Source of the DNA: a virus
IMG/VR virus record: IMGVR_UViG_3300025736_000010
Coordinates: 1 to 64,000 of that record
Direction: 5' to 3' (one strand)
Length of the DNA stretch: 64,000 nucleotides
Made by a program: the position numbers and the translations under genes. Of the stretch, positions 1 to 64,000 are shown one piece after another; within the stretch, counting starts at the first letter, position 1; each line of letters opens with the position of its first letter. The notes beneath the pieces are model-generated. The model worked only from the letters and a program-made list of their open reading frames with translations. It had not been told where the DNA came from and did not search any database.

Positions 1-285
1 GATCTTACTAAGACAAAGGAGAGCGAAACGCCTGATTTTGTGTGCCCACACTGCGGTATGAAGTGGAACGAAACAGGAGAATATTGGCGCGACGGAGAAT
101 ATGGGTATTTCACGCTAGACGAAGGTAAAAGCATGGCCTTCTTTACCTGCGCTCACTATCGCAGTACTCTTAATGGGCGAAAGCTAGTACATGGATGTGG
201 TAATAGGTTTAAGGTCGCCAGGACGGTTGAAACAACAGTCAGCTATGGCGTAGCGGATAAAATGGATACAGATAAAGTGACCTGA
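1..285 (+). CDS. Hypothetical zinc-binding protein, 5' end outside window
   Basis: The frame is open from base 1 (D-L-T-K-T-K...) to the TGA at 283-285, so the gene most likely begins upstream of the window. A GTG at 40 is possible but has no well-placed ribosome site. The visible part holds CPHCG near its start, then a T-C-A-H and an H-G-C-G-N segment, a pattern of Cys/His pairs that could bind one zinc. Function unknown. Confidence 0.6.
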   Translation, partial: DLTKTKESETPDFVCPHCGMKWNETGEYWRDGEYGYFTLDEGKSMAFFTCAHYRSTLNGRKLVHGCGNRFKVARTVETTVSYGVADKMDTDKVT

Positions 286-327
286 AAGCACAAATGCCAC
301 TAACTGAGGTTTAAAGGAGTAAGGAAC

Positions 328-504
328 ATGAGTAAAGGGCTATACAAACGACTGTGTAACTACGTAAGAAACTACCCGCTATACCACCTATACTACAAAC
401 ACACCAAGAAACACAAACAGGAACTAAAAGACACTACTAATAGGGTATGCGATAGATTCCTAGACGTTATGGGGTATAGACATCCACAGGATAAGCGCCA
501 GTAA
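328..504 (+). CDS. Small basic hypothetical protein (58 aa)
   Basis: ATG at 328 follows AAAGGAG (314-320) at good spacing. The 58-residue product is rich in Lys, Tyr and His (MSKGLYKRL..., then an H-T-K-K-H-K stretch) and ends at TAA 502-504. No known domain is recognised. It fits the operon spacing between its neighbours. Confidence 0.6.
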   Translation: MSKGLYKRLCNYVRNYPLYHLYYKHTKKHKQELKDTTNRVCDRFLDVMGYRHPQDKRQ

Positions 505-545
505 TCCACTTTGCGCCACAAAGTACTTTGTAGAAGGAGAACAGA

Positions 546-833
546 ATGAAACACAAAATACCAATAGAAGACATTTATAAGATGCAAGAGATGCGTGTAA
601 AGATAAACAGAATACCAATAACAGACATACAATTTACATATGAAGGTAAAGACCTAGACATACCAGAGAAAAGACTAGAAGATTGGTTGGATATAGGACT
701 GAATAACACCGATTTCGTGCTAACAGCGACGATATATAGCGCATTGCCGGGTAACCCGGAAGAGAATACAACGATAGCTAATGACATCTTAGAACAGATT
801 GGACAGAAGTTCCCAGAGTTGTGGCCAGATTAG
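546..833 (+). CDS. Hypothetical protein (95 aa)
   Basis: ATG 546 is preceded by GAAGGAGA. The soluble, acidic 95-residue product starts MKHKIPIEDIYKMQE and has no recognised motif. It is the last gene before a roughly 470-base gap. Confidence 0.65.
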   Translation: MKHKIPIEDIYKMQEMRVKINRIPITDIQFTYEGKDLDIPEKRLEDWLDIGLNNTDFVLTATIYSALPGNPEENTTIANDILEQIGQKFPELWPD

Positions 834-1235
834 ACCGTAATTCGCCTTTCGATAATTGAAAAGGAGGGGATGTAGAGTTTCTCCCATGTTTACACCCCAA
901 GACTTAACCATAATCATCCAAAGTCATCTATAACCTTACCAAGACTTTACATTGTAGTACAGCAGTACCACTATTCACCTTAATACAGTACAAGGCGGTG
1001 CATTTTGTATGAGTTATCCTATAATAGCCTTACCCGCACTGGTCAGAAAGGTAACATAATTATACGTTTGCCTATTTTATGAACAATCGCCTGCCACTCT
1101 ACGTTTCAGCCATTTCGCCTCTATTTGACTCCTCTGAAATACGCTGATTTGCCTCTAAAATCGCCTTATCCTATTTTGTGTTTTGCCTAGGGGTCTACGG
1201 TGTAGTAGGGTTTGACTACAGGTGGAGATAGAACT
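834..1235. other. Intergenic block with SD plus start-stop codon pair and scattered TTCGCC
   Basis: No gene is seen. TTCGCC occurs at 841-846 and 1114-1119, with related TCGCC/TTGCC words up to about 1190. At 861-875 a very strong Shine-Dalgarno (AAAAGGAGGGG) is followed at once by ATG-TAG, a minimal start-stop pair that could hold a ribosome but makes no protein. The rest is AT-rich and featureless to the eye. Confidence 0.5.
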
Positions 1236-1277
1236 GGACATTTGTCCTCTTGACATTACCCTACTAACGGATATACT
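1236..1277 (+). promoter_or_regulatory. Promoter with upstream GGACATTTGTCC site
   Basis: TTGACA at 1250-1255 and TATACT at 1272-1277, 16-bp spacer, in front of the gene at 1306. GGACATTTGTCC at 1236-1247 ends two bases before the -35 box. It is the same 12-mer type that is repeated six times at 4540-4672, so a shared DNA-binding protein is likely (inference). Confidence 0.65.
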
Positions 1278-1305
1278 TGTGGTGACTAAAAGGAGCGTGA
1301 TCGGT

Positions 1306-1569
1306 ATGAATGTGGTAAAGCGCAGTGAGTATTGTGGTACTAAAGGTCAATTGTTGAAGGATATTCCAATGGGCACAATCTTTCGTGGGGCTATTGGTGG
1401 TTATCCCCCGCACGTTTGGGTTAAGACTCACTCTATTAACGGTAATGCTATATGTATAGGAGAAGCTGACGCCCCTATGGATGTGGGCCGGGGCTGTTCT
1501 GTCTTCGGCGATTGTGGTACAGTAGTCGGTTACGAGGTTCTTAACGCCACTCTAGTTATAGATGATTAA
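1306..1569 (+). CDS. Hypothetical protein (87 aa)
   Basis: I chose ATG 1306 because AAAAGGAGCG lies at 1288-1297; an upstream in-frame GTG at 1222 would sit before the promoter. The product starts MNVVKRSEYCG and is rich in Gly, Val and Cys, with probable beta strands (GTVVGYEVLNATLVI at the end). No family recognised. Transcribed from the promoter at 1250-1277. Confidence 0.6.
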   Translation: MNVVKRSEYCGTKGQLLKDIPMGTIFRGAIGGYPPHVWVKTHSINGNAICIGEADAPMDVGRGCSVFGDCGTVVGYEVLNATLVIDD

Positions 1570-1620
1570 GGGTTTTGTGTTTTTCGTGGTGTTTGAAAGG
1601 ATCTAGTGTAAGGAGCTGGT

Positions 1621-1839
1621 ATGAAATACATCTATGTCGCAGGAATCGGTATTGTGATGTTCCCCGCAACGTGTAATCACGACGACATAGCAAATTTATT
1701 CAACGGTATTGCTATCGAGTCGGCTGGATTTGTACGCTGTGATGATCCAGACGTACTAACGTGTTCGGGTGATTCAATGACGCTAAAACTTAAGTCTCGT
1801 GTGGTTGATACAGGTGTACTGCGCTCGTGTATTCGCTGA
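1621..1839 (+). CDS. Hypothetical protein (72 aa)
   Basis: ATG 1621 follows AAGGAGCTGG. The product begins MKYIYVAGIGIVMF, a short hydrophobic strand, and continues with Cys/Asp-rich sequence; too short for a confident membrane call. No family recognised. A TTCGCC cluster begins right at its stop codon. Confidence 0.55.
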   Translation: MKYIYVAGIGIVMFPATCNHDDIANLFNGIAIESAGFVRCDDPDVLTCSGDSMTLKLKSRVVDTGVLRSCIR

Positions 1840-1925
1840 TTCGCCTTGATATTCGCCGTTTCGCCTTTGGCTGGATTCGCTAATTCGCCCTTGGTTTCGC
1901 CTTAGTATTCGCCTCCTATTTCGCC
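1831..1925 (+). repeat. TTCGCC cluster 1
   Basis: About eight copies of TTCGCC or one-base variants lie in 95 bp (for example 1852-1857, 1860-1865, 1884-1889, 1896-1901, 1920-1925), spaced irregularly by 6-14 bp. It lies between a stop codon and the next promoter, as do the clusters at 3327 and 4427. Function unknown; binding sites for a phage protein are one option. Confidence 0.7.
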
Positions 1926-2003
1926 TTTGATTTCGGCCTGACTTTATACGTTTCAAGTTGATATGCTAGAATATGGGAGAATATTCAAATTACCCGAAAG
2001 GGC

Positions 2004-2031
2004 TTGACAAACTGATGCAGATGACCATAAT
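2004..2031 (+). promoter_or_regulatory. Sigma70-type promoter
   Basis: TTGACA 2004-2009, CATAAT 2026-2031, 16-bp spacer, about 30 bp before the start of the gene at 2062. Confidence 0.65.
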
Positions 2032-2061
2032 GGTGGTAACAAACGCAGTGAAGGGGTTGGA

Positions 2062-2283
2062 ATGGAAACGCAAGCAGTCTACACGACCGAAGAACTAGCC
2101 GGATTCATTACAGACATGCTAGAACATACAGACACGGAAACGGTCCTTCTTATGGCTAATACGTGTCTTGGCAGGGAATTTGAGTTTGTGGAAGACGGGG
2201 AATATGATAAGTTTGTGGAGGTATTGGAAGACCCCAATTATGCAAAACCCCTGAAAATCTCAAAAATACTTGACAAGCAATAG
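2062..2283 (+). CDS. Hypothetical protein (73 aa)
   Basis: ATG 2062 follows AAGGGGTTGG. The 73-residue acidic product starts METQAVYTTEELAGF and is predicted to be mostly helical. No known family. Its last codons overlap the -35 box of the next promoter. Confidence 0.65.
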   Translation: METQAVYTTEELAGFITDMLEHTDTETVLLMANTCLGREFEFVEDGEYDKFVEVLEDPNYAKPLKISKILDKQ

Positions 2284-2299
2284 ACAATAGGTGTATAGT
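2270..2299 (+). promoter_or_regulatory. Sigma70-type promoter
   Basis: TTGACA 2270-2275 and TATAGT 2294-2299 with an 18-bp spacer. It overlaps the 3' end of the upstream gene and drives the 2330-3274 group. Confidence 0.6.
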
Positions 2300-2329
2300 T
2301 CGATATAAAGCAATCGGGAGGTTGTGAAG

Positions 2330-2674
2330 ATGAAACATGCAGAAAGGTTGACGAAAGTAAGAATAGAGGGAGAATGGAAGATAAGGCATCTTAACGCTAT
2401 CAATTGCCCAAGAGGCCAGGAGATTGGCTTTGTCTCAATGCTGAAAGGATGGCTAACATTTGCAGATAATCACGCTTACTCTGTAGACGATAACGAAAGA
2501 GGAATCGGTAACGACTATTACACGGGTGACATTTGGGCCAGGATAGGCACTGAACTGCGCGGCTTGTTGTCCTGTGATATTGGCTCACGCCTTGACTGCG
2601 GGACGCTTGACGGGGTTATACTGGGCGCGTTAGAAGCAGAAGGCTTTGACGAGAGCGGGGAGCGTGCGGAATGA
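2330..2674 (+). CDS. Hypothetical protein (114 aa)
   Basis: ATG 2330 is 8 bases past GGGAGG (2316-2321); an in-frame GTG at 2324 is too close to it. The product has paired Cys residues (INCPRG, LLSCDIG, LDCGTLDG) and ends at TGA 2672-2674, overlapping the next ATG by 4 bases, which suggests translational coupling. Family unknown. Confidence 0.65.
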   Translation: MKHAERLTKVRIEGEWKIRHLNAINCPRGQEIGFVSMLKGWLTFADNHAYSVDDNERGIGNDYYTGDIWARIGTELRGLLSCDIGSRLDCGTLDGVILGALEAEGFDESGERAE

Positions 2675-2940
2675 TCTTCGTAGACGATAGAACAGAAGAA
2701 CAGAAGAAAACACACGCGACAATCGTCGTTGGAACTGATAGCTTTATGAGCGGATGGGGAGAAGCTGGAGGCGGCCTGTCATACGCTGGATGGGCTTGTA
2801 AGGAGTCGGAAATCAATGCTTGCGAGTCTATGGTCCGCAATCGTAATGAAATGAAGCGAGTCCGCATTGTAGGCAACGACTATAAGCCATCCGGTCAAGG
2901 CCATTGCCATATATACGTGTATAAGGCACGGGAACTGTAA
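2671..2940 (+). CDS. Hypothetical phage protein, SFMSGWGEA type (89 aa)
   Basis: Starts in an ATGA overlap with the preceding gene. The segment TDSFMSGWGEAGGGLSYAGW followed by a basic MKRVRIVG strand and HCHIYVY resembles small uncharacterised proteins seen in other phages (recollection, not a search). Probably a compact alpha/beta fold; no function assigned. Confidence 0.65.
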   Translation: MIFVDDRTEEQKKTHATIVVGTDSFMSGWGEAGGGLSYAGWACKESEINACESMVRNRNEMKRVRIVGNDYKPSGQGHCHIYVYKAREL

Positions 2941-3125
2941 TGAACACATCAAGACGCTCATGCAAATACTTTGAAACATGCGGAAGCAATGAAAACTGCC
3001 TAAACTGTACCGGATACGAGAAGAAGAGCAATCGTGATAAGGTGGCACAGGTGCTAAGGCATAAGAAGCGCAGGTGTCGGCCATATCAGCGAGAAGGGAG
3101 GATAACGCGATGGAATCACGCATAG
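2940..3125 (+). CDS. Cys-rich small protein (61 aa)
   Basis: ATG 2940 shares its A with the preceding TAA. The N-terminal half has CKYFETCGSNENCLNC, four Cys in 16 residues, likely a metal site; the C-terminal half is Arg/Lys-rich. Its end overlaps the next gene, which starts at 3110 in another frame. Moderately sure. Confidence 0.5.
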   Translation: MNTSRRSCKYFETCGSNENCLNCTGYEKKSNRDKVAQVLRHKKRRCRPYQREGRITRWNHA

Positions 3126-3274
3126 AGCGGCTTGAGAGGATAACCCTGAAGATGAGGCTTGGTACGCTTATAATCCGCGAGTATCACCTCGGCGATTGCC
3201 CAAGCGCGTACGATCAGGATATATATACGCCGGTAACAGACCAAAAGGAAATGAAAGCGCTAGATCTAAGATAA
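3110..3274 (+). CDS. Hypothetical protein (54 aa)
   Basis: ATG 3110 was preferred over 3074 because GGGAGG lies at 3097-3102. The product starts MESRIERLERITLK, a likely amphipathic helix. No family recognised. Last gene before the terminator at 3296. Confidence 0.55.
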   Translation: MESRIERLERITLKMRLGTLIIREYHLGDCPSAYDQDIYTPVTDQKEMKALDLR

Positions 3275-3295
3275 TACGCCCAACCTCCCATGATC

Positions 3296-3325
3296 GCCCC
3301 TAGTGTAATGCTGGGGGCTTTCTTG
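3296..3325 (+). terminator. Rho-independent terminator
   Basis: GCCCCTAG (3296-3303) pairs with CTGGGGGC (3311-3318) around a 7-base loop, followed by TTTCTTGTTT. It ends the 2330-3274 group. Confidence 0.75.
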
Positions 3326-3326
3326 T

Positions 3327-3415
3327 TTCGCCTTAGATTACGCCTGTGTTGATTCGCCTTGGATTTCGCCTCTGATATTTCGCCTTGAACAATTCGCCTA
3401 TGATTTCGCCTCTGT
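3327..3415 (+). repeat. TTCGCC cluster 2
   Basis: About seven TTCGCC words in 90 bp, directly after the terminator. A longer string, TTTCGCCTTGAACAATTCGC, is shared with cluster 3 (about 3379 and 4450), so the clusters are copies of one module and not chance hexamers. It is followed by a stretch (3441-3490) resembling 1957-1996: GATATGCT...GAGAATAT...ATTCAAATT. Confidence 0.7.
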
Positions 3416-3576
3416 TTGGCTGATATGTTGGGAGGTGGGTCGATATGCTTGGATATATGAGAATATGTTGGTCGATTATTCAAATTGTCTGGAAACGGTC
3501 CATTTCCATGTTCCTTCCATTCTTCTTCACAACTGGCGGACTAAAATGGTAGTGTAGGAAAGGGAGATGGTATAAG

Positions 3577-3999
3577 ATGGAGAGAAAAGGGCTAACAACG
3601 GATCAAGCGATAGAACAGGAATGCTATTCTATTGGTGAAGCTATCGGGAATTGCCTAGAACTCAATGAAGACTTTATCGAACGATACTGCGGAGAGAAGG
3701 TATCGGCTCAACTGTTGAGGATACCTGAGCGCGACAGGGAGTACGCTATTGAGGGATCAATCGGAGAAGGTGAGGAATGCGGTTCAATGTGCGGACTCGG
3801 AGAAGATTCTATTGTTATTCCTATCGGAGAGATTGAAGTCCAGATAGAATCCCTTGAGGACCTTGCGGACCCTGAGGACTGGGTTATACACGGCGACTGC
3901 GCCTACTGTACACTTGACTCGATACGGTTTACAATTGACATTGAGACACTGACAGAAGCTGTTGACTCGATTCTAGACACTGGAGATGATAGCGAATGA
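3577..3999 (+). CDS. Acidic hypothetical protein (140 aa)
   Basis: ATG 3577 lies behind AAAGGGAGATGGTA, the same initiation region found before the gene at 4739. The product starts MERKGLTTDQAIEQE, is strongly acidic, and carries Cys pairs (ECGSMCG and GDCAYC). No family recognised. Ends in an ATGA overlap with the next gene. A promoter was not obvious. Confidence 0.65.
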   Translation: MERKGLTTDQAIEQECYSIGEAIGNCLELNEDFIERYCGEKVSAQLLRIPERDREYAIEGSIGEGEECGSMCGLGEDSIVIPIGEIEVQIESLEDLADPEDWVIHGDCAYCTLDSIRFTIDIETLTEAVDSILDTGDDSE

Positions 4000-4211
4000 A
4001 ATGGTACGTAGGATTGACAGGGGCGCACGTTCTCAAAGCGTTCAGGGCAACAGCAGAGCCGACGGCAAAGACTCACGGGAAACTATACTTGGCATGTGTA
4101 GGGCCATTCAAGACACGCAGGGGCGCATTGTGGGCAGAGTCTCACGCTCTGAACAACCCTCATGCGTTGACAGTGGCACAGTGTGAAAGGATAGCAAAGG
4201 CGGCACAATGA
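3996..4211 (+). CDS. Hypothetical phage protein (71 aa)
   Basis: Starts in the ATGA overlap at 3996. The core GKLYLACVGPFKTRRGALWA is coding-like and looks like small alpha/beta phage proteins of unknown role. A competing frame at 3986-4186 is rejected because it lacks such a pattern. Ends in another ATGA overlap. Confidence 0.65.
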   Translation: MKWYVGLTGAHVLKAFRATAEPTAKTHGKLYLACVGPFKTRRGALWAESHALNNPHALTVAQCERIAKAAQ

Positions 4212-4372
4212 GAGACTACACTGACAAAGAACGAGAAGAGATGCAGGCCAAGTATTGCAGCATGAGATATACTGAACTTGTGGCAGTAGAGGCAGAGCTG
4301 AAGGAAGAACTGAGCACGGTTCGCACCTTCATTGACAGAATAGGAAGGATAGAGTTTCCAGATAACAGATAA
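4208..4372 (+). CDS. Small helical protein (54 aa)
   Basis: ATG 4208 overlaps the previous TGA (4209-4211). The product MRDYTDKEREEMQAKY... is almost all charged heptad-like sequence, so probably one coiled coil. Third gene of a translationally coupled trio, closed by the terminator at 4388. Confidence 0.6.
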   Translation: MRDYTDKEREEMQAKYCSMRYTELVAVEAELKEELSTVRTFIDRIGRIEFPDNR

Positions 4373-4387
4373 CGCAGTACCATCTTC

Positions 4388-4428
4388 GAGGGCATTGGCT
4401 AACGAGAGCTAATGCCCTCTTTCCTTTT
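4388..4428 (+). terminator. Rho-independent terminator
   Basis: GAGGGCATTGGCT (4388-4400) and AGCTAATGCCCTC (4407-4419) form a long stem with one mismatch, 6-base loop, then TTTCCTTTT. Confidence 0.85.
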
Positions 4429-4516
4429 CGCCCCTACTTTCGCCCCTACTTTCGCCTTGAACAATTCGCCTACACTTTCGCTTATTCGCCTATGATTTCG
4501 CCCGTCATATTTCGCC
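4427..4516 (+). repeat. TTCGCC cluster 3
   Basis: About eight TTCGCC or TTCGCT words in 90 bp, immediately after the terminator, as in cluster 2. It runs straight into the GGACAT array. Confidence 0.7.
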
Positions 4517-4539
4517 CCCATTTGACCGTGTTCAGATGT

Positions 4540-4672
4540 GGTCATGTGTCCTCAAATGATAGCGGACATGTGTCCCCCAAAGAAGAGCGGTCATGTGTCC
4601 TATTCTATAGGTGGTCATGTGTCCTCAATCTGGGTGGGATATGTGTCCTGTTTTGTGTGAGGACATTTGTCT
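4540..4672 (+). repeat. Six-copy 24-bp-period array of a 12-bp near-palindrome
   Basis: Copies at 4540-4551, 4564-4575, 4589-4600, 4613-4624, 4637-4648 and 4661-4672: GGTCATGTGTCC (x3), GGACATGTGTCC, GGATATGTGTCC, GGACATTTGTCT. Start-to-start distances are 24, 25, 24, 24 and 24 bp. The array ends 8 bp before a -35-like box. A single copy lies at 1236. It could be an operator array for a repressor or activator, or iterons of an origin. Confidence 0.85.
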
Positions 4673-4680
4673 AGTCAGTC

Positions 4681-4709
4681 TTCACATAATCTTCACATTA
4701 GTGTGTTAT
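4681..4709 (+). promoter_or_regulatory. Weak promoter behind the array
   Basis: TTCACA (4681-4686) and TGTTAT (4704-4709), 17-bp spacer, about 30 bp before the gene at 4739. The poor boxes next to a regular array suggest that an activator might be needed (inference). Confidence 0.45.
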
Positions 4710-4738
4710 GGTGAAGTATCAAAGGGAGATGGTACGAG

Positions 4739-4960
4739 ATGGCAAAAGACTTCACGCCGGTTGTAACGCAAGTGACACAGGAAGAGGCTGAAAACATGAT
4801 GTTCGGACTTGACTCTATAGGATACTGTAGAGCTTGCGGTGCTGAACGTAGTGGATGTGAACCGGATGCTCGCGGGTACGAATGTTACGAATGTGGCGAA
4901 CATCAGGTGTATGGCTTTGAAGAACTTATGATCATGGGTGAAGTGGAAATTGTAGAGTAG
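4739..4960 (+). CDS. Zinc-ribbon small protein (73 aa)
   Basis: ATG 4739 is preceded by AAAGGGAGATGGTACGAG. The centre has YCRACG, then GCEP, then YECYECGEHQVYGFEEL, giving CxxC...CxxC as in a zinc ribbon. Similar short proteins are common in phages; no function known. First gene after the 24-bp array, so it may be the regulated target. Confidence 0.7.
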   Translation: MAKDFTPVVTQVTQEEAENMMFGLDSIGYCRACGAERSGCEPDARGYECYECGEHQVYGFEELMIMGEVEIVE

Positions 4961-4988
4961 TAAATCAAATATCCCGAGGAGGATACTT

Positions 4989-5498
4989 ATGGCGACAATG
5001 AAAATAAAGAAAGATGAGACAATACGTTTTGACGGCACATGGATTACAAACGGGTTTTGGATGTCACACAGGAACAGGATAACCCTCAGCGATAAGGCAA
5101 TGCAGGGATTGATCGATGCCAGCATACCATTCTCCCGCCAGGGTTATGGCGGGGAGATTGAAACTGGCGACAAGGTGAACACGTTTCAAGCAGAGCGTGT
5201 AATGCCGGAGGAGTCTTGCCCCGGCTCACAACTTGTTCCTACTCGCTTCCTCTACGAGATAGAGGATAACGGGGCAACAACCGTATGCCGTGTAATGAAA
5301 CACGATAGCGGCCGCCTCGTAGCAGTTAGCGAGCGGTATGCCGTCTTGTGGGAGGGACTCATGCTATATCAACACGCCCCATTGAAAGCTATCGGGATTG
5401 ATAACGGAACAGAAACGATAGCGGTTGTAATGCCGGTGAACAGCGATATGGCATTATCGGAACAAGTGAACAGACTTCACACCGGCTCGCAAGTCTAG
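4989..5498 (+). CDS. Hypothetical protein (169 aa)
   Basis: ATG 4989 follows GAGGAGG at ideal distance. The product starts MATMKIKKDETIRFDGTW and alternates short beta strands and charged loops; no membrane segment and no recognised domain. It is the last plus-strand gene before the convergent point and is closed by a strong hairpin terminator. Confidence 0.7.
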   Translation: MATMKIKKDETIRFDGTWITNGFWMSHRNRITLSDKAMQGLIDASIPFSRQGYGGEIETGDKVNTFQAERVMPEESCPGSQLVPTRFLYEIEDNGATTVCRVMKHDSGRLVAVSERYAVLWEGLMLYQHAPLKAIGIDNGTETIAVVMPVNSDMALSEQVNRLHTGSQV

Positions 5499-5509
5499 CG
5501 CCTCCTCAC

Positions 5510-5545
5510 ACCCCTCCGAACTGGCAACTCGGAGGGGTTATTCTC
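5510..5545 (+). terminator. Hairpin terminator
   Basis: ACCCCTCCGA (5510-5519) and TCGGAGGGGT (5529-5538), perfect 10-bp stem, then TATTCT. Ends the left plus-strand block. Confidence 0.75.
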
Positions 5546-5828
5546 TGCCTATTTCACGTCCGAACCACTCCAAACCACTCCCGAACTACTCAAAAGACGG
5601 CAACCTTTCCCAGTCACTCCCATTCTATCCTATAACCTCATGAAGTCTACAGCGTAGAGTAGGACAGGGGATGCGGTGTCGTAGGCTCTATTATAATGTG
5701 TTAGGTACCCATCTTTTTTGCTAGAATACGCTATCATATACTACAACGCCCCTGCCCGATACAAATCCGCAAAAAATTACAAAACGTATAATTAACACAT
5801 CCAAATTTTTTGCGTAATATTTTGCACA
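5546..5828. other. Convergent intergenic region with long inverted repeat
   Basis: No gene is seen. CGCAAAAAATT (5768-5778) and AATTTTTTGCG (5804-5814) form a perfect 11-bp inverted repeat with a 25-base loop, just past the end of the minus-strand block. It may stop transcription arriving on either strand. The TATAAT at 5692-5697 lacks a -35 box. Confidence 0.5.
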
Positions 5829-6063
5829 CTATCCATCATCAACGATCCAATAATCAAACTCCTCAGGATGCTCGTCGCGATACGCTATGAACTCATCCGC
5901 CGACATAGTGCCTTTTCGCATATTGCAGTCTGGACAAGCCAAGGTACCATACGCACTCTTTACTCTTACATATAGGGCATATTAGTACTTTTATCTTTTT
6001 CTCTTGTTTTATCTCCTTCAGTATCTTATCACATAGTTTTTTGCAGCATCTACATGTTTTCAT
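5829..6063 (-). pseudogene. Zinc-binding protein, frameshifted
   Basis: From ATG 6063 the frame reads MKTCRCCKKLC... to CPICKSKECVW and stops at 5893. The +1 frame continues the same kind of protein: GTLACPDCNMRKGTMSADEF... to a TAG at 5829. Removing one A near 5970 would join them into a CPxC...CPDC protein of about 77 residues with the look of an HNH or zinc-ribbon tail. Either an indel or two overlapping genes. Confidence 0.5.
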
Positions 6064-6068
6064 ATATA

Positions 6069-6254
6069 TCACTCATCCGTCTCGCTCGACTCCCAGTACT
6101 CACAACTTCCGTAGTAGCCTATCAACGCTCTAGGAGCCAGTCCGTCGGGCGTAGGGTTATGAGAACAGTACGTTTCGTCATAGAACGAGTCATAGGCCAT
6201 ATACTTACACTTACAGCACGGTTTATACACTAATGGGTTTACGTAGGTTGGCAT
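6069..6254 (-). CDS. Cys-rich small protein (61 aa)
   Basis: RBS AGGAGA stands before the ATG. The product has CCKCKYMAYD, then YCSHNP and SCEYWE at the end: CxxC...C...C-x-x-W-E. The same layout occurs in the gene at 17721, so the two are probably related metal-binding proteins. Function unknown. Confidence 0.65.
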   Translation of the reverse strand: MPTYVNPLVYKPCCKCKYMAYDSFYDETYCSHNPTPDGLAPRALIGYYGSCEYWESSETDE

Positions 6255-6804
6255 TGTTTTCTCCTATACTGTTGTTTTGTTTTCCGCTTAATACTCCAAC
6301 GTTCACCATTAACGACAGTTCTATTGTACGCGTACCATTGAATGTATCCCATTGTATTGGTAGTTTTAGTAGTTTTAAGGTCCAGTATCTTATTGATGTT
6401 TTTAGCGTCCATTTAGGTGCTAGCAATCCTAGCTTTCTTAGTTTGTACGAGTCTTGTTGTATAAATACTTTCTCCGGTGAAGATTTCTTTAATAGCCTGT
6501 TCATACCTGCTGCGAGTTCAACTGTTTGATCTGTTTCGCGTACTCTGCTAAAATATCTTGCTTGGTTATGTAGTGTTTCTACTCTTACCATAGTTTCTGT
6601 TTTCGGCGGGAGCGGTATAGTTAGGTTGCGATCTGCATACTTCGTGAATGGTTCATCGTATTGCATCAATCTAATATTCCAAAGGTCGTTCGGCACTATA
6701 GTTACTTTGAATCCTTTGTGTAGTTCTGCAATTGCGTTTTCGGGCCACTTATATATATTAGACCATTCTTCTACTGTATGCGGTCGCTTTAGTTTTGTTT
6801 TCAT
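6223..6804 (-). CDS. Hypothetical protein (193 aa)
   Basis: I start at the ATG 6802-6804 (MKTKLKRPHTVEEW), 3 bases after AAGGAGTGGAA; the upstream in-frame GTG overlaps the ribosome site. Basic protein with Trp-rich N-terminus; no domain recognised. Its end overlaps the next gene by 32 bases. The first 12 bases, ATGAAAACAAAA, recur at 7314 and 9287. Confidence 0.6.
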   Translation of the reverse strand: MKTKLKRPHTVEEWSNIYKWPENAIAELHKGFKVTIVPNDLWNIRLMQYDEPFTKYADRNLTIPLPPKTETMVRVETLHNQARYFSRVRETDQTVELAAGMNRLLKKSSPEKVFIQQDSYKLRKLGLLAPKWTLKTSIRYWTLKLLKLPIQWDTFNGTRTIELSLMVNVGVLSGKQNNSIGENNANLRKPISV

Positions 6805-6827
6805 TTCCACTCCTTATATATTCCGTA

Positions 6828-7100
6828 TCAACACTGTACTTCCCTCTTTGTATACGTTTCACTTATAAGCTTGAACCACACTTCTATAATCCACTTATCC
6901 ATACGTTTACTCGCTACCTCTACTTTCCACGGTTTAATATGGAACTCTTCATCTCCTACGTATACTGTGAATATTTCACCGTTTAGAAGTGTGTGTTTTA
7001 CGCGATCAAAGTCTTCTGGAGCTACAAAGCCATCCAGCATGTATGTGTATAGGTTTCTAACGTCTATTCCTTCATTACAGTCTAGTGTCCAAGTATTCAT
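6828..7100 (-). CDS. Hypothetical protein (90 aa)
   Basis: Good RBS (GAGGAGACACC) before ATG 7100. The product begins MNTWTLDCNEGIDVRNL and contains a hydrophobic strand IFTVYVGDEEFHI. No family recognised. Confidence 0.65.
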   Translation of the reverse strand: MNTWTLDCNEGIDVRNLYTYMLDGFVAPEDFDRVKHTLLNGEIFTVYVGDEEFHIKPWKVEVASKRMDKWIIEVWFKLISETYTKREVQC

Positions 7101-7110
7101 GGTGTCTCCT

Positions 7111-7314
7111 CTACGGATTAAGTTCGTCTGGGAATTGTTCTTTTGTCAGCTTCTCTATAATTCGCCAACACAGTATCGCCTGCTCTTTACTTACCGAGTC
7201 AACGTAATCAGGCCACATATCAGCCTCATCTACTGAATACAGCGCGTTATGGAGGTCTGTGTCGTTTAATACTGGGTTTGTATCACCGAAGAAGTCTTCT
7301 AGTTTTGTTTTCAT
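7111..7314 (-). CDS. Hypothetical protein (67 aa)
   Basis: RBS GAGGAGATACA precedes ATG 7314. The acidic product MKTKLEDFFGDTNPVL... has a likely C-terminal helix (QAILCWRIIEKLTKEQ). Family unknown. Confidence 0.65.
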   Translation of the reverse strand: MKTKLEDFFGDTNPVLNDTDLHNALYSVDEADMWPDYVDSVSKEQAILCWRIIEKLTKEQFPDELNP

Positions 7315-7333
7315 TGTATCTCCTCTTCCCTCT

Positions 7334-7684
7334 CTATACGGTAGTCTCGATTAGTGTTTTGTTTTTCGCCGCACTTTCTGGTGTTTCTATTACTTGCTCC
7401 AACGACCCTGATCCACCTAACAAGTTTCTACCAGATTCAGGCCCGCCGCGCCCAAGAAAGCCTGACATAATAGCATCGCTCTGTATAGCTGCTTCCCATA
7501 ACGCTTGCGCTCTCAGCAACAGTACTTCTTTCGGTTCGCATCGGTCGTTAAAGAAAATGTAGTCACCCATCCTAAGGATAACGTCTCTAAGTCCTTCTGA
7601 TGTTAAGTTGCCATCTATACTTGGAACTAGCCTATATTCGCTTGGTTTTGATATCTTACATCCAGCAATGCGTACTTCATCCAT
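7334..7684 (-). CDS. Hypothetical protein (116 aa)
   Basis: AAGGAGGCATA precedes ATG 7684. The product starts MDEVRIAGCKISKPSEYRL; the middle (VLLLRAQALWEAAI) is helical and a Gly-rich segment GFLGRGGPESGRNLLGGSG follows. No family recognised. Confidence 0.65.
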   Translation of the reverse strand: MDEVRIAGCKISKPSEYRLVPSIDGNLTSEGLRDVILRMGDYIFFNDRCEPKEVLLLRAQALWEAAIQSDAIMSGFLGRGGPESGRNLLGGSGSLEQVIETPESAAKNKTLIETTV

Positions 7685-7736
7685 TATGCCTCCTTACGAG
7701 TCATATGCTTTCATGTTACTCTATGTTACTGCTCAG

Positions 7737-8309
7737 TTATGGTTTTGTTTCAACACCGTTTTCCAACGATTCAACTGTTCGCCAATGCCAGTCGTAGTCT
7801 TTCTTGCAGTCGCTACTTACCGCGCATTTGTCACCTTCTATAAACGCCAATGAACCGTCGCCATCCCAGTACCAGCCAAAGTGAATGTCGCCATTTGAGT
7901 AGAACCGCCCTTTTGCAATAACGTCGTTAGCAAACTCCTCACAACAACTATCTCCGACGATTGCCTCAATGACCATTCTGCCTGCCTCGCTACCAATACC
8001 GACCCTCGCGAATTCTGGATTTACTTCAAAGCACGAGTAACACCCATACTCTTCTGGTGAGCAGTCAAAGCAATATTCTCGCATTCTCTCTCCGAATGAG
8101 TTCGCGTCGTAATCCGTTCTTAGCCTGGTATTATATTCGTGTAACACTTCGATCATGCTGTCTATGCGTTCTATCTCGCCATGAGCCTCTCGCAATAGCA
8201 CTACAGGCATATAACTGTCTTCGCCGATAGATATACGTGTTTCTCCCTCTACTGCTGCGTTTTCCAAGAACTGTAGTATAGCCTCTAAGTGGTATGTTCT
8301 CATTTTCAT
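7737..8309 (-). CDS. Hypothetical protein (190 aa)
   Basis: ATG 8309 follows AAAAGGAGGCAAA. The product has a helical N-terminal part and a middle with CFDCSPEEYGCYSCFE, a four-Cys cluster, then Trp-rich sequence (HFGWYWDGDGS). The last 48 bases (7733-7780) are present again, 46 of 48 identical, at 25334-25381 on the opposite strand, where no such gene exists. Function unknown. Confidence 0.65.
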   Translation of the reverse strand: MKMRTYHLEAILQFLENAAVEGETRISIGEDSYMPVVLLREAHGEIERIDSMIEVLHEYNTRLRTDYDANSFGERMREYCFDCSPEEYGCYSCFEVNPEFARVGIGSEAGRMVIEAIVGDSCCEEFANDVIAKGRFYSNGDIHFGWYWDGDGSLAFIEGDKCAVSSDCKKDYDWHWRTVESLENGVETKP

Positions 8310-8320
8310 TTTGCCTCCTT

Positions 8321-8752
8321 TTACTCGTCCTCTGGACAACAATCGTATTGATGCCTTTCTGCGCACATGTCTGTTATCTCATCTGGATATTTTTCAATTA
8401 ACGTGGCTAGTAGTTTCCTTTCATCTACCTCTATATCAGCCGTTCTCTTTACATCTCGCTGTTTTTGCCGCTCTTTATATTTGCGTTTTTCCTCGTCTTT
8501 CGCCGCTTTAACTATATCCTTCCAGTTATCGGACCAAAGGCATTCAAGTGGAATCCAATCTTGGTCGTCACTACTGCCAATCCAGTAATTTATATATAGG
8601 CTATTATTCACACTCTCAAACACTTCTGTTATATAAATGTCGTGTTCGCGTTTTGGATTAAGAAATTCAACTGCGCTCCTAGCAAACTCAGCGAGTTCTT
8701 CTTCCTTCCTCATGTGGCTATAGTATTCTTTTGCTTTCTTGAATGGAGGCAT
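8321..8752 (-). CDS. Hypothetical protein (143 aa)
   Basis: Two ATGs lie 6 bases apart (8758 and 8752); 8752 has the better distance to AAAGGAGA, while 8758 overlaps the upstream TGA. The highly charged product has a long K/E/R-rich helix (DEEKRKYKERQKQRDVKR) and ends QYDCCPEDE. Family unknown. Confidence 0.6.
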   Translation of the reverse strand: MPPFKKAKEYYSHMRKEEELAEFARSAVEFLNPKREHDIYITEVFESVNNSLYINYWIGSSDDQDWIPLECLWSDNWKDIVKAAKDEEKRKYKERQKQRDVKRTADIEVDERKLLATLIEKYPDEITDMCAERHQYDCCPEDE

Positions 8753-8754
8753 TA

Positions 8755-8943
8755 TCATTCTCCTTTTGTTTTTATAGCATTTAATACGCTTAAAACTACG
8801 TCGCTTTCAGTTGCGGTTAGCGCAATTCCGTCTAGTTTTATTGTTGGCATGTTGGATTTTGATATTGCAAATTCAGTCCATCCGACACTCCTATACTTCA
8901 TAACTGTACACTCCAGCCCAAGATCTTCTAATTGCTTTCGCAT
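8755..8943 (-). CDS. Hypothetical protein (62 aa)
   Basis: RBS AAGGGAGAG before ATG 8943. MRKQLEDLGLECTVMKY... reads like a small alpha/beta protein. It overlaps both neighbours by a few bases, so is translationally coupled. Confidence 0.6.
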   Translation of the reverse strand: MRKQLEDLGLECTVMKYRSVGWTEFAISKSNMPTIKLDGIALTATESDVVLSVLNAIKTKGE

Positions 8944-9287
8944 AATCGCTCTCCCTTTAGTTTCTCTTCCAACGCATCTATATAGTCTTCTCTAGCATCA
9001 ATCATATCTACTAGTTGGCGTTCTTTGTCTTCTAATTCATATATTTTGTTTTCCTGGGCTGTTATTGTAGATTCCATTGCCTTTATTGTTAGGATGCCGT
9101 CAGAGCAATACTCGTATACCATAGTGTTGCCGTTGTCTATTTCGCCGACCGGCCTGATACGCCTAGAACAATTTATCATAGATTCAATTGCTTCGAGTTC
9201 CTTTTCAGCGCCTTCTGCAACGCCAATAAAGAATTTGTCTGAAGTGTCGATGTTTTCGATGCACTTACGAATCCATTTTGTTTTCAT
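8928..9287 (-). CDS. Coiled-coil protein (119 aa)
   Basis: GGGAG precedes ATG 9287 (MKTKWIRKCIENID). The C-terminal half, from about residue 70, is a continuous heptad-like coiled coil (AQENKIYELEDKERQLVDM). No known family; likely an oligomer. Confidence 0.65.
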   Translation of the reverse strand: MKTKWIRKCIENIDTSDKFFIGVAEGAEKELEAIESMINCSRRIRPVGEIDNGNTMVYEYCSDGILTIKAMESTITAQENKIYELEDKERQLVDMIDAREDYIDALEEKLKGERLCESN

Positions 9288-9302
9288 TGCAGCACTCCCT
9301 TT

Positions 9303-9398
9303 TTACGCCAGAAGCGTTCCTGTTATCAATGCGTGAATAATAATACCTATAATACCGCCGATTACCAATCCCCAAATGAACAGACTCGTTCTTCTCAT
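9303..9398 (-). CDS. Single-span membrane miniprotein (31 aa)
   Basis: A strong RBS (GGGAGGAACT) stands before the ATG at 9396-9398. The product MRRTSLFIWGLVIGGIIGII... is positively charged at the N-terminus and then one hydrophobic span. The RBS and tight packing support a real gene. Role unknown; one possibility is a membrane-acting phage peptide. Confidence 0.6.
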   Translation of the reverse strand: MRRTSLFIWGLVIGGIIGIIIHALITGTLLA

Positions 9399-9407
9399 AG
9401 TTCCTCC

Positions 9408-9608
9408 CTATAGCTTCTCGCCCAACTCAAGATCGTAAATGTATCCATCGCTATGCGCCACCCATTGTGTAACGGCCAATACCTTTGAGTTGAATAGGTA
9501 TATAGATGTAAGTCTTCCGCGTCTACAAACAAATGCATACCTACCTTTCCCAGAAATTTCGTAAGCAGTGCCTTTTGTTAGCTTCTTAGCCTCTTCTATG
9601 TAGTTCAT
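9408..9608 (-). CDS. Hypothetical protein (66 aa)
   Basis: Starts in an ATGA overlap with the gene above (ATG 9606-9608); an upstream TTG is ignored. MNYIEEAKKLTKGTAYE... is followed by strands (YAFVCRRGRLTSIYLF). No family recognised. Confidence 0.6.
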   Translation of the reverse strand: MNYIEEAKKLTKGTAYEISGKGRYAFVCRRGRLTSIYLFNSKVLAVTQWVAHSDGYIYDLELGEKL

Positions 9609-9901
9609 GCGTACCAAATTCCACTAGGATTAAACGCCTTATTTCCACAAGTTGGACATTTCTTCTCAAGCGCAATATACACAAGTCCGTAGGTTGAATG
9701 GTTCATAACGCCGATTCCAACTTCGCAACAATGACAATACTTCATTGTGTTGCCTTCAATATCGTTAGCTTTAGTTGTTCGCCTAATCCTATCTTTAATC
9801 ACCGCTTCGTGTTCGGGGCTGTACCACTCGGCAATCCCTGTCATCCCCGCGTAATTCCAGAATGGCAATTGTTTTTCCTCTAACATCTCAATTAAGTTCA
9901 T
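9605..9901 (-). CDS. Zinc-ribbon protein (98 aa)
   Basis: GGAGGGAAGCGG precedes ATG 9901. The product has YCHCCEVG and KKCPTCGNKAF, the two CxxC halves of a zinc ribbon, separated by about 25 residues. Function unknown. Coupled at both ends. Confidence 0.65.
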   Translation of the reverse strand: MNLIEMLEEKQLPFWNYAGMTGIAEWYSPEHEAVIKDRIRRTTKANDIEGNTMKYCHCCEVGIGVMNHSTYGLVYIALEKKCPTCGNKAFNPSGIWYA

Positions 9902-10258
9902 TCACCGCTTCCCTCCATCATATTCTACTGCTAGCCCTTTTTCAACCATTTCATTGTTGATTGATTTTTCGCCGATGAATATTTCTGCCAAGTATCTTCC
10001 GTACTTTCCTTTCTTGTCCTTATGCGTGCGTATCATTACTTCCTTGCCTTCTATTCTGTTTTGCAGCCATTCTTTGGCGATCATACCTTCTTTGTACTCT
10101 TCTGAGTCTTTTTTCACTCCATACGTTTCCTTCGTGTTGATACCAAATAACCTGCATCGCTCTGTAATGTATACATTGCAACCAAGCGAAATTTCTGCAT
10201 CCACGGTATCTCCATCAACACATTTCGTGATTCGCGCCAAATATACAAATCGTTCCAT
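9902..10258 (-). CDS. Thermonuclease-like (SNase-fold) nuclease (118 aa)
   Basis: I start at ATG 10258 (MERFVYLARITKC) because AGGAG lies at proper distance; the ATG 36 bases upstream has none. The order ITKCVDGDTVDAEI, then ERCRLFGINTKE and a C-terminal GRYLAEIFIG matches the staphylococcal-nuclease fold, an OB-type domain in which Asp, Arg and Glu residues bind calcium and cleave nucleic acid. There is no signal peptide, so it probably acts in the cytoplasm, perhaps in DNA turnover. Confidence 0.75.
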   Translation of the reverse strand: MERFVYLARITKCVDGDTVDAEISLGCNVYITERCRLFGINTKETYGVKKDSEEYKEGMIAKEWLQNRIEGKEVMIRTHKDKKGKYGRYLAEIFIGEKSINNEMVEKGLAVEYDGGKR

Positions 10259-10259
10259 A

Positions 10260-10421
10260 TTATTTTCCACTCCTATTGCTATGTATGCATTCATGGCAGA
10301 TATGTCGTCTTTTCAATCCCCTGAATGTTTTTCCACATGCTCTGCACGTATTTATATGATGCCCTGTCTTATGCTTGAAGTCCTTAACCCAGTCTCTATT
10401 ATGTTTTTCGCCGTCTTTCAT
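10260..10421 (-). CDS. Small zinc-finger-like protein (53 aa)
   Basis: ATG 10419-10421 follows GGAG by 5 bases, inside the end of the upstream gene. The product MKDGEKHNRDWVKDF... carries CRACGKTF, then ICHEC: CxxC...CxxC with His nearby. Its TAA is two bases before the ATG of the nuclease, so the two are co-translated. Confidence 0.6.
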   Translation of the reverse strand: MKDGEKHNRDWVKDFKHKTGHHINTCRACGKTFRGLKRRHICHECIHSNRSGK

Positions 10422-10726
10422 TATTCTCCATTGTTTTCTTTAATCCACTCAGAGGCTTTCTCTCCACGCAGTGTCGTTTTGTCTACGAACATCACGTAAG
10501 GATAGTTGTCCTTATCTAGAACGCCATGCCCACAACACGCGTTAATAACACCAGGGAGATTTGCTAGGCACGCATCATGCCCATCTATTGTGCTAAACAT
10601 ACCACATCTTTGACATGGCCGTTCATTCGATATTGACGACAGGTCATTGGCGTAAACCCATTCTCCTGAATCTTCGTCGAACCTTGTCTCGTATCCATGG
10701 CAGTGTGAATATCCACCTAGTTTCAT
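10421..10726 (-). CDS. Cys-rich phage protein with CCGHG motif (101 aa)
   Basis: ATG 10726 is preceded by AAAGGGAGATAAC; longer forms would read through the structured leader. It contains CQRCGMF, then VINACCGHGVLDKDNYPYVMF. The C-x-x-C and C-C-G-H-G combination is known to me from uncharacterised phage proteins. First gene after leader A and its promoter. Confidence 0.65.
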   Translation of the reverse strand: MKLGGYSHCHGYETRFDEDSGEWVYANDLSSISNERPCQRCGMFSTIDGHDACLANLPGVINACCGHGVLDKDNYPYVMFVDKTTLRGEKASEWIKENNGE

Positions 10727-10745
10727 GTTATCTCCCTTTGTTAAT

Positions 10746-10898
10746 GCGGCTGGCCAGATTACTCGCAGTCTCATACCCGCGGAACCACCGTTACAGTCGG
10801 TACTGGCTGGGGCATCGATCTTCGGCGAGCGCGATGTATAGGGTCGCGTGTCTCCCGCCTGCGCTGTTTTTTCCACCTATGCCTATACGTGCAGCCAC
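10746..10898 (-). ncRNA. Structured leader A
   Basis: A transcript from the promoter at 10905-10933 has an untranslated leader of about 170 bases before ATG 10726. Its ends pair: CAGCCAC (10892-10898) with GCGGCTG (10746-10752), read on the minus strand as GTGGCTG and CAGCCGC, one G-T pair. It shares GGCTGGCCAGAT (10748-10759) and CGGT(T)ACTGGCT with leader E at 19796-19924. GC-rich compared with its surroundings. Ligand or partner unknown. Confidence 0.6.
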
Positions 10899-10904
10899 AC
10901 AATA

Positions 10905-10933
10905 ATTATACTACAACCGTTCGATAAAGTCAA
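10905..10933 (-). promoter_or_regulatory. Sigma70-type promoter
   Basis: On the minus strand TTGACT (10933-10928), 17-bp spacer, TATAAT (10910-10905). Drives leader A and the 10726-5829 genes. Confidence 0.85.
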
Positions 10934-10939
10934 GTGTTT

Positions 10940-11023
10940 TCATTTAATGTCTCTCCCGCGAACAAAAGCGATAACAACAAGCACTGCAATAGCAAACACT
11001 CCCCAACACTGTAGATTACTCAT
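10940..11023 (-). CDS. Single-span membrane miniprotein (27 aa)
   Basis: ATG 11023 lies in the last codons of the upstream gene, with GAGG about 9 bases away. MSNLQCWGVFAIAVLVVIA... is one hydrophobic span ending in FVRGRDIK. Similar in style to the 31-residue protein at 9303. Confidence 0.5.
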   Translation of the reverse strand: MSNLQCWGVFAIAVLVVIAFVRGRDIK

Positions 11024-11318
11024 ATTTATAGTCCTCTACATCGCCGTTGTTCTTTTCAATCAATCCCTGTAGGATGTCTTTTTCAAATCTAGTTTCAGCG
11101 TGCGATTTTTCTTCTATTGCAAGTTTTTCCTTACAAACTCGCAAATTTAGAGCAAGGTCCTCAATAAGATCCCTAACTCCCTCTTCCTTTACATCGTCCA
11201 TAAAGTACCCAAGCCATCGTTCTTTGTGCTTTAACGCACGCCTTAATGCTATTCTATCGTACTCAAGCGGCAAAACACATTTTAGATCTATAAACAATCC
11301 AGGCTCGTTGTCTTCCAT
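11016..11318 (-). CDS. Helical hypothetical protein (100 aa)
   Basis: CGGAGGTCTTT precedes ATG 11318. MEDNEPGLFIDLKCVLPLE... continues into long charged helices (IEEKSHAETRFEKDILQGL). No family recognised. Confidence 0.65.
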   Translation of the reverse strand: MEDNEPGLFIDLKCVLPLEYDRIALRRALKHKERWLGYFMDDVKEEGVRDLIEDLALNLRVCKEKLAIEEKSHAETRFEKDILQGLIEKNNGDVEDYKYE

Positions 11319-11358
11319 AAAGACCTCCGTTATGTATGCTTTTAGCTCTTTTGTTGCG

Positions 11359-11742
11359 TTACTCTTCTTCGACTGCCTTCACAGCGCAGTAACAGATTAA
11401 GTCAGCGTCAACTACAAGACCATCCCATAGCGTTTCTTGCGCACAGTGCCCTTTTAACCCGGCTTCGTGCGCTATCATGTTCAGCATCCGTACTGTAACA
11501 TCTTCACCGCTTTCCCTAATCGCGCTCAGCACCAAAACACATGCGTTGCGGTCTGTAGTTGACTTAGGTACGAACTGCGTTCCTGTAGCGTGTCCTTTCG
11601 CATTCCTCCATAACATTTCGTCTGAGTTCTCAGCACACTCTGCATGCGAAGTAACGGCTGGCCTTGTCCATCCGCGAAACATTTCTGCCACCAGAAGATT
11701 TTTGTCCACTTCCGCCATCTCATTCCACTCGGCTTTATTCAT
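11359..11742 (-). CDS. Phage ABA-sandwich-like protein (127 aa)
   Basis: GGGGAG stands before two ATGs (11745, 11742); 11742 has better spacing. The pattern LLVAEMFRGWT..., then TDRNACVLVLSAI and a late helix rich in Ala (LICYCAVKAVEEE) resembles the uncharacterised Phage-ABA-sandwich family. Three other genes here share it (15485, 16702, 18050). Role unknown. Confidence 0.55.
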   Translation of the reverse strand: MNKAEWNEMAEVDKNLLVAEMFRGWTRPAVTSHAECAENSDEMLWRNAKGHATGTQFVPKSTTDRNACVLVLSAIRESGEDVTVRMLNMIAHEAGLKGHCAQETLWDGLVVDADLICYCAVKAVEEE

Positions 11743-11761
11743 CATCTCCCCTCCTCGTACA

Positions 11762-11923
11762 TCACAGCTTGATCGACCAGTAGAACTCCTCGTACCCCTT
11801 CTCTTCCTCGGTCAGCACAACCTGAGTGAACACACCGTCGTCATAGTTGAAATAGCCGAACTCGATAGTCGTGTATTCAGTCATCTCGCCGCCCATCATT
11901 GGAACGCTGTGGTATGTTGCCAT
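11762..11923 (-). CDS. Small acidic protein, GC-rich (53 aa)
   Basis: A near-perfect AAGGAGGAAGG precedes ATG 11923. MATYHSVPMMGGEMTEYTT... reads as two strands and a helix. The gene is visibly richer in G/C and in codons such as CTG, GTG and TTC than its neighbours, hinting at separate origin. No family recognised. Confidence 0.65.
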   Translation of the reverse strand: MATYHSVPMMGGEMTEYTTIEFGYFNYDDGVFTQVVLTEEEKGYEEFYWSIKL

Positions 11924-11961
11924 CCTTCCTCCTTATGTAACACAACCGTCATTTTGTTACG

Positions 11962-12225
11962 TTATTCGTCCAAACTAATCAACTTAATCAAAACGCTCAA
12001 TTCGTCGCACTTTTCATCAAACGTAGCGCTAAGAACTTCACCAAAATAAGCCTCGTCATCTATTTCTATAAATGCTTCGCTTCCGACTGCTGAGTGAGAT
12101 TCAGCATTATCAATTTCAGCGAAACAATCCATAGAAACACCAAGAGTCTGGCATCCCTCATAAATATTATCAGCGAACTCAAAATGATTAATCGTGCCAA
12201 TTTCGTTCAAATTAACTATTCCCAT
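11962..12225 (-). CDS. Acidic hypothetical protein (87 aa)
   Basis: TAGGGAGGAACAA precedes ATG 12225, 20-odd bases after structured leader B. MGIVNLNEIGTINHFEF... is strongly acidic and likely beta-rich in the middle (FIEIDDEAYFGEVLSATF). It is the gene controlled by leader B. Family unknown. Confidence 0.65.
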   Translation of the reverse strand: MGIVNLNEIGTINHFEFADNIYEGCQTLGVSMDCFAEIDNAESHSAVGSEAFIEIDDEAYFGEVLSATFDEKCDELSVLIKLISLDE

Positions 12226-12247
12226 TTGTTCCTCCCTAAGATTTTAA

Positions 12248-12364
12248 GTTGTGTGGATACGTGGCTGTCAGGCAACTTCGTAAGAAGCCAGTCCAGGGAT
12301 TATCCCCATCATACCTTCGACCGCTATTGCGGCCTATCCAGCAGGCCCACGTATCCACCACAAC
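12248..12364 (-). ncRNA. Structured leader B
   Basis: The predicted transcript start (about 12361) coincides with a long closing stem: GTGGATACGTGG (12253-12264) pairs perfectly with CCACGTATCCAC (12347-12358), extended by GTTGT/ACAAC (12248-12252, 12360-12364) across a one-base bulge. Inside are smaller hairpins (CCGC-aata-GCGG near 12320-12331). GC(T/A)GTCAGGCA(A/G)C near 12262-12276 also occurs in leader E. A 17-bp closing stem at the very 5' end suggests a folded regulatory RNA. Confidence 0.7.
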
Positions 12365-12367
12365 ATC

Positions 12368-12396
12368 ATTATACACCAATGTCGCCGAAAAGTCAA
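12368..12396 (-). promoter_or_regulatory. Sigma70-type promoter
   Basis: Minus strand TTGACT (12396-12391), 17-bp spacer, TATAAT (12373-12368). Transcribes leader B and the gene at 11962-12225. Confidence 0.85.
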
Positions 12397-12405
12397 GGGA
12401 ATTCG

Positions 12406-12624
12406 TTACTTCTTCTGCAAACTTGTAATGCCCCTTAGATGGCCGGAATTTTGGCTCATGTGCTTTAACTCCACTGTTTCGCGACCGTCAAACTCATCAA
12501 TAATCTTCGCAACAGCGTTCACTACCCGCTTTGATGTTAGATCAACTTCGCGCTCCTCGCAACGTGCAATGTAGTCTAGTATTTTATAAGCCAGCTTAAC
12601 ATTCTTATCGGCAGTGTTCGGCAT
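12406..12624 (-). CDS. Hypothetical helical protein (72 aa)
   Basis: AAGGGGAG precedes ATG 12624. The basic product starts MPNTADKNVKLAYKILDYIA and is largely helical. Last gene of the recA group; transcription may continue into promoter M4. Confidence 0.65.
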   Translation of the reverse strand: MPNTADKNVKLAYKILDYIARCEEREVDLTSKRVVNAVAKIIDEFDGRETVELKHMSQNSGHLRGITSLQKK

Positions 12625-12633
12625 AATCTCCCC

Positions 12634-12945
12634 TTAATCAGTAATCTCTTTTTCTAGAACTAGTTCGAGTTTGCCAGAGACAACAAACTTCCTAGTAACT
12701 TCCTTTGCGCTAACAAGCTCTGGATAATCATCTTCGTCTAGATCGACGATTTTAATAAAATGACCATCCTCGCCTCGTGCATATCCGCGTAATTCTATTT
12801 GAGATAGTTCTTGGACATCTAGTAGGACTTGGAATAGATCTTTTATGTCGATACCGTTGTTGGTCGCGCAAACATCGCCAAGAGAATCCCCTGGAATGTT
12901 TACAATGTCAAGTGTGACTTTGTCGCCTTCAATTAGTTGATTCAT
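12634..12945 (-). CDS. Hypothetical protein (103 aa)
   Basis: AAGGAGGATTAA precedes ATG 12945, directly after recA. MNQLIEGDKVTLDIVNIPGD... is acidic with a C-terminal strand-rich half (RKFVVSGKLELVLEKEI). No family recognised. The link to recA is positional only. Confidence 0.65.
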   Translation of the reverse strand: MNQLIEGDKVTLDIVNIPGDSLGDVCATNNGIDIKDLFQVLLDVQELSQIELRGYARGEDGHFIKIVDLDEDDYPELVSAKEVTRKFVVSGKLELVLEKEITD

Positions 12946-15270
12946 TTAATCCTCCTTTACTTCATCTTCTTCCGTGTTCGCTATAAATCTAGGTGGCAAT
13001 CCAGCTTTTTCCCTGATGGCATCCTCGATTTTGTTTGCTAATTCTCCGTCCTCTTCGATTGCCTTAGCTGCCTTATTTACCCCCTGTCCAATGTTTTCTT
13101 CTCCAAACGCAAGCCAAGAACCACTCTGTGTTATAACTCCAGTACTTTTGCCGGAATTGATTAAATCGTTGGATCTGACAATGCCCTTTCCGTAAATAAT
13201 ATCCAGCTCGGCCTTTTTGTACGGCGATGCGATCTTGTTTTTGACGATTTCTGCCGTTATGTGACCACCAATACGGTTGTCTCCGTCCTCAATTTTGCCG
13301 TGGTTGAACATTTTTACGCGAACGCTGGTGTAATATTTTAAGGCCCGGCCCCCAGACGTAACTGATCGAGGGCCAAATCCACCACCGCCGATAGCGCTCC
13401 GTAATTGATTTGTGAACACAACCATTGTATTAGATTTAGCTATAGCTCCAGATAATATGCGACAAGCCTGACTCATGAGCCGCGCTTGTTGACCCACGTG
13501 AGCATCTCCAATTTCTCCGGCTAACTCGGCACGGCTAACAAGTGCTGCCACTGAATCGATTATAACTATTCCAATGTCACCGCCGCGAATTAGCTGTTCA
13601 GCAATCTCAAGTGCTTCCTCCCCGCTTGAAGGTTGACATATTAACATATTTTCTAAGTTAACACCAAGAGTTTTGCTATACTCCGCGTCCAGCGAATGCT
13701 CAGTATCAATATATGCGGCCGTCATCCCTCGTTTTTGTGCTTCCGCAACGGAATGCAGGCAAAGGCTTGTATTGTGCGATAGTATCCCGTTAGCAATAAA
13801 ACTGTGTGTCTCTGGGACTACAACGTCAAAAGTGGGTTGTTGACCAGCACTCGTTACATCTACAACCTCTTCATACGTATATTCACTATCTAGCAAATGT
13901 GTAAGATATGAAATAATGGATATGCTCGTTTGCGGCAACGGCCTTCCAATGTTATACGCCCAATCAATTATTTTTGCCAATCTTTGCTTTGAACACTCTA
14001 AGTTAGTTTTTTGTATTATCAAATCTCCTGCTATATCGCCAAATTCTCTGTCTCCGCCACAGTCGTCCCGCAACGCCCTAACAAGCCCATATATATTCGG
14101 TATGTTCTCTGATCGCGGATCATATGTTGATCTCCTAAAGTTATCCTCAACTTGCTTTGCCCTTCTATCTGACCTAAACCCAATCCTCTCTAAAAATCTA
14201 TGAGTTGACGCGGGATTTACAAGTAGAACCCAATAAGTATGGTCATATCCCTTAGCATATTTTGGTGCGATTGTAGCTGATATCCCAAACCCATACAGTA
14301 ACAACTGAATTTCGTGTGCAAGAACTTTCGATGACGACGAGTAGCTAACTGATGAGCATTTCTCCATGCACCCGTCACCATCAAACAGCGCAGACAAGAA
14401 TGCGGCCTGTACATTTATCCCGCCAGTCCTGACACAGTGAGGGACTGACTTATAATGAGAAGTCACATAGTCCAACCCATATCTATCATATACTTCTGTG
14501 CGTATTTTTTTGCTATAAACTGCGTGTTCTTTTCCGTGGTAGTGGTGAACTTCTGCCCCAAATAGGTTTTCCATTAAACTAGTAAATTCAGCCGTAATTT
14601 GCGGGTCCTGCTTTGAGAACCTAAGTGTGTTTTTCCCAGCTATGTGCCCCTCGGCAATCAAATGTCCTAGCAAGAGCGCCTCGTCTAAGCTTATATTTTC
14701 ATCTGTCTTTGATTCAGTCGCCCCAAACAATGCTGAAACTACCATATCTCCTTTTTTTATGTCCCCAACCTTGCGCCACACAATGAACCCAGAAGAATCT
14801 ATCACTCGCAAAGGGTGATTCTGCGTAGCTGTTATCGTTCTTCCAGAACGTAATTTTACACTAAATACACTTCGTCTATTATTATGCGTTATAACAGATA
14901 TATTTTCTAGAGCGCCATTCTCGTTAACCATCTGTATATTTTTACCAGATACGTCTGTTGTTCTGGAAGTACATGTTGCCGGTTCTCCTGCCCTGTCAAA
15001 AAGCTCTGATATAGTCTCTAACCCAGCGTCTGTCCACACATAAGTGTCGGCAGTTAGGCATTTCCCGCACGCCTCATTTCCGAATATTTCGATTATCCGT
15101 CCTTTTGGAAACCCCCCTGCGCCCAATGCAATGTCTAACGCCAAAGATCCGGTGGGAACAACCTCAATCTTCTTAATTGGATGCTCGCCAGCCATCCACA
15201 TTACGCTACCCTCGCCGTATGTTTTCTTGATTTGTGCTAACGTCTTTTCTAACGACTTCCTATCACCCAT
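12946..15270 (-). CDS. recA: RecA recombinase precursor with intein
   Basis: 774-residue precursor. Residues 1-70 and 501-774 together form a 344-residue RecA: MAW-type N-terminus, IEIFGNEACGK/TSLCLH Walker A, IVIIDSVAAL Walker B, the FTNQLRSAIG motif of loop L2 and a short acidic tail. RecA binds single-stranded DNA with ATP and drives strand exchange. The intein (residues 71-500) sits between Lys and Thr of Walker A. Active RecA therefore needs splicing. Downstream of an FmdB-type gene with an 8-base overlap. Confidence 0.93.
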   Translation of the reverse strand: MGDRKSLEKTLAQIKKTYGEGSVMWMAGEHPIKKIEVVPTGSLALDIALGAGGFPKGRIIEIFGNEACGKCLTADTYVWTDAGLETISELFDRAGEPATCTSRTTDVSGKNIQMVNENGALENISVITHNNRRSVFSVKLRSGRTITATQNHPLRVIDSSGFIVWRKVGDIKKGDMVVSALFGATESKTDENISLDEALLLGHLIAEGHIAGKNTLRFSKQDPQITAEFTSLMENLFGAEVHHYHGKEHAVYSKKIRTEVYDRYGLDYVTSHYKSVPHCVRTGGINVQAAFLSALFDGDGCMEKCSSVSYSSSSKVLAHEIQLLLYGFGISATIAPKYAKGYDHTYWVLLVNPASTHRFLERIGFRSDRRAKQVEDNFRRSTYDPRSENIPNIYGLVRALRDDCGGDREFGDIAGDLIIQKTNLECSKQRLAKIIDWAYNIGRPLPQTSISIISYLTHLLDSEYTYEEVVDVTSAGQQPTFDVVVPETHSFIANGILSHNTSLCLHSVAEAQKRGMTAAYIDTEHSLDAEYSKTLGVNLENMLICQPSSGEEALEIAEQLIRGGDIGIVIIDSVAALVSRAELAGEIGDAHVGQQARLMSQACRILSGAIAKSNTMVVFTNQLRSAIGGGGFGPRSVTSGGRALKYYTSVRVKMFNHGKIEDGDNRIGGHITAEIVKNKIASPYKKAELDIIYGKGIVRSNDLINSGKSTGVITQSGSWLAFGEENIGQGVNKAAKAIEEDGELANKIEDAIREKAGLPPRFIANTEEDEVKED
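13771..15060 (-). mobile_element. LAGLIDADG intein in RecA Walker A motif
   Basis: 430 residues, beginning CLTADTYVWTDAG (Cys1 nucleophile) and ending ETHSFIANGILSHN, with Thr as first C-extein residue; all expected splice-site residues are present. Two LAGLIDADG helices are visible, LLLGHLIAEGHI and FLSALFDGDGCM, so the homing endonuclease is probably complete (second acidic residues intact). The insertion point GNEACGK/T is in the ATP-binding loop. Confidence 0.92.
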
Positions 15271-15484
15271 TATTACCCTCCACTATTTCCTTCGCCGATT
15301 TCTTAGCTTTCTTTAATGCTTTCGTATAACCCCTTCCCACGTATGTAATCCCAACATTCCTCGATATCAATCGTTCTGTTTCATTCGACTTACATTCAGG
15401 GCACTCTACTTTAGTTTCATTTACTTTGTATGTTCCTTTGAATTCTTTATTACATTTAGTACACTTAAACCGGTAAATTGGCAT
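15263..15484 (-). CDS. FmdB-type zinc ribbon protein (73 aa)
   Basis: MPIYRFKCTKCNKEF...VECPECKSNETERLISR is the standard FmdB putative regulatory zinc ribbon: CxxC, about 20 residues, CPxC. GGAG lies 9 bases upstream of ATG 15484. In bacteria such proteins are small uncharacterised regulators; here it is coupled to recA by an 8-base overlap. Confidence 0.8.
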   Translation of the reverse strand: MPIYRFKCTKCNKEFKGTYKVNETKVECPECKSNETERLISRNVGITYVGRGYTKALKKAKKSAKEIVEGNNG

Positions 15485-15928
15485 CTATTCGTTCTCCATT
15501 GCCATTATAAACGCTTTTGTTATTGCTCTTGGCGCTGTGTCTGGTCCGCTTTCAGCTACAACATCCCATGTAGCATGACCGTTTATTGGCTCAATCTTTC
15601 CCATTACAACAGCAGCCCATCCGCCTTCATCAAGTTCATATACTGACCAGCGGCATCCCGGAACGTAGTTAGTTAGTTTCCACGAGGCAGTAATGCAGTT
15701 AGGATAATCGTCTACAACGTCAAACATATTTTCGCCATCGCCAACTAGCCAGCCCCCGCACTCTTGCTCTGGGCCACTATCGGGCTTCCCGCAAACTGCT
15801 TCAAACATAACGTCTTCCATAATCAGGTTATTTACCAAACGAACAGCAACGTCTTCCCATCCACTAAGCTCTGCCGCCTTAACACACAACTCCTCATCTG
15901 TCATTGCGTTTATTTCTTTTCTATTCAT
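15485..15928 (-). CDS. Phage ABA-sandwich-like protein (147 aa)
   Basis: ATG 15928 (MNRKEINAMTDEEL) is chosen; a more upstream ATG lacks an RBS. The sequence LCVKAAELSGWEDV..., a middle DYPNCITASWKLTNYV, WSVYELDEGGWAAVVM, and final RAITKAFIMAMENE follow the typical order of the Phage-ABA-sandwich family. Function not known for the family. Confidence 0.65.
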   Translation of the reverse strand: MNRKEINAMTDEELCVKAAELSGWEDVAVRLVNNLIMEDVMFEAVCGKPDSGPEQECGGWLVGDGENMFDVVDDYPNCITASWKLTNYVPGCRWSVYELDEGGWAAVVMGKIEPINGHATWDVVAESGPDTAPRAITKAFIMAMENE

Positions 15929-16184
15929 TTTTGTTTTCCGCCGCCTCATAAAGCATATTATGTATTACCATTCCGCCAGCCGCGTATATCGCCGAGTATG
16001 CTTTTGCACTCCATCCAAATTCGCTATAAAGCATATGCCGGAACGTAGATTCAGTTTGTGCGTGGTCAACTAACGTGCGGAATACAACAACAGCCGCTTG
16101 TATCTGTTCTGTTTCAGTTAATCCTTCCCAGAACTTTTCAGCGCCGTAATAGTCATAGATAGCTTTCGTTTCTTTAGCTTCCAT
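15921..16184 (-). CDS. Hypothetical protein (87 aa)
   Basis: AAGGAGAGCGTG precedes ATG 16184 (MEAKETKAIYDYYG). Mostly helical, with an Ala/Tyr-rich end (AKAYSAIYAAGGMVIHNML). Overlaps its upstream neighbour by 11 bases and the next by 8. No family. Confidence 0.6.
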   Translation of the reverse strand: MEAKETKAIYDYYGAEKFWEGLTETEQIQAAVVVFRTLVDHAQTESTFRHMLYSEFGWSAKAYSAIYAAGGMVIHNMLYEAAENKNE

Positions 16185-16488
16185 CACGCTCTCCTTCCGC
16201 AACATAAACATTCCCGTCGAAATCCATCGCAATACTATCTTTTTCAAGCGTATCTACTTCTTGCAGCCTAAATCCTTTTACGCACCCACACGGAGTTACC
16301 CTATCCACTGCAATATATCTTCCAGTATACCCACGTCCGAAGCAGCGCTTACAATTTTCAGCAGGCTTTTGTGTGATTACAAAGACAACCTTCTCCTTAT
16401 AGTCTTCCATTCCGTATTTTTGAATTAGCACCGCTTCATACAGGAATAACTTCTCCCACATTGTCATTATCGACTCTTGTTTCATCAT
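16174..16488 (-). CDS. Zinc-finger-like protein (104 aa)
   Basis: AAAGGAGAG stands 11 bases before ATG 16488 (MMKQESIMTMWEKL). Has NCKRCFGRGYTGRY and TPCGCVKGF, that is CxxCxGxG plus CxC, as in half of a DnaJ-type zinc centre. Probably binds one zinc. Function unknown. Confidence 0.6.
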   Translation of the reverse strand: MMKQESIMTMWEKLFLYEAVLIQKYGMEDYKEKVVFVITQKPAENCKRCFGRGYTGRYIAVDRVTPCGCVKGFRLQEVDTLEKDSIAMDFDGNVYVAEGERDGS

Positions 16489-16504
16489 CTGGGAACACTC
16501 TCCT

Positions 16505-16697
16505 TTAACAAATGTTTTCTGGCCCGTGATATGTCTTTTTTGACGATCTAAATTTATCAATAGCTTTCCACGCGTTTATAAGATCACATGCGGCCTCCTT
16601 AGACATCCATCCAGATTCACAGTTGTCCCAAAACAAAAATGACTTACATTCAGGACTGTACTTGTCTCCCTTTTTTGACTATTCGGTATTTTGTCAT
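16505..16697 (-). pseudogene. Small phage protein, frameshifted at an A6 run
   Basis: ATG 16697 has GGAGAGTGAGGAC and starts MTKYRIVKKG, then meets a stop. The +1 frame after the A6 run (16671-16676 as T6) reads KKGDKYSPECKSFLFWDN... to a TAA at 16505. The joined product matches the paralogue at 18693 (MKYRLVRKGDKYGAQFKG..., later ERACDCIETW versus EAACDLINAW). One extra A would explain it: mutation, sequencing error or slippage. Confidence 0.6.
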
Positions 16698-16701
16698 GTC
16701 C

Positions 16702-17550
16702 TCACTCTCCTTTACCCAGATCGTCAAATACTCTTTTTATTGCATCTGGATTTAACTCAAATAGAAGTACTTTAAGATAAGCTTTACTTATTGCAATTGG
16801 CAGCCGCTTGGAGTGTCCAGAATATACTGTTTCGTCTTTAGTGAACGAACATGTATACGCTCCGTCTACTAGCGACTCCCTTGTTGATAATCTGAATCCC
16901 TGCGGTTTCAAGTCGGACACAAGTAACAGTGCGCGGGTAATATCGCTATAGTCTAGAATCGGCTCAAGGACTGGTGTTTCTCCCTTTCCGCATCCATTCT
17001 TACATGTTACTGGCCATGCTATGTCTTGGTCTCTGTCAATTTCTACTTTTGTGAAATTGTTGAGTTCGTCTATTGTCATTGCAAACATTTCAGTTGCGAA
17101 GTAATAACAAGGCCATTCTTTATCGTATATTGATATTCCGTGCGCTCTTGCTATTGCTAGGATAAGTTCGCTTACATGCATTCCGTCGATTTGCTTTCCA
17201 AACTGTGTTTCATCAGTTACTTCATTTGAGTTCGCGGCTTTGTACTTAGCAACCTCTAGCTCATACTTTTCCATTAGGGATTGAATGAAATCATTGGATT
17301 CGTATGGATTGTCGCCAATAAGCATAACATCTGTTATAACTGAGAATAAGTCATCCAAAGGAAGTGGTTCTCCTATAGTACTCTCCTTCATAAAGCTCAT
17401 AGCTCGTAGGAGAGAATCAATTAGATCGCCTTCCATGTTCTTATACTTTTCTGTAGTATCTGATAACAGCTCACCAACAGACTGCTTGTTAACAAACTCT
17501 TTTACTTCATCGCGCACCCACTCTATTACATTCTTACTCACTATTATCAC
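16702..17550 (-). CDS. Two-part protein with ABA-sandwich-like C-terminus (282 aa)
   Basis: Start is GTG 17550 or GTG 17541; no strong RBS decides. The N-terminal 170 residues are helical and unknown. From about residue 190 the layout ITRALLLVSDLKPQGFRL..., DGAYTCSFTKDETVYSGH, LPIAISKAYLKVLL is that of the Phage-ABA-sandwich family. A Cys pair lies between (VTCKNGCGKG). Confidence 0.6.
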   Translation of the reverse strand: MIIVSKNVIEWVRDEVKEFVNKQSVGELLSDTTEKYKNMEGDLIDSLLRAMSFMKESTIGEPLPLDDLFSVITDVMLIGDNPYESNDFIQSLMEKYELEVAKYKAANSNEVTDETQFGKQIDGMHVSELILAIARAHGISIYDKEWPCYYFATEMFAMTIDELNNFTKVEIDRDQDIAWPVTCKNGCGKGETPVLEPILDYSDITRALLLVSDLKPQGFRLSTRESLVDGAYTCSFTKDETVYSGHSKRLPIAISKAYLKVLLFELNPDAIKRVFDDLGKGE

Positions 17551-17728
17551 CTAGCCGTTCCAACGTATCTAGAAAATCTTGCCAGTGGCAATCTGTGCTG
17601 TCTGCGTCGTTCTCTGCATCGCCTAAATAATCAAACCATACTTCACCAGCCCTGTGAAAATTATCCCAGAACGCAGCTTTGATCTGTTCTATACTGAACA
17701 GTCTATCGTCTAGTATGTTTTTATTCAT
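17534..17728 (-). CDS. Hypothetical protein (64 aa)
   Basis: GTGGGAGTC precedes ATG 17728 (MNKNILDDRLFSIEQI). Acidic, Trp/Phe-rich middle (AAFWDNFHRAGEVWFDYLG). Overlaps both neighbours. No family recognised. Confidence 0.6.
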   Translation of the reverse strand: MNKNILDDRLFSIEQIKAAFWDNFHRAGEVWFDYLGDAENDADSTDCHWQDFLDTLERLGDNSE

Positions 17729-18050
17729 TTGACTCCCACATAACACACCCGAAGAAAGCATTGGTGTCAACTACGCCGTACTCCTCATCATCCATTAACG
17801 TATCTTCTTCTCGAACTCTAACACACTTTCCCCAATCGCAACTGCTCTTAACGCGCTTGCCGCTTACTGCGCTAGCAAGAGTGTTGCTGTCATCCCACCA
17901 TACGCAATCTTTGCATCTGCCGACAACCATTGCTCCGTCCATTATGTTGATAAGGCACCCAGGCTTTAGGTTAAATTGATTTATTACGTGGTCAAACCTC
18001 GCAGCTCGTCCTTGATAATTAGCGCAGAAATAACCATCGCAACCTCCCAT
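17721..18050 (-). CDS. Cys-rich metal-binding protein (109 aa)
   Basis: GGGAGGAATA precedes ATG 18050 (MGGCDGYFCANYQGRA). The C-terminal part has CKDCVWWDDS, SSCDWGKCV and DTNAFFGCVMWE: CxxCxxW...C...F-G-C-x-x-W-E, the layout also seen at 6069. Likely zinc or iron binding. Role unknown. Confidence 0.65.
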   Translation of the reverse strand: MGGCDGYFCANYQGRAARFDHVINQFNLKPGCLINIMDGAMVVGRCKDCVWWDDSNTLASAVSGKRVKSSCDWGKCVRVREEDTLMDDEEYGVVDTNAFFGCVMWESNE

Positions 18051-18472
18051 TATTCCTCCCTTGAGTTTTTGTACATCACGTAGAATATACAAATACTTCT
18101 CAGCAAGTTCTTCCTAAATTCGCCGAAATCATTTATATCTTCGATTTCAGTAAACATAATAGGAATCTCGTTTTCGCCGTCGAATGGAAATCCTCCAATC
18201 AGTATCCCTGGTGTTTTTGTATTTACGTCGGCGGTATTGATGGCCAATCCATTGCCATCTGCTGAAACTTCGCGTAAAAGCTCCAATGCAAAATTAGCAT
18301 TACTTGTCGGGCAGAACTCGGTCTGTAAATGACATAATGCTCCATCCTTATCTACCCATCCGCCTTCACCTGCAAGACTCCTAAGTTCAAGGCCGGAAGC
18401 CTCTGCTACAAGTGAGTCTAGTTCATTGTCAGTTTTTGTCGCGTAATAGGTTGCATTAAATGTGATTTCCAT
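18050..18472 (-). CDS. Phage ABA-sandwich-like protein (140 aa)
   Basis: AAGGAGAGTAAAA precedes ATG 18472. ELDSLVAEASGLELRSL, then TEFCPTSNANFALELLREV and a C-terminal RKNLLRSICIFYVMYK follow the family order. Its stop overlaps the next start (TAATG). Confidence 0.6.
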   Translation of the reverse strand: MEITFNATYYATKTDNELDSLVAEASGLELRSLAGEGGWVDKDGALCHLQTEFCPTSNANFALELLREVSADGNGLAINTADVNTKTPGILIGGFPFDGENEIPIMFTEIEDINDFGEFRKNLLRSICIFYVMYKNSREE

Positions 18473-18486
18473 TTTTACTCTCCTTG

Positions 18487-18690
18487 TTATGCTGGCATCT
18501 CATTGTATGCCGAGCATTCTTCGTGATCTCGCGGATCGTACTCTTCCCAATCAACCGCCATCTTATCTTCTTTCGGCACTCTTATATCAAGCATAATAGT
18601 GTGATTCTTCCAATACTTTTTGTCTGGATTTGATTCCCGCCTAATAGCTGATCGCACATGACAAATAATCTTTGCGTCTTCGTAGGTCAT
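18487..18690 (-). CDS. Hypothetical phage protein (67 aa)
   Basis: GGAGAGTGAAA precedes ATG 18690. The product contains HVRSAIRRESNPDKKYWKNH followed by RVPKEDKMAVDWEEYDPRDH, a string I associate with a frequent small phage protein of unknown function. Coupled to the gene above. Confidence 0.65.
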   Translation of the reverse strand: MTYEDAKIICHVRSAIRRESNPDKKYWKNHTIMLDIRVPKEDKMAVDWEEYDPRDHEECSAYNEMPA

Positions 18691-18692
18691 TT

Positions 18693-18953
18693 TCACTCTC
18701 CTTTACACTGATCGTCTTGCTCGCAAACAATCTCCGGCAAGCGATTAAACTCGTTTAGTTCCTTCTTCAACCTTTCGTCTTCTTTCCAAGTTTCGATACA
18801 ATCACAAGCTCTTTCCTTAGTTACCCACCTAATCGTTGGCTTGTATGGAAGACACCAACTAGAGTTATCTACAAACAATCCATACCACCACCAAAAACGT
18901 CCCTTAAATTGTGCGCCATATTTATCTCCCTTGCGGACGAGTCTGTATTTCAT
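18693..18953 (-). CDS. Hypothetical protein (86 aa)
   Basis: GGGAGGTGGGAAC precedes ATG 18953 (MKYRLVRKGDKYGAQ). Trp-rich (GRFWWWYGLF) with late Cys (ERACDCIETW). A frameshifted relative lies at 16505-16697. Has its own promoter at 18976-19004. Confidence 0.65.
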   Translation of the reverse strand: MKYRLVRKGDKYGAQFKGRFWWWYGLFVDNSSWCLPYKPTIRWVTKERACDCIETWKEDERLKKELNEFNRLPEIVCEQDDQCKGE

Positions 18954-18975
18954 GTTCCCACCTCCCATTTGTACC

Positions 18976-19004
18976 ATTATACACTGTTCTTACTCAAAAG
19001 TCAA
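18976..19004 (-). promoter_or_regulatory. Sigma70-type promoter
   Basis: Minus strand TTGACT (19004-18999), 17-bp spacer, TATAAT (18981-18976), 20-odd bases before the gene that starts at 18953. Confidence 0.85.
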
Positions 19005-19062
19005 GCGGAGAATAATCGTCATAATTCTTATCGTACTGCCAGTCTTTCGCTGCGTTGCTCAT
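18994..19062 (-). CDS. Possible 22-aa peptide
   Basis: AGAGGAGAAATC precedes ATG 19062 and overlaps the previous stop. MSNAAKDWQYDKNYDDYSPL... ends at TGA 18994, inside the next promoter. The RBS is good but the gene is very short, so it may be non-functional. Confidence 0.4.
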   Translation of the reverse strand: MSNAAKDWQYDKNYDDYSPLDF

Positions 19063-19316
19063 GATTTCTCCTCTGATAGCGCACGTATTCTGATGTGGCA
19101 GTGAGTAAGCGCTGCGTCTGCGTCTGGGAATGGCTCAAATTGCTGTTTTGCCCAAGCCATAGACATAACTTCTTCGCACTCCTCAATCACCGTTTTGCGG
19201 ATATCCTCCGCCTTATCAAACTCCGCCTCAATCGCATACAACTCAACCTGCGCTTCAAGTGCATCACGAACATCAGACCCATTATCTATGCACCTCTTAA
19301 TCGCTTCAGTTTTCAT
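19059..19316 (-). CDS. Helical hypothetical protein (85 aa)
   Basis: AAAGGAGAAACCC precedes ATG 19316 (MKTEAIKRCIDNGSD). Largely charged helix (VELYAIEAEFDKAEDIRK). Longer in-frame starts lack an RBS. No family. Confidence 0.6.
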   Translation of the reverse strand: MKTEAIKRCIDNGSDVRDALEAQVELYAIEAEFDKAEDIRKTVIEECEEVMSMAWAKQQFEPFPDADAALTHCHIRIRALSEEKS

Positions 19317-19737
19317 GGGTTTCTCCTTTTTTGAATGTATAGTAGGCGTAGGTGCTGTCGCCATCATCATTCTCTCTATTGACAAGCATATCGCCTGCTT
19401 TCTTGACCGCATCGTTGCTAAATCCGCCAACTCCGTTTTCTCTTGTACAAACACATACACAGCCATCCTCTACGAATGCGCTTCTGAATCTACAGAAGTC
19501 ATCGCTTGTCAGACCTACGCCAACCATATCCAGAATTGCTTGTTCTTTTTCCTGTCGTTTCTTGCGGTCCTCGTCTCTTCGCGCTATTTCTTTTACGGTC
19601 ACTGCGATCTCGTCTTCCGTCGCCGGTCTTAGGTTTTGCTTATCTGAGGTCATATAGCTTGGCGTATGAAAATACTTACCATCTATCCAACCGACGTGTC
19701 CTGAATTGTTGACAACCCATTCTCGTTTTTTATCCAT
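19306..19737 (-). CDS. Hypothetical protein (143 aa)
   Basis: AAAAGGAGAAATT precedes ATG 19737. MDKKREWVVNNSGHVGW... has a Trp-rich start, a charged helix (ARRDEDRKKRQEKEQAIL) and a VCVCTREN Cys pair. First gene of the minus block, behind promoter 19764-19792. No family recognised. Confidence 0.65.
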   Translation of the reverse strand: MDKKREWVVNNSGHVGWIDGKYFHTPSYMTSDKQNLRPATEDEIAVTVKEIARRDEDRKKRQEKEQAILDMVGVGLTSDDFCRFRSAFVEDGCVCVCTRENGVGGFSNDAVKKAGDMLVNRENDDGDSTYAYYTFKKGETHEN

Positions 19738-19763
19738 AATTTCTCCTTTTCGAGCGTTTCACA

Positions 19764-19792
19764 AGCATACACTATTCAAGATAGAAAGTCAA
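19764..19792 (-). promoter_or_regulatory. Sigma70-type promoter
   Basis: Minus strand TTGACT (19792-19787), 17-bp spacer, TATGCT (19769-19764). Proximal promoter of the minus block; it lies at the 3' edge of leader E. Confidence 0.75.
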
Positions 19793-19795
19793 TTT

Positions 19796-19924
19796 GATGG
19801 CTGGCCAGATCTTGCGAATTTCTGTCAACTCGCCTAAGTCATAGCCTGTTCGCCGATTAAGGTTTGCAGTCAGGCAGCACATTCGATAGCGGTTACTGGC
19901 TTAGCCGTCGGATTCTCAGCCATC
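19796..19924 (-). ncRNA. Structured leader/RNA E
   Basis: Starts at the predicted transcript start of promoter 19931-19959. CAGCCATC (19917-19924) and GATGGCTG (19796-19803) form a perfect 8-bp closing stem at both ends. GGCTGGCCAGAT (19799-19810) and CGGTTACTGGCT are shared with leader A. A 17-codon frame (MAENPTAKPVTAIECAA, 19923 to 19870) begins at the 5' end, without an RBS; I take it as chance or a leaderless leader peptide. It may act as a free small RNA, since a second promoter follows at once. Confidence 0.6.
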
Positions 19925-19930
19925 GAAATG

Positions 19931-19959
19931 ATTATACTGCATTCGGAGAAGAAAGTCAA
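19931..19959 (-). promoter_or_regulatory. Sigma70-type promoter, divergent hub
   Basis: Minus strand TTGACT (19959-19954), 17-bp spacer, TATAAT (19936-19931). Its -35 box lies 4 bp from the -35 box of a plus-strand promoter. Confidence 0.85.
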
Positions 19960-19963
19960 GCCC

Positions 19964-19992
19964 TTGTAATTTGTAGTGAGTGGTGGTATAAT
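19964..19992 (+). promoter_or_regulatory. Distal plus-strand promoter of hub
   Basis: TTGTAA (19964-19969), 17-bp spacer, TATAAT (19987-19992). Back-to-back with the minus promoter, so one bound regulator could affect both. Confidence 0.65.
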
Positions 19993-20024
19993 TGGAACGT
20001 GTGGAAAGGCCGACTTGAATCGCC

Positions 20025-20053
20025 TTGACAGATGCGGGAGAATAGTGTATAAT
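20025..20053 (+). promoter_or_regulatory. Proximal plus-strand promoter of hub
   Basis: TTGACA (20025-20030), 17-bp spacer, TATAAT (20048-20053). Perfect boxes. Starts leader C. Confidence 0.9.
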
Positions 20054-20059
20054 AGTTTC

Positions 20060-20238
20060 ATAGTGAACACCAAAAGGAAGTCACAAAATTTGCAGCGTTT
20101 CGGGGGCAATCAAAGCCCAAATCCCGTTCACTATCCGGGGCGCTGCTATTCGTTTGAAATAAACATTGGTTGCACGGAGTTGGCTAACGCCATAAAACCT
20201 CCGTGGTACTTCGTGCAATCGATGAAAAATCACGGAGG
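20060..20238 (+). ncRNA. Structured leader C with SD-hiding alternative pairing
   Basis: About 180 untranslated bases. Part 1 can form a pseudoknot: ATAGTGAAC (20060-20068) with GTTCACTAT (20126-20134), interleaved with GCAGCG (20092-20097) and CGCTGC (20141-20146), plus GGGC/GCCC (20104-20107, 20115-20118). Part 2 is a switch: CCTCCGTG (20198-20205) is an exact complement of CACGGAGG (20231-20238), which contains the SD of the gene at 20244, but also pairs with CACGGAG (20173-20179). GGTTGCACG/CGTGCAATC (20168-20176, 20212-20220) supports the SD-free form. Confidence 0.7.
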
Positions 20239-20243
20239 ATTAG

Positions 20244-21401
20244 ATGAGTAACAACGGCGGGAAAATAGTTCTTTCAGACTGGCTAGCAAAGATGCATGAT
20301 TTCACTTCTGTTCCAAACTCGATATTAAGCCATCCAGATATATCTAATCGAGCATTCAGATTGTGGGTTGCGTTGCATTCATTCCATTTCCGTATTAACG
20401 GCAGGATATTCCCTGGAATGGAAAAACTAGCAGAGACTATACACATGTCAAAGTCAACGGTATTTAGGGCAATTAAGGAATTAGAGGAATTGGGACTTGT
20501 TAGTATTAAGCATCGCGGGTTTGACGAGACTAACGAATACACATTGTATGTTCCACAAGATTTAAAACAACCAGGGAATCCAATAGAGTCTTCTGGCAAG
20601 AAACAATCACCCGGCAATGACCGGTCAAATGTGACCGATAGCAGTCGGTCAAATGTGGCAGAAGAAGAAAACAGAGTAATTAAGAAAACTAAGAAAGAAA
20701 AGGAAATCGGAACAAAGGAAAAGAAAGAAAAACGCGGCATAGCCGCTGTCCCTCCTTTAAAAACTAAGGACTCAACTACCAAAACAACACAAAGACCGCA
20801 GTTACGTAACGGCCCATCAACTATCCCTCCCAAAAACCGCTCGTATTTTTCCAGTGGATACATCACAAATACAGACCCTATTAGAGCTTCAGTATCTGGG
20901 CGATACGATAATCTTTTTAGGCGCACAGCGGAAAAGAACGGCCTTGTCGTAACTGAAAAGAAACAAAATAAAGCACTATTAGTGTCAGCATTCCCTGGGT
21001 GCGGCAAAACATGGCTATATACAAATAGCGGCAAAACAGTATTAGACAGCGATAGTAGCACATTCGACAAGAGCGATTTTCCACAAAACTATATCGAGCA
21101 CATTAAACAAAATCTTGACAAAGCAGATATTATACTGATAAGCACACATTCCGACGTAAGAGAAGAACTTGTGCGTGAACACTTGCCATTTACACTTGTT
21201 TATCCTTGCCGAGAATGCAAAAATGAATACATTGAACGATATAAGAAGCGCGGAAGCGATCAGGGCTTTGTGGCTTTATTGGATAAGATGTGGGATACGT
21301 GGATAGATGAATTAGAGGCGCAGAAAGGCTGCGAACACATAGTTCTTTGGCACAACGCATTTCTGTCAGATGCAATTAATAATCTGATAGAAGACACTTG
21401 A
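20244..21401 (+). CDS. Winged-helix / P-loop fusion, replication-type protein (385 aa)
   Basis: ATG 20244 is 5 bases after GGAGG (20234-20238). Residues 10-105 form a winged helix like phage replication initiators: TSVPNSILSHPDISNRAFRL, LAETIHMSKSTVFRAI, LEELGLVSIKHRG. Residues 115-205 are a Lys/Ser-rich linker. Residues 240-385 hold a P-loop (SAFPGCGKT, 248-256), DSDSSTF, IILISTHSDVREELV and TLVYPCRECKNEYIERYKKR, an uncharacterised phage nucleotide-kinase-like domain. Controlled by leader C. The fusion suggests DNA binding tied to an NTP-dependent step; exact role unknown. Confidence 0.7.
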   Translation: MSNNGGKIVLSDWLAKMHDFTSVPNSILSHPDISNRAFRLWVALHSFHFRINGRIFPGMEKLAETIHMSKSTVFRAIKELEELGLVSIKHRGFDETNEYTLYVPQDLKQPGNPIESSGKKQSPGNDRSNVTDSSRSNVAEEENRVIKKTKKEKEIGTKEKKEKRGIAAVPPLKTKDSTTKTTQRPQLRNGPSTIPPKNRSYFSSGYITNTDPIRASVSGRYDNLFRRTAEKNGLVVTEKKQNKALLVSAFPGCGKTWLYTNSGKTVLDSDSSTFDKSDFPQNYIEHIKQNLDKADIILISTHSDVREELVREHLPFTLVYPCRECKNEYIERYKKRGSDQGFVALLDKMWDTWIDELEAQKGCEHIVLWHNAFLSDAINNLIEDT

Positions 21402-21426
21402 CAAAGCTAAATCGTTGTGTTAGAAT
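21398..21426 (+). promoter_or_regulatory. Sigma70-type promoter
   Basis: TTGACA (21398-21403), 17-bp spacer, TAGAAT (21421-21426). The upstream string ATAGAAGACACTTGACAAAG is repeated at promoter 22976. Confidence 0.75.
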
Positions 21427-21464
21427 GGGGTTGTAAAATTCATAGAAGACAAGAAGGAGCAAGA

Positions 21465-21707
21465 ATGAACGAAGACACTGTAACAAGCTGGACGGATAAA
21501 GATACATCTGTAGGGATATCCCCATGTGATGAGGCCCAAAAAGAAATATTCCGGCAACGCAAAGATGTGGGATTGCGCCCGGGGGTGAAACTTCACATGA
21601 GTAAACAACTTTACCATGCATTGCTCAAACACCCGTCGGTAACAGCCGAGCAGTTAGAGGATGTATTCGTGGTAAAAACGGTCAATAACCAAGAGGGGCA
21701 AAAATGA
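21465..21707 (+). CDS. Hypothetical protein (80 aa)
   Basis: AAGGAGCAAGA precedes ATG 21465 (MNEDTVTSWTDKDTSVG). The second half, LRPGVKLHMSKQLYHALLKH, resembles a short DNA- or protein-binding helix pair. Ends in an ATGA overlap. No family. Confidence 0.6.
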   Translation: MNEDTVTSWTDKDTSVGISPCDEAQKEIFRQRKDVGLRPGVKLHMSKQLYHALLKHPSVTAEQLEDVFVVKTVNNQEGQK

Positions 21708-21880
21708 TAGGACTTGCTATATGTTGTTACGCCGTTATTGCCGCGCTAGCTAGTATTGTTTCGGTTGAGTGCGGATTGGCCAAAGAAGAATACATCATTA
21801 CAATGAATGAGATTACAATGATTGTTGCAGTTTTAGGGGGAGGCATTTCTATTGTCGAACTTATCGTGGCAATTATATAG
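21704..21880 (+). CDS. Two-span membrane protein (58 aa)
   Basis: ATG 21704 overlaps the previous TGA. Two hydrophobic spans (IGLAICCYAVIAALASIVSV and MIVAVLGGGISIVELIVAII) flank a short polar loop. Coupled translation supports it. A small inner-membrane protein of unknown role. Confidence 0.55.
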   Translation: MIGLAICCYAVIAALASIVSVECGLAKEEYIITMNEITMIVAVLGGGISIVELIVAII

Positions 21881-21922
21881 TGGTGGCGTCGTAAATAAAA
21901 ACATATAGCGGGGGAGGGTAGT

Positions 21923-22168
21923 ATGAGATTAAGAGATACCGTAAATACGATAGAAAAAGAAATAACCGACTTGCGATTAAGGATTGAATTCCTTGAGTGC
22001 GAACATGAGTATGCGCTTGATAGGGTATTGAGATATATGGGCATGTATGAGCCTCACAGGTATGTGCACGCGCTTAAATGTTCAAAGTGCGGGCATATAC
22101 TAAAATACCTGTCAGAAAAAGAATACCTTTTGGCAAAGTTCGTGGAAGAAAGGAGAGAAAATGCTTGA
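21923..22168 (+). CDS. Coiled-coil / zinc protein (81 aa)
   Basis: GGGGGAGGGTAGT precedes ATG 21923. Residues 1-30 are a heptad helix (TIEKEITDLRLRIEFLE); HALKCSKCGHILKYL gives one CxxCG knuckle. Overlaps the methyltransferase start by 8 bases. Confidence 0.6.
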   Translation: MRLRDTVNTIEKEITDLRLRIEFLECEHEYALDRVLRYMGMYEPHRYVHALKCSKCGHILKYLSEKEYLLAKFVEERRENA

Positions 22169-22907
22169 GATTAACAAAATATACAAAGGCGACTGCCTTG
22201 AAGTTATGAAAGACATAGACGATTGTTCTATTGATTTGATTTTAGCAGATCCGCCATACGGAACAGTCCAATGCAAATGGGATACAGTTATTCCTTTTGA
22301 GCCTATGTGGGAACATCTCAAGCGTATCATTAAACCTAACGGCGCAATTATGATGACTGCAAGCCAGCCGTTTACAACTGCGTTAATTTCTAGCAACATG
22401 AAGGCATTTAAGTATTGCTGGGTTTGGAACAAGAAGCGCGTGTCTAATCCCGCTATGGCAAAAAAACAGCCATTACGAAACACAGAAGACATTATTGTTT
22501 TTAACGCTGGGGTGTATTATCCTCAAGGTTTAGTAGAGTGCACAAAGAAACTTGGTGGTAACAAAAGTGGTTCTTCTGGCCTGTCTACAGAGGTAAAAAA
22601 GGACGATTACATGCAAGAAAAAACCAATTACCCAAGAGTTTTGCTGGAAATATCGGCCGACAATTATGGTAAAAATTGTTTTCACCCAACCCAAAAGCCA
22701 GTAGCGTTAATGGAATATCTAATCAAGACATACACCCATGAAAGCGATACGGTATTGGACTTTGCTTGTGGTTCAGGCACAACCGGAATCGCCGCAATAA
22801 ACACAAACCGCAACTTCATCCTAATCGAAAAGGACGAGAAGTACTACGAAATAGCGAAGAAACGAATAGAAGACACAATCAAAGACAAAGCGCAACGATT
22901 ATTTTAA
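22161..22907 (+). CDS. DNA (adenine-N6 or cytosine-N4) methyltransferase (248 aa)
   Basis: ATG 22161 follows GAAAGGAGAGAAA. DPPYG at residues 30-34 (catalytic motif IV) comes before FACGSGTTGIAA at 201-212 (AdoMet motif I), so the beta-class order; FHPTQKPVALMEYLI is motif X. It transfers a methyl group from AdoMet to an exocyclic amino group. No restriction partner is adjacent, so it likely protects phage DNA or marks it (inference). Target sequence cannot be read from the protein. Confidence 0.9.
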   Translation: MLEINKIYKGDCLEVMKDIDDCSIDLILADPPYGTVQCKWDTVIPFEPMWEHLKRIIKPNGAIMMTASQPFTTALISSNMKAFKYCWVWNKKRVSNPAMAKKQPLRNTEDIIVFNAGVYYPQGLVECTKKLGGNKSGSSGLSTEVKKDDYMQEKTNYPRVLLEISADNYGKNCFHPTQKPVALMEYLIKTYTHESDTVLDFACGSGTTGIAAINTNRNFILIEKDEKYYEIAKKRIEDTIKDKAQRLF

Positions 22908-22975
22908 TCCGTAACTGAAAAGAACTATCCGATTCATGAAAACTTGGATGGAAACACAAACCCCATAGAAGACAC

Positions 22976-23004
22976 TTGACAAAGCGACAGAATCGGCGTA
23001 TAAT
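22976..23004 (+). promoter_or_regulatory. Sigma70-type promoter
   Basis: TTGACA (22976-22981), 17-bp spacer, TATAAT (22999-23004). Perfect boxes, 27 bases before the gene at 23031. Confidence 0.9.
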
Positions 23005-23030
23005 GGCTAAAACAGATAACTGGAGGAAAA

Positions 23031-23333
23031 ATGAAGACAGTTCAAACTATAGTGAACGAGATCAACGAAGCAGGCATCTGCTCACCTCATTGGGTAGAAG
23101 ATGAAATTGATATGGACGATGCCGAGGAAGTGGCGACAGTGGATCGTGACGAGCACCGTTGGTACGTCATTGGAACTGTCGTCTACAAGCTGGGCGATGC
23201 GTTCTTTGGCGTATGTGGGCCGATATCCCTTAAATCCGAGTCTATGGGATTTGATGATGTAGAGGTGGGATGCACGGCATTTGAAATGGAAGCCATTCCA
23301 TCCGTATCGTATAGACGCAAGAAACAATTGTAA
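23031..23333 (+). CDS. Hypothetical protein (100 aa)
   Basis: ACTGGAGGAAAA precedes ATG 23031. MKTVQTIVNEINEAGICSP... has a helical start and then strand-rich sequence (WYVIGTVVYKLGDAFFGVCG). It has a private promoter. No family recognised. Confidence 0.65.
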   Translation: MKTVQTIVNEINEAGICSPHWVEDEIDMDDAEEVATVDRDEHRWYVIGTVVYKLGDAFFGVCGPISLKSESMGFDDVEVGCTAFEMEAIPSVSYRRKKQL

Positions 23334-23360
23334 GTTGAGCTATTAAGAAAATCCGAACAC

Positions 23361-23389
23361 TTGACAACGTACTGAAAGTGGTGTATACT
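23361..23389 (+). promoter_or_regulatory. Sigma70-type promoter
   Basis: TTGACA (23361-23366), 17-bp spacer, TATACT (23384-23389). Starts leader D. Confidence 0.8.
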
Positions 23390-23395
23390 GGTTTT

Positions 23396-23580
23396 GAAAA
23401 GGTTCCTCCCCGATGACAAGAGCCCAGGGGGTTCTGCCGTAGTTAAAGCCGATGATAATGCCCTATGGCGCAGGAGGCGACAAGGCTAGTTGGGGAGGTC
23501 AAAAAGCAGGCGCGGTTACGGTGTCCGCTGCCAGGCGCAAGTTAGATTAACGGCACGTAGCCGCGTCACCAAAAGGAGAC
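23396..23580 (+). ncRNA. Structured leader D, two domains
   Basis: About 185 untranslated, GC-rich bases before the gene at 23584. Domain 1 is closed by CCTCCCC (23405-23411) with GGGGAGG (23492-23498). Domain 2 is closed by CGCGGTTAC (23511-23519) with GTAGCCGCG (23557-23565), 9 bp with one G-T pair, and contains GTTA-gat-TAAC. The SD (AAAAGGAG, 23571-23578) follows domain 2. No terminator and no tRNA-like T arm is seen. Confidence 0.6.
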
Positions 23581-23583
23581 ATT

Positions 23584-23793
23584 ATGTGGCCAAAAAACTT
23601 CGACGAATTTTGCGAATTTAAAGGATGCAAACACATGTGTAGCGAATACAGAACCGCTGGATATGGAATGCAGGACGCGAAAGCCGTGTCGTGTCTGCTA
23701 ATCGGGCCTTCTATGCATATAACCGAATACCCTGATAATTGTCCTTATATTGATGAAATTATAGAATATGAAGGGAGGAATAATGAGAACTGA
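23584..23793 (+). CDS. Cys-rich small protein (69 aa)
   Basis: AAAAGGAGACATT precedes ATG 23584. MWPKNFDEFCEFKGCKHMC..., then AVSCLLIG and DNCPYIDE: Cys residues in a C-x4-C-x3-C...C...C pattern suggesting a metal site. It is the gene controlled by leader D. Function unknown. Confidence 0.65.
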   Translation: MWPKNFDEFCEFKGCKHMCSEYRTAGYGMQDAKAVSCLLIGPSMHITEYPDNCPYIDEIIEYEGRNNEN

Positions 23794-24259
23794 GGCAGAG
23801 GCGTATGCCGATAGATCTACTCACTTGTATGTCGGTGATGTGAATGGTAGCGTAGAATTAAATGACTCGTTAATGCCAGTGAATAAGACGTATAACGATT
23901 ACGCTAACGGAGAACCATTGGAGAAAGACATAGCTATCGCAATTGACGCAATGTTTTCTGGCAATGAATACAAAAGTCCGTTTGGTAAACCATTTCCAGT
24001 TGAACCAGCAGAACACGTAGGCGAATGTAAGCACGGTATAGGCGTCAGCATTGCTGGTGGAGTGAATTGTATGATGTGCGAATACTGGATACCTAACAAC
24101 AAAGAAACAGGGTTTGGTATAAAACTTGAAATTGGAACCCTCAAAAAAGAGAACGATGAGATGAGGAATCTGCTGCAACGCATATCAGATGAGTCTTGCT
24201 TTGACGAGTCTAACGCAAAAGCGATGAACGCAATAGACTTATTCTTGAAAGGAGAGTAA
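23783..24259 (+). CDS. Hypothetical protein (158 aa)
   Basis: GGGAGG (23773-23778) sets ATG 23783 (MRTEAEAYADRSTHL). Middle has GECKHGIGVSIAGGVNCMMC, a four-ligand zinc-like group, and the end is a coiled helix (IGTLKKENDEMRNLLQRI). No family. Confidence 0.65.
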   Translation: MRTEAEAYADRSTHLYVGDVNGSVELNDSLMPVNKTYNDYANGEPLEKDIAIAIDAMFSGNEYKSPFGKPFPVEPAEHVGECKHGIGVSIAGGVNCMMCEYWIPNNKETGFGIKLEIGTLKKENDEMRNLLQRISDESCFDESNAKAMNAIDLFLKGE

Positions 24260-24262
24260 ATT

Positions 24263-24546
24263 ATGGACAACGCTAAAGTAAATAAGCTGCTAAAGGCCAA
24301 GGGAAAACTAGAGTGCGCTATTACAAAAGCAGTTGCAAACACAATTACTGCGTGGAAAAAAGAAAATGACTTAGAAGTTACATATATCGACATTGACGTT
24401 GAACCTATTATCACAATGGGCCACAGTATCCACGGTATATAATCGGACTCACAACTGTTGACTTGCTGACTAAAGACGGAGCAAAAATTACACGCTCTGG
24501 CATTTCGTACCCAGTTCCGCAAAGAAAAATGGACGGAAGTTATTAG
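24263..24546 (+). pseudogene. Hypothetical protein with apparent frameshift
   Basis: ATG 24263 follows GGAGAGTAAATT and gives 59 residues (MDNAKVNKLLKAKGKLE...) to TAA 24440-24442. In a second frame the sequence continues IIGLTTVDLLTKDGAKIT... to TAG 24544-24546 with similar character. Adding one base near 24437 would join them. Either a deletion or a genuine short gene followed by chance reading frame. Confidence 0.5.
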
Positions 24547-24580
24547 CGCCGCGAAAACAAATAGCAAAAGGGAGGAATAA

Positions 24581-24805
24581 ATGCCTACATGGGGAATAGT
24601 GCTTTTGATTATTGGATATTTAGGTATTGGGATGGTGGTAAACTGGTGGGCGTGTGATTATCGCCGTGATCGTATGCAAGAATATTGGGCTATGATTATA
24701 ATTTGGCCACTAGTTGTTATTCCGCCAGCGGTACTTTGGGTAATAGAGCGGGTATACAGGGCTGCAAAATGGATGCGAGCGAGATGTCGGCGTGAAAACA
24801 CATAA
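24581..24805 (+). CDS. Two-span membrane protein (74 aa)
   Basis: AAGGGAGGAATAA precedes ATG 24581. Spans: WGIVLLIIGYLGIGMVVNWW and MIIIWPLVVIPPAVLWVI, separated by a basic loop (DYRRDRMQEYW), with an Arg-rich C-terminus. The charge pattern places both ends outside or the loop inside the cell. Role unknown. Confidence 0.65.
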   Translation: MPTWGIVLLIIGYLGIGMVVNWWACDYRRDRMQEYWAMIIIWPLVVIPPAVLWVIERVYRAAKWMRARCRRENT

Positions 24806-25088
24806 AGAATACCTAGAGAAGATGTTGCGGGATGAAAAATTCGCAAAAGGATATTACCGCGAACTTAGAAAACTAAGAAGGAGAATAAATATGAACACTG
24901 ACACACACAGAGGGTTGATAGAAGAAACATTGTGCGCTGTTTTTCTATGCGCTGGATTTATTGCATTTAACGCTGGATTCCCAACATGGGCAAAGATATT
25001 GTGGGGGAAGGCGGCGTGGGATTTGTTGTGCGCGTTTATGTATTATGGGAAAGGGAAAGCGTCGGAAGTGTTTGACAAAGAGGAGTAA
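24792..25088 (+). CDS. Membrane-associated protein, two possible starts (98 or 65 aa)
   Basis: GTG 24792 overlaps the previous gene and gives a basic N-terminal helix (EYLEKMLRDEKFAKGYYREL). An in-frame ATG at 24891 has a much better RBS (AAGGAGAATAAAT) and gives MNTDTHRGLIEETLC plus one hydrophobic span. The upstream codons look coding, so both forms may be made. Confidence 0.5.
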   Translation: MKTHKEYLEKMLRDEKFAKGYYRELRKLRRRINMNTDTHRGLIEETLCAVFLCAGFIAFNAGFPTWAKILWGKAAWDLLCAFMYYGKGKASEVFDKEE

Positions 25089-25090
25089 AA

Positions 25091-25330
25091 GTGGATAAGG
25101 GGAGAACGATTGATACTGATTCAGTGCTCGCACTATTGTTAGGCGGGGATGTGTGGAAAGATCCAGATGAGTTGATCGAAAAGGCGTTGGTTGACATCGA
25201 AAAGCTGCGAGAGATTGAGTGGATAAACGATCCTGAATATGATGAGCGATATTGCCAAGTGTGTCAAGAGTTTGAGGATGACGGACACACTGATAGCTGC
25301 TGGTTAGGAAATTTACTGAGCGGTTGTTGA
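25091..25330 (+). CDS. Acidic hypothetical protein (79 aa)
   Basis: GTG 25091 is 6 bases after GAGGAG. MDKGRTIDTDSVLALLLG..., then RYCQVCQEFEDDGHTDSC: CxxC...C. Probably helical with a metal knuckle. No family. Confidence 0.6.
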   Translation: MDKGRTIDTDSVLALLLGGDVWKDPDELIEKALVDIEKLREIEWINDPEYDERYCQVCQEFEDDGHTDSCWLGNLLSGC

Positions 25331-25333
25331 TAG

Positions 25334-25381
25334 GAACAGTTGAATCGTTGGAAAACGGCGTTGAAACAAAACCATAATTGA
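25334..25381 (+). repeat. 48-bp copy of the 3' end of the gene at 7737
   Basis: 46 of 48 bases match the reverse complement of 7733-7780, which encodes the last 14 residues (TVESLENGVETKP and stop) of the minus-strand gene. Here it lies between genes, so it is the remnant of a duplicated or recombined gene. Related degenerate strings (GAAACAAA-TACCGTAACTGA) recur at about 25775 and 26451. Confidence 0.8.
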
Positions 25382-25465
25382 AAGCAGTTAGAGGGTTTGA
25401 CAAACCTGTAGAAATGCGGCGAGAACAAACGCCACACTAATTGAAGCTGTTAAAAGGGAGATAAC

Positions 25466-25744
25466 GTGAAAGAGAGAGCGACACAGAAAGACATCAAGCC
25501 TGATTGTATAAACGTTCCTTTGGATGGCAGTCATTACGTTGATAAGTTTGTAAGCGACCATATCATAGTGACGCTTGATTTTATCCCTGTAACCGAACGG
25601 TTGCCAGACGAAAGATTGAAAGACAAGCAATGTCTGTGCCTATCTCATGTTGTAACACCAGCCTATCGGATCATAGCAGGGCAATTCGTTAAATTTGCTA
25701 CTGACTGTAGCCACTGGGCAGAGATCCAGACTGCCAATGAATAG
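25466..25744 (+). CDS. DUF551-like protein (92 aa)
   Basis: GTG 25466 follows AAAAGGGAGATAAC. The segment FIPVTERLPDE, then CLCLSHV...RIIAGQFVKF...HWAEI matches the W-I-P-V-x-E-R-L-P...H-W pattern of DUF551 phage proteins, function unknown. The first 20 bases of the gene and its RBS are duplicated at 25811. Confidence 0.65.
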   Translation: MKERATQKDIKPDCINVPLDGSHYVDKFVSDHIIVTLDFIPVTERLPDERLKDKQCLCLSHVVTPAYRIIAGQFVKFATDCSHWAEIQTANE

Positions 25745-25810
25745 TAATGTAATTAGAAAAAGTGAGCGACGAAACCAATACCGTAACTGAGATGTTAAAA
25801 GGGGGATAAC

Positions 25811-26434
25811 ATGAAAGAGAGAGCAATACTATTCAACGGAGAGATGGTTAGAGCCGTATTAGACGGAAGGAAGACACAAACGCGACGGGTTGTTAAAACT
25901 GGAATACTAGCCCACTCTGGATTGCGTTATGTGGGTATGCACGAAGACCTTAGCCACGTTGCATTTATTGGGGAAGGATCTGGGACAGAGTATGATTTCA
26001 AGAATCCATACGGACAGATTGGAGACAGGCTTTGGGTAAGAGAGGCATGGAAACCAGATGATTCATTAAAGGGTGGCGGAATTCCTAGAATGGGTATATC
26101 TTACGGCGATGCAGTTCAATGGAAGAGTGGAAACCCAGATCAGTCTGGACCTTGGAAGCCCTCAATCCACATGCCTCGCTGGGCATCACGCATCCTGCTT
26201 GAGACCGTAGACGTTCGCGTTGAACGAGTGCGGGATATCTCTGTGGGCGACATCGAAAGAGAGGGGTTGGTATTTGAATACGGAGGCATCGAGGTAATGA
26301 GATCGGAGGAAAGAGAATTGGGCCTACCTCTCGCATTCGAGGAACTCTGGGACTCCATCAACGCCAAGCGTGGATTCGGATGGGACGTAAATCCGTGGGT
26401 TTGGGTAGTGGAATTCAAGGTGATAACAACTTAA
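25811..26434 (+). CDS. ASCH-domain-like phage protein (207 aa)
   Basis: AAAAGGGGGATAAC precedes ATG 25811. ILFNGEMVRAVLDGRKTQTR, GDRLWVREAW, KPSIHMPRWASRILLETVDV and the final WVWVVEFKV are the signature order of phage ASCH-like proteins, a fold related to RNA-binding PUA domains. Often labelled morphogenetic without proof. I infer RNA or nucleotide binding. Confidence 0.75.
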   Translation: MKERAILFNGEMVRAVLDGRKTQTRRVVKTGILAHSGLRYVGMHEDLSHVAFIGEGSGTEYDFKNPYGQIGDRLWVREAWKPDDSLKGGGIPRMGISYGDAVQWKSGNPDQSGPWKPSIHMPRWASRILLETVDVRVERVRDISVGDIEREGLVFEYGGIEVMRSEERELGLPLAFEELWDSINAKRGFGWDVNPWVWVVEFKVITT

Positions 26435-26487
26435 TCTTGGGAAGTGGGCGACGAAACAAATACCGTAACTGAAAGCCCTTAAAGCAC

Positions 26488-26516
26488 TTGACAAATGAAA
26501 GGAAATAGTGTATAAT
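26488..26516 (+). promoter_or_regulatory. Late promoter before portal
   Basis: TTGACA (26488-26493), 17-bp spacer, TATAAT (26511-26516). Confidence 0.9.
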
Positions 26517-26569
26517 AATATGAATAGGCGGCGAAAACAAAAATACAGTAAAAGGAGCATTCATAAGAG

Positions 26570-27991
26570 ATGACGAGTAAGGATGTAGAGAAGGCGCGGC
26601 CAAGGAAGATTATGAAGGAGCTTGGAGTTTCGGGCTTAAGCAGATGGGGAGGCAAGGTTACTGAGCAATTCTTGCCAGAACTTCGCGGCATCGCTGGTCG
26701 TAGAGTATTCAAACAGATGGGTACTGATCCTACAATTAGCGCTCTGTTATTCGCCATCAGACAAATAATACAGGCTGCTACTTGGGATACAAGGCCTCAT
26801 AAGGAAGACTCTTCCGAAGATGGCAAAAAAGCAGCTCAATTTGTCGACGAGGCACTAAACGACATGTCTAGGTCTTGGACCAGCACTGTTTCTGGCATTT
26901 GTAGTATGATGCAGTATGGATTTGACTACAGGGAGATATGCTATAAACAGAGAAACGGTCGTTACTCGAAGACGCCATCTGAGTATAATGATGGACGCAT
27001 AGGGCTCAAGAAGCTAGCTGGGCGTTCTCAACTTACAATAGATGAGTGGAAATTTGATTCGCATGGTGGCGTGCATGGTGCGGTTCAGCACGATGTGCAG
27101 GGAGACAAGGAAATATGGCTGCCCATTGAAAAGTGCCTGTTGTTTAGAACGGAAGAGAATATAGACAACCCAGAAGGAAATTCTATTCTATCTGGCGCGT
27201 ACACTTCGTGGTTTTTCCTTAGAAACTTCCGGGAGATTGAAGGCATTGGTTGCGAACGAGACCTAACTGGAATTCCAAAAGTGAGAGTACCGGCAGAATT
27301 ACTCACAAACTCCGAATTCGCCACAGAGTTGCAGAACTGGAAAAACCTCATATCTAATTTGCGAGTGGACGAGATGGATGGCTTAATTCTCCCGTTCGAT
27401 CCGCAAAACCCGGAATTGTATGATGTTACGCTTATGGCATCACCGGGCAAAAAAACATTTGATACCGATAAAATCATTGAGAGGTTAAAGGCAGAGATGG
27501 CATCAACGTGTTTGACTGACTTTATATTGCTTGGACACGCTAATGTGGGCTCGTTTGCGCTTGCCCGGTCGAAGCAGGACGCTCTAAACATCGCTATCTC
27601 AGGATGGCTTAGACTAATTGCTGGCGTGATTAATTCGCACTTAATACCGAAGCTAATGATGGTGAATGAGGAATTTAGAAACTTGGAGTATTATCCAGAA
27701 ATAGTCCCGGTCATGCCAAAAGTTCCGTCATATGCAGAATTGGCCGAAATGGTCCGCGCACTTGCATTTGCATCATTCCACATATCTTCTAACAAGCCTA
27801 TTTTGAACAGCATCTTAGGATCATACGGATTGCCAGAATTGTCTGATGATGAGTATAATGAATTAGTTGACAACGTTGTAGATGGGAAAATGTTGCCTGG
27901 GAAAGCTGATGATGTCAATGAGGAGCCCGATAACAGCGAAGATGCTGGAGGAGCGGAGAGCCTGTCGATAGAGGCGAAGGAAGAAGATTAG
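26570..27991 (+). CDS. Portal protein, DUF935/Mu gp29-like (473 aa)
   Basis: AAAAGGAGCATTCATAAG precedes ATG 26570. The length and the segments FKQMGTDPTISALLFAIRQI, SMMQYGFDYREICYK, WLPIEKCLLFRTEE and ERDLTGIPKVRVP fit the DUF935-type portal, which forms the dodecameric ring at the capsid vertex for DNA entry and joining the tail. The acidic C-terminus (DDVNEEPDNSEDAGG) is common in portals. No terminase is next to it. Confidence 0.85.
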   Translation: MTSKDVEKARPRKIMKELGVSGLSRWGGKVTEQFLPELRGIAGRRVFKQMGTDPTISALLFAIRQIIQAATWDTRPHKEDSSEDGKKAAQFVDEALNDMSRSWTSTVSGICSMMQYGFDYREICYKQRNGRYSKTPSEYNDGRIGLKKLAGRSQLTIDEWKFDSHGGVHGAVQHDVQGDKEIWLPIEKCLLFRTEENIDNPEGNSILSGAYTSWFFLRNFREIEGIGCERDLTGIPKVRVPAELLTNSEFATELQNWKNLISNLRVDEMDGLILPFDPQNPELYDVTLMASPGKKTFDTDKIIERLKAEMASTCLTDFILLGHANVGSFALARSKQDALNIAISGWLRLIAGVINSHLIPKLMMVNEEFRNLEYYPEIVPVMPKVPSYAELAEMVRALAFASFHISSNKPILNSILGSYGLPELSDDEYNELVDNVVDGKMLPGKADDVNEEPDNSEDAGGAESLSIEAKEED

Positions 27992-28017
27992 AGTGAGCTT
28001 GAAATTGGAGAGTAGTG

Positions 28018-28767
28018 ATGAGCAAAAGAATTGACATGGCTGGGAAGCGATTTGGAAGACTCCTTGTCATTTCGTACTCACATACTGTGAAATCTAGACG
28101 TGCGCACTGGAATGTGCTGTGTGACTGTGGCACAGAAAAGACTGTCAGCGGTAAGTGTCTAAGATCTGGCTACACCAGAAGCTGTGGGTGCCTTCAGAAG
28201 GAATCCGCTCGTGCGACAGGTAAGTCGATGGCCGGGAAACTTCACCCGGATTGGGCCAAGCACGACTTAACTGGAAAAGAATTTGGGAGGCTTGTAGCTA
28301 TTAAGCGACTTGATAAACAAGAGGGTAGTGTGGTCAAGTATCTTTGCAAATGCGCGTGTGGAAATTTTAAGGAGATTGCAGCAAAGAGTCTTGTTGGAGG
28401 CCACACAAAATCTTGCGGGTGTCTGCAAAAGGAGACAGCTAGTAAGATGTGCAAGGAAAGAATTGGCGAACTTCATCCGAACTGGAACCCAACCCGCACA
28501 GATGAAGAACGGTCTGTGGCTAGGATGTACCCAGAATATTATGAGTGGCGGACAGCAGTTTTCGAGAGAGATAACCATACTTGTCAAAAGTGCGGCAAAA
28601 TAGGCGGGAAACTTAGAGCACATCACATAGATGGCTACGCAAACAATGAAGAGATGCGTTTAGAACTTTCAAACGGCGTTACATTATGTAAAAAGCATCA
28701 CGACGAACTCCACGATCTGTACGGATACGATGTCGGCAGGAAAAATCTCAACAAGTTTATAAAATAG
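28018..28767 (+). CDS. HNH homing endonuclease with twin SCGCL modules (249 aa)
   Basis: Start at ATG 28018 (TGGAGAGTAG upstream). Two tandem modules of about 60 residues, each G-x-x-FGRL-x-V...C-x-CG...SCGCLQKE (to about residue 60 and about 140), likely bind DNA. A C-terminal HNH domain follows: FERDNHTCQKCG, RAHHIDGYANNEE, LCKKHHDELH. A free-standing homing endonuclease right after the portal gene. Confidence 0.85.
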   Translation: MSKRIDMAGKRFGRLLVISYSHTVKSRRAHWNVLCDCGTEKTVSGKCLRSGYTRSCGCLQKESARATGKSMAGKLHPDWAKHDLTGKEFGRLVAIKRLDKQEGSVVKYLCKCACGNFKEIAAKSLVGGHTKSCGCLQKETASKMCKERIGELHPNWNPTRTDEERSVARMYPEYYEWRTAVFERDNHTCQKCGKIGGKLRAHHIDGYANNEEMRLELSNGVTLCKKHHDELHDLYGYDVGRKNLNKFIK

Positions 28768-28779
28768 AACAGGGAGACT

Positions 28780-29383
28780 ATGATAATAACTCTGGAAGGC
28801 AATATTTCGTCAGGAAAGACAACCGTTGGGAACGCAATAGCCGAAACAGGCAGGGCTTCTTTCATAGAGGAGCCAGTAGGCATCTGGCAGACAAAGTATT
28901 CAGAGAACCTACTAGACTTGTTCTATAAAGACAAAAAACGATTTGCATACATGTTCCAGAATGCCGCATTTCTAAGTCGCGCAAAAAACAAGGTCAGAAA
29001 TCCTAGAAATGACAGACCATTCAAATACGTTTCTGGAAAGAAGTATCTATTCAGACAGATTCGTATTCGCGAAGTTATTGCATGAGACTGGCGATATGCT
29101 AGATGTCGAATGGGAGCTTTATTGCGAGATGTGGGATTGGCTGAATGAAAGATGGTGCGACGACTCAGACGTTACGGTATACATAAGGACGAGTGCGGAG
29201 ATATGCTTTGAAAGGATGGGCGGTCGTGGGAGGCAGGAGGAGACAGGCGTATCATTAGAATACTTGCAACTTTTAGAAGCCCAGCACGAAAGTTGGCTTT
29301 TTGGTAACAAATGTGTTATAATGGTTGACGGATCAGAAAAGATAGATCCAGAAGCACTGCTCGACAAACTTAACATAGCATGA
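28780..29383 (+). pseudogene. Deoxynucleoside kinase, frameshifted at an A6 run
   Basis: AGGGAGACT precedes ATG 28780. Frame 1 gives the P-loop (LEGNISSGKTTVGNAI) and FIEEPVGIW. After the A6 run at 28983-28988 the +1 frame continues SEILEMTDHSNTFLERSIYS..., with the DRF motif and lid region to TGA 29381-29383. Joined by removing one A, it is a normal-length (about 200 aa) deoxynucleoside kinase, which phosphorylates salvage deox­ynucleosides. As read, the protein is broken unless slippage occurs. Confidence 0.75.
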
Positions 29384-29395
29384 AAGGGAGACAAT

Positions 29396-29800
29396 ATGAG
29401 AACCAAAGTATCAATCGCAATACTTGCTCTTGCTTTTATTATCACGCTAGCGGGGTGCATTAACATGCAGACGCCGCCGGTTATCGGAAACATGATCGCA
29501 ACAAACGAATACGGAATTTACGCCGTTGGCCTTAAGGCTTACGTTGCTGATGACAACGCGATGCTTGTGTGGGATACTGGCGACGGAAAGAAAGAATACG
29601 GTGCTAATCCAACACACGACTACGATGAGCCTGGAGAATACACAGTTGTTTTAACAGCAACTATTCCATACGGACTGTCTTCAACCAAAGAATTACAGAT
29701 CGCTGTCCACTATAACGAGGTTTGTTTCTTTGAGAATGTACAGCCGGGATTCCCTTGGTGGTGCGAACCGCCGCAAACAGTAGAGGATTGGGAACTATAA
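29396..29800 (+). CDS. PKD-domain lipoprotein (134 aa)
   Basis: AAGGGAGACAAT precedes ATG 29396. A basic N-terminus, hydrophobic span and lipobox LAGC (Cys21) mark a lipoprotein signal peptide. Residues about 55-95 (WDTGDGKKEYGANPTHDYDE, then PGEYTVVLTAT) are a PKD/Ig-like fold. It is likely anchored outside the host membrane. Superinfection exclusion or adhesion are possibilities (inference). Confidence 0.8.
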   Translation: MRTKVSIAILALAFIITLAGCINMQTPPVIGNMIATNEYGIYAVGLKAYVADDNAMLVWDTGDGKKEYGANPTHDYDEPGEYTVVLTATIPYGLSSTKELQIAVHYNEVCFFENVQPGFPWWCEPPQTVEDWEL

Positions 29801-29982
29801 TGTATCTAAGTAATCTACCACCAGGAGTAACAGACGACATGATCCCAGGAAACAGACCAGAAGACAAAGAATGGGATAAATTCCATGAGTGGATTGATGA
29901 AATCGCTGAAGTATACGATATTTATAGCGCCGATGACTTCATGGACATTATCTTAGATGCGTTAAAAGAAAAGGGAGAATAA
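29800..29982 (+). CDS. Small acidic phage protein (60 aa)
   Basis: ATG 29800 shares its A with the previous TAA. MYLSNLPPGVTDDMIPGN... is a beginning I have seen in other small phage proteins of unknown function. Acidic helix at the end. Confidence 0.65.
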   Translation: MYLSNLPPGVTDDMIPGNRPEDKEWDKFHEWIDEIAEVYDIYSADDFMDIILDALKEKGE

Positions 29983-29983
29983 C

Positions 29984-30583
29984 ATGATGCAAACAAGCAC
30001 CTGTATTGTTGGGCTGGAGCGCGACGGAAAAGTCTATATTGGCGGGGATTCTGCTGGAGTAACAGAAGGATTTGATAGGTCTGTACGTGTCGATGAAAAG
30101 GTGTTTATTTCAAACGATATGATCTTTGGATTTACTGATAGTTTCCGTATGGGGCAAATTCTTCGATATGTGTTTTCTCCTCCGGCGCAATCTGTAGGGC
30201 AAACTGATTTTGAATATCTTTGCGGACCTTGGACTGATGCGCTAATCGAATGCCTTAAAAGCAAAGGATATGCCACGATAGAGAACAATAACATTCGTGG
30301 TGGTACGTTCCTTTTAGGCTATAACGGCAAACTCTATCAAGTATACGAAGATTTCCAAATAGGCAAGCGGGTTGAGCCATATGATGCTTGCGGGTGCGCG
30401 TTTAACTATGCAATCGGCGTAATGGCCTTATTGGAAGACTATCTTGACACAGATATGACGCCGGAAGAAAAAATAACGAAGGCATTGGAAATCGCCGAAA
30501 GGTTTAGTGCCGGAGTAAGCGGACCGTTTGTTATTGAGTGCCTTGATGAAGATAATACAGAGTTCACATTTACGGAGGAATAG
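29984..30583 (+). CDS. Proteasome/HslV-like Ntn-hydrolase family protein (199 aa)
   Basis: AAAGGGAGAATAAC precedes ATG 29984. After a 5-residue lead, T6-C-I-V-G aligns with the catalytic Thr1 of proteasome beta subunits; GGD (Asp22) falls at the Asp17 position and EKVF (Lys39) near Lys33. FGFTDSFRMG, a Gly-Cys-Gly hinge and a C-terminal PEEKITKALEIAERFSAG complete the fold. No HslU-like ATPase is in the window. It may be an active peptidase or a virion/host-interaction protein. Confidence 0.75.
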   Translation: MMQTSTCIVGLERDGKVYIGGDSAGVTEGFDRSVRVDEKVFISNDMIFGFTDSFRMGQILRYVFSPPAQSVGQTDFEYLCGPWTDALIECLKSKGYATIENNNIRGGTFLLGYNGKLYQVYEDFQIGKRVEPYDACGCAFNYAIGVMALLEDYLDTDMTPEEKITKALEIAERFSAGVSGPFVIECLDEDNTEFTFTEE

Positions 30584-31150
30584 ATGAAGAAGATGTTTGG
30601 CGTTTTGAACGATAAACAGATTAAGGAATTATGTAGTACTGGCGATCCAATGATTAGCCCTTTCATCGACGAACAGGTTGGGTATCCAAGCAAAGGAAAC
30701 GGGTACTTTGGGTACGATATCACACTTGGAGAAAACTTTAAGCGACAGACAAAGACAAGCGGAACGATTAGCCCTGGGACTGATAACTCTTCTCAGTGGG
30801 AAGAATTTAGCTCGGATGACTTTATTATCCTTGAACCTGGGGAAATCATCCTCGCTGAGTCCGTAGAGCAGTTTTCAATTCCAAGAAATGTTATGGGGAT
30901 TTGTTTCGGAAAAAGCACCTATTGCCGTTGTGGTGTGCATGTCAACATGTCTCCTTTAGAGGCGGGGTGGCGAGGGCGCTTAGTTATCGAGATTTCAAAT
31001 CAAAGCAGATACAAGAATGTAAACCTTATTGTTGGCGGCGGAATAGCGCAATTGGTATTCTTTGCAGGCGAATATCCGTCTGCTGGATATGGAGAAAAGG
31101 ATGCGGGGGGTAGCTACCAGGGCCAAGATTCTATCTGGTTGCCAAAATAA
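30584..31150 (+). CDS. dcd: dCTP deaminase (188 aa)
   Basis: ATG 30584 is coupled to the upstream stop (GGAGGAATAG). GKSTYCRCGVHVNMSPLEAG (109-128), GRLVIEISN with the catalytic Glu136, and GGGIAQLVFF are the family signatures. It converts dCTP to dUTP, the first step to dTMP; next to thyX. Whether it also hydrolyses dUTP cannot be told from sequence alone. Confidence 0.9.
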   Translation: MKKMFGVLNDKQIKELCSTGDPMISPFIDEQVGYPSKGNGYFGYDITLGENFKRQTKTSGTISPGTDNSSQWEEFSSDDFIILEPGEIILAESVEQFSIPRNVMGICFGKSTYCRCGVHVNMSPLEAGWRGRLVIEISNQSRYKNVNLIVGGGIAQLVFFAGEYPSAGYGEKDAGGSYQGQDSIWLPK

Positions 31151-31152
31151 TT

Positions 31153-32040
31153 ATGAATCTAAAATACATTAAGAAGTTAGCAGAAGCGGACATTTGGAAT
31201 GCAGGGAAGATTACCCTGTATGACTTCTCCAGAGCCAACCTAAACCAAGAATCACGAGAAGAAGCAGTGACGCTCGTAGCGTCTGAATGTTATGGATCTG
31301 AACCAACTGATCGCAAAAAACTATACAACAAACTTATGACAGAACATTGCGGTGGGCCTACATCAAGCGCTGAGTTCTGTCGTGACTGGGATGACACATC
31401 AATCGGCGGAAGCCTGCGAAACAACAAAACACTACGCACATTCGAGAACACAATATCAGACATTATGGGTCCTGCTTTCTTTACCAGCGCGTGCTTTAAT
31501 GGCGTCGCTACATTCAGGCTGAAAGTCCCGATGTTTATTGGCGAGCAGATTTTACGGCACAGAAGTTTTGCGTTTCAAAAACAGTCTCGCAGGTATCAGG
31601 ATAACGAAAAAGCTCCGTTTGAGTTTTGGTATGATTCAGCGGAAATAGAAGATACTGAATTAAACGACCACTCAATTCGAGCGTATAATTCTCTAATAAA
31701 GCAAGGGTACAAGCCTGAAATTGCTAGGTCGAAGATACTACAATCTGCCTATTCGTCTTTCTTCGTGCAGGGTGACATCCCGGCATGGGCGAACTACTTT
31801 AATGTTAGGCTAATGCCGTCGGCGCAGGAAGCGCACATAGAACTAGCCAAAGCAATGTTCGCAATGTTGCGAGAACACCAACCGCGATTCTTTGAACACA
31901 TGCATGGATATGTTGACAACGGGTCCGAAATGGGGTATAATAGTGGTGATGGAATGATCGACGTGGATGAAGCGGCTAAAAGCATTAGAAAAACAATAGC
32001 CGCCGATCTTTCCGCTGATAGGCCAGACAGACATGACTGA
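31153..32040 (+). CDS. thyX: Flavin-dependent thymidylate synthase ThyX (295 aa)
   Basis: ATG 31153, two bases after the dcd stop, with little RBS. RHRSFAFQKQSRRY (135-148) is the ThyX motif RHR-x7-S-x-R. Further: ILRHRS context and C-terminal QEAHIELAKAMFAML. It makes dTMP from dUMP using FAD, NADPH and methylene-tetrahydrofolate. With dcd and the kinase it forms a thymidylate supply unit. Confidence 0.92.
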   Translation: MNLKYIKKLAEADIWNAGKITLYDFSRANLNQESREEAVTLVASECYGSEPTDRKKLYNKLMTEHCGGPTSSAEFCRDWDDTSIGGSLRNNKTLRTFENTISDIMGPAFFTSACFNGVATFRLKVPMFIGEQILRHRSFAFQKQSRRYQDNEKAPFEFWYDSAEIEDTELNDHSIRAYNSLIKQGYKPEIARSKILQSAYSSFFVQGDIPAWANYFNVRLMPSAQEAHIELAKAMFAMLREHQPRFFEHMHGYVDNGSEMGYNSGDGMIDVDEAAKSIRKTIAADLSADRPDRHD

Positions 32041-32050
32041 AGGAGTTAAA

Positions 32051-32293
32051 ATGGATAAAGAAAAGATTAACGGGATGCTTGCGGACGCGATTGAAGACGG
32101 GAAGTCAGCAATGGAATATATGGTCGATGTGTTTGCAGCAACGGGAATAACAGACTCATTGACTGATCTTGCTGAAGCGCTAGAAGATGTTGCAGACATG
32201 GCGCATGATGCGGGAATAACTATTCGCGAAACAGCATTGGCGGCGGGAATACTCGGAGTTGAAGATTTGGATGAGAATTGCGGAAAAGATTAG
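32051..32293 (+). CDS. Hypothetical helical protein (80 aa)
   Basis: AAGGAGTTAAA precedes ATG 32051 (MDKEKINGMLADAIEDG). Acidic, Ala/Met-rich helices, no Cys except one near the end. Follows thyX by 10 bases. No family. Confidence 0.65.
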   Translation: MDKEKINGMLADAIEDGKSAMEYMVDVFAATGITDSLTDLAEALEDVADMAHDAGITIRETALAAGILGVEDLDENCGKD

Positions 32294-32477
32294 AGAAGAG
32301 ATTGAAAAACAATCTGGAAAACATTATTCACAGAAAGAAGCCGATATGGTTGAGCTAATCATAGAGGCAGGAACATCACATATACGCGCAACAACTGAAT
32401 CAATGCTAGAAGAACACTTATTTGATTTTAGCAGATCACAAGTAGAAATTCTTGATGAAATTATAGAGTCATTGTAA
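32271..32477 (+). CDS. Hypothetical protein (68 aa)
   Basis: ATG 32271 is 13 bases after CGGAG; a TTG at 32259 is too close. MRIAEKIREEIEKQSGKHY... is helical, with a C-terminal FSRSQVEILDEIIE. Overlaps the gene upstream by 23 bases in another frame. Confidence 0.55.
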   Translation: MRIAEKIREEIEKQSGKHYSQKEADMVELIIEAGTSHIRATTESMLEEHLFDFSRSQVEILDEIIESL

Positions 32478-32486
32478 GGGAGGAAT

Positions 32487-33302
32487 ATGAAACGCATAGC
32501 AAGTATAGCAGATATGCATTGTGGCCATCGAGCCGGATTGACGCCAACACAATATCTATCACCAGATCCTAAATGGCGTGATGTAGAAGAGGACTTATGG
32601 ACTCGCTATTTGGACTTGGTAAAGCAATTTGATACTCCAGATATTCTAATTGTTAACGGTGATTGCATCGACGGGCGCGGTGAGCGTAGCGGCGGGACTG
32701 AACTTATAGCCCCATCTTTAGCTACGCAACGAGACATGGCGGTTAAGTGCATAATGCAGTGGAAAGCACCAAAAGTAGTTATTTCTCGTGGGACAGATTA
32801 TCATACGAGCTGGGGAGGAGAAGACTGGGAAGATCTAGTTGCCGAAAAAGTTCTAGCCGAAACAGAAAAACTATACCCTAACAAAGAAGTCACGGTGGTA
32901 ATCAAAGATCACCCATTCATCAATGTAGATGGCGTAACGTTCGACATCAAACACCACATTGGAAGTTCAGCAGTTCCTTACGGAAGCGGCACTGCAATCG
33001 AAAAAGACAAGACATGGAACGAACAATGGTGGATGAACGATGAGGGGCAACCGCTAGCTGATGTAATTATGCGAGCACACGCCCATATTTGTCACGGATC
33101 TTACGGCTATCGCGGCTCTCGACGATGGGATGCAATCCGTCTAGCTGCGCTACAAGCCGCTGGGACAAAGTACGGTGGTCGTAGATGCAGCCGAACAGTC
33201 CATTGGGGAATCCAGTATGGCGACGTAGATAACGAGCGATACCGGTTTGACGATTTCATTGCCCGTGTTAAAGGGAACCAAGTAAAGGCGGTGAAAATGT
33301 GA
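32487..33302 (+). CDS. Calcineurin-like metallophosphoesterase (271 aa)
   Basis: AAGGGAGGAAT precedes ATG 32487. IADMHCGH (residues 7-14), LIVNGDCIDG, a SRGTDYHTSWGG block in place of GNHD, and MRAHAHICHG supply the two-metal site. Such enzymes cleave phosphoesters of nucleotides, nucleic acid or protein; substrate unknown. Confidence 0.8.
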   Translation: MKRIASIADMHCGHRAGLTPTQYLSPDPKWRDVEEDLWTRYLDLVKQFDTPDILIVNGDCIDGRGERSGGTELIAPSLATQRDMAVKCIMQWKAPKVVISRGTDYHTSWGGEDWEDLVAEKVLAETEKLYPNKEVTVVIKDHPFINVDGVTFDIKHHIGSSAVPYGSGTAIEKDKTWNEQWWMNDEGQPLADVIMRAHAHICHGSYGYRGSRRWDAIRLAALQAAGTKYGGRRCSRTVHWGIQYGDVDNERYRFDDFIARVKGNQVKAVKM

Positions 33303-33547
33303 ACGAGATAGAGACGATTATTGTTCCAGAAGAAACACCTGATCCATACCAATACCCGCTGTGGTCGCCAGGCGAGGAAGGTACGCTACGTAGATGGTAT
33401 CACACTCTTGGGATTACTCAATGTACCGAACATTGGTATAAACTTACTGGGCGGGATAGATCCTATAAGCAGATTGAAAGAAAGGCAAATAGTATGCTCG
33501 TGTCCGGGAACATTCCAGACGACTTCTTGGAGTTGCTTGGCAACTAG
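33299..33547 (+). CDS. SANT/Myb-like DNA-binding protein (82 aa)
   Basis: GTG 33299 overlaps the previous stop. WSPGEEGTLRRWYHTLGITQ, then WYKLTGRDRSYKQIERKANS follows the W...E...L...G-R...I-x-x-R-A pattern of SANT/Myb-type helix-turn-helix domains. Probably a small regulator. Confidence 0.55.
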   Translation: MNEIETIIVPEETPDPYQYPLWSPGEEGTLRRWYHTLGITQCTEHWYKLTGRDRSYKQIERKANSMLVSGNIPDDFLELLGN

Positions 33548-33561
33548 GGCGGAGGAAATAA

Positions 33562-33801
33562 ATGGCGATATGGTGCTGGGTTTTAATTGGACACACTTTG
33601 GTTTGGGCAGCCAGCAGCTCTTTGGTTAATTTCTTCAGCCCTGAGTTATGGGATGAAACTTCATTAGGCGATAAGGTAATTGGATATTTCGTTGCAGAAA
33701 GGCAGCTCTATAGAGGGATAAAAGTCCTTATACTGTATAGGAAGAAACTATTCCCGAATATATACAAAAATAGCCAGGACGAGGACGAATACGATGACTG
33801 A
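33562..33801 (+). CDS. Membrane-anchored hypothetical protein (79 aa)
   Basis: GGCGGAGGAAATAA precedes ATG 33562. One N-terminal hydrophobic span (IWCWVLIGHTLVWAASSSLV), then a basic segment and an acidic tail. No family. Confidence 0.6.
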   Translation: MAIWCWVLIGHTLVWAASSSLVNFFSPELWDETSLGDKVIGYFVAERQLYRGIKVLILYRKKLFPNIYKNSQDEDEYDD

Positions 33802-34051
33802 GAGTTTAGCACAGAAACTATTTGCGGCGCTTAGTAAGAACAGCGGAATGTACCTAAACGACTATGAAGTGGCTCGCATGTCAGGATTGTCAGAGGATGA
33901 ACTTGAACTGGCGAAAAGCGAACTTGATGAAATACTAAAAGGAAGCGATACGTCAATAACGGTAACAAAAAAAGGTGATAGAAGGTGGAAGATGGTTTCT
34001 CGAAGGCCGAAAGTAAAAAAGGAAGAGGAGAAGCAAGTCGGGTTATTTTAA
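33794..34051 (+). CDS. Winged-helix-like protein (85 aa)
   Basis: ATG 33794 overlaps the gene above by 8 bases. LAQKLFAALSKNSGMYLNDY, VARMSGLSEDELELAKSELD and a wing-like ITVTKKGDRRWKMV suggest a winged helix. Basic C-terminus. Possible DNA-binding regulator. Confidence 0.5.
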   Translation: MTESLAQKLFAALSKNSGMYLNDYEVARMSGLSEDELELAKSELDEILKGSDTSITVTKKGDRRWKMVSRRPKVKKEEEKQVGLF

Positions 34052-34053
34052 TT

Positions 34054-35148
34054 ATGGATAAAAAAGTAATGGTAATAAGCGGATGTAGGCCGGAAATTAT
34101 TAAAATGTTTCCTATAATCGAAGAGCTTAGAAACAGAGACATTGAGTGCGTTCATGTGCATACCGGCCAACATACAGACCTAGCGATGTCAACGATGGAA
34201 GCCCTGGGGATATATCCAGACATTGAATTCTCGGCGATAGAGCATTCTGTGGGATTCGCCAACTCGTCATTGTCGTATATTTTGGACAAACTAGACGGTG
34301 TTATCATCAATGACATAAGCCCAAGCGTTGTTGTGGTCCAGGGCGACACCTCGACTACGCTCGCTGGTGCATTATTCGCGTTTCATCACGAGATCCCTTT
34401 GGTCTATGTGGAAAGCGGCCTGAGAACATATAAAAAAGAACCATATCCAGAGGAGATAAACAGGCAGATCATAGCAAGAATCGCCGACGTTAACTGCTGC
34501 CCTACTAAAAACGCAATGAACAATTTAATCAGTGAAAACGTAATCGGCGAGAAATACGTAGCTGGAAATACAGAGGTAGACGCCATATATTACGCGCTCG
34601 ATAACTGCGTTCCTAAGAAGTGTTACAGCGTTGACGACGGGCGTAGAACAATCGTAGTTACATTACATCGGCGCGAAAGTATAGGAATGCCAATGCGAAA
34701 TGTTTGCAGAGATATTGTGAAGGTCGCAGAAACAACACCTGTGGATGTAATCGTAACAAAGCATCCAAATCCCGGTGTGTCGAAAATCATCGAGGAAGAA
34801 CTGGAAAACATTGATCTGCAACTTAATAGCACGATGCTTGTAGTAGAGCCAATGGATTTCGTGTCGTTTGCGCATCAAATGGCAAAATCCACACTAATCA
34901 TCACAGACTCAGGTGGAATACAAGAGTCGGCATCGGCATTAGGAATTCCAGTAGTTGTGGCTAGAAACGTTACAGACAGGCCAGAATGTTCATCAGTTAT
35001 AGCAGGAACAAACGCCGGAAACGTATACACAGCGGTAATGAAAATATTGAAATCGCAAGAACTGTACGACGAAATGGCAAAAGCAAAGTGTCCGTTTGGA
35101 GATGGACATGCGGCGGAAAAGATAGTTGACTTGATATTGGAGGTGTGA
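34054..35148 (+). CDS. wecB: UDP-N-acetylglucosamine 2-epimerase, non-hydrolysing (364 aa)
   Basis: ATG 34054 lies two bases after the previous stop; no clear RBS. SGCRPEIIKMFPII, QGDTSTTLAGAL, VESGLRTYKKEPYPEEINRQ, TLHRRES, TDSGGIQESASALG and RNVTDRPEC are the family motifs; the Asp, both Glu and His of the active site are present. It interconverts UDP-GlcNAc and UDP-ManNAc. Linked by function, not position, to the glycosyltransferases at 57.7-60.5 kb. Confidence 0.9.
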   Translation: MDKKVMVISGCRPEIIKMFPIIEELRNRDIECVHVHTGQHTDLAMSTMEALGIYPDIEFSAIEHSVGFANSSLSYILDKLDGVIINDISPSVVVVQGDTSTTLAGALFAFHHEIPLVYVESGLRTYKKEPYPEEINRQIIARIADVNCCPTKNAMNNLISENVIGEKYVAGNTEVDAIYYALDNCVPKKCYSVDDGRRTIVVTLHRRESIGMPMRNVCRDIVKVAETTPVDVIVTKHPNPGVSKIIEEELENIDLQLNSTMLVVEPMDFVSFAHQMAKSTLIITDSGGIQESASALGIPVVVARNVTDRPECSSVIAGTNAGNVYTAVMKILKSQELYDEMAKAKCPFGDGHAAEKIVDLILEV

Positions 35149-35149
35149 A

Positions 35150-35377
35150 ATGTATTCAGTTTATTTAGTATATGAAGACAACGAACATAGACACGCCGTT
35201 AAGGACGTGATAGGCATTTTTTTTGAACAGATTGACGCTTATGAATGGGCGGCAAAACTAGAAAAGGAAAGAGACGACAACGAACGCGAAAGAGCGAAGA
35301 CATCGACTATTGGTTTTATTGAGCCTGAAGACCGAGACTGGCGATGTTTTACAGTAGAACATTGGAACGTAAGATAA
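35150..35377 (+). CDS. Hypothetical protein (75 aa)
   Basis: TTGGAGGTGTGAA precedes ATG 35150. MYSVYLVYEDNEHRHAVKD... with a charged helix (AAKLEKERDDNERERAK) and CFTVEHWNV. No family recognised. Confidence 0.6.
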   Translation: MYSVYLVYEDNEHRHAVKDVIGIFFEQIDAYEWAAKLEKERDDNERERAKTSTIGFIEPEDRDWRCFTVEHWNVR

Positions 35378-35383
35378 AAACAC

Positions 35384-35411
35384 TTGACATTTACAAGAAA
35401 TGTAGTATAAT
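35384..35411 (+). promoter_or_regulatory. Sigma70-type promoter
   Basis: TTGACA (35384-35389), 16-bp spacer, TATAAT (35406-35411). Confidence 0.85.
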
Positions 35412-35428
35412 ATAGAAAAGGAGGATAC

Positions 35429-35617
35429 ATGGACATACTTAAGTTCTCTAAAATAATAACACTTATGTCCACTCAGACTTGGCGAGATGTGTATTTCGAG
35501 ATGCTGTACCAAATGAAGAATTCAGATGGTGCTTGCCAACGTGCGTTCAATAATAGGATGCGGTCTATCGGTATGGCTGAATTTGCCGAAGATATATCGC
35601 ACAGACTTAGGTGGTGA
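35429..35617 (+). CDS. Hypothetical protein (62 aa)
   Basis: AAAAGGAGGATAC precedes ATG 35429, so short leader. MDILKFSKIITLMSTQTWRD... is helical and basic. No family. Confidence 0.6.
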   Translation: MDILKFSKIITLMSTQTWRDVYFEMLYQMKNSDGACQRAFNNRMRSIGMAEFAEDISHRLRW

Positions 35618-35622
35618 CAACA

Positions 35623-35883
35623 ATGAATATAGCCAAGCAAGAGTTCGATAAAATTCAAAAGAAACACAAAAGAGACCTAGCAGAAAGAGAGATTGATATC
35701 AAGAGGATGATGGGTGTTCTGGCGAGTTTGCTGGATCTATTCTCGGATACTAAATCGCCGGAGGATCTGACGTGGGCGCTTGAAAACATCAGCGAGTCAT
35801 CGACAGATGCTATTATTGCTAGATGCGCTGAGGCGTCGAGTTTGGTGGAGCTTTTGGAGCAGAAGTATCTATTTGAAGCGTAA
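35623..35883 (+). CDS. Coiled-coil hypothetical protein (86 aa)
   Basis: Start at ATG 35623 (MNIAKQEFDKIQKKHK); weak GGTGG upstream. Two charged helices separated by a short turn. Coupled to the gene before. Confidence 0.6.
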   Translation: MNIAKQEFDKIQKKHKRDLAEREIDIKRMMGVLASLLDLFSDTKSPEDLTWALENISESSTDAIIARCAEASSLVELLEQKYLFEA

Positions 35884-35889
35884 TATAGG

Positions 35890-36900
35890 ATGGTTAACGT
35901 GGCTAAAATAATTACGGCAGATGTGCTGGAGTGGTGCAAAACATACGATGGGCCTAAGTTCCATGCAATTCTATGTGACCCTCCTTACGAGTTAGGGTTC
36001 ATGGGGAAAAATTGGGATAAGACAGGCATTGTGTTTGATCCGGCGACTTGGGAGGCGTTGGCCGAACATCTATATCCCGGTGGATTTGGGATGGCGTTTG
36101 CATCATCGAGGGGATGGCATCGTTTAGCTGTAGCGATTGAGGATGCTGGATTGCGTATACACCCAAGTATTTTTGGTTGGAATTTTGGCTCGGGATTTCC
36201 AAAAGCTACAAGGGTAAAGGGTTCTGAGGTATTTGAAGGCCATCGGTATGGTCTACAGGCAATGAAACCAGCACTTGAGCCGATCATTATTTTTCAGAAA
36301 AACTACGAAGGAAAGCCAGTAGAGAGCATAGTAGAGACAGGTGCTGGGGCGTTGAACATTGACGGGGCGCGGATCGGGACAGAGGAAAGAGAGTACAATT
36401 TGAAGGGCGGCGAAAACTTAAACAAATTATCTCGCAAAGATGGACATGATTCCGAATCAGCTAAGGGCTGCGGAGCTTACGGAATAGGCGCAAAACAAAC
36501 ATCTATCGGCAGTAAAACAGTACAAGGCCGCTGGCCCGCAAATTTCTACGTAGACGAAGAAGCAGCGGCAAGGCTTGGCGAGCAGAGCGGGGAGCGAAAG
36601 AGTTCGATATACGATACGAGCAAAGGAGACACATGTGGATTCCACGATTCTCTTGGGAGAAAGAAATTGCGCAAACGTACTGATGTTGGTGGCTACGATG
36701 ACACCGGCACAGCCGCAAGATTCTTCTTCAACGTAAACCGTCAGATAGACGAATCAGATCCTGTACTGTATCAAGCGAAGACGTCTAGGAAAGAGAGGGA
36801 TGCGGGGTTGGATGACATGGCTAGCATTAGAGAAAATCTAACGGACAAAGAACGTGAATATGTTATGGTGGAGTTGAGGAAACATGGGTTTCTTGAATAG
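35890..36900 (+). pseudogene. DNA methyltransferase, N-terminal part of interrupted gene
   Basis: DPPYELGFMG (from residue 30), WNFGSGFPKATRVKG, KPALEPIIIFQKNYEG, GRWPANFYVDEEAA and DPVLYQAKTSRKERDAG form the N-terminal two thirds of a large phage N4/N6 methyltransferase. The expected HPTVKP and AdoMet-binding part is missing and is found 1 kb on, at 37783-38123, beyond an endonuclease gene of opposite strand. The protein ends in an unrelated RKHGFLE. Confidence 0.75.
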
Positions 36901-37732
36901 CGGATTCTATTTCGGAACGAACGATGGAAGGAGATTTATGAACAATACATTCCCAAAAGCGAAGAATGCGCAAACCGCACTTTCTCATATAGGCATCCTG
37001 AGATTTGTCGAGCGCCACTCTCTTGGATTGTCTGGCATCAAGATTAGAAAACTTATCGCGATTGCCGTGCCAGTAGTCGCCGTCGAATTGGATAACAAGT
37101 CCGCGCTCAGGAATAAATGCGTCAACGACGAATTTTTCAAACAACATAGTTTGTTTTGTATAGCCAATCTTCATGCCGTCAAGGATTTTATATCCAGCAA
37201 TCTCAAGCTTGTTCGGGCTAAGTGTTTGTTGTATGGCATTCATCTCAAGAAGGCGTTTCTTAACTGCCGGGTCGTTGTTTCTGCATGTAATAGAACAGTA
37301 AGTTGGGTTAGTCTGCTCGGCACGAGAAGGCGACAACCTATATCTCTTTCCGCATATTTTGCAGATGAATTCTATTTTATTACGCCCTTGCCATTTATTA
37401 GCACAAGCAATAGAACAGAATTTGGCTTCTTCGGAACGGCACTTTGGAGCGTAAAAGACAGTACTGCATTGTTTGCAAACACACATTTTCCCGGTTTTTC
37501 TCTTTGCGTTTCTCGACTTATTGCCGCATTCAGCAGAGCAAAACATATGTTGGTTGTACGTTTGTTGAAACTCTTTCCCGCACCATTCGCATTCGCTGAT
37601 TGGAAGCCTACTCGCGATGCCTTTGCATTTCTTAGAGCAGTAACGGCCTCCGTTCTTTTTTTTATTAGACGCGCAATCGGACCACTGAAACTCCTTCCCA
37701 CATACTTCGCAAATTCTAGTTATTTTTGGCAT
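36863..37732 (-). CDS. Zinc-ribbon EDxHD/Vsr-like homing endonuclease (289 aa)
   Basis: Start ATG 37732 (MPKITRICEVCGKEF). Four zinc-ribbon units with YCSKKC / FCSAEC / FCSIAC / YCSITC endings fill residues 1-140. The C-terminal domain has LVIQFDGDYWHG, a Ser-Lys-Arg...Asp-x3-Asp block, YMRKCGLRILRFWE and a final helix, as in EDxHD homing endonucleases (PD-(D/E)XK/Vsr fold). It sits inside the split methyltransferase and overlaps its N-terminal part by 38 bases. Confidence 0.82.
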   Translation of the reverse strand: MPKITRICEVCGKEFQWSDCASNKKKNGGRYCSKKCKGIASRLPISECEWCGKEFQQTYNQHMFCSAECGNKSRNAKRKTGKMCVCKQCSTVFYAPKCRSEEAKFCSIACANKWQGRNKIEFICKICGKRYRLSPSRAEQTNPTYCSITCRNNDPAVKKRLLEMNAIQQTLSPNKLEIAGYKILDGMKIGYTKQTMLFEKFVVDAFIPERGLVIQFDGDYWHGNRDKFSNLDARQSKRVALDKSQDAYMRKCGLRILRFWECIVHKSPSIVRSEIESAIQETHVSSTPP

Positions 37733-37738
37733 GTGTAT

Positions 37739-37767
37739 ATTATACACGATACAGAACGAATTGTCAA
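37739..37767 (-). promoter_or_regulatory. Perfect promoter giving a leaderless mRNA
   Basis: Minus strand TTGACA (37767-37762), 17-bp spacer, TATAAT (37744-37739), only 6 bases before the ATG at 37732-37730. Transcription would begin at or next to the ATG, and no RBS is present. Confidence 0.85.
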
Positions 37768-37782
37768 GGCAATGGTGATAAC

Positions 37783-38123
37783 ATGATGGTTAAATACGCT
37801 GATGTGCCAGAGCATTTGAAGAAATATTTTAAGAGAAATTCCGGGGGTGATAATAGTGGGGTGCGGAATTCGCATCCTACTTGAATGCCGTTAAGCCTAT
37901 AGACCTAACACGATGGCTAGCAACATTACTATTGCCACCAGAAGAGTATGCGCCGCGCAGAATCCTAGTGCCGTTTTCAGGCTCAGGATCAGAAATGATC
38001 GGGGCGTCATTAGCTGGCTGGGAAGAAATCGTTGGGATAGAAATGGAAGAAGAGTACGTAGAAATAGCAGAGGCGCGATTAAAGCACTGGGAAAATAAAA
38101 CAGAACAACTCAAGCTTATATAG
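37783..38123 (+). pseudogene. DNA methyltransferase, C-terminal part with 8-base insertion
   Basis: From ATG 37783 the frame ends VRNSHPT-stop (37882). The rest, VKPIDLTRWLATLLLPP..., LVPFSGSGSEMIGASLAGWE, VEIAEARLKHW, is open in another frame to 38123. The eight bases 37882-37889 (TGAATGCC) separate HPT from VKP; without them HPTVKP, the family motif, is restored. So this gene is broken twice. Confidence 0.7.
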
Positions 38124-38133
38124 AGGAGCAAAA

Positions 38134-38937
38134 ATGACAAACGCAAAAGTTATAGAAAAGAATAATGACCTAGTAGTTATCGAAGTAGACGCAGGGTATT
38201 CGGCGACGTTTCTAGAACTTCCCGGAGATTTCTCGCCAGAAAGCTTTTTCAAGGCAACTGAGGTCGTTGAAATACAAAAACAAGACTGCCATACCTGTCC
38301 GCACGCATCTTCAAGTAAATTCGACAAGATTAGGAAGGGCGTTAGTGAAGATGGTAAAAAACATGATATTCTATATGGCCGCGTGATTGGTACAAATCGA
38401 TGGGAAGTTGCGAGTTTTATGTATGAGAAGGCGGAATGGTCGGATTCTGAAGCGAAAGAACACTGCAAGAATCATGGTGGGGTCGCTTTCGAGAAGGCGG
38501 TGGGGAAGGTTGAGGAAGTGGAAGAGGTTGTCGAGGGCGGGTTTGTAGTGAAAAAGGCCGATCAGCTTCGACACCTTGTATACGGCGTAGCTCTAGATGT
38601 CAACACTGTAGATCTGCAAGGAGATTTCGAGGTACCTCTTGAAGTGGAGAAAGCGGCTCACAGATACCTACTGAATTTGTGGGCTGAAGAGAAGCCATCG
38701 ATGATTGGAGCACAACACGACTATCCTATTCCGGCGGCAATTGTGGTAGAGTCCTACATTGCGCCAGTGAGCTTCTACTTTGACGGAACTCCTCACGACG
38801 CAGATCATCTAGTAGAAAAAGGGAGCTGGATTATAGTCAGTTTAATTAGCGACGATGAAGAATTTGATCGCGTATTAAGCGGCGAGTATTCCGGTTATTC
38901 GGTGCAGGGTACTGGCCAAAGGAAACCAATAGCGTAG
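38134..38937 (+). CDS. XkdF-like prohead protease (267 aa)
   Basis: GAGGAGCAAAA precedes ATG 38134. The C-terminal 130 residues (LRHLVYGVALDVNTVDLQGD, AAHRYLL, MIGAQHD, VVESYIAPV, GSWIIVSLISDDEEFDRVLS, YSGYSVQG) match XkdF-type putative phage serine proteases. The N-terminal half has a CHTCPH motif. It should process the scaffold and capsid precursor; followed by the scaffold gene. Confidence 0.8.
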   Translation: MTNAKVIEKNNDLVVIEVDAGYSATFLELPGDFSPESFFKATEVVEIQKQDCHTCPHASSSKFDKIRKGVSEDGKKHDILYGRVIGTNRWEVASFMYEKAEWSDSEAKEHCKNHGGVAFEKAVGKVEEVEEVVEGGFVVKKADQLRHLVYGVALDVNTVDLQGDFEVPLEVEKAAHRYLLNLWAEEKPSMIGAQHDYPIPAAIVVESYIAPVSFYFDGTPHDADHLVEKGSWIIVSLISDDEEFDRVLSGEYSGYSVQGTGQRKPIA

Positions 38938-38946
38938 AGGGAGCAA

Positions 38947-39147
38947 TTGAAAAAGAAAATAGAATATCTAACACCTAAACAGTTGCGTACAAAATTTATG
39001 CTCAGCTTGTCACGAATATACACTTTGTTGAATGACCCTGTTGACCCAATCCCTCATCACAGGATTGGCACATCTTACAGGATTATTGTTGACGAACTCG
39101 ACGATTGGCTGAAAAGACATCATAAGATAATGGGTAAAGAGCGGTGA
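38947..39147 (+). CDS. Excisionase-like helix-turn-helix protein (66 aa)
   Basis: TTG 38947 is the only start near GAGGGAGC. YLTPKQLRTKFMLSLSRIYT, then HHRIGTSYRIIVDELDDWLK is the HTH-17/excisionase pattern (helix-turn-helix, wing, W-L). Its position between protease and an HNH gene is odd. Could regulate head genes. Confidence 0.6.
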   Translation: MKKKIEYLTPKQLRTKFMLSLSRIYTLLNDPVDPIPHHRIGTSYRIIVDELDDWLKRHHKIMGKER

Positions 39148-39151
39148 TTCA

Positions 39152-39808
39152 GTGAATAAAGAAAAAAAGCGAGAATACAATAAGAGATATCGCGAGAAAA
39201 ACCGCGAACAAATAAGCGCCAAAAATGCTGCTTATTACGTCAAGAACAAGGAGAGGCTTTTGGCCGATCACGCTGTTTATGCAACAGGGCATAGAAAAGA
39301 GAAAAAAGAGACTAATGCTATTTATCGTGCAAACAATAAGGAGAAGAAAAAAGCCTACAACGCAGAACACAAAGAAGAAATAAAATCTTATAGCGCTGAT
39401 TATTACATTAAACATAAAGAGGAGAGAAGGGTTTACGACGCAGCTTATCGTGCTTGCCATAAGGATGAGATAAAAGCTTATAAGGATACTCACAAGGAAG
39501 AGGCAATCGCTTATCGAATCGCGAACAGGGATAAGTGCGCGGCCCATTCTGCCAAGCGGGCGGCTTTAATAAAAGAGGCTACAATAGGAGATTTAGAACA
39601 AATTTCAGAAATATACCGCCAGGCTGATGAGGACGAAGGTATAATATGTTATATATGTGGCGAGGTAATCGATCTTGGAATGCGCCACGTTGACCATGTT
39701 TTCCCCGTGAGCAAGGGAGGAGCACACTGCGCAGACAATCTGAAGATAACTCATGCGCGCTGTAACTTGATAAAAGGGTCAAAGTTGATCGAAGGAATAA
39801 ATATTTAG
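39152..39808 (+). CDS. HNH endonuclease with Lys/Tyr-rich repeats (218 aa)
   Basis: GTG 39152. Residues 1-130 are degenerate 13-15-residue units (A-x-Y-x-x-x-x-K-E-x-x-x-A), for example EEIKSYSADYYIKHKEERRV. A C-terminal HNH follows: ICYICGEVIDLGMRHVDHVF, PVSKGGAH, DNLKITHARCNLIKGS. Same build as the genes at 46860 and 61911. Free-standing homing endonuclease. Confidence 0.8.
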   Translation: MNKEKKREYNKRYREKNREQISAKNAAYYVKNKERLLADHAVYATGHRKEKKETNAIYRANNKEKKKAYNAEHKEEIKSYSADYYIKHKEERRVYDAAYRACHKDEIKAYKDTHKEEAIAYRIANRDKCAAHSAKRAALIKEATIGDLEQISEIYRQADEDEGIICYICGEVIDLGMRHVDHVFPVSKGGAHCADNLKITHARCNLIKGSKLIEGINI

Positions 39809-39834
39809 ACTAGTAGTTTTGCAATAACGCAGAG

Positions 39835-39868
39835 ACGCCCGCCATAACGACGGGCGTTCTTTTTTTTG
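39835..39868 (+). terminator. Rho-independent terminator
   Basis: ACGCCCG (39835-39841) and CGGGCGT (39851-39857), then TCTTTTTTTT. Confidence 0.9.
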
Positions 39869-39985
39869 CGATTGGTCAGAGCCTATCGCAGCTGGACATC
39901 TGAACAGTAATATTATACAACATTTTTCGGCTAATTGCAAGCCAAGAGCCATTTTCCCATATATCCCACACATTCCAAAAACTAC

Positions 39986-40014
39986 TGGACAATTATACTT
40001 AATTATCGTATAAT
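39986..40014 (+). promoter_or_regulatory. Promoter with very short leader
   Basis: TGGACA (39986-39991), 17-bp spacer, TATAAT (40009-40014). Only 10 bases separate the -10 box from ATG 40025, so the mRNA would carry about four leader bases and no RBS. Confidence 0.7.
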
Positions 40015-40024
40015 CATAATTGCT

Positions 40025-41002
40025 ATGGATGACACAAAATACTGGAACGAATTGACGGGGACACAGGGTGTTAGCGAGCTGCTGGATCTGGATATCGATA
40101 GAACAGATTTAGTTGGTTCACCGGCCATTGGACGTAAATTTCTTTTGCTGAAATCTAATGATGGCGAACACCAAAACACAGAAGTTAAAAAGGAGGAATA
40201 CATGGACAAGCTTATCGAAGTCCTAAAAGGCCTGATTGCGCACGCCGATAACTCGGATTTTGCGGATCAAGCTGTTGATGTCTTAGATCGTTTACAGAAA
40301 TCTGAAAACGAGGAAGACGTTAATGGCTTACTCAATGACCTTGAGGCGGCATTTGGCGAAAGCGATACGATTACCAAAGAGCAGTTTGGCGAATGGGCGA
40401 CTAAGGCCGAGGCACTTATCGTAAAGGATGAAGACGAGGATGAGGAAGAAGAGGAAGTTATCGAACCTGATCCTGTCGAAAAATCCGAGGACGAAGAGTC
40501 CGACGAAGAGGAAGCCGAAGAAGAGGAGGAAGACGTAATGGATAACGAGATCGAAAAATCACTCTCGGAGAAAATCGAGAAGCAGGCTGCGGAACTTAAG
40601 TTGGCGAAGGCCGATCTTAGGAAGCAGCAAGTGGAGATTGAGTCTCTTCGTGTAGAGAAACAGCGAAAAGAATTGGTAGAGAAAGCCTCTAATGATCTTA
40701 GTCATCTAGGTAAAGCCTCTGATGAAATTGGCGATCTGCTCATGTCCCTTAGACTTGCTGGAGTTCCCGACAAGATCTTTGACGGAGTTTATGGGCTGTT
40801 GAAGTCTAATAGCGAAATGATTAAGCAAAGTGGATTCTTCAATGAATTTGGCACATCTATAGAGGAAGACGAATCTGATCCTCATGTCAAGACAATGAAG
40901 TCTGCCAAAGAGCTTGTGGCGAAAGGAGATTTCCCAACAGTAGCACAAGCATATGCGTCTATCTATAAGGAAGACCCGTCTGCTTTTGACGCTGAGGAAT
41001 AA
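40025..41002 (+). CDS. Scaffold/assembly protein with nested internal start (325 and 266 aa)
   Basis: The long form starts at ATG 40025; residues 1-59 (MDDTKYWNEL..., DLDIDRTDLVGSPAIGRKFL) resemble the D-L-V-x-x-P-A...KF-L-L-L-K element of phage head proteins. An in-frame ATG at 40202 stands 5 bases after AGGAGG (40191-40196), stronger than the long start. The short form is a typical scaffold: long acidic stretch (EDEEEEEVIEPDPVEK) and a coiled coil (LSEKIEKQAAELKLAKADL). Both are probably made. Confidence 0.75.
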   Translation: MDDTKYWNELTGTQGVSELLDLDIDRTDLVGSPAIGRKFLLLKSNDGEHQNTEVKKEEYMDKLIEVLKGLIAHADNSDFADQAVDVLDRLQKSENEEDVNGLLNDLEAAFGESDTITKEQFGEWATKAEALIVKDEDEDEEEEEVIEPDPVEKSEDEESDEEEAEEEEEDVMDNEIEKSLSEKIEKQAAELKLAKADLRKQQVEIESLRVEKQRKELVEKASNDLSHLGKASDEIGDLLMSLRLAGVPDKIFDGVYGLLKSNSEMIKQSGFFNEFGTSIEEDESDPHVKTMKSAKELVAKGDFPTVAQAYASIYKEDPSAFDAEE

Positions 41003-41020
41003 AAATAGGAGGATGGTTAA

Positions 41021-41413
41021 ATGTCTACTGAAAGTTTTGGCGTAAAACAGTCGTTTAAGGCTGATGCCGATTATTCAGATAAGCAATATTACCTTATGTA
41101 TATTTCAGCTTCCGAGACGGTCACTATTTGTGGCGAGAAAGGTCTTGTTATTGGAATTATGTATGGCAAGCCTGAGTTGGGCGCATACGGTGATGTTCTT
41201 ACCGCGCCAGGTGTTATGGCGAAGGTAATTGTAGGAGATACTGTTGCCGCCGGGGATTTGCTTGAGAGCGATTCTGCCGGACGGGCCGTTGCATTTACAT
41301 ACGCGAGTGGCGGAACACACGAAACTTATACTGTTGGACGAGCAGTTACAGGCGGTGCCGAGAACGGAATTATCACGGTACTAACAGGCTTTTGCCTGGC
41401 CGGGAAATCTTAA
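41021..41413 (+). CDS. Capsid decoration-like protein, DUF2190 type (130 aa)
   Basis: AGGAGGATGG precedes ATG 41021. The Gly-rich beta sequence with VGDTVAAGDLLESDSAGRAV and a final IITVLTGFCLAG matches small DUF2190-like head proteins encoded just before the major capsid gene. Probably coats the capsid surface. Confidence 0.7.
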   Translation: MSTESFGVKQSFKADADYSDKQYYLMYISASETVTICGEKGLVIGIMYGKPELGAYGDVLTAPGVMAKVIVGDTVAAGDLLESDSAGRAVAFTYASGGTHETYTVGRAVTGGAENGIITVLTGFCLAGKS

Positions 41414-41427
41414 GGAGGCGATGACAA

Positions 41428-42444
41428 ATGACTTATATTAAGAAAACTGGAATTGCCCAACCTGGTGATGTCCATGTAGATACCGGCTTAACGATGGTTT
41501 CGGTTGCTTATAAAGAAGCTGCGGAGATGTTCCTTGCTCCTAAAGTTTTCCCGAACGTACCAGTAAAGAAGCAATCTGATCTCATCGCTAAGTTTGACAA
41601 GAATGACTGGCTCCGTAACCAGGCTAAGATTCGCGCTCCTGGCACTGAGTCTGCTGGCGGCGGGTTCGACATCGACATCTCAGATCAGTATTTCTGCGAT
41701 GTTCATGCAATGCATAATGATATTCCGCGAGAGCTTTTGGCTAACTCGGATATTGCAGACCTTTCCCCGCAGATGGCTGAGTGGGTTGTACAACAGTTGC
41801 TTATCGACCGAGAACGCGACTTTGTAACAAACTATTTTACCACAGATCTATGGGCAGACCAAACCACAGAACACGACGCTACCGGACACGCTACTAGTTC
41901 TACGTGGCCGTATTTCATCTATTTCAGTGATGGCGCAGATTCTGATCCTCTCGGAGTAATCCGAACAGGCAAGCAGAAGATCTTGTCCACGACTGGATTT
42001 GATCCTAATACACTGGTTGTTGGGCGCGAAGTGCATGATATTCTTGCACTGCATCCTGACATCAAGGAAGTGATTAAGTATACGCAGACTGGTATTGCAG
42101 ACCTTCACGGAAATGCTTTGATGGCATCTCTGTTTGGCGTTGACCGATACTTTGTTGGCAACAGCGTTTATGCCTCGAACAACGAAGGCGAGACGGCTGC
42201 TTACGCGTTTAACTTTGCAAAGAATATGCTGTTGTGTTATGTACCTAAGTCTGCCGGGCTTCTTCAGCCAGCGTCTGGGTATACATTTGAGTGGACGGGT
42301 CTTAACGGTCTCGGCTACAACACAAGCATGAGCAAGTGGTGGATGCAAAATACGCGATCATGGAGAATCGAGGGCGAAATGGCCTACGATGCTAAAATAG
42401 TTGGCAGCGACCTTGGACTATTCTTCAACGGCGCGGTTGCATAA
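41428..42444 (+). CDS. Major capsid protein (338 aa)
   Basis: AAGGAGGCGATGACAA precedes ATG 41428. DTGLTMVSVAYKEAAEMFLA, PKVFPNVPVKKQSDL, APGTESAGGGFDI, LLIDRERDFVTNYF, GFDPNTLVVGREVHDIL and a C-terminal TRSWRIEGEMAYDAK are typical of HK97-fold capsid proteins of this group. Its place after protease, scaffold and decoration gene supports it. Confidence 0.88.
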   Translation: MTYIKKTGIAQPGDVHVDTGLTMVSVAYKEAAEMFLAPKVFPNVPVKKQSDLIAKFDKNDWLRNQAKIRAPGTESAGGGFDIDISDQYFCDVHAMHNDIPRELLANSDIADLSPQMAEWVVQQLLIDRERDFVTNYFTTDLWADQTTEHDATGHATSSTWPYFIYFSDGADSDPLGVIRTGKQKILSTTGFDPNTLVVGREVHDILALHPDIKEVIKYTQTGIADLHGNALMASLFGVDRYFVGNSVYASNNEGETAAYAFNFAKNMLLCYVPKSAGLLQPASGYTFEWTGLNGLGYNTSMSKWWMQNTRSWRIEGEMAYDAKIVGSDLGLFFNGAVA

Positions 42445-42465
42445 ATAAATAAGGGAGGTAATTAG

Positions 42466-42996
42466 ATGTATAAAGTACTTACGCCGTTCAACATGGGCGG
42501 AAAGAGGATCAATAGAGGCACGATGCTCGAAGATGGCGATATTGAACATAGTAGAAACTATGTATCGCTGAGAGCAGATGGATATATCGAAAAGATGGCC
42601 GACAGGTATGGCCGGGAATTCGTACCGCACTGCTATATTGCGAATCGAACGTTCACGGGAAAAGGAACAGAGTATAGGCTTAACGATTTTGTTGACCTTC
42701 GAGAAGGAGGCTGGCGAAACGAAGTCAAACTTTTAGAGTCTAAGTATCTCCGATATGCTACATTGGAAGAAGTGTTGACACACTCTCCACAAGGTTCTAT
42801 GGGGGCTACTCCCGGCCCCCTAGAGCCGCCTAAACTCTACAAGAATATAGGCTGGCTTATCAAGAGATATAAAGGTGACGGAGCTTCTATTCCAGAAATG
42901 GCTGAAGAAGCGAACTGTTCAAGATCTACACTATGGACGGCTTTGAAGAACGCAAATATTAAAACGCGATCTGTTGGACGACCGGCAGAAGCGTAA
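42466..42996 (+). CDS. Head-associated protein with C-terminal HTH (176 aa)
   Basis: AGGGAGGTAATTAG precedes ATG 42466. Residues 1-100 hold two similar units (FNMGGKRINRGTMLEDGD and RTFTGKGTEYRLNDFVDLRE), perhaps virion related. Residues 120-176 are a helix-turn-helix (SIPEMAEEANCSRSTLWTAL, then KTRSVGRP) like that at the start of the homing endonuclease which follows. The tail may have come from that element. Confidence 0.6.
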   Translation: MYKVLTPFNMGGKRINRGTMLEDGDIEHSRNYVSLRADGYIEKMADRYGREFVPHCYIANRTFTGKGTEYRLNDFVDLREGGWRNEVKLLESKYLRYATLEEVLTHSPQGSMGATPGPLEPPKLYKNIGWLIKRYKGDGASIPEMAEEANCSRSTLWTALKNANIKTRSVGRPAEA

Positions 42997-43037
42997 CTAA
43001 ACTTTCCATGGAGGAAAGAGAGAATAATTAAGAAGGG

Positions 43038-43916
43038 GATGATGTAGGGAGGCATAGGCCCTGGGGGTAAAATAATGAGTAGGCACATTGATGCGTCTAG
43101 CGAATTCTTGAGGCGCGAGTATGTCGATAACGGCAAAACTACGACTCAAATTGCAGATGAGGTTGGGTGCCATAGAACGACTATTATTAAAAGACTTAGT
43201 CGTTTTGGCATTCCAGCTAGGCGCGGGGGCTCTCCGTCGAATCATATAGATGTGTCTGATAATCTTTTAGAAATCTTGGACGGGAGTTTGTTGGGTGACG
43301 GTTCTATGGGAACTCAACATCGGACTTCTGCATACTACACGCTGGGACAAAAACACAGAAAATATATAGAATTTATGGCCAGCTACTTTAAGAGTCTCGA
43401 TGTTCCTTGTGGGAATATCTATAAACGGTATAGAGTTAACGATAGCGGCACAATAAGCAATTTGTTTTCTTTTAAGACCGCTGACTGCGTAGAACTGTTA
43501 GAACAACTAGATAGATGGTATCCACGAGGAATAAAGATTGTACCTAAGGATGTTAGATTAACGCCATTAGCAATGAGAACGTGGTTTCTAGAAGATGGTT
43601 CTTTTTACACGAAAGGTGGATGCACTTTGGGCACAATTAGACTACATACGAATTGGTTCACAGAAGAAGATGTTCGTATGCTTATAGATAGGCTAAAAAT
43701 CTTACTAAACACACCACGAATCAACTTTAGGTTGAGCAAAGGAAAATACCCAGAAATACAATTTGGGCACAAAGATGCAGTACAGAAGTTTTTTGACTAT
43801 ATTGGGCCTTTTCCGAAAGAACTTTATAAGGATTATGGCTATAAAATGTTAGATAATCGGGATTTCATCGAGAAAGAAGCAAATTAGAACGGAAGATAAT
43901 GTTGGGAGGCATAGGC
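43038..43916 (+). repeat. 22-bp direct repeats flanking a homing endonuclease gene
   Basis: 43038-43059 and 43895-43916 share 20 of 22 bases (GAT-ATGT-GGGAGGCATAGGC). They bracket the LAGLIDADG gene exactly and the second copy lies before the next virion gene's start. A footprint of insertion or a duplicated ribosome-site region. Confidence 0.75.
43075..43887 (+). CDS. HTH-LAGLIDADG homing endonuclease (270 aa)
   Basis: ATG 43075 after CTGGGGG. N-terminal HTH (KTTTQIADEVGCHRTTIIKR) and then two LAGLIDADG motifs, ILDGSLLGDGSM (from about residue 66) and MRTWFLEDGSFY (about 165). Complete-looking. Free-standing between two head genes, flanked by 22-bp repeats. Confidence 0.85.
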   Translation: MSRHIDASSEFLRREYVDNGKTTTQIADEVGCHRTTIIKRLSRFGIPARRGGSPSNHIDVSDNLLEILDGSLLGDGSMGTQHRTSAYYTLGQKHRKYIEFMASYFKSLDVPCGNIYKRYRVNDSGTISNLFSFKTADCVELLEQLDRWYPRGIKIVPKDVRLTPLAMRTWFLEDGSFYTKGGCTLGTIRLHTNWFTEEDVRMLIDRLKILLNTPRINFRLSKGKYPEIQFGHKDAVQKFFDYIGPFPKELYKDYGYKMLDNRDFIEKEAN

Positions 43917-43938
43917 TTCTAGGAGTTGAGGCGAATAT

Positions 43939-46275
43939 ATGAGCATAACAAGGAAAGACTTAGGCGAATGGGTGGTCGGGGATTTAACCGTCGCCGACGA
44001 CATGACAATCGGGGGGGATATTGATCTTGCTGGCGACATCGAGATCTTAGGACAATTTACTATTGTAGACACACTGGCTACTGGGAAAGCGTTCAGCGTT
44101 GACGTTGATGTTGCATTGGCTAGCGATGCGTATGTATATGGTATTGACGTAGACTTACAACAGACAGCAGCGTTTGCTGCCGGTACATGGTCTACTAGCG
44201 GCGGAATGATTGGTGTAAGATCCGATCTCCATGTTGATATGAAAATTACTGAGGCATACGCTGGATATTTTAATGTATACATAGATCCTGCGGCAACATG
44301 CACTCTAAACGACATGCTAGGTGTGTTCGGGCGAATAACGATTGTTGGCCCTGTTACAGCAGGTGCTGCGTCTAGCCAGATTGCTGCGTTACGCGGTAGC
44401 ATTGCCAACACGAGCACTGGAACTTACGATGGGCAGGTATTTGCACTGTCGTTGGACTACGGCTCTGATATCAATTATGGGAACACTACCGCGTTGATTT
44501 ATATGTGGACACATGGTAATGCGTATTGCGACTACGGAATGTATCTCGATAACTGGTCTCCGTACATGACGGCAGGTATTGCGTTGGCGGAAACAGCAGG
44601 ATCATCTCCAGCTATGGGCCATGGTATCTTAATCACGGCGGCCTGTACCACCGCAGCGATTCAAACCGGCGTAAGTGGAACTCCGGCAGGAGACACGATC
44701 TTCTACGGCACCACCGCTACAACCTATCTACATTGGGATGCAAGCGAAGACGATCTACTTCTAGTCGGAGCAGCAACTCAACTTGCTGTTGCTGGAGACA
44801 CAGACTCTTCAAGCACTACAACTGGTTCTCTGCGAACAGCAGGTGGGCTTGGTGTAGTTAAAACGCTGTATGTCGGAACTGGCGCAGATATTACAGGGAG
44901 CCTTGCGGTTGACGGCACTCTTGTTGTTCTTGATGGCGCTACGTCTACGCGAGAAATTAGTGCTGGATTTACGAGTCACGAATCTCCGGCGAACCGTTTT
45001 GGTCTAAATGCAACTGAATATATGCAGATTGCGACTGCCGTAACGACTGGAATTACTTTAATTACACATACGGGCTCAGGCGCTACTGTGACATGGACCG
45101 TCCCAACAATGAGTTTGGTTGCCAATACATCAGTTACTGGAACGCTTGGAGTTTCAGGCACGTTGTCCGCAGGATTGGACGCGACTGCTGGAACGATTGA
45201 ACTCTATCCTGGAACAACTAATACAGGAACGACTACAATCACTATGTCCGACAATACTGGCGATACTATCACGAATATCAACGTTGCTCTTCAGGCTGCC
45301 GCACGGACTTATACAATTCCTGACGCTGGCGCAGATGCTGCGTTCTTGATGACGGATTCTTACAAGACTTGGTGGCCTTTTGCTATCGGTCTTGCCGGTG
45401 AGGATACTGACGGGGCTGCAACTAATGGTGCTGGAATGGCTGGTGGCGTTGTAGATCTGACTACGCACACTTACAATACTGGTGCATATGGTGCAGCAGA
45501 TGTTATGTGTTTGGCTTACGACCATGGCACAACTACATGGGAAGACCTTAAAGCATCTAGTTCGTTGACAGGATGGACTGACGACTATCAGTTCCAACCG
45601 GATGCTGGATCTGAGGAAGCCAACGATGCGTTTGCTGTGGGAATGACTACTAGGTTCTGCGAGATTGCTTTTACTGATCTTTCGACGGGGTCTGGTGCCG
45701 TGGCGACATATTCTAACGATGCTGGCAAGTGGCAGTATTCTACTGGCGCAGGCACATGGTCTGATTTGACAGTGTACGATGGAACAGACTCGACAGCACA
45801 AGATGGCCTGCGGCCTCTTCAACGAATTGGGGCGATTTCGTTTGCTCCGCCTTCTGATTGGGCTACGGCTACTTATGATACCGACAAGACAGGATATTGG
45901 ATTCAGTGGGTTTGCACCGCCGCCGCGATCACTGCGTGTGGTGTTGCTGGCGCTGTTACGGTTCCTTGCGCTGTTATCCCGAATGCAGATGCCTTCGACA
46001 CTCCGTTCAAGGCAACTATCGGAGAAGTGCGAGCGACTGATATGGGCATTACAGTACATGACCAAATAGTAAAGTTTGTTGTTGGAAACTTTACCACAGG
46101 AATCTTCTCGCAAGAGTTTTCGTGGACTGCTTCTCAGTACAACGATACATTCACCCCCACAACGCCACTGGCTGTTGCTGCGGATGACATTGTCGGAATC
46201 TGTATTACTGATGATACAGCATCTACTGTGAACCCAGTGATTCAAATAGAGCTTGAGGCAACGTACTTAAACTAG
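43939..46275 (+). CDS. Large beta-rich structural protein (778 aa)
   Basis: TAGGAGTTGAGGCG precedes ATG 43939. Starts MSITRKDLGEWVVGD; the whole is Gly/Ala/Thr/Asp-rich and strand-forming, with segments such as TTTGSLRTAGGLGVVKTLYV and ITGSLAVDGTLVV seen in phage fibre and head-surface proteins. Residues about 440-560 and 600-778 look like separate domains. Likely a head fibre or surface protein, from its position after the capsid gene. Confidence 0.65.
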   Translation: MSITRKDLGEWVVGDLTVADDMTIGGDIDLAGDIEILGQFTIVDTLATGKAFSVDVDVALASDAYVYGIDVDLQQTAAFAAGTWSTSGGMIGVRSDLHVDMKITEAYAGYFNVYIDPAATCTLNDMLGVFGRITIVGPVTAGAASSQIAALRGSIANTSTGTYDGQVFALSLDYGSDINYGNTTALIYMWTHGNAYCDYGMYLDNWSPYMTAGIALAETAGSSPAMGHGILITAACTTAAIQTGVSGTPAGDTIFYGTTATTYLHWDASEDDLLLVGAATQLAVAGDTDSSSTTTGSLRTAGGLGVVKTLYVGTGADITGSLAVDGTLVVLDGATSTREISAGFTSHESPANRFGLNATEYMQIATAVTTGITLITHTGSGATVTWTVPTMSLVANTSVTGTLGVSGTLSAGLDATAGTIELYPGTTNTGTTTITMSDNTGDTITNINVALQAAARTYTIPDAGADAAFLMTDSYKTWWPFAIGLAGEDTDGAATNGAGMAGGVVDLTTHTYNTGAYGAADVMCLAYDHGTTTWEDLKASSSLTGWTDDYQFQPDAGSEEANDAFAVGMTTRFCEIAFTDLSTGSGAVATYSNDAGKWQYSTGAGTWSDLTVYDGTDSTAQDGLRPLQRIGAISFAPPSDWATATYDTDKTGYWIQWVCTAAAITACGVAGAVTVPCAVIPNADAFDTPFKATIGEVRATDMGITVHDQIVKFVVGNFTTGIFSQEFSWTASQYNDTFTPTTPLAVAADDIVGICITDDTASTVNPVIQIELEATYLN

Positions 46276-46282
46276 GATTAAC

Positions 46283-46306
46283 TGGCGGGGTGTAAAAGCC
46301 CCGTCA
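46283..46306 (+). terminator. Hairpin, weak terminator
   Basis: TGGCGGGG (46283-46290) pairs with CCCCGTCA (46299-46306) with one G-T pair; loop TGTAAAAG. The tail ATATTACC is poor in T, so termination may be partial. Confidence 0.5.
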
Positions 46307-46314
46307 ATATTACC

Positions 46315-46343
46315 TTGACAAACATGAAGATTTATAGTATAAT
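46315..46343 (+). promoter_or_regulatory. Sigma70-type promoter
   Basis: TTGACA (46315-46320), 17-bp spacer, TATAAT (46338-46343). Confidence 0.9.
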
Positions 46344-46379
46344 TGACATACAAATAAAAGTAGTAGGGAGAGTGAAAAG

Positions 46380-46850
46380 ATGTTGAAGGGTTTGAAAGTG
46401 CTTGACCGATGGAATCTTGTAAGCCTTTTGCCAGAAAAGGGCGGATTGCATACACAGCTTATTGTGCAGAAACTGCGTGAGAAGTTGTTGATGGATGCAG
46501 ATGAAGTAGAGGAACTTGGGCTAACTACTGGCGTGATTCACGAGGAGTGCGGAAACCCAGTACAGAACATTGGTTCAGAGTCGGAGCCGAAATACCACTG
46601 TCTCGTATGTGACAAGGTGATCACAGACACTAAAGGTTCTCCAGGACAAACTATATGGAATGCTGCAAAAGACGTTGGCGTCGATATAGAACTAAAAAAG
46701 GCAGAGCGCGGTATTTTTATTGAAGTATTTGCCGAGCTAGACAAGGGCGGGGAAGTAACACCACAACATGTTGCAGTTTGGAATTTACTGGAAAAGGGCT
46801 ACCCGAAAGCATTTACGCCGCCAGATAATGACGACGAAGAAGAGGAGTAA
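46380..46850 (+). CDS. Hypothetical protein (156 aa)
   Basis: AGGGAGAGTGAAAAG precedes ATG 46380. A middle HEECGNPVQ...YHCLVCDKVI gives C...CxxC, and the C-terminus is acidic (DNDDEEEE). No family recognised; position suggests a virion or assembly role. Confidence 0.6.
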   Translation: MLKGLKVLDRWNLVSLLPEKGGLHTQLIVQKLREKLLMDADEVEELGLTTGVIHEECGNPVQNIGSESEPKYHCLVCDKVITDTKGSPGQTIWNAAKDVGVDIELKKAERGIFIEVFAELDKGGEVTPQHVAVWNLLEKGYPKAFTPPDNDDEEEE

Positions 46851-46859
46851 TAACGAGAA

Positions 46860-47774
46860 ATGAAATATCCCAATAGGGACGAACTTATAGCTAAAGCGAA
46901 AGAGCTGCGGGAAGGCGGTCTTAGTTATAGGGCTATTGCCTCCGCGCTTGGCGTTAAAGCTCATATAACAATAATACACTGGCTAAATCCAGCAGTTCGT
47001 GCAAATAAAGCTCGGTATAGAGAAGAAAACAAGGATAAAGTTAGAGAACAAGACCGCATAAACTCTGCTCGTTGGTATAATGAAAATAAGGATAGGGCTA
47101 GAAAAACGCAAGAAGCTTATCGTCTTACTCACAAAGATGAATTAAGTGCATTAAACAAAAAGTATCGAGCTGGGCATAAAGATGAATTAAAAACAAAGAG
47201 GTCTCTATACTACGCCGAGAACAAAGATGAAATATGTGCTAATAGCCTGGCTTATTATTATGAACACAAGGACGAGTGTGATACCAGGAGTAGGCATTGG
47301 TTCTCAGAGCATAAAAACGATCCAGGATTGCTGGCAAAACGGAAAGAATATCAGGAAAGAAATAAGGGGAAAATACGTATTAGGAAGAAAGAATATAATA
47401 AAGTGCATAAACAAGAAATCCTCGAACGCAACAGAAAGAGGAAAACGCTGATAAAAACTGGAGATACGATAATAGAAGATCAATACAGTGCTGTTTGGGA
47501 AGAACAAAACGGATGTTGTTTTTATTGTGGAGAACCGATGATTCGCGATGGGAATTGCTATGCGGATAACTATTATAACGTTGAACACATAAATCCGATC
47601 TCAAATGGTGGCTGGCACCAACTAAGCAATATTGTGTATGCTTGTAGGAAATGTAACTCAAAAAAAGGCAAGAAATTAGTTGAGGTCTGGATGCCTGGCA
47701 TTATAAATAAAATCAGGTCTAATCCAAGGCTTAGATACGATATTGAAGAGGCGCACATGCGCTGGCTAGTATAG
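46860..47774 (+). CDS. HNH endonuclease with HTH and Lys/Tyr repeats (304 aa)
   Basis: ATG 46860. Residues 1-45 are a HTH (KAKELREGGLSYRAIASALG). Residues 50-195 are about ten units of the type Y-x-x-x-H-K-D-E-L. C-terminal HNH: GCCFYCGEPMI, YNVEHINPISNGGWHQLSN, ACRKCNSKKGKK. Related in build to 39152 and 61911. Confidence 0.82.
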   Translation: MKYPNRDELIAKAKELREGGLSYRAIASALGVKAHITIIHWLNPAVRANKARYREENKDKVREQDRINSARWYNENKDRARKTQEAYRLTHKDELSALNKKYRAGHKDELKTKRSLYYAENKDEICANSLAYYYEHKDECDTRSRHWFSEHKNDPGLLAKRKEYQERNKGKIRIRKKEYNKVHKQEILERNRKRKTLIKTGDTIIEDQYSAVWEEQNGCCFYCGEPMIRDGNCYADNYYNVEHINPISNGGWHQLSNIVYACRKCNSKKGKKLVEVWMPGIINKIRSNPRLRYDIEEAHMRWLV

Positions 47775-47784
47775 GAGGTATGAG

Positions 47785-47988
47785 ATGGCTAGAGGAAACG
47801 GACAAGGCCCTCAAGAGAGAGGCCCCAAAACTGGTAGAGGGCTTGGAGATTGCGAGCCTAAAACTGAAACAGAACGAACATCTGTTTATGAACGAGGAGC
47901 TGGAAATGGTGGCTGGCAGAGACAAGGTGGAGGGGGAAAGCGTGACGGATCTGGCGGCGGACGCGGGTTAAACCGACGAGGTCGATAA
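47785..47988 (+). CDS. Gly/Arg-rich DUF5320-like protein (67 aa)
   Basis: ATG 47785 is 6 bases after AGGAGG (47773-47778). MARGNGQGPQERGPKTGRGL... matches the start (M-x-R-G-x-x-x-G-P...G-P-x-T-G-R-G) of DUF5320 proteins; the rest is Gly/Arg-rich. The overlapping frame from ATG 47780 (63 aa) is possible but too close to the RBS. Confidence 0.6.
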   Translation: MARGNGQGPQERGPKTGRGLGDCEPKTETERTSVYERGAGNGGWQRQGGGGKRDGSGGGRGLNRRGR

Positions 47989-47990
47989 GT

Positions 47991-48266
47991 ATGACAGATA
48001 AGAAAAAGATGACGCCAGCGGGGATTTTACAAGCAATTCTTGGTGACGACCCTAAGACGATTATAAGCGCAATCAGGGGTAAACGCGCAAAGCGACTTGG
48101 AAAGAAAATTCCGCCGGATAAATATAAGAAGCGAACCGTTGGACTAAATAAAGACGGAAAGCCAGTTGTGAAGAAGACCGAATATACAAAGGTTCATTTG
48201 GATAAGGTTGCTGCCGCTAAAAAGGCCGCCGCTAAAAAGACTAAGAAAGTTAAGAAGGAGGAATAA
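47991..48266 (+). CDS. Lys/Ala-rich basic protein (91 aa)
   Basis: ATG 47991 two bases after the previous stop. N-terminal MTPAGILQAILGDDPKTI and a histone-like tail of Lys/Ala (AAAKKAAAKKTKKVKKEE). May bind DNA or an acidic head protein. No family. Confidence 0.6.
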   Translation: MTDKKKMTPAGILQAILGDDPKTIISAIRGKRAKRLGKKIPPDKYKKRTVGLNKDGKPVVKKTEYTKVHLDKVAAAKKAAAKKTKKVKKEE

Positions 48267-48267
48267 A

Positions 48268-48834
48268 ATGGGAATAGTAAAATACGGGTCAAAGCTTGTT
48301 ACAGGAAAATCGCAAAATAGCGGAGCGTCAGGCATTCCTGTAGGTACTGGCGTTACAGCAATTGATGGGTCTGGAGTTGTTCACAAAACTGTTATTGATC
48401 TCAGTTCTGTTGCAATGACTGGGACTGATAATACGATTATGTGGTTTGCGGAAGAAATATTTAATGCTCCCGCCGGAAGCACTCTGATTTTAGGCGCTAT
48501 TGCTGACCTAACGATCTTGGGATCGGACGGCGTAAAGACCGGAGCTGAAGGGGACTTTGGCCTCGGCTCAATAACCTGCGACGTTGCCGGGGCTCTTAGT
48601 GGCCTGGATCAAGATATAATTCCCAGCACTGGGATTACTCTTTCATCCTTCACAGTTGATGTTACAGGAAGGAGCGCGGCAATAATCAGTAGCGGCGCTC
48701 CATATGACGGCTCAAGCACTGCGACGAAGGTATGGCTCAATTGCATAATTGACTCAGGAGACTTCACGACTACTGGCGTACTTACAGTTACAGGTACTGT
48801 TACGCTTACATGGTGCAGCTTCGGCGACTACTAG
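48268..48834 (+). CDS. Beta-rich structural protein (188 aa)
   Basis: AAGGAGGAATAAA sets ATG 48268 (MGIVKYGSKLVTGKS). Thr/Ser/Gly-rich strand sequence throughout (AGALSGLDQDIIPSTGITL). It looks like a virion surface protein; identity unknown. Confidence 0.6.
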   Translation: MGIVKYGSKLVTGKSQNSGASGIPVGTGVTAIDGSGVVHKTVIDLSSVAMTGTDNTIMWFAEEIFNAPAGSTLILGAIADLTILGSDGVKTGAEGDFGLGSITCDVAGALSGLDQDIIPSTGITLSSFTVDVTGRSAAIISSGAPYDGSSTATKVWLNCIIDSGDFTTTGVLTVTGTVTLTWCSFGDY

Positions 48835-48847
48835 GAAGAGGTGAGCT

Positions 48848-49225
48848 ATGGCCAATGAAGTAACTAACGGAAAAGCAGGCTCGCTTAAAACGGTTACGTG
48901 GACAAACGCTACTACGACTAACGTTACTCCAGATACTGATTTTGAGATCGATTTACGCAATTCTGACTATTGCACAATCCAACTAGACTCTACAGCGACG
49001 GCGAGCACTTCTTCTAGTATTGATTGCAACGTGTGGGCTAGCAATGACGGCGTTGTGTGGGATACACTAGCGAGATGGGACGGATATGATACACTTGCGG
49101 ATAATAAAATCCATTCATTCGCAATTACTCTCGGTGCTGCGTTTGTCAGACTGCGTTTGGATAACAACACTGGCTCCAGTAGGGCAGATGTTACAGCTCG
49201 CGTATGGATTGGTTTGAAGAAATAG
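48848..49225 (+). CDS. Beta-rich structural protein (125 aa)
   Basis: AGAGGTGAGCT precedes ATG 48848. Ig-like strand pattern (TDFEIDLRNSDYCTIQLDST, then AFVRLRLDNNTGSSRADVT). Small virion decoration or fibre protein is likely. Confidence 0.6.
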   Translation: MANEVTNGKAGSLKTVTWTNATTTNVTPDTDFEIDLRNSDYCTIQLDSTATASTSSSIDCNVWASNDGVVWDTLARWDGYDTLADNKIHSFAITLGAAFVRLRLDNNTGSSRADVTARVWIGLKK

Positions 49226-49260
49226 TTTAGGCGCGGCTTAATTATAGCGACAGGAGACAG

Positions 49261-49563
49261 ATGGTAAGAATAAGGCCAGAACAGATTCGCGGACGAGTGC
49301 TATCGACTCCACCTACAAATCCGTCAGAAGAAGATCTCTATCTAGACGACGGAACAAATACAGCGTCTGGAACATTAGGATTTAGGCGATATGACGGAAG
49401 CGCGTGGGAAGATTTCGGCCTGCAATCTGGGGCTGGATCTGAAACACTTGAAGGGTTAACTGATGTTAGCATAACAAGCGTAGCTAATAGCAATCGTCTT
49501 GTTTATGATAGCGCGAGTAGCAAATGGAAAAACGAGGACGTTATTGATGGCGGAAGTTTCTAG
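49261..49563 (+). CDS. Short fibre-like protein (100 aa)
   Basis: ACAGGAGACAG precedes ATG 49261. GTLGFRRYDGSAWEDFG and LEGLTDVSITSVANSNRLVY are tail/head-fibre idioms. Ends VIDGGSF, as does the protein at 49591 (VIDGGAFV). Confidence 0.65.
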   Translation: MVRIRPEQIRGRVLSTPPTNPSEEDLYLDDGTNTASGTLGFRRYDGSAWEDFGLQSGAGSETLEGLTDVSITSVANSNRLVYDSASSKWKNEDVIDGGSF

Positions 49564-49590
49564 AAACAATATTAAAGGAGGATATGAATA

Positions 49591-51051
49591 ATGGCTAACC
49601 AGATCCAGATTATGAGAGGAACTGCTGCTAACCTAGTTACCAAGGGTAACCTTGCAGCAGGCGAGTTGGGGTTCAGTACAGATACATTCCAGATGCACGT
49701 TGGTAGTGGGGCTGCGAATTATGAGTTCGTGATGCACCAGCTGTTTGGCGCTCAATCGATTATAGCAGCTACCGCTGATAACACACCGGCAGAGTTGACT
49801 GTTGGAGAGCAAAGTGTTGTCGGGCGTATTACTAGCGGTAATGTAGCGGCATTGACAGGTGCAAACCTATGGACAATCCTTACCGGGCAGGCAGCTGCTG
49901 ATGTTTCGATGAATTCTCACAAACTTACAAGCGTAACCGACCCTACTGGCGCACAAGATGCAGCGACTAAAGCATACGTAGACGCTCTAGTTCAGGGATT
50001 AAAAATTCACGATGCTGTGGCGTGCGCTACAACTGCAAATATTTCATTGACTGCCGAACAGACTCTTGACGGAATCCTTACATCTACAAGCAGAGTGCTT
50101 GTTAAAGATCAGACAGCTCCAGAAGAGAATGGTATTTACGTGTCTGCTGCCGGTGCATGGGCTCGTGCTGCCGATATGGATGCTGCTGCTGAAGTGCCGC
50201 AATCATTCGCATTCGTTTCTGGGGGAACAACGCTAGGATCTACCGGATGGGCATGTACTGTTGATCCAGACGGTTTCGTACTCGATACGACAGCAATGCC
50301 TTGGGCGCAGTTCTCCAGCACTGGTTACGTTACAGCAAGCGCCGGATTAACAAAGACCGGCAACGATATTGCTCCCGATGGGAACCTTGAAGATCTAAAC
50401 ACAGTTGGCCCAGTAGATGGCGCTGATTACTTCTTGGCAGGAACTGCCGCTGGGGCGTTGGCGTGGGAAACTGGAGATACAGTTAGAACATCTCTTGGGT
50501 TAGCAATTGGAACAGATGTTCTTGCAGAGCAGACAATTGGTATTGCAAATGACAATCTATTAGAAGTAGACGGTACTCCATTAGATACAGAAGTAGCAGT
50601 GTTCACTGCAAATGGCATTAACGGTTTATCTAAGGCTGAGACAATGGCACACCTTTCTGCTGGCGCTACTGCTGATTTCTCGATGAACACTAATAAAATC
50701 ACCGCAGTAAAAGATCCGACGGCAGATCAAGACGCTGCTACTTTCAAGTGGGTTACTGATAACTTTGCTTCTGGTTCTGCCGGTGCAAATACAGCACTAA
50801 GCAACCTTGCAAGCGTTGCAATTAACCTACCGTTGCTTCCAGACGCAGCAGCTGCTGACGATTTCGGCTCTGCTACATTGCCGTTTAAGACAATGTTCTT
50901 TGCCGGTACCTCTGGAACTCCAGGCACGAATAATTTCCAATTAACTGGTGCAAGCACATCTGGAACGCGAACTGCGGCATTCCCAGATAAGTCTGGTTAT
51001 GTGCTAATAACAACAGCTGCAAGCGTTATTGACGGAGGAGCATTTGTATAA
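49591..51051 (+). CDS. Fibre-type structural protein (486 aa)
   Basis: AAAGGAGGATATGAATA precedes ATG 49591. Residues 1-90 (IQIMRGTAANLVTKGNLAAG, ELGFSTDTFQMHVGSGAANY) are shared with the protein at 51761 and look like a virion-attachment domain. Then SVTDPTGAQDAATKAYVDAL and VLVKDQTAPEENGIYVSA, typical fibre modules, the first one repeated near residue 375. Possible head or tail fibre. Confidence 0.75.
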   Translation: MANQIQIMRGTAANLVTKGNLAAGELGFSTDTFQMHVGSGAANYEFVMHQLFGAQSIIAATADNTPAELTVGEQSVVGRITSGNVAALTGANLWTILTGQAAADVSMNSHKLTSVTDPTGAQDAATKAYVDALVQGLKIHDAVACATTANISLTAEQTLDGILTSTSRVLVKDQTAPEENGIYVSAAGAWARAADMDAAAEVPQSFAFVSGGTTLGSTGWACTVDPDGFVLDTTAMPWAQFSSTGYVTASAGLTKTGNDIAPDGNLEDLNTVGPVDGADYFLAGTAAGALAWETGDTVRTSLGLAIGTDVLAEQTIGIANDNLLEVDGTPLDTEVAVFTANGINGLSKAETMAHLSAGATADFSMNTNKITAVKDPTADQDAATFKWVTDNFASGSAGANTALSNLASVAINLPLLPDAAAADDFGSATLPFKTMFFAGTSGTPGTNNFQLTGASTSGTRTAAFPDKSGYVLITTAASVIDGGAFV

Positions 51052-51054
51052 TAG

Positions 51055-51083
51055 TTGCAATTTAACTTATAATTGTGTATAAT
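51055..51083 (+). promoter_or_regulatory. Promoter
   Basis: TTGCAA (51055-51060), 17-bp spacer, TATAAT (51078-51083). The transcript begins with a hairpin, GGGGAGAG/CTCTCCCC (51091-51098, 51104-51111), which may protect the 5' end or act as a terminator for upstream RNA. Confidence 0.7.
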
Positions 51084-51143
51084 AACAAAAGGGGAGAGGC
51101 AATCTCTCCCCGATCTTAATAAATAAAAGGGAGGAGTATTAAT

Positions 51144-51761
51144 ATGATGGAAGAAGCAAAAATTAGCCAAGTAGCAAATGAAACGGCGAAGCCTGCTGGG
51201 ATGCCAATGCTAGTTACAGAGGATGACCTTCAGCTCGAAATTGGTAGGTGGGTTGTGGCCTCGCTCAACAAGGACAAAATCCTCAACCGCATGGTTGAAA
51301 TCCAGCAACAACAGTCGGCTGCCATTGCAAATATGAAGGCGACGATAGACGCAGCGGCTCCATTAGCTGAGTCTAACTCAAAGCTAGGCGCAAAGAATAA
51401 AGAACTTGGCGATGCAATAACAGCTGTGAGGGCTGAGGCCAAGGCTGGAATAGACGCCGCCAAGAACGAGGCTAATGCAATAGTTGCAACAGCTAAGTCT
51501 GAATCTAAGGCGATGATAGCAACTGCTAAAAATGATGCAACAGCAAGTATATCTGCCGCTAAAGCAGACTCTGATGCAAGAGTAGTTATAGCAGAAGAAG
51601 ATGCTGGCGCTAAAGCGGACGCAGAGGTAGTTGCAGTTAAAGAAGAAGCTAGAAAATTAGCGGATGAGGCTACAGAGAAACTAGAAAAGCAAGAGAAGAT
51701 AATCGTTGATTTGAAAGCAAAGTTGGCAAAATTAAAGCCAGCTAAAAAGAGGAAGAAGTAA
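51144..51761 (+). CDS. Ala-rich coiled-coil protein (205 aa)
   Basis: AGGGAGGAGTATTA precedes ATG 51144. From residue 50 on it is Ala/Lys/Asp/Glu-rich heptads (IVATAKSESKAMIATAKNDA), ending in KPAKKRKK. Possibly a rod linking the fibre proteins encoded on both sides. Confidence 0.65.
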   Translation: MMEEAKISQVANETAKPAGMPMLVTEDDLQLEIGRWVVASLNKDKILNRMVEIQQQQSAAIANMKATIDAAAPLAESNSKLGAKNKELGDAITAVRAEAKAGIDAAKNEANAIVATAKSESKAMIATAKNDATASISAAKADSDARVVIAEEDAGAKADAEVVAVKEEARKLADEATEKLEKQEKIIVDLKAKLAKLKPAKKRKK

Positions 51762-52501
51762 TGTCAAATACAGTAAAGATTCGTAGTGGGACAGCGGCTA
51801 ACCTTGTGACACTGGGGGCGCTTGAGGCAAGTGAACTTGGACGCGAGACAGACACAGACAAGGTATATATTGGAGATGGGGCTGCTAATCATGAGTTCGT
51901 TATGCACGATCTGTTTGATGCTCAGAGTGTCTTGGCAGCTACCGCTGATAATACTCCTGTGAAACTTACAATTGACGAACAAACAGTCGTAGGAAGGATC
52001 ACAAGTGGCAATGTCGCAGCGTTGACAGTAGCACAGCTTCAGACGCTGGTACTGTCTGCGAACTTACCTGAGAACGTGACGATCAAGCTAGATCCAATTC
52101 TCAGTGCGGATACGAAGTGGACAGGTACTACTCGTGATGTGGTAGCTGGAACAACTGCTCTTGTCTACGGATACTGTTACTACATGGCTGCTACCGGGAA
52201 ATGGGAACTGACAAACGCTACTGCGATAGCCACTTCTCATGGTGAGGTTGGTATGTGCGTTGTCGCTGCTGCGACAGATGCGACCGGCACGTTGTTGATG
52301 AGTGGAATGATTCGTGCAGATGATGAGTTTGATACATTCACCAAGGGTAGTGACATCTTCTTGAGTGCTGCTAATGCCGGGAAGTTGACAGAAACAGCGC
52401 CTACAGGCACAACTGACTTCGTTGTGAGGATCGTGGCGGCAGCTCCAACGGCTGACAGCATATCGTTCACTGGCGAACAGGCATACGCGACATTGGCATA
52501 G
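51761..52501 (+). CDS. Fibre-type protein sharing N-terminal module (246 aa)
   Basis: ATG 51761 shares its A with the previous TAA. Residues 1-90 (VKIRSGTAANLVTLGALEAS, ELGRETDTDKVYIGDGAANH) are about 60% identical by eye to the start of the protein at 49591. The remainder is a capsid-fibre-like beta domain (KGSDIFLSAANAGKLTETAP). Confidence 0.7.
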   Translation: MSNTVKIRSGTAANLVTLGALEASELGRETDTDKVYIGDGAANHEFVMHDLFDAQSVLAATADNTPVKLTIDEQTVVGRITSGNVAALTVAQLQTLVLSANLPENVTIKLDPILSADTKWTGTTRDVVAGTTALVYGYCYYMAATGKWELTNATAIATSHGEVGMCVVAAATDATGTLLMSGMIRADDEFDTFTKGSDIFLSAANAGKLTETAPTGTTDFVVRIVAAAPTADSISFTGEQAYATLA

Positions 52502-52511
52502 GAGATAGATA

Positions 52512-52715
52512 ATGAATGGCAAGAAAGAAATAAGTCGAGATAACATACAAGCCGGCCGTAAAGCTGTTGACGCTTACCGTGAAGCCCACGCGAAACTTCA
52601 TGCAGGCGGTTGGCACAAGGGCATATCCGAGGATCACGCGCCGCTTTTGGAGAAGCTTGTCGCCACCCTTGAGAAACTGGGCATCACTTCGATTGAGAGG
52701 TTAAAATGGAGTTAG
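52512..52715 (+). CDS. Small helical protein (67 aa)
   Basis: TAGGAGATAGATA precedes ATG 52512. Basic helices (KAVDAYREAHAKLHAGGWHK). Overlaps the next start by 10 bases. No family. Confidence 0.6.
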   Translation: MNGKKEISRDNIQAGRKAVDAYREAHAKLHAGGWHKGISEDHAPLLEKLVATLEKLGITSIERLKWS

Positions 52716-53449
52716 TCAAGCGAGAAACCTGCCAAGAATACTTTGAACGCCGCCTGCGAGAGGGCTGGAAATGCATCAGCCTTGAGGGGTATAATGCTGT
52801 CCTTTTGTCTCCTGATGGTATCAGGCGGGAACTTGACCTAAGGAATGACGTTGAAACCCTTAGACCCAGTGGAGGTTCCTTTGCCACGTTTGGTTATTAT
52901 GATGGTAGTTATCATGGTGGCCTGCGAGAGGAGAATTGGAAACAGGTTGATGAGGTTACTGCTGATGACGATGCCACTTTTGTATATCAGGCTATTACGG
53001 CATGGTCCGAAGACCACTATACATTTCCAGCCCATTCTGATGGTTCAGGGACTATCAACAATATTAAAGTATACTGTCGTATGGTTGGACTCGGGGGAAC
53101 AGAACAGAGTAAATGTGTAGCTTATGTTAATAGCGTTTTATATTACGGGGACGTAGAGACTTTAACTACGTCTTGGGCATCTTATTCCAAGACATGGACC
53201 AAAAACCCTAATACAGGACTTGATTGGACTTGGGATAATATAGATGCTTTAATAATTGGTGTTGCCCTTAATAACAATAACGGCACGGTGGCAAAATGCA
53301 CCCAAGTCTATGTTGAGGTTGATTACACGGCGTCTGGAGCAACCAGCATAAAAACAGTCCTCGGCGTACCAATTGCCGACATCAAGACAATCATGGGAGT
53401 GCCTATCGCCAATGTGAAGTCATTCCTTGGAGTATCGAATGTTAGTTAG
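52706..53449 (+). CDS. Structural protein with C-terminal LGVPIA repeats (247 aa)
   Basis: GAGAGGTTAAA precedes ATG 52706. A jelly-roll-like middle (YTFPAHSDGSGTINNIKVYC) and three C-terminal repeats IKTVLGVPIAD / IKTIMGVPIAN / VKSFLGVSNV, an idiom of phage surface proteins. Confidence 0.65.
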   Translation: MELVKRETCQEYFERRLREGWKCISLEGYNAVLLSPDGIRRELDLRNDVETLRPSGGSFATFGYYDGSYHGGLREENWKQVDEVTADDDATFVYQAITAWSEDHYTFPAHSDGSGTINNIKVYCRMVGLGGTEQSKCVAYVNSVLYYGDVETLTTSWASYSKTWTKNPNTGLDWTWDNIDALIIGVALNNNNGTVAKCTQVYVEVDYTASGATSIKTVLGVPIADIKTIMGVPIANVKSFLGVSNVS

Positions 53450-53472
53450 GACAAATATAGGAGGTAATTAAA

Positions 53473-53796
53473 TTGGCAACAGTACAAGGAAGCATACCAG
53501 AAACATGTCTATACGTTGACGATGCGCGTGATTTAGCGATAAGCGTTACTCGTGGCAATGTTTCAGGTAGCTATGCTGCCGTTACGCCGGATTCCGCGAC
53601 AATAAAAGTTGATACAACCGATGGAACTGAAGTTATGGCAGAGGTAGCCGCTGGCGTTTCTGGGAGCCAAGTATATTACCCAATAAACACAGATAACATT
53701 ACTGACACTGCCAGGCGATTAGTTGTTACTTGGAAAGTAGTGTACGGTGACGAAATAGCACGCTTACTACATTATCTAACAATACAGGAAGTATAA
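53473..53796 (+). CDS. Hypothetical structural protein, TTG start (107 aa)
   Basis: AGGAGGTAATTAAA sets TTG 53473. Strand-rich (VTPDSATIKVDTTDGTEVMA). Ends in a one-base overlap with the next ATG. Confidence 0.65.
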   Translation: MATVQGSIPETCLYVDDARDLAISVTRGNVSGSYAAVTPDSATIKVDTTDGTEVMAEVAAGVSGSQVYYPINTDNITDTARRLVVTWKVVYGDEIARLLHYLTIQEV

Positions 53797-54113
53797 TGGG
53801 ACAGTATCGAGTTAGTAATATTACGATAGGATATTCTGGAGAGGATGAAACCGACCTATACAGATCGGCAGACACGAGCATAATGTATTCTATTACAGAG
53901 TTATCCTTGCCGCTTTGGGTGCATACACACGGTTATTTTGCTGTGCCGTCAGAACAGATTGATGGTGAGAGAACTGACTTTACATTCCAAGGTAGCTACA
54001 TGGAGATTTTGTTGAACGGAATACCGCAACTCTACACAAAGACGGCAACCGGAATAAGTTTAGATGAGGCTCCTGTTGTTGGAGATCATTTATGGGGATG
54101 GTGGACACTATAA
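53796..54113 (+). CDS. Hypothetical structural protein (105 aa)
   Basis: ATG 53796 overlaps the previous TAA. The second half, GERTDFTFQGSYMEILLNGI, DEAPVVGDHLWGWW, mirrors the segment FTLSETPITGTVRMFVNMEQ...EAPVTGDDVWCHY of the next protein, so the two are related. Confidence 0.6.
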   Translation: MGQYRVSNITIGYSGEDETDLYRSADTSIMYSITELSLPLWVHTHGYFAVPSEQIDGERTDFTFQGSYMEILLNGIPQLYTKTATGISLDEAPVVGDHLWGWWTL

Positions 54114-54364
54114 CTTATCACATGCACAGATGGTACAGAGACAGCAGCAGTACGACTAATCCAGTTTCTGGTGTTGTTAACGGTGTGAATAAGACATTCA
54201 CTTTATCGGAAACGCCAATAACTGGGACTGTTAGAATGTTCGTGAATATGGAACAATTACCAACGGAAGATTTCACGGTGAGCGGACTGATTATAACTTC
54301 TGCTGAGGCCCCAGTGACGGGTGACGATGTATGGTGCCACTATCAGATAGAGGTGGATGAGTGA
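54092..54364 (+). CDS. Hypothetical structural protein (90 aa)
   Basis: TTGGAGATCATTT precedes ATG 54092. VNGVNKTFTLSETPITGTVR and DFTVSGLIITSAEAPVTGDD form one small beta domain shared with the neighbour upstream. Overlaps it by 22 bases. Confidence 0.6.
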   Translation: MGMVDTITYHMHRWYRDSSSTTNPVSGVVNGVNKTFTLSETPITGTVRMFVNMEQLPTEDFTVSGLIITSAEAPVTGDDVWCHYQIEVDE

Positions 54365-54384
54365 TAAAACCAGATCATAAAAAC

Positions 54385-54413
54385 TTGACAAGTAAACGTA
54401 TTTATAGTATAAT
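54385..54413 (+). promoter_or_regulatory. Sigma70-type promoter
   Basis: TTGACA (54385-54390), 17-bp spacer, TATAAT (54408-54413). Confidence 0.9.
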
Positions 54414-54441
54414 TAGTAGACGAAAAGGAGGCAATTAGAAG

Positions 54442-54894
54442 ATGTGGCATTATAGCGGAAACCCAGGAGACAGCAACATTGATGCTATTAGATTCTACTC
54501 GCAACTTACAGATACTGACGATCAACGGTTAAGTGACGAAGAGCTTACTTTTTTGCGCACTAAAGAAGATACTAATATAGGTGCTGCTGCGCGTGCGTGC
54601 GAGACGTTAGCTGTGAAATATGCCTCTGAAGCGGACGTCAAGGTTGGAGCCAGTGGGGAATTTAGCATAAAAGCGTCTCAACTCTCCTCCCAGTTTTCCG
54701 CTATGGCTGTTGTGTTGCGTAGAGAAGCATCTAAACATGCATCTCCGTGGTCTGCGGGAATTAGCGTAAGCGAGAAGCTGGCGCAAGAAGAACGAACTGA
54801 CAGAGTAGAACCTGCATTTACAAGGGATCAGTTTGGAGGAGAAGGTGCTGGACAGAACGTATCACCTGAATGGGACGATGAGGGATATAGGTAA
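54442..54894 (+). CDS. Head-tail adaptor-like protein (150 aa)
   Basis: AAAAGGAGGCAATTAGAAG precedes ATG 54442. DAIRFYSQLTDTDDQRLSDE, then helices AAARACETLAVKYAS and SIKASQLSSQFSAMAVVLRR fit small adaptor proteins that bind the portal. Position before the stopper and tail-completion genes supports it. Confidence 0.65.
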   Translation: MWHYSGNPGDSNIDAIRFYSQLTDTDDQRLSDEELTFLRTKEDTNIGAAARACETLAVKYASEADVKVGASGEFSIKASQLSSQFSAMAVVLRREASKHASPWSAGISVSEKLAQEERTDRVEPAFTRDQFGGEGAGQNVSPEWDDEGYR

Positions 54895-55571
54895 TGGCAT
54901 TATCATATTCTAGCCAAGTAGATAAGTCGATAAAGTATATGCTTAACAGACTAGGATCGACAGTCACGTATAAGCGGCTGCAAGCGCCTGGCGAGTGGAA
55001 TCCTGATCCATCTAAGGTTATTGACATTTTGTGGGAGTGGCCAACTTTCAAAGCAATTATATATGATGTTAAAACCTCTGATGTCGAGGAGAGCGGCGGC
55101 AGGCTTGAGTTAGGTGATAAGGCATTTGCTTTTCTTAGTGATGTGTTTACGTCGCATACAAATGAAGAATACATTAAATTCACCGCTGGCGCGACAGAGT
55201 TTATGGTAGGAGAATTGTTGACAGGTGCGACAAGCGGAGAAACAGCAAATGTGGTTAGCTCATACGAAGACAGCGGGACATGGGCTGCTGGTACAGCAGT
55301 TGGAGTAGTGTGGGTTAGCGGAGCTTCTGGTGAGTTTGGAGCGTCTGAAATTATTAATGGAAGTGTCGGCGGAACAAACATGGCGACAACTACAAAGACG
55401 AACACTTCTGGCGGGACTGACAGTGCTGCGCCGGAATCTGGTGACAAGATAGTTTATGGCGGGGATACGTATAAAGTTGATCTAGCTGCAACTGGCGGTG
55501 GAACAATTATACGAGAAGATATTACAGGGATAACAAGTACGATATGGGCGCGGGTGATAGAAAATGGCTAA
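54894..55571 (+). CDS. Head-tail stopper-like protein with inserted beta domain (225 aa)
   Basis: ATG 54894 overlaps the previous stop. The ends, LGSTVTYKRLQAPGEWN...TFKAIIYDV and GDKIVYGGDTYKV, fit a stopper/joining protein. Residues about 100-170 (VGELLTGATSGETANVVSSY, GTAVGVVWVSGASGEFGASE) are an extra Gly/Thr-rich module not normal for the family. Confidence 0.6.
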   Translation: MALSYSSQVDKSIKYMLNRLGSTVTYKRLQAPGEWNPDPSKVIDILWEWPTFKAIIYDVKTSDVEESGGRLELGDKAFAFLSDVFTSHTNEEYIKFTAGATEFMVGELLTGATSGETANVVSSYEDSGTWAAGTAVGVVWVSGASGEFGASEIINGSVGGTNMATTTKTNTSGGTDSAAPESGDKIVYGGDTYKVDLAATGGGTIIREDITGITSTIWARVIENG

Positions 55572-55929
55572 TTCTGTACAATGGAAGTTGGAGGGTTTCT
55601 ATGATAGAGCTGGAACGCAAACGCTTAGTTCTGGATTAATTACCAATACATTTACACAATTTGGTATTCAGAGCACTAGGGCTATGTTGAATAGACTGCT
55701 TCCACAACTAGCGGCGGCGGCGACTGCTCTGTGTCCTAGAAGCGGACTAGAAAAGGCTCACTTGCAGGACTCAATAGAGTGGTTTGTTTCGCCAACAGGA
55801 TTGTGGGGCGCGTATGGATCTAATTTCCCATATGCAATTTTTGTTGAGGCAGGTACTGTAAATATGACCGGACGACATTTCTTAACTGGCGCACTTAACG
55901 TAATTAAAATGCAAAACTTGGGAGGCTAG
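55564..55929 (+). CDS. HK97 gp10-like tail completion/neck protein (121 aa)
   Basis: ATG 55564 overlaps the gene above by 8 bases. CPRSGLEKAHLQDSIEW, then YAIFVEAGTVNMTGRHFLTG with the Y-A...V-E-x-G-T...F-L pattern is typical of HK97 gp10-like proteins. Confidence 0.75.
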   Translation: MANSVQWKLEGFYDRAGTQTLSSGLITNTFTQFGIQSTRAMLNRLLPQLAAAATALCPRSGLEKAHLQDSIEWFVSPTGLWGAYGSNFPYAIFVEAGTVNMTGRHFLTGALNVIKMQNLGG

Positions 55930-55930
55930 A

Positions 55931-56167
55931 ATGTTTTTAGTATTACACAGAATCGACACAGAACACGGAGTAATGGGCGCGGAACCAAAGTACATCGAGT
56001 ACAATTTGCCTATAGATCTATTAGGGCCATTCGAGGTACATCCACAAGGAACAATGGTATACTTGCGAAACAACATGGGATATGTTATAATTAAAGAAAC
56101 GACAGAGGCAGTACGCAACAAAGTAATGGAATTGATTACGAATGTTGCTCGGCAAAATAATGGGTAA
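55931..56167 (+). CDS. Hypothetical protein (78 aa)
   Basis: TTGGGAGGCTAGA precedes ATG 55931. MFLVLHRIDTEHGVMGAEP... is a compact alpha/beta protein between two connector genes. No family. Confidence 0.6.
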   Translation: MFLVLHRIDTEHGVMGAEPKYIEYNLPIDLLGPFEVHPQGTMVYLRNNMGYVIIKETTEAVRNKVMELITNVARQNNG

Positions 56168-56177
56168 GGGGTAGATT

Positions 56178-56597
56178 ATGGCAGACTTATCTACAGAGCT
56201 AGAAGAGGCGGTCTATAATTTGGCTGTCGCTGATAGCGATTTGTTGGATGAAGTTGGCGGAAGGATGAAAAACGGCAGACCTATTGCCGGATGGACTTTC
56301 CCGTACATACTGTATAGTTTCCCAAATCTACCATCAACGAACGTATTTCAGTCAAGTTCACCAGTAGCGACATCCATTAGCATATATTTTGACGTTTTTA
56401 GCGAGAACGACTTTTTGGCGTCGGAGGCAGGACCCATAGCAGGTTACATAAAAACCGTTTTTAACGGTGCATCTCTGACAATGACTGGATATCAGAATAT
56501 GACTATCAAGTTAGTATCAGAGAGATCGACGCAAGAAGAAGAAACAGGACTGTGGCACGCGCAACTTGGATATCAAGGAATGGCGTGTACTACTTAA
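56178..56597 (+). CDS. Tail terminator-like protein (139 aa)
   Basis: AAGGGGTAGATT precedes ATG 56178. IAGWTFPYILYSFPNLPSTN, SISIYFDVFSEN and MTIKLVSERS...WHAQLGYQG match DUF3168-type tail terminator/completion proteins in length and order. Just before the tube gene. Confidence 0.65.
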   Translation: MADLSTELEEAVYNLAVADSDLLDEVGGRMKNGRPIAGWTFPYILYSFPNLPSTNVFQSSSPVATSISIYFDVFSENDFLASEAGPIAGYIKTVFNGASLTMTGYQNMTIKLVSERSTQEEETGLWHAQLGYQGMACTT

Positions 56598-56637
56598 TTA
56601 AGAGGATATACCTAGAAAATAGGTATGGAGGTGAAAT

Positions 56638-57039
56638 ATGACTGTTTATCAGGGCGCATCAGGCTACTTTATGGCAGCCGCAACTACTACCAGTGCAGCA
56701 TTGGTTGGCGAGATTAACCGGTACACCATAACAAAAACTTCCGATGCGATTGATACTTCTGTATTCGGAACGCGATGGAAGAGCTATGTTAATGGGTCAG
56801 TGGGTTGGACCGCCAGCATTAGCGGGTTCTACTATTGCGGCGATGCGGCACAAGAGGATATCGAAGATTCAATTGATGACGGAACTGCAATCGATTTGTA
56901 CGCCCATGTTAGTGATGATATTTATCACTATGGCGTTGGGTATACTACAAACTTTACAGTTGAGCAGTCGCACGACGGGGTCGCCACTCTTAGTGCGGAC
57001 ATTCAGGGGACAGATATTCTGTATCGTACCTGCCCGTAA
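56638..57039 (+). CDS. Major tail (tube) protein (133 aa)
   Basis: TATGGAGGTGAAAT precedes ATG 56638. VGEINRYTITKTSDAIDTSV, VNGSVGWTASISGFYYCGDA and FTVEQSHDGVATLSADIQGT are tail tube motifs (siphovirus or simple myovirus). Ends at a strong terminator. Confidence 0.8.
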   Translation: MTVYQGASGYFMAAATTTSAALVGEINRYTITKTSDAIDTSVFGTRWKSYVNGSVGWTASISGFYYCGDAAQEDIEDSIDDGTAIDLYAHVSDDIYHYGVGYTTNFTVEQSHDGVATLSADIQGTDILYRTCP

Positions 57040-57061
57040 ACTCGTGTTTTAGCGTACTTTA

Positions 57062-57092
57062 GGGCTTGGCGTAAAAACCAAGCCCTTTTTTA
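57062..57092 (+). terminator. Rho-independent terminator
   Basis: GGGCTTGG (57062-57069), loop CGTAAAAA, CCAAGCCC (57078-57085), then TTTTTTA. Confidence 0.92.
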
Positions 57093-57093
57093 C

Positions 57094-57122
57094 TTGACAA
57101 ACTTTGCTAAATAGTGTATAAT
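57094..57122 (+). promoter_or_regulatory. Sigma70-type promoter
   Basis: TTGACA (57094-57099), 17-bp spacer, TATAAT (57117-57122). Two bases after the terminator's T run. Confidence 0.92.
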
Positions 57123-57148
57123 CATGCTATTGATGGGAGGCGGTTAAA

Positions 57149-57685
57149 ATAGAGTGGAGAGAAATTCCTGGTTATGAGGATAACTATTTGTGTTCCGATC
57201 ATGGGGATATATTTAGTTTGTCTCACAACAAGATAAAAGGTAAAAGACTGTCTAACAACGGATACCTTAGAGTCAATCTATATAAGAAATGCAAGCAAGA
57301 AACAGCGCTTGTTCATTCTGTTGTGGCGAGAACGTTTATTGGTGAACGCCCAGAAGGAATGCAAATAAACCACAAAGATGGTGATAAAACCAACAATCAC
57401 GTATTAAATTTAGAGTACGTTACTAGTAAAGAAAACTCTAGCCACGCTATTCGCACAGGATTGTTTAATCCTGTAGGCGAAAATAATGCAAGCAGCAAAC
57501 TGTTAGAATCTGATGTTGTGGAGATACAGTATATGATTGATAGCAAGAATTTTATGCAAAAACAGATTGCAGACAAATATCATGTTTCTTCCGCAACAAT
57601 ATCGGCTATAGCGACTGGTAGAATCTGGGGCACAGTAACAAATATTGAGTACTGCCCCAAAAAGAGAATAAAGGAGAGTGCATAA
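57149..57685 (+). CDS. NUMOD4-HNH homing endonuclease, apparent ATA start (178 aa)
   Basis: NUMOD4 needs its first residues EWREIPGYEDNYLCSDHGDI, which are encoded from 57152. There is no ATG, GTG or TTG between the in-frame stop at 57131 and 57188. The codon at the right place, 5 bases beyond GGGAGGCGG, is ATA 57149-57151. HNH core: VHSVVARTFIG, MQINHKDGDKTNNHVLNLEY. A C-terminal NUMOD-type HTH follows (KQIADKYHVSSATISAI). Either ATA initiation or a lost start codon. Confidence 0.7.
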   Translation: MEWREIPGYEDNYLCSDHGDIFSLSHNKIKGKRLSNNGYLRVNLYKKCKQETALVHSVVARTFIGERPEGMQINHKDGDKTNNHVLNLEYVTSKENSSHAIRTGLFNPVGENNASSKLLESDVVEIQYMIDSKNFMQKQIADKYHVSSATISAIATGRIWGTVTNIEYCPKKRIKESA

Positions 57686-58824
57686 TTAATATCTTGATGT
57701 GTATATCTACAGAGCAAGACATAGAATCTCCGTCAATGGGATCGGAACGCGAAATGCTTGGCTATTCCGAGGCTTTAGCGGAAAGGGGGCACGTAGTATC
57801 AATTGTAAACGTACTTAGAGCGGCTCCTGACTGGAACATTGATTATGATGTTTGTCATCTGGTAAATGCAGGTGGATGGAAAGGCGCACCGATTCTAACA
57901 GCGCAAATGTGCAAGTTAAAAGGAATACCAGTTGTGATTTCTCCTGTCTACTGGCCCACAGATGAGATGCAGCGTGAAATCGCGGAAAAGTTCAAAAAAA
58001 ATCCAGAACTTGTATCAGACCAATTTGGCGCACATCTACAAGGCGTTAAGAGCATGTTGGAAGAGGCTGATTGGTTGTTGCCAAACGCTGAAATTGAGAT
58101 GGACAGAGTAGCAGAATTATTGTATGGCGATACATCAAATCTTTATGACGATGAAATAGATCAAATTGGATATACAGTTATCAGCAACGGTGTTGATGTT
58201 GCGAACGAAACAGACATGGCGCTCCGCCTTAACTACGAGGAATTGCTATTTGACGATAGCCTTGAGGATATTCTAGCAGATAGATTTATTCTATGCGTTG
58301 GCAGGGTCGAAATTAGGAAAAACCAAGCATCTCTCGTCGAAGCGATGAAACCACTGTGGGAAGAAGATCCAGACCTACAGTTAGTATTGATGGGGGCAAA
58401 GTCAATACCATACGTAGATTACATCAAGGAAGAGATTAAAGGCAAGAATATTCTATTTTGTCCTCCAGGCCCTCCTGTAGCTGTTGCTAAGATGATGCGT
58501 AGATGTGCCGTCCATGTTCTAGTATCGCTCATCGAAACTCCGGGATTAGTGAACCTAGAAGCTGCTGCCCTCAACAAACCTATCGTCGTAGCAGACCGTG
58601 GTTCTGTCTCTGAGTATTTTGGCAGCGAACCAGGGGTCTTCTACTGCGATCCATTTGATATCGAAGGAATGACTTTTGCATTACGAGGCGCGTTGAAAAT
58701 GAAGGAAGCCAATGTTCTTGGTGATTTTGTACGTAAAACGTATTCACACGCTAAGATTGCTGGTGATATCGAGGCAGTTTACGAGAAAGTTATTGCCTCA
58801 ACGCGAAAAGGAAACATTAAATGA
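57685..58824 (+). CDS. Glycosyltransferase, GT4-like, apparent ATT start (379 aa)
   Basis: AAGGAG (57671-57676) stands 8 bases before ATT 57685, which gives (M)NILMCISTEQDIES, the usual beginning of GT-B enzymes; TTG 57694 or ATG 57697 would cut into the first strand and lie 18-20 bases from the RBS. ISNGVDVANE, RFILCVGRVEIRKNQASLVE, LVSLIETPGLVNLEAAALNK and the E-x7-E motif identify GT4. Transfers a sugar from a nucleotide-sugar; acceptor unknown. Confidence 0.78.
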   Translation: MNILMCISTEQDIESPSMGSEREMLGYSEALAERGHVVSIVNVLRAAPDWNIDYDVCHLVNAGGWKGAPILTAQMCKLKGIPVVISPVYWPTDEMQREIAEKFKKNPELVSDQFGAHLQGVKSMLEEADWLLPNAEIEMDRVAELLYGDTSNLYDDEIDQIGYTVISNGVDVANETDMALRLNYEELLFDDSLEDILADRFILCVGRVEIRKNQASLVEAMKPLWEEDPDLQLVLMGAKSIPYVDYIKEEIKGKNILFCPPGPPVAVAKMMRRCAVHVLVSLIETPGLVNLEAAALNKPIVVADRGSVSEYFGSEPGVFYCDPFDIEGMTFALRGALKMKEANVLGDFVRKTYSHAKIAGDIEAVYEKVIASTRKGNIK

Positions 58825-60470
58825 GGGCCGCACTTTTAACAAACCAACTATTTTTATGGGAAAACCCAAACGAACTAGCAATAGGCGGAGGAGAACGGTT
58901 TTCGCTACAGTTTGCGCAATTGCTATTAGATCTTGGATACGAAGTTCATATATATCAGTATTCTCCGGTAGGATTTGACAAAATGCACAATGGAACGCAC
59001 GTTCACGGCATTCCTAATTTCAAAGGCGACGGACTATTGTGGACTGGAATGTGCGATTACTTTTACGATTACACGAAGCGCTTTGATCGTGTGTTTATTA
59101 ATCTTCCTGATTTCGCGGCTGGTAAAGTTCGCGGCGACGCAACGCTAATTACGCACGGGGTTCTCTGGTGCAATAAGCCAGTCGGCGAACTACCTGACGA
59201 TAAGAAAGAAAAACTTTGTAAGATATGGAGCAAGGTTTATAAGAATGTTGTCGTCCATGAATTTACGAGAGAAACAATTCGAGAACTTGGGTTAGACGAT
59301 GTTGCAGATAAGATAGTTTGCATAGGTAACTATGTTGATACAGATATATTTAAGCCAGCCAATAAGAAGCCAATTATTATATTTCCTGGCAGAGCGGAGG
59401 TTTTCAAGGGGACAGGACTAATGCAGGAAGTACTTGAGCGTCTTTCTGATACTGGTTGGGAGGTGGCGTGGGTTGGGGATGGAGCACAGTTTGATAAACT
59501 AAAGACGCTGGAAGACAAGTATAGTAATTTTAGCGCAATAAGCGTTCCTTTAGACACAATGCATGAAGTTTATTCACACGCATCAATATGTATGGTGTTT
59601 AATATATCATCTCGCGGTAACAGCTTGACGTTGATGGAGAGCATGGCTAGCGGTTGTGCGTGTATCGGAATTGACGGCGGAACAACGCTTATAGAAGATA
59701 AAGTAAACGGATTGTTGTGTAAGCCTAATGCGCAGGATGTGGCTGACAAAATTAAGCAGTTAATTGCAGATGAGGATCTACGCAACAGGCTTGGTTTTCA
59801 AAGCCGGAAAGACATTATTAGCGAACACAACAAAGAAAAGTGGGAAAGAGAATGGATTAATGTAATAGATGGAGAGGGAGGAAATATGACAGACATTTAC
59901 CAAGAACGCTATGTAAAGCACCAAGAGGCTAAGAAGAATATGACGGCTACAGATAAAAAGCCAGAATACACAGACACAGAGATTATGACGCTATTTAAGG
60001 TAATGCACGAACGCAGAAGCCAGAGATTGTTTAACGATGACAATATAGATACAGACAGGCTAAAGGGTATTATGAAAGCCGCAGAACTTGCTCCTTCTTC
60101 ATGTAATCGCAAAGCCGTTAGGGCAGAATTGATTAGGTCGGAACATGATATATCGTTGTTGTCGAAGCTTCTTGTAGGTGGATCTGGTTGGTTAGAAAAT
60201 GCGAACGCTGTTGTGTTGTTGCTTGCTGATATGGCCGCATATAAATCGCCAGCAGAGGTTGGGTTTATGCCGTTTCTTGACGCAGGCGTGATTGCGCAGA
60301 ATATCTATCTTATCGGTGAGGCTCTTGGCGTTGGTGCGTGTTTCGTTAATCCAAATATTCGCGAGGCTGACAAGGAAGAATTTGATTCGTCGTTTTTGCC
60401 AGATGGATATCGATTCTGTGGAGCACTTGCTCTTGGGAATTATGATTTAAGGGAGGCAAAGCACGCTTGA
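58821..60470 (+). CDS. Glycosyltransferase-nitroreductase fusion (549 aa)
   Basis: ATGA overlap at 58821. Residues 1-350: GT-B glycosyltransferase (ELAIGGGERFSLQFAQLLLD, PIIIFPGRAEVFKGTGLMQE, NSLTLMESMASGCACIGIDG). Residues 356-549: nitroreductase-like FMN domain (FKVMHERRSQRLFNDD, AAELAPSSCNRKAVRAELIR, FLDAGVIAQNIYLIGEALGV). No stop lies between. An in-frame ATG at 59886 with its own GGGAGG could make the nitroreductase alone. Flavin chemistry plus sugar transfer in one phage protein is unusual. Confidence 0.82.
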   Translation: MRAALLTNQLFLWENPNELAIGGGERFSLQFAQLLLDLGYEVHIYQYSPVGFDKMHNGTHVHGIPNFKGDGLLWTGMCDYFYDYTKRFDRVFINLPDFAAGKVRGDATLITHGVLWCNKPVGELPDDKKEKLCKIWSKVYKNVVVHEFTRETIRELGLDDVADKIVCIGNYVDTDIFKPANKKPIIIFPGRAEVFKGTGLMQEVLERLSDTGWEVAWVGDGAQFDKLKTLEDKYSNFSAISVPLDTMHEVYSHASICMVFNISSRGNSLTLMESMASGCACIGIDGGTTLIEDKVNGLLCKPNAQDVADKIKQLIADEDLRNRLGFQSRKDIISEHNKEKWEREWINVIDGEGGNMTDIYQERYVKHQEAKKNMTATDKKPEYTDTEIMTLFKVMHERRSQRLFNDDNIDTDRLKGIMKAAELAPSSCNRKAVRAELIRSEHDISLLSKLLVGGSGWLENANAVVLLLADMAAYKSPAEVGFMPFLDAGVIAQNIYLIGEALGVGACFVNPNIREADKEEFDSSFLPDGYRFCGALALGNYDLREAKHA

Positions 60471-60495
60471 CAAACTCCGAAAAATAGTGTATAAT
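60467..60495 (+). promoter_or_regulatory. Sigma70-type promoter
   Basis: TTGACA (60467-60472, overlapping the stop codon of the gene before), 17-bp spacer, TATAAT (60490-60495). The transcript would meet a terminator 30 bases later. Confidence 0.85.
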
Positions 60496-60524
60496 CACTA
60501 ACGTTACTCTTCTTTGTTGCTCCC

Positions 60525-60553
60525 GGCCCTGAGAAATCGGGGCCTCTCCTTTG
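60525..60553 (+). terminator. Hairpin terminator between two promoters
   Basis: GGCCCTGA (60525-60532), loop GAAA, TCGGGGCC (60537-60544), then TCTCCTTTG. Confidence 0.65.
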
Positions 60554-60562
60554 TTAATACAC

Positions 60563-60591
60563 TTGACTTTTACACAAAAATATGTTATAAT
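60563..60591 (+). promoter_or_regulatory. Sigma70-type promoter
   Basis: TTGACT (60563-60568), 17-bp spacer, TATAAT (60586-60591), for the tail chaperone genes. Confidence 0.9.
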
Positions 60592-60614
60592 AGGTTAATA
60601 AGGAGAGTGAAAAT

Positions 60615-61127
60615 ATGAAAGCAAGTGAACTAAGAAAGAAGATCAGTGTAAAGTATGCAGAGGGTATTGTTAAGACGGATGATGGCAAAGAGGTAGTTGT
60701 TCGATTTCCGTTGTTAACATCCGGTGACTGGGGAGAGTTCAAGGACATGACATCCATTGATATCTGGGATCTCTTGCTTTCCGTCAGTGCAGGCTCGGAC
60801 AGTGCGAAAGTTGCCGATATGAACGAAGATGAATTGGCAGAGCATCAGAAAGAGACAAGTATTAATCTGCTTAAGAAGATCGATCAGAAGTCGCAGATTG
60901 TTATGATCTATCTATCTCTAAGACGAGATGACGAAGAAGTAGAAATGGACGACGTTGACTGGATTGTGTCATACGGTATGAATCAGTCGGAATACATCAA
61001 GATTGTTAACTTCTTGCTATACGGCGTAACTTCTGAGCAAGTAAAGGATCTCCAGGAAGACGGTGATACAAAAAACGAGCCAAAGGACAAGACGGCCAAA
61101 GTTGGGGATACGGAGGAAGATCTATAA
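60615..61127 (+). CDS. Tail assembly chaperone, short form (170 aa)
   Basis: AAGGAGAGTGAAAAT precedes ATG 60615. Length, acidic helical C-terminus and position after the tube protein fit the G-type chaperone that coats the tape measure before tube assembly. VRFPLLTSGDWGEFKDM and YLSLRRDDEEVEMDDVDW are typical of the group. Contains the slippery site at 61070. Confidence 0.8.
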   Translation: MKASELRKKISVKYAEGIVKTDDGKEVVVRFPLLTSGDWGEFKDMTSIDIWDLLLSVSAGSDSAKVADMNEDELAEHQKETSINLLKKIDQKSQIVMIYLSLRRDDEEVEMDDVDWIVSYGMNQSEYIKIVNFLLYGVTSEQVKDLQEDGDTKNEPKDKTAKVGDTEEDL

Positions 61128-61468
61128 GTTGGGGCGGAATTAAGATATTCTTCGGAAAGTGGTATGGAATAAAAGAGGAGGATATGTGCCAGATGTATTG
61201 GAGCGAGATTCTTGATAACGCTCAGGGCGTAATGATACTTGAGGGAATCGAGAACTCGCGCCAAGCTCTTCCGATGACAGATGCTTCTGGAATGATGTCG
61301 TTTAGGACTCAGCAAAAAGAACAGATGAAAGGAATCTGGGAAATAATGTTCCCACATTCTGTGCAATATCATGAGGAAGAGGCAGAAAAGCTACAAGCGT
61401 TCAAGAGCAGGAAAGAGATGTATCAGAAGATGGCTGACGATATAAATCGGAAGAGGGGTATAAAGTAG
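60615..61468 (+). CDS. Tail assembly chaperone, -1 frameshift product (284 aa)
   Basis: After A-AAA-AAC (61070-61076) the -1 frame is open: CGA at 61076 and on through SWGGIKIFFGKWYGIKEEDM, YWSEILDNAQGVMILEGIEN to TAG 61466-61468. This is the G-T product, made at a few percent of the short form in known phages. The T part is short and acidic-basic helical (EEEAEKLQAFKSRKEMYQKM). A separate start at 61184 would lack the conserved SWGGIKI part. Confidence 0.85.
61070..61076 (+). promoter_or_regulatory. Programmed -1 frameshift site A AAA AAC
   Basis: In the zero frame the codons are ACA-AAA-AAC, so the heptamer has exact X-XXY-YYZ phase. Near the end of the chaperone gene, where such sites lie in other phages. 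Confidence 0.9.
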
Positions 61469-61479
61469 ATTAGTGCGCC

Positions 61480-61508
61480 TTGACAAACGGCTGTTGATAG
61501 TGTATAAT
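61480..61508 (+). promoter_or_regulatory. Promoter, first of three in tandem
   Basis: TTGACA (61480-61485), 17-bp spacer, TATAAT (61503-61508). Confidence 0.88.
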
Positions 61509-61528
61509 ATCGGTGTCGTCTAGGAGAC

Positions 61529-61555
61529 TTGACACTCCAGGATGATACGTATAAT
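61529..61555 (+). promoter_or_regulatory. Promoter, second in tandem
   Basis: TTGACA (61529-61534) and TATAAT (61550-61555) but only a 15-bp spacer, so weaker or needing help. Confidence 0.6.
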
Positions 61556-61571
61556 ATCATTACTTGACAGG

Positions 61572-61600
61572 AGCCTCGTTATAGCGGGGCTTTTGTCTTG
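61572..61600 (+). terminator. Hairpin terminator inside tandem promoters
   Basis: AGCCTCG (61572-61578), loop TTATAG, CGGGGCT (61585-61591) with one G-T pair, then TTTGTCTTG. Transcripts from both upstream promoters would end here as RNAs of under 100 bases. Confidence 0.7.
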
Positions 61601-61601
61601 C

Positions 61602-61630
61602 TTGACAAACGTTGGGGAATAGTGTATAAT
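61602..61630 (+). promoter_or_regulatory. Promoter, third in tandem
   Basis: TTGACA (61602-61607), 17-bp spacer, TATAAT (61625-61630). Drives the gene at 61666. Confidence 0.9.
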
Positions 61631-61665
61631 GGTTAATATACGAAGCACAAGGGAGAGTGATCGAC

Positions 61666-61899
61666 ATGCGAAAAGAAGAGTTGGACTATAATGCAGATGA
61701 TGTAGCATTGATTGGAGAGCGAGAAATAGCTGGCGGAGTATTTGAGATAACTGGTGGTATTGGTCGCTGGATTGAAGTTAACTTAGATGGGAAGGGAGAA
61801 GCACACACTGATTTTCAACGCACAAATATAAAGAGAGACGAATACGGGATAATAATTCTGGAATTTACAGAAATGCTAGATAAATATATCGTTGTTTAG
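61666..61899 (+). CDS. Hypothetical protein (77 aa)
   Basis: ATG 61666 is 10 bases past GGGAG; GTG 61657 is too close. MRKEELDYNADDVALIGER... has strand-rich sequence (FEITGGIGRWIEVNLDG). No family. Confidence 0.6.
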   Translation: MRKEELDYNADDVALIGEREIAGGVFEITGGIGRWIEVNLDGKGEAHTDFQRTNIKRDEYGIIILEFTEMLDKYIVV

Positions 61900-61910
61900 C
61901 GGGGAGATAT

Positions 61911-62912
61911 ATGGCTAAACGTGTAACTGATGAAGAGAGGGTTAAGATTCTGAGTATGCGCGAACAAGGGATGACATATAAAGCGATTGGTTTAGAGATT
62001 GGAAGGGGGAGAACAACAGTTGCCTCTGTGTGCGATCCTAAATATAAGGCTTATGCAAAAGCATACGGACAGTCACCAGAGCGCAAGGAAAAACAAAAGG
62101 CACGAAGAGCAACGCCAGAATATAAAGCTTATGCTAAAGAGTACAACCAAAGGCCAGAGCAAAAGGCGTATATGAAAGCGTATCGGCACACCCCTCGTTA
62201 TAAAGATGCGAGAAGTTTGTATATGAAGGAATATAAGGACTCTAAGGAGTTCAAGGAGTCTCGCAAGAAATATCGAGAATCGCCAAAAGGAAAGGCTACT
62301 ATAAGAGCTTACGAACAATCTGCGAGCAGGAAGGCACATAGGTCAGCTTATGGAAAAGAATATTGGCAAAGACCGGAAGTTAAAGCAGCCAACATTGCAT
62401 ACAATCAATCTCCTGGGCGCATAGCTTATAGGCAATCGCAAAGACATAAAGATCTAAAGGCTGCCTACGGGAAAGAATATCGCCAAAGGCCAGAGGTCAA
62501 GGCAGCCAGAGAAGCTTATCAACAATCACCAGAATATAAAGCATTTATGAGCGACTATCAAAGGGGTCCTGGGCGGTTAGCGCATAACCTGCGCTCAAGG
62601 CTAACATCGGCAATTTATAGCGACCAAGCTGCTGGCGGCGCAATAGACGATCTTGGATGTACTATAGATGAACTAAGGGAATATCTTGAATTGCAATTTA
62701 AGCCGGGGATGTCTTGGGACAACTGGGCTTTGGATGGCTGGCACATTGACCATATCCGCCCGCTAGCATCATTTGATCTTACAGACCGCGCTCAATTTTT
62801 GGAGGCGTGCCACTACACAAACTTGCAGCCATTATGGGCAGAGGAGAATTGGAGCAAGGGCGACAGGTTGGATGTTGATGAGCATAAAATCACAGACAAC
62901 GGAGGTGATTAA
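61911..62912 (+). CDS. HNH endonuclease with HTH and RPE-type repeats (333 aa)
   Basis: GCGGGGAGATAT precedes ATG 61911. N-terminal HTH (EERVKILSMREQGMTYKAIG). Residues 45-220 are about twelve units like A-Y-x-x-x-Y-x-Q-R/S-P-E-x-K-A. HNH core: DGWHIDHIRPLASFDLTDRA, ACHYTNLQPLWAEEN, KGDRL. Third member of the repeat-HNH type in this window. Confidence 0.82.
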   Translation: MAKRVTDEERVKILSMREQGMTYKAIGLEIGRGRTTVASVCDPKYKAYAKAYGQSPERKEKQKARRATPEYKAYAKEYNQRPEQKAYMKAYRHTPRYKDARSLYMKEYKDSKEFKESRKKYRESPKGKATIRAYEQSASRKAHRSAYGKEYWQRPEVKAANIAYNQSPGRIAYRQSQRHKDLKAAYGKEYRQRPEVKAAREAYQQSPEYKAFMSDYQRGPGRLAHNLRSRLTSAIYSDQAAGGAIDDLGCTIDELREYLELQFKPGMSWDNWALDGWHIDHIRPLASFDLTDRAQFLEACHYTNLQPLWAEENWSKGDRLDVDEHKITDNGGD

Positions 62913-62913
62913 C

Positions 62914-63171
62914 GTGAACCTTAAAATTCTTGTTAAGGACGACTACTACAAGGGCGTATTTATTGACGGAGAGCCAATTCCAGAAGTCTATTTAGTTGAA
63001 ATTAAAATAGCTACTCCTAGCGACGATAGTAACACTATCAAGGTATATCGCTACAAGAAAGAAAACGACAAAATTGTCATAGTAGATGATGAAGCAGTAA
63101 CAATCATCGACGAGTACTTGGTTAAGGGCGAGATTGTCTTTGATACGGAAGTAATTCCAGTAGAAAAATAG
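62914..63171 (+). CDS. Hypothetical protein (85 aa)
   Basis: GTG 62914 follows a full GGAGGTGA (62901-62908). MNLKILVKDDYYKGVFIDG... is a beta-rich small protein, maybe tail related. No family. Confidence 0.65.
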   Translation: MNLKILVKDDYYKGVFIDGEPIPEVYLVEIKIATPSDDSNTIKVYRYKKENDKIVIVDDEAVTIIDEYLVKGEIVFDTEVIPVEK

Positions 63172-63182
63172 AGGGGGCAGAC

Positions 63183-63566
63183 ATGAGTGATAAAATAAGG
63201 GTGTATACGAAAAATGCGCCAAGTTTAGAAAGCCTGCAAGAGATGCAAGCGACACGTGACTGTTTAGAGGATGAAGCCGATGAGATTGCAGAACAAATAA
63301 GGTCGGCGGAGGCCGTATATCACAAGACCAGAGTATTTGCTGACCCAGATTGGTATTGCCGTGCTAAGAACGCTCTCAAGATTAAGCGCAAAATGAAGGC
63401 CCGCCTTGATCGAACTATTAGCCTGCATCGGAAATCTGAGAGCGAGAAAAAGTCAGCTACCTTTGAGCGATTCTTTATCGAAGAGGCTCGCAGTGTCTTG
63501 TCAACCGAGGAATTCGACAGCATAATTGAATCTACAAAACGAAGAACAGACGTAAGCCAACTTTAG
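63183..63566 (+). CDS. Coiled-coil protein (127 aa)
   Basis: GAGGGGGCAGAC precedes ATG 63183. Long helices (EDEADEIAEQIRSAEAVYHK and KIKRKMKARLDRTISLHRK). Near the expected tape-measure gene; may be a tail assembly factor, but unproven. Confidence 0.65.
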   Translation: MSDKIRVYTKNAPSLESLQEMQATRDCLEDEADEIAEQIRSAEAVYHKTRVFADPDWYCRAKNALKIKRKMKARLDRTISLHRKSESEKKSATFERFFIEEARSVLSTEEFDSIIESTKRRTDVSQL

Positions 63567-63615
63567 ATAAGACACAAGCGTAGTCCCTACTTTCTTGATG
63601 CATCTCCTTTCACTA

Positions 63616-63643
63616 GGCTTCGGGTAAAACCGAGGCCTTTTTC
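63616..63643 (+). terminator. Rho-independent terminator
   Basis: GGCTTCGG (63616-63623), loop GTAAAA, CCGAGGCC (63630-63637), then TTTTTC. Confidence 0.9.
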
Positions 63644-63656
63644 TATGTAAATACAC

Positions 63657-63685
63657 TTGACTTTTCCCCTAATATATGGTATAAT
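63657..63685 (+). promoter_or_regulatory. Sigma70-type promoter
   Basis: TTGACT (63657-63662), 17-bp spacer, TATAAT (63680-63685). Confidence 0.9.
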
Positions 63686-63772
63686 AGTAAGAATAGAAGA
63701 ATAGCGCAAAGAAAGAACGTAAGCGAATAAGAGGGATGTTTGATAAAAAATGGGGAGAGGGGTATCGAATAG

Positions 63773-64000
63773 ATGGGCGTAAAAAGAGTAACGCCGGAAG
63801 AAAGCGCCTTAATGATAACTGCATACGAGAATGGAGCTACTGGGAAAGAAGCTGCTGCTCTTTGCGGTAAGTCTACACGTACATTTTATGGCGTTCTGAG
63901 AAGGGCTGGTAAAGAGTCTAGAGGCAATAGGAAGTATTCGCTCGACGAGGACTTCTTTGGGGTTATAGACTCTGAAGAGAAGGCATACTGGTTGGGATTT
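63773..64000 (+). CDS. HTH-LAGLIDADG homing endonuclease, 3' end outside window
   Basis: ATG 63773 with GGGGAGAGGGG upstream. N-terminal HTH (ESALMITAYENGATGKEAAA, then LCGKSTRTFYGVL) followed by FGVIDSEEKAYWLGF, the usual lead into the first LAGLIDADG helix. The gene runs off the window at base 64000. Confidence 0.75.
   Translation, partial: MGVKRVTPEESALMITAYENGATGKEAAALCGKSTRTFYGVLRRAGKESRGNRKYSLDEDFFGVIDSEEKAYWLGF

Follow-up and report, generated by a model that had tools for sequence, protein, structure and literature searches.

The 64,000-nt stretch of DNA analyzed here (the window) comes from a phage record of 112,896 bases (IMG/VR IMGVR_UViG_3300025736_000010), and the locus around the leader described below is identical in a contig from another sample (L001). 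The leader is 184 nt long, consists of two folded domains, and lies between the following promoter and gene.

20025 to 20053, + strand: sigma-70-type promoter, TTGACA-17-TATAAT, matching the consensus at 12 of 12 positions (promoter scan)
20244 to 21401, + strand: regulated gene (385 aa), with an HTH_36/DnaD-like/O-like N-terminus and a P-loop C-terminal domain (phrog_4182)

The position of the promoter sets the predicted transcription start site (+1) at A20060, as deduced from promoter spacing, and the RNA would thus begin with the first base of ATAGTGAAC. N-termini of the HTH_36/DnaD-like/O-like type are characteristic of replication initiators and helicase loaders of phages, and the label "replication-type" given to this gene by an initial annotation of the window appears fair as a description based on profile matches only. 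The product combines a replication-initiator-like HTH with a P-loop domain that other phages have without this N-terminus. An exact 21-base repeat is present at 21387-21407, in overlap with the promoter predicted for the transcript that follows (start at 21433), and at 22965-22985, just upstream of a transcript starting at 23011. Elsewhere in the window, a RecA-type recombinase gene on the minus strand (12946-15270) is interrupted by an intein with a LAGLIDADG endonuclease domain, and a plus-strand reading frame (58821-60470) combines a glycosyltransferase and a nitroreductase-like domain. The phage also carries a tmRNA gene at about 99950-100314 of the record (L021:17451-17815; 57 bits, E 8e-20), and its tRNA genes number at least two (two in L022).

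The strings on which the initial annotation was built are all located where it had placed them, namely, CCTCCGTG (20198-20205), CACGGAGG (20231-20238), CACGGAG (20173-20179), GGTTGCACG (20168), CGTGCAATC (20212), ATAGTGAAC (20060), GTTCACTAT (20126), GCAGCG (20092), and CGCTGC (20141). Folding of the whole leader gave an MFE of -67.2 (z = -4.6), and none of 200 shuffled sequences was as structured. The first domain (20060-20146) is composed of the following elements.

20060 to 20068, + strand: pseudoknot strand a (AUAGUGAAC), formed by nt 1 to 9 of the predicted RNA, an exact 9-bp complement of 20126-20134
20092 to 20103, + strand: pseudoknot strand b (GCAGCGUUUCGG), 12 bp with 20135-20146 (MFE helix)
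20104 to 20118, + strand: small hairpin GGGC...GCCC within the pseudoknot loop (MFE)
20126 to 20134, + strand: strand a' (GUUCACUAU), complement of strand a, with b' directly 3' of it
20135 to 20146, + strand: strand b' (CCGGGGCGCUGC), partner of b in the 12-bp helix

The interleaved helices had been proposed to form a pseudoknot, and this proposal was borne out, with the GCAGCG/CGCTGC helix extending from 6 to 12 bp. The combination of a 9-nt 5'-end pairing with an interleaved helix of at least 10 bp was found in 0 of 20,000 dinucleotide shuffles, indicating that the 5' pseudoknot exceeds chance and is real by this measure. Since a' and b' are directly adjacent, the two helices could stack end to end, and the 5' end of the RNA would then be buried at the junction. 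The pseudoknot starts at nucleotide 1 of the transcript; it probably protects the 5' end from decay, and domain 1 may also serve as a protein-binding site. By eye, the same a-b-a'-b' order was seen near the predicted start site in two leaders of HNH genes from other phages (L044 and L034), and in L044 the second helix is followed, as read from the sequence, by a terminator-like U-run. In both of these leaders (L034:1390-1500 and L044:1410-1500), the partner of the 5' strand is located in the loop of a hairpin resembling a terminator.

Long terminal helices closed by the first nucleotides of the transcript also occur at several other promoters of this phage. They are enriched at predicted start sites, since 6 of 39 strong promoters had helices of -14 kcal/mol or lower versus 0.6 expected. 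These transcripts start with 60 to 150 nt of structured RNA, followed by an A-rich stretch, an SD, and a start codon, and none of the other terminal-helix transcripts of this phage, which are as follows, matched Rfam.

12361 to 12250, - strand: terminal-helix transcript, in the window
10898 to 10740, - strand: terminal-helix transcript, in the window
19924 to 19798, - strand: terminal-helix transcript, in the window
23396 to 23570, + strand: terminal-helix transcript, in the window
about 86738, 97393, and 102751, + strand: terminal-helix transcripts, in the record outside the window
about 107767, - strand: terminal-helix transcript, in the record outside the window

The second domain (20164-20241) contains the SD, and a U-rich strand lies between the two domains.

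20147 to 20156, + strand: U-rich strand able to pair with the start-codon region 20241-20250 (MFE; 10 bp, including 4 G-U)
20164 to 20180, + strand: outer stem P1, 5' strand, 17 bp including G-U (probability 0.96)
20181 to 20192, + strand: inner hairpin P2, UGGC/GCCA (MFE)
20198 to 20205, + strand: anti-SD (CCUCCGUG), exact complement of the SD strand
20208 to 20224, + strand: outer stem P1, 3' strand (probability 0.96)
20228 to 20241, + strand: SD hairpin AAUC-ACGGAG-GAUU, with the SD core in its loop (20232-20237), complementary to 20199-20204

Positions 20162 to 20246 folded better than chance (z = -4.9; 0 of 200 shuffles), and an anti-SD with an enclosing stem equal to those observed was found in 0 of 3,000 shuffles. 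The anti-SD is carried in the inner loop of P1, 3' of P2, where it lies in the loop region of a 3-bp mini-hairpin (P3, 20197-20207), with a kissing core, CUCCGU, at 20199-20204. Because 8 to 10 bp are available between the anti-SD and the SD, the latter can be covered by pairing inside the leader. This could happen in two ways, namely, by a nested helix that would break P1 or by a loop-loop contact that would preserve most of P1. The two loops being complementary, P1 allows occlusion of the SD by a loop-loop or pseudoknot contact; with a contact of the pseudoknot or kissing-loop type, P1 and the anti-SD:SD pairing need not exclude each other. Rough geometry suggests that the linker is too short to span 17 bp, so that either the bottom pairs of P1 would fray or the SD stem would open. 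The closed nested form lies 1.6 to 2.6 kcal/mol above the MFE even without a pseudoknot. In the pseudoknot-free ensemble, the SD core was mostly unpaired (0.85 to 0.94), which counts against an SD lock. The start codon was paired at about 0.97 in the nested ensemble, through a weak pairing with 20147-20156 that adds about 4 kcal/mol.

A motif scan of 130 ATGs preceded by good SDs, on both strands of the phage and against 650 shuffles, ranked the window leader at the top (-49.6), followed by the leaders of the genes at 102837 (-40.6) and 86823 (-31.8), whereas none of the 650 shuffles reached -30. Two further observed scores were -30 or lower, at 81089 and 67203; the candidate at 81089 and the next-ranked one, at 104389, were discarded because both lie inside genes. 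The genes at 102837 and 86823 encode NUMOD4 plus HNH_3 homing endonucleases with 55% mutual identity. Their leaders begin at the predicted start site and contain an outer stem, an inner hairpin, an anti-SD, and an SD, in a sequence that differs from that of the window leader despite the common layout. The loci L023 and L026 are the same as those at 86738 and 102751; their contigs are 99.99 to 100% identical to this phage and were therefore not counted twice.

Four additional leaders were obtained from four other phage contigs, three by similarity of the HNH protein (L024, L031, and L040) and one by sequence pattern (L063). The pattern, CCTACAG...CTGTAGGAGGT, returned 30 stretches, mostly chance matches, with L063 as the sole new true-looking member; as read from the sequence, it precedes an HNH-like gene of a different subfamily. 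All four leaders have the outer stem and two hairpin loops, one with the anti-SD and the other with the SD. In their alignment, 95.6% of the cells were paired, versus 37 to 49% in slid controls, and compensatory double changes were present at 4 pairs of P1 and 2 pairs of the SD stem. The four sequences point in one direction and provide modest covariation support, which applies to the HNH leaders, the window leader being represented by identical copies only in the searched collections.

Together with the window leader and those of the genes at 102837 and 86823, these four make up a set of seven, in which the two loops remain complementary although their sequences are of three kinds (CUCCGU/ACGGAG, UCCUAC/GUAGGA, and AUCUCAUG/CAUGAGGU). 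Domain 1 is missing from the six other leaders. A strict kissing-hairpin descriptor run on both strands of 1.87 Mb placed the window leader, L063, L024, L031, and L040 at ranks 1 to 5; these ranks hold within the 1.87 Mb, and the control, with 4 matches in 0.72 Mb, provides a count only. The first cases were already known when the motif score and the descriptor were designed, and the rank statistics consequently carry some circularity, which is least for the four leaders from other phages, since three were retrieved by protein similarity alone and L063 by sequence pattern. The window leader has the stem, the inner hairpin, the exact loop-loop complementarity, and the start codon of the HNH-leader layout, whereas its gene is HTH_36/DnaD-like with a P-loop domain and is not a homing endonuclease gene. 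A covariance model built on L031, L040, L024, and L063 (R1) found only its own four members among the searched loci and missed the window leader as well as both HNH leaders from this phage. The kinship is thus architectural, common descent not being demonstrated, and the shared layout may have arisen more than once. Relaxed HNH searches (80 viral and 13 genome loci) yielded no new member. In another HNH leader (L051, 1400-1500), an anti-SD:SD helix and a loop contact occur in a different arrangement. The complementarities, their excess over chance, the layout in six other leaders, and the compensatory changes among four of them are directly supported by these comparisons.

The leader did not match any known RNA class, in keeping with the initial annotation, which had recognized no known riboswitch class: Rfam gave no match in the window at the gathering score and nothing relevant at E values up to 10 (19700-20500) or up to 5 (window). 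A blastn search with the leader against phages and plasmids returned chance matches only, and the exact three-part pattern was found in viral_contigs only in the identical copy. Proteins with the same N-terminus, sought in viral contigs and in a bacterial and archaeal set with a single genome per species, were limited to identical copies, the remaining matches sharing only the C-terminal P-loop domain, and a portal-based search for relatives returned the same virus only.

Three other identities were considered and set aside. The order of the helices in domain 1 recalls that of an HDV-like ribozyme, whose joining segment carries the catalytic C. The predicted RNA starts at the first strand, leaving nothing upstream to cleave, and the adjacent 3' strands leave no room for a joining segment. 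Antisense control of the IncB-plasmid type was rejected since the promoter scan detected no minus-strand promoter inside 20060-20260. A leader peptide is a weak candidate, with no homologue and an ambiguous codon score.

We consider it rather probable that the leader is a cis-acting translational lock on the replication-type gene. Domain 2 would present the anti-SD loop on a rigid 17-bp stem, and the weak downstream hairpin would display the SD in its own loop. Loop-loop pairing of 6 bp, extendable to 8 to 10 bp, would keep the 30S subunit off the gene, leading to low or delayed expression. On newly made transcripts, the anti-SD loop would occupy the SD, which would be released at some stage of infection by a protein, by translation or RNase processing, or by temperature. 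We infer that the contact forms in the cell, represses translation, and is relieved during infection. The same layout precedes homing-endonuclease genes of this and other phages with different sequences, which suggests that the lock on translation is probably a reusable one. The notion of an SD occludable by a pseudoknotted leader, put forward in the initial annotation, is retained, and its anti-SD:SD layout has comparative support from other leaders of the same and other phages.

Two alternatives retain a regulatory switch. In the one originally proposed, CCTCCGTG alternates between CACGGAG at 20173-20179 (open) and CACGGAGG at 20231-20238 (closed), and an outer helix favors the open form. 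Both complementarities are present in the sequence, and so is the outer helix, which extends over 17 bp. However, this helix contains 20173-20179, and P1 consequently competes with the CACGGAG:CCTCCGTG pairing and gives it no support. The open pairing breaks the 17-bp stem, lies 7.5 to 9 kcal/mol above the MFE, and has a probability of about 0, and by eye no CACGGAG-equivalent copy was seen in the other leaders. This two-state switch is very improbable. In the second alternative, the SD contact is set by binding of a metabolite or a phage protein to domain 1 or to the stem junction; one candidate is the replication protein, in analogy to gp32, which binds its own leader. This possibility draws on the presence of a separate 5' pseudoknot domain upstream of a domain resembling an expression platform, on a mode of action like that of the L5-L13 kissing loop of cobalamin riboswitches (PMC9600662), and on the likeness to the gene 32 pseudoknot, which is located 67 nt upstream of the start codon (PMC3014915). 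It is weakened by the lack of an Rfam match, by the lack of domain 1 in the other leaders, and by the lack of a nucleotide core common to the seven leaders beyond the paired SD, the window leader being compared through identical copies only. The riboswitch reading of the initial annotation thus gained no positive evidence, and we regard a ligand- or protein-responsive switch as possible but doubtful.

The remaining alternatives do not involve a switch. A leader frame starting at TTG20090 or GTG20063 stays open up to TAA20249-20251, so that its last 8 nt overlap the start of the gene, and an AGGAAG (20075-20080) is located 9 nt before TTG20090; translation of this frame could open the SD contact and feed ribosomes to ATG20244. 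Such coupling is unlikely, as an open frame was present in 19% of shuffles, the peptide has no homologue, and the codon score is ambiguous (only 5.7% of true-gene windows were as low and 8.8% of off-frame windows as high). It is similarly improbable that the leader serves mainly to protect the mRNA, with the pseudoknot sealing the 5' end and the SD complementarity being incidental. The enrichment of start-site helices argues for such protection, which nevertheless leaves domain 2 and the anti-SD:SD pairing in seven leaders unexplained.

Phages need to restrain their free-standing homing endonucleases to avoid being damaged by them; for most of these enzymes, the means of translational restraint has been an open point in work on T4-type phages (PMC2988022). 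The layout described here, with its compensatory changes, recurs before HNH genes of five phages and before a replication-type gene in one of these, as an element absent from Rfam. Should the window leader have a sensing function as well, it would represent a phage version of the translational riboswitch that acts on a replication gene. A broader scenario, which we offer as speculative, is that a portable kissing-loop SD lock carried by free-standing homing endonucleases was also taken up by a replication-initiator-type gene, where, in combination with the 5' pseudoknot, it would tie translation to a phage-stage signal, for example the replication protein.

Several known leaders resemble parts of this one. 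In the timP leader, which belongs to a type I toxin mRNA, an upstream stem-loop also pairs with a downstream one and decides the use of the SD; this pseudoknot is supported by covariation, activates translation, and is broken by an sRNA (PMC11228461). Unlike in timP, the contact covers the SD itself in the window leader, and repression is therefore expected, although by analogy with timP a leader pseudoknot may activate instead (PMC11228461). In cobalamin riboswitches, the L5-L13 contact likewise connects an upstream hairpin loop with a downstream loop and controls the expression platform (PMC9600662), whereas the window leader has no Rfam match, the cobalamin family included, and no recognized aptamer core. 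Gene 32 of T4, T2, and RB69 is also a DNA-replication gene with a pseudoknot near the 5' end of its leader, well upstream of the start (PMC3014915). Compared with that pseudoknot, domain 1 is of greater size and extends from +1 itself, with an SD-pairing domain downstream of it; no sequence kinship with gene 32 was seen, and no gp32-type target is known here. Phages hide the ribosome-binding sites of endonuclease genes and of some late genes in mRNA structure, including those of homing-endonuclease mRNAs of T4 and Aeh1 (PMC3014915, PMC2988022). In the leaders of T4 I-TevI, I-TevII, I-TevIII, and segB and of Aeh1 mobE, the SD is concealed by mRNA structure, and translation is limited or delayed (PMC2988022, PMC3014915), as proposed for the window leader; six sister leaders of the present set precede HNH endonuclease genes. 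The leaders described previously belong to endonuclease genes, in contrast to the replication-type gene of the window, and their helices pair with the ribosome-binding site directly, whereas here a separate stem-loop offers its anti-SD loop to the SD hairpin.
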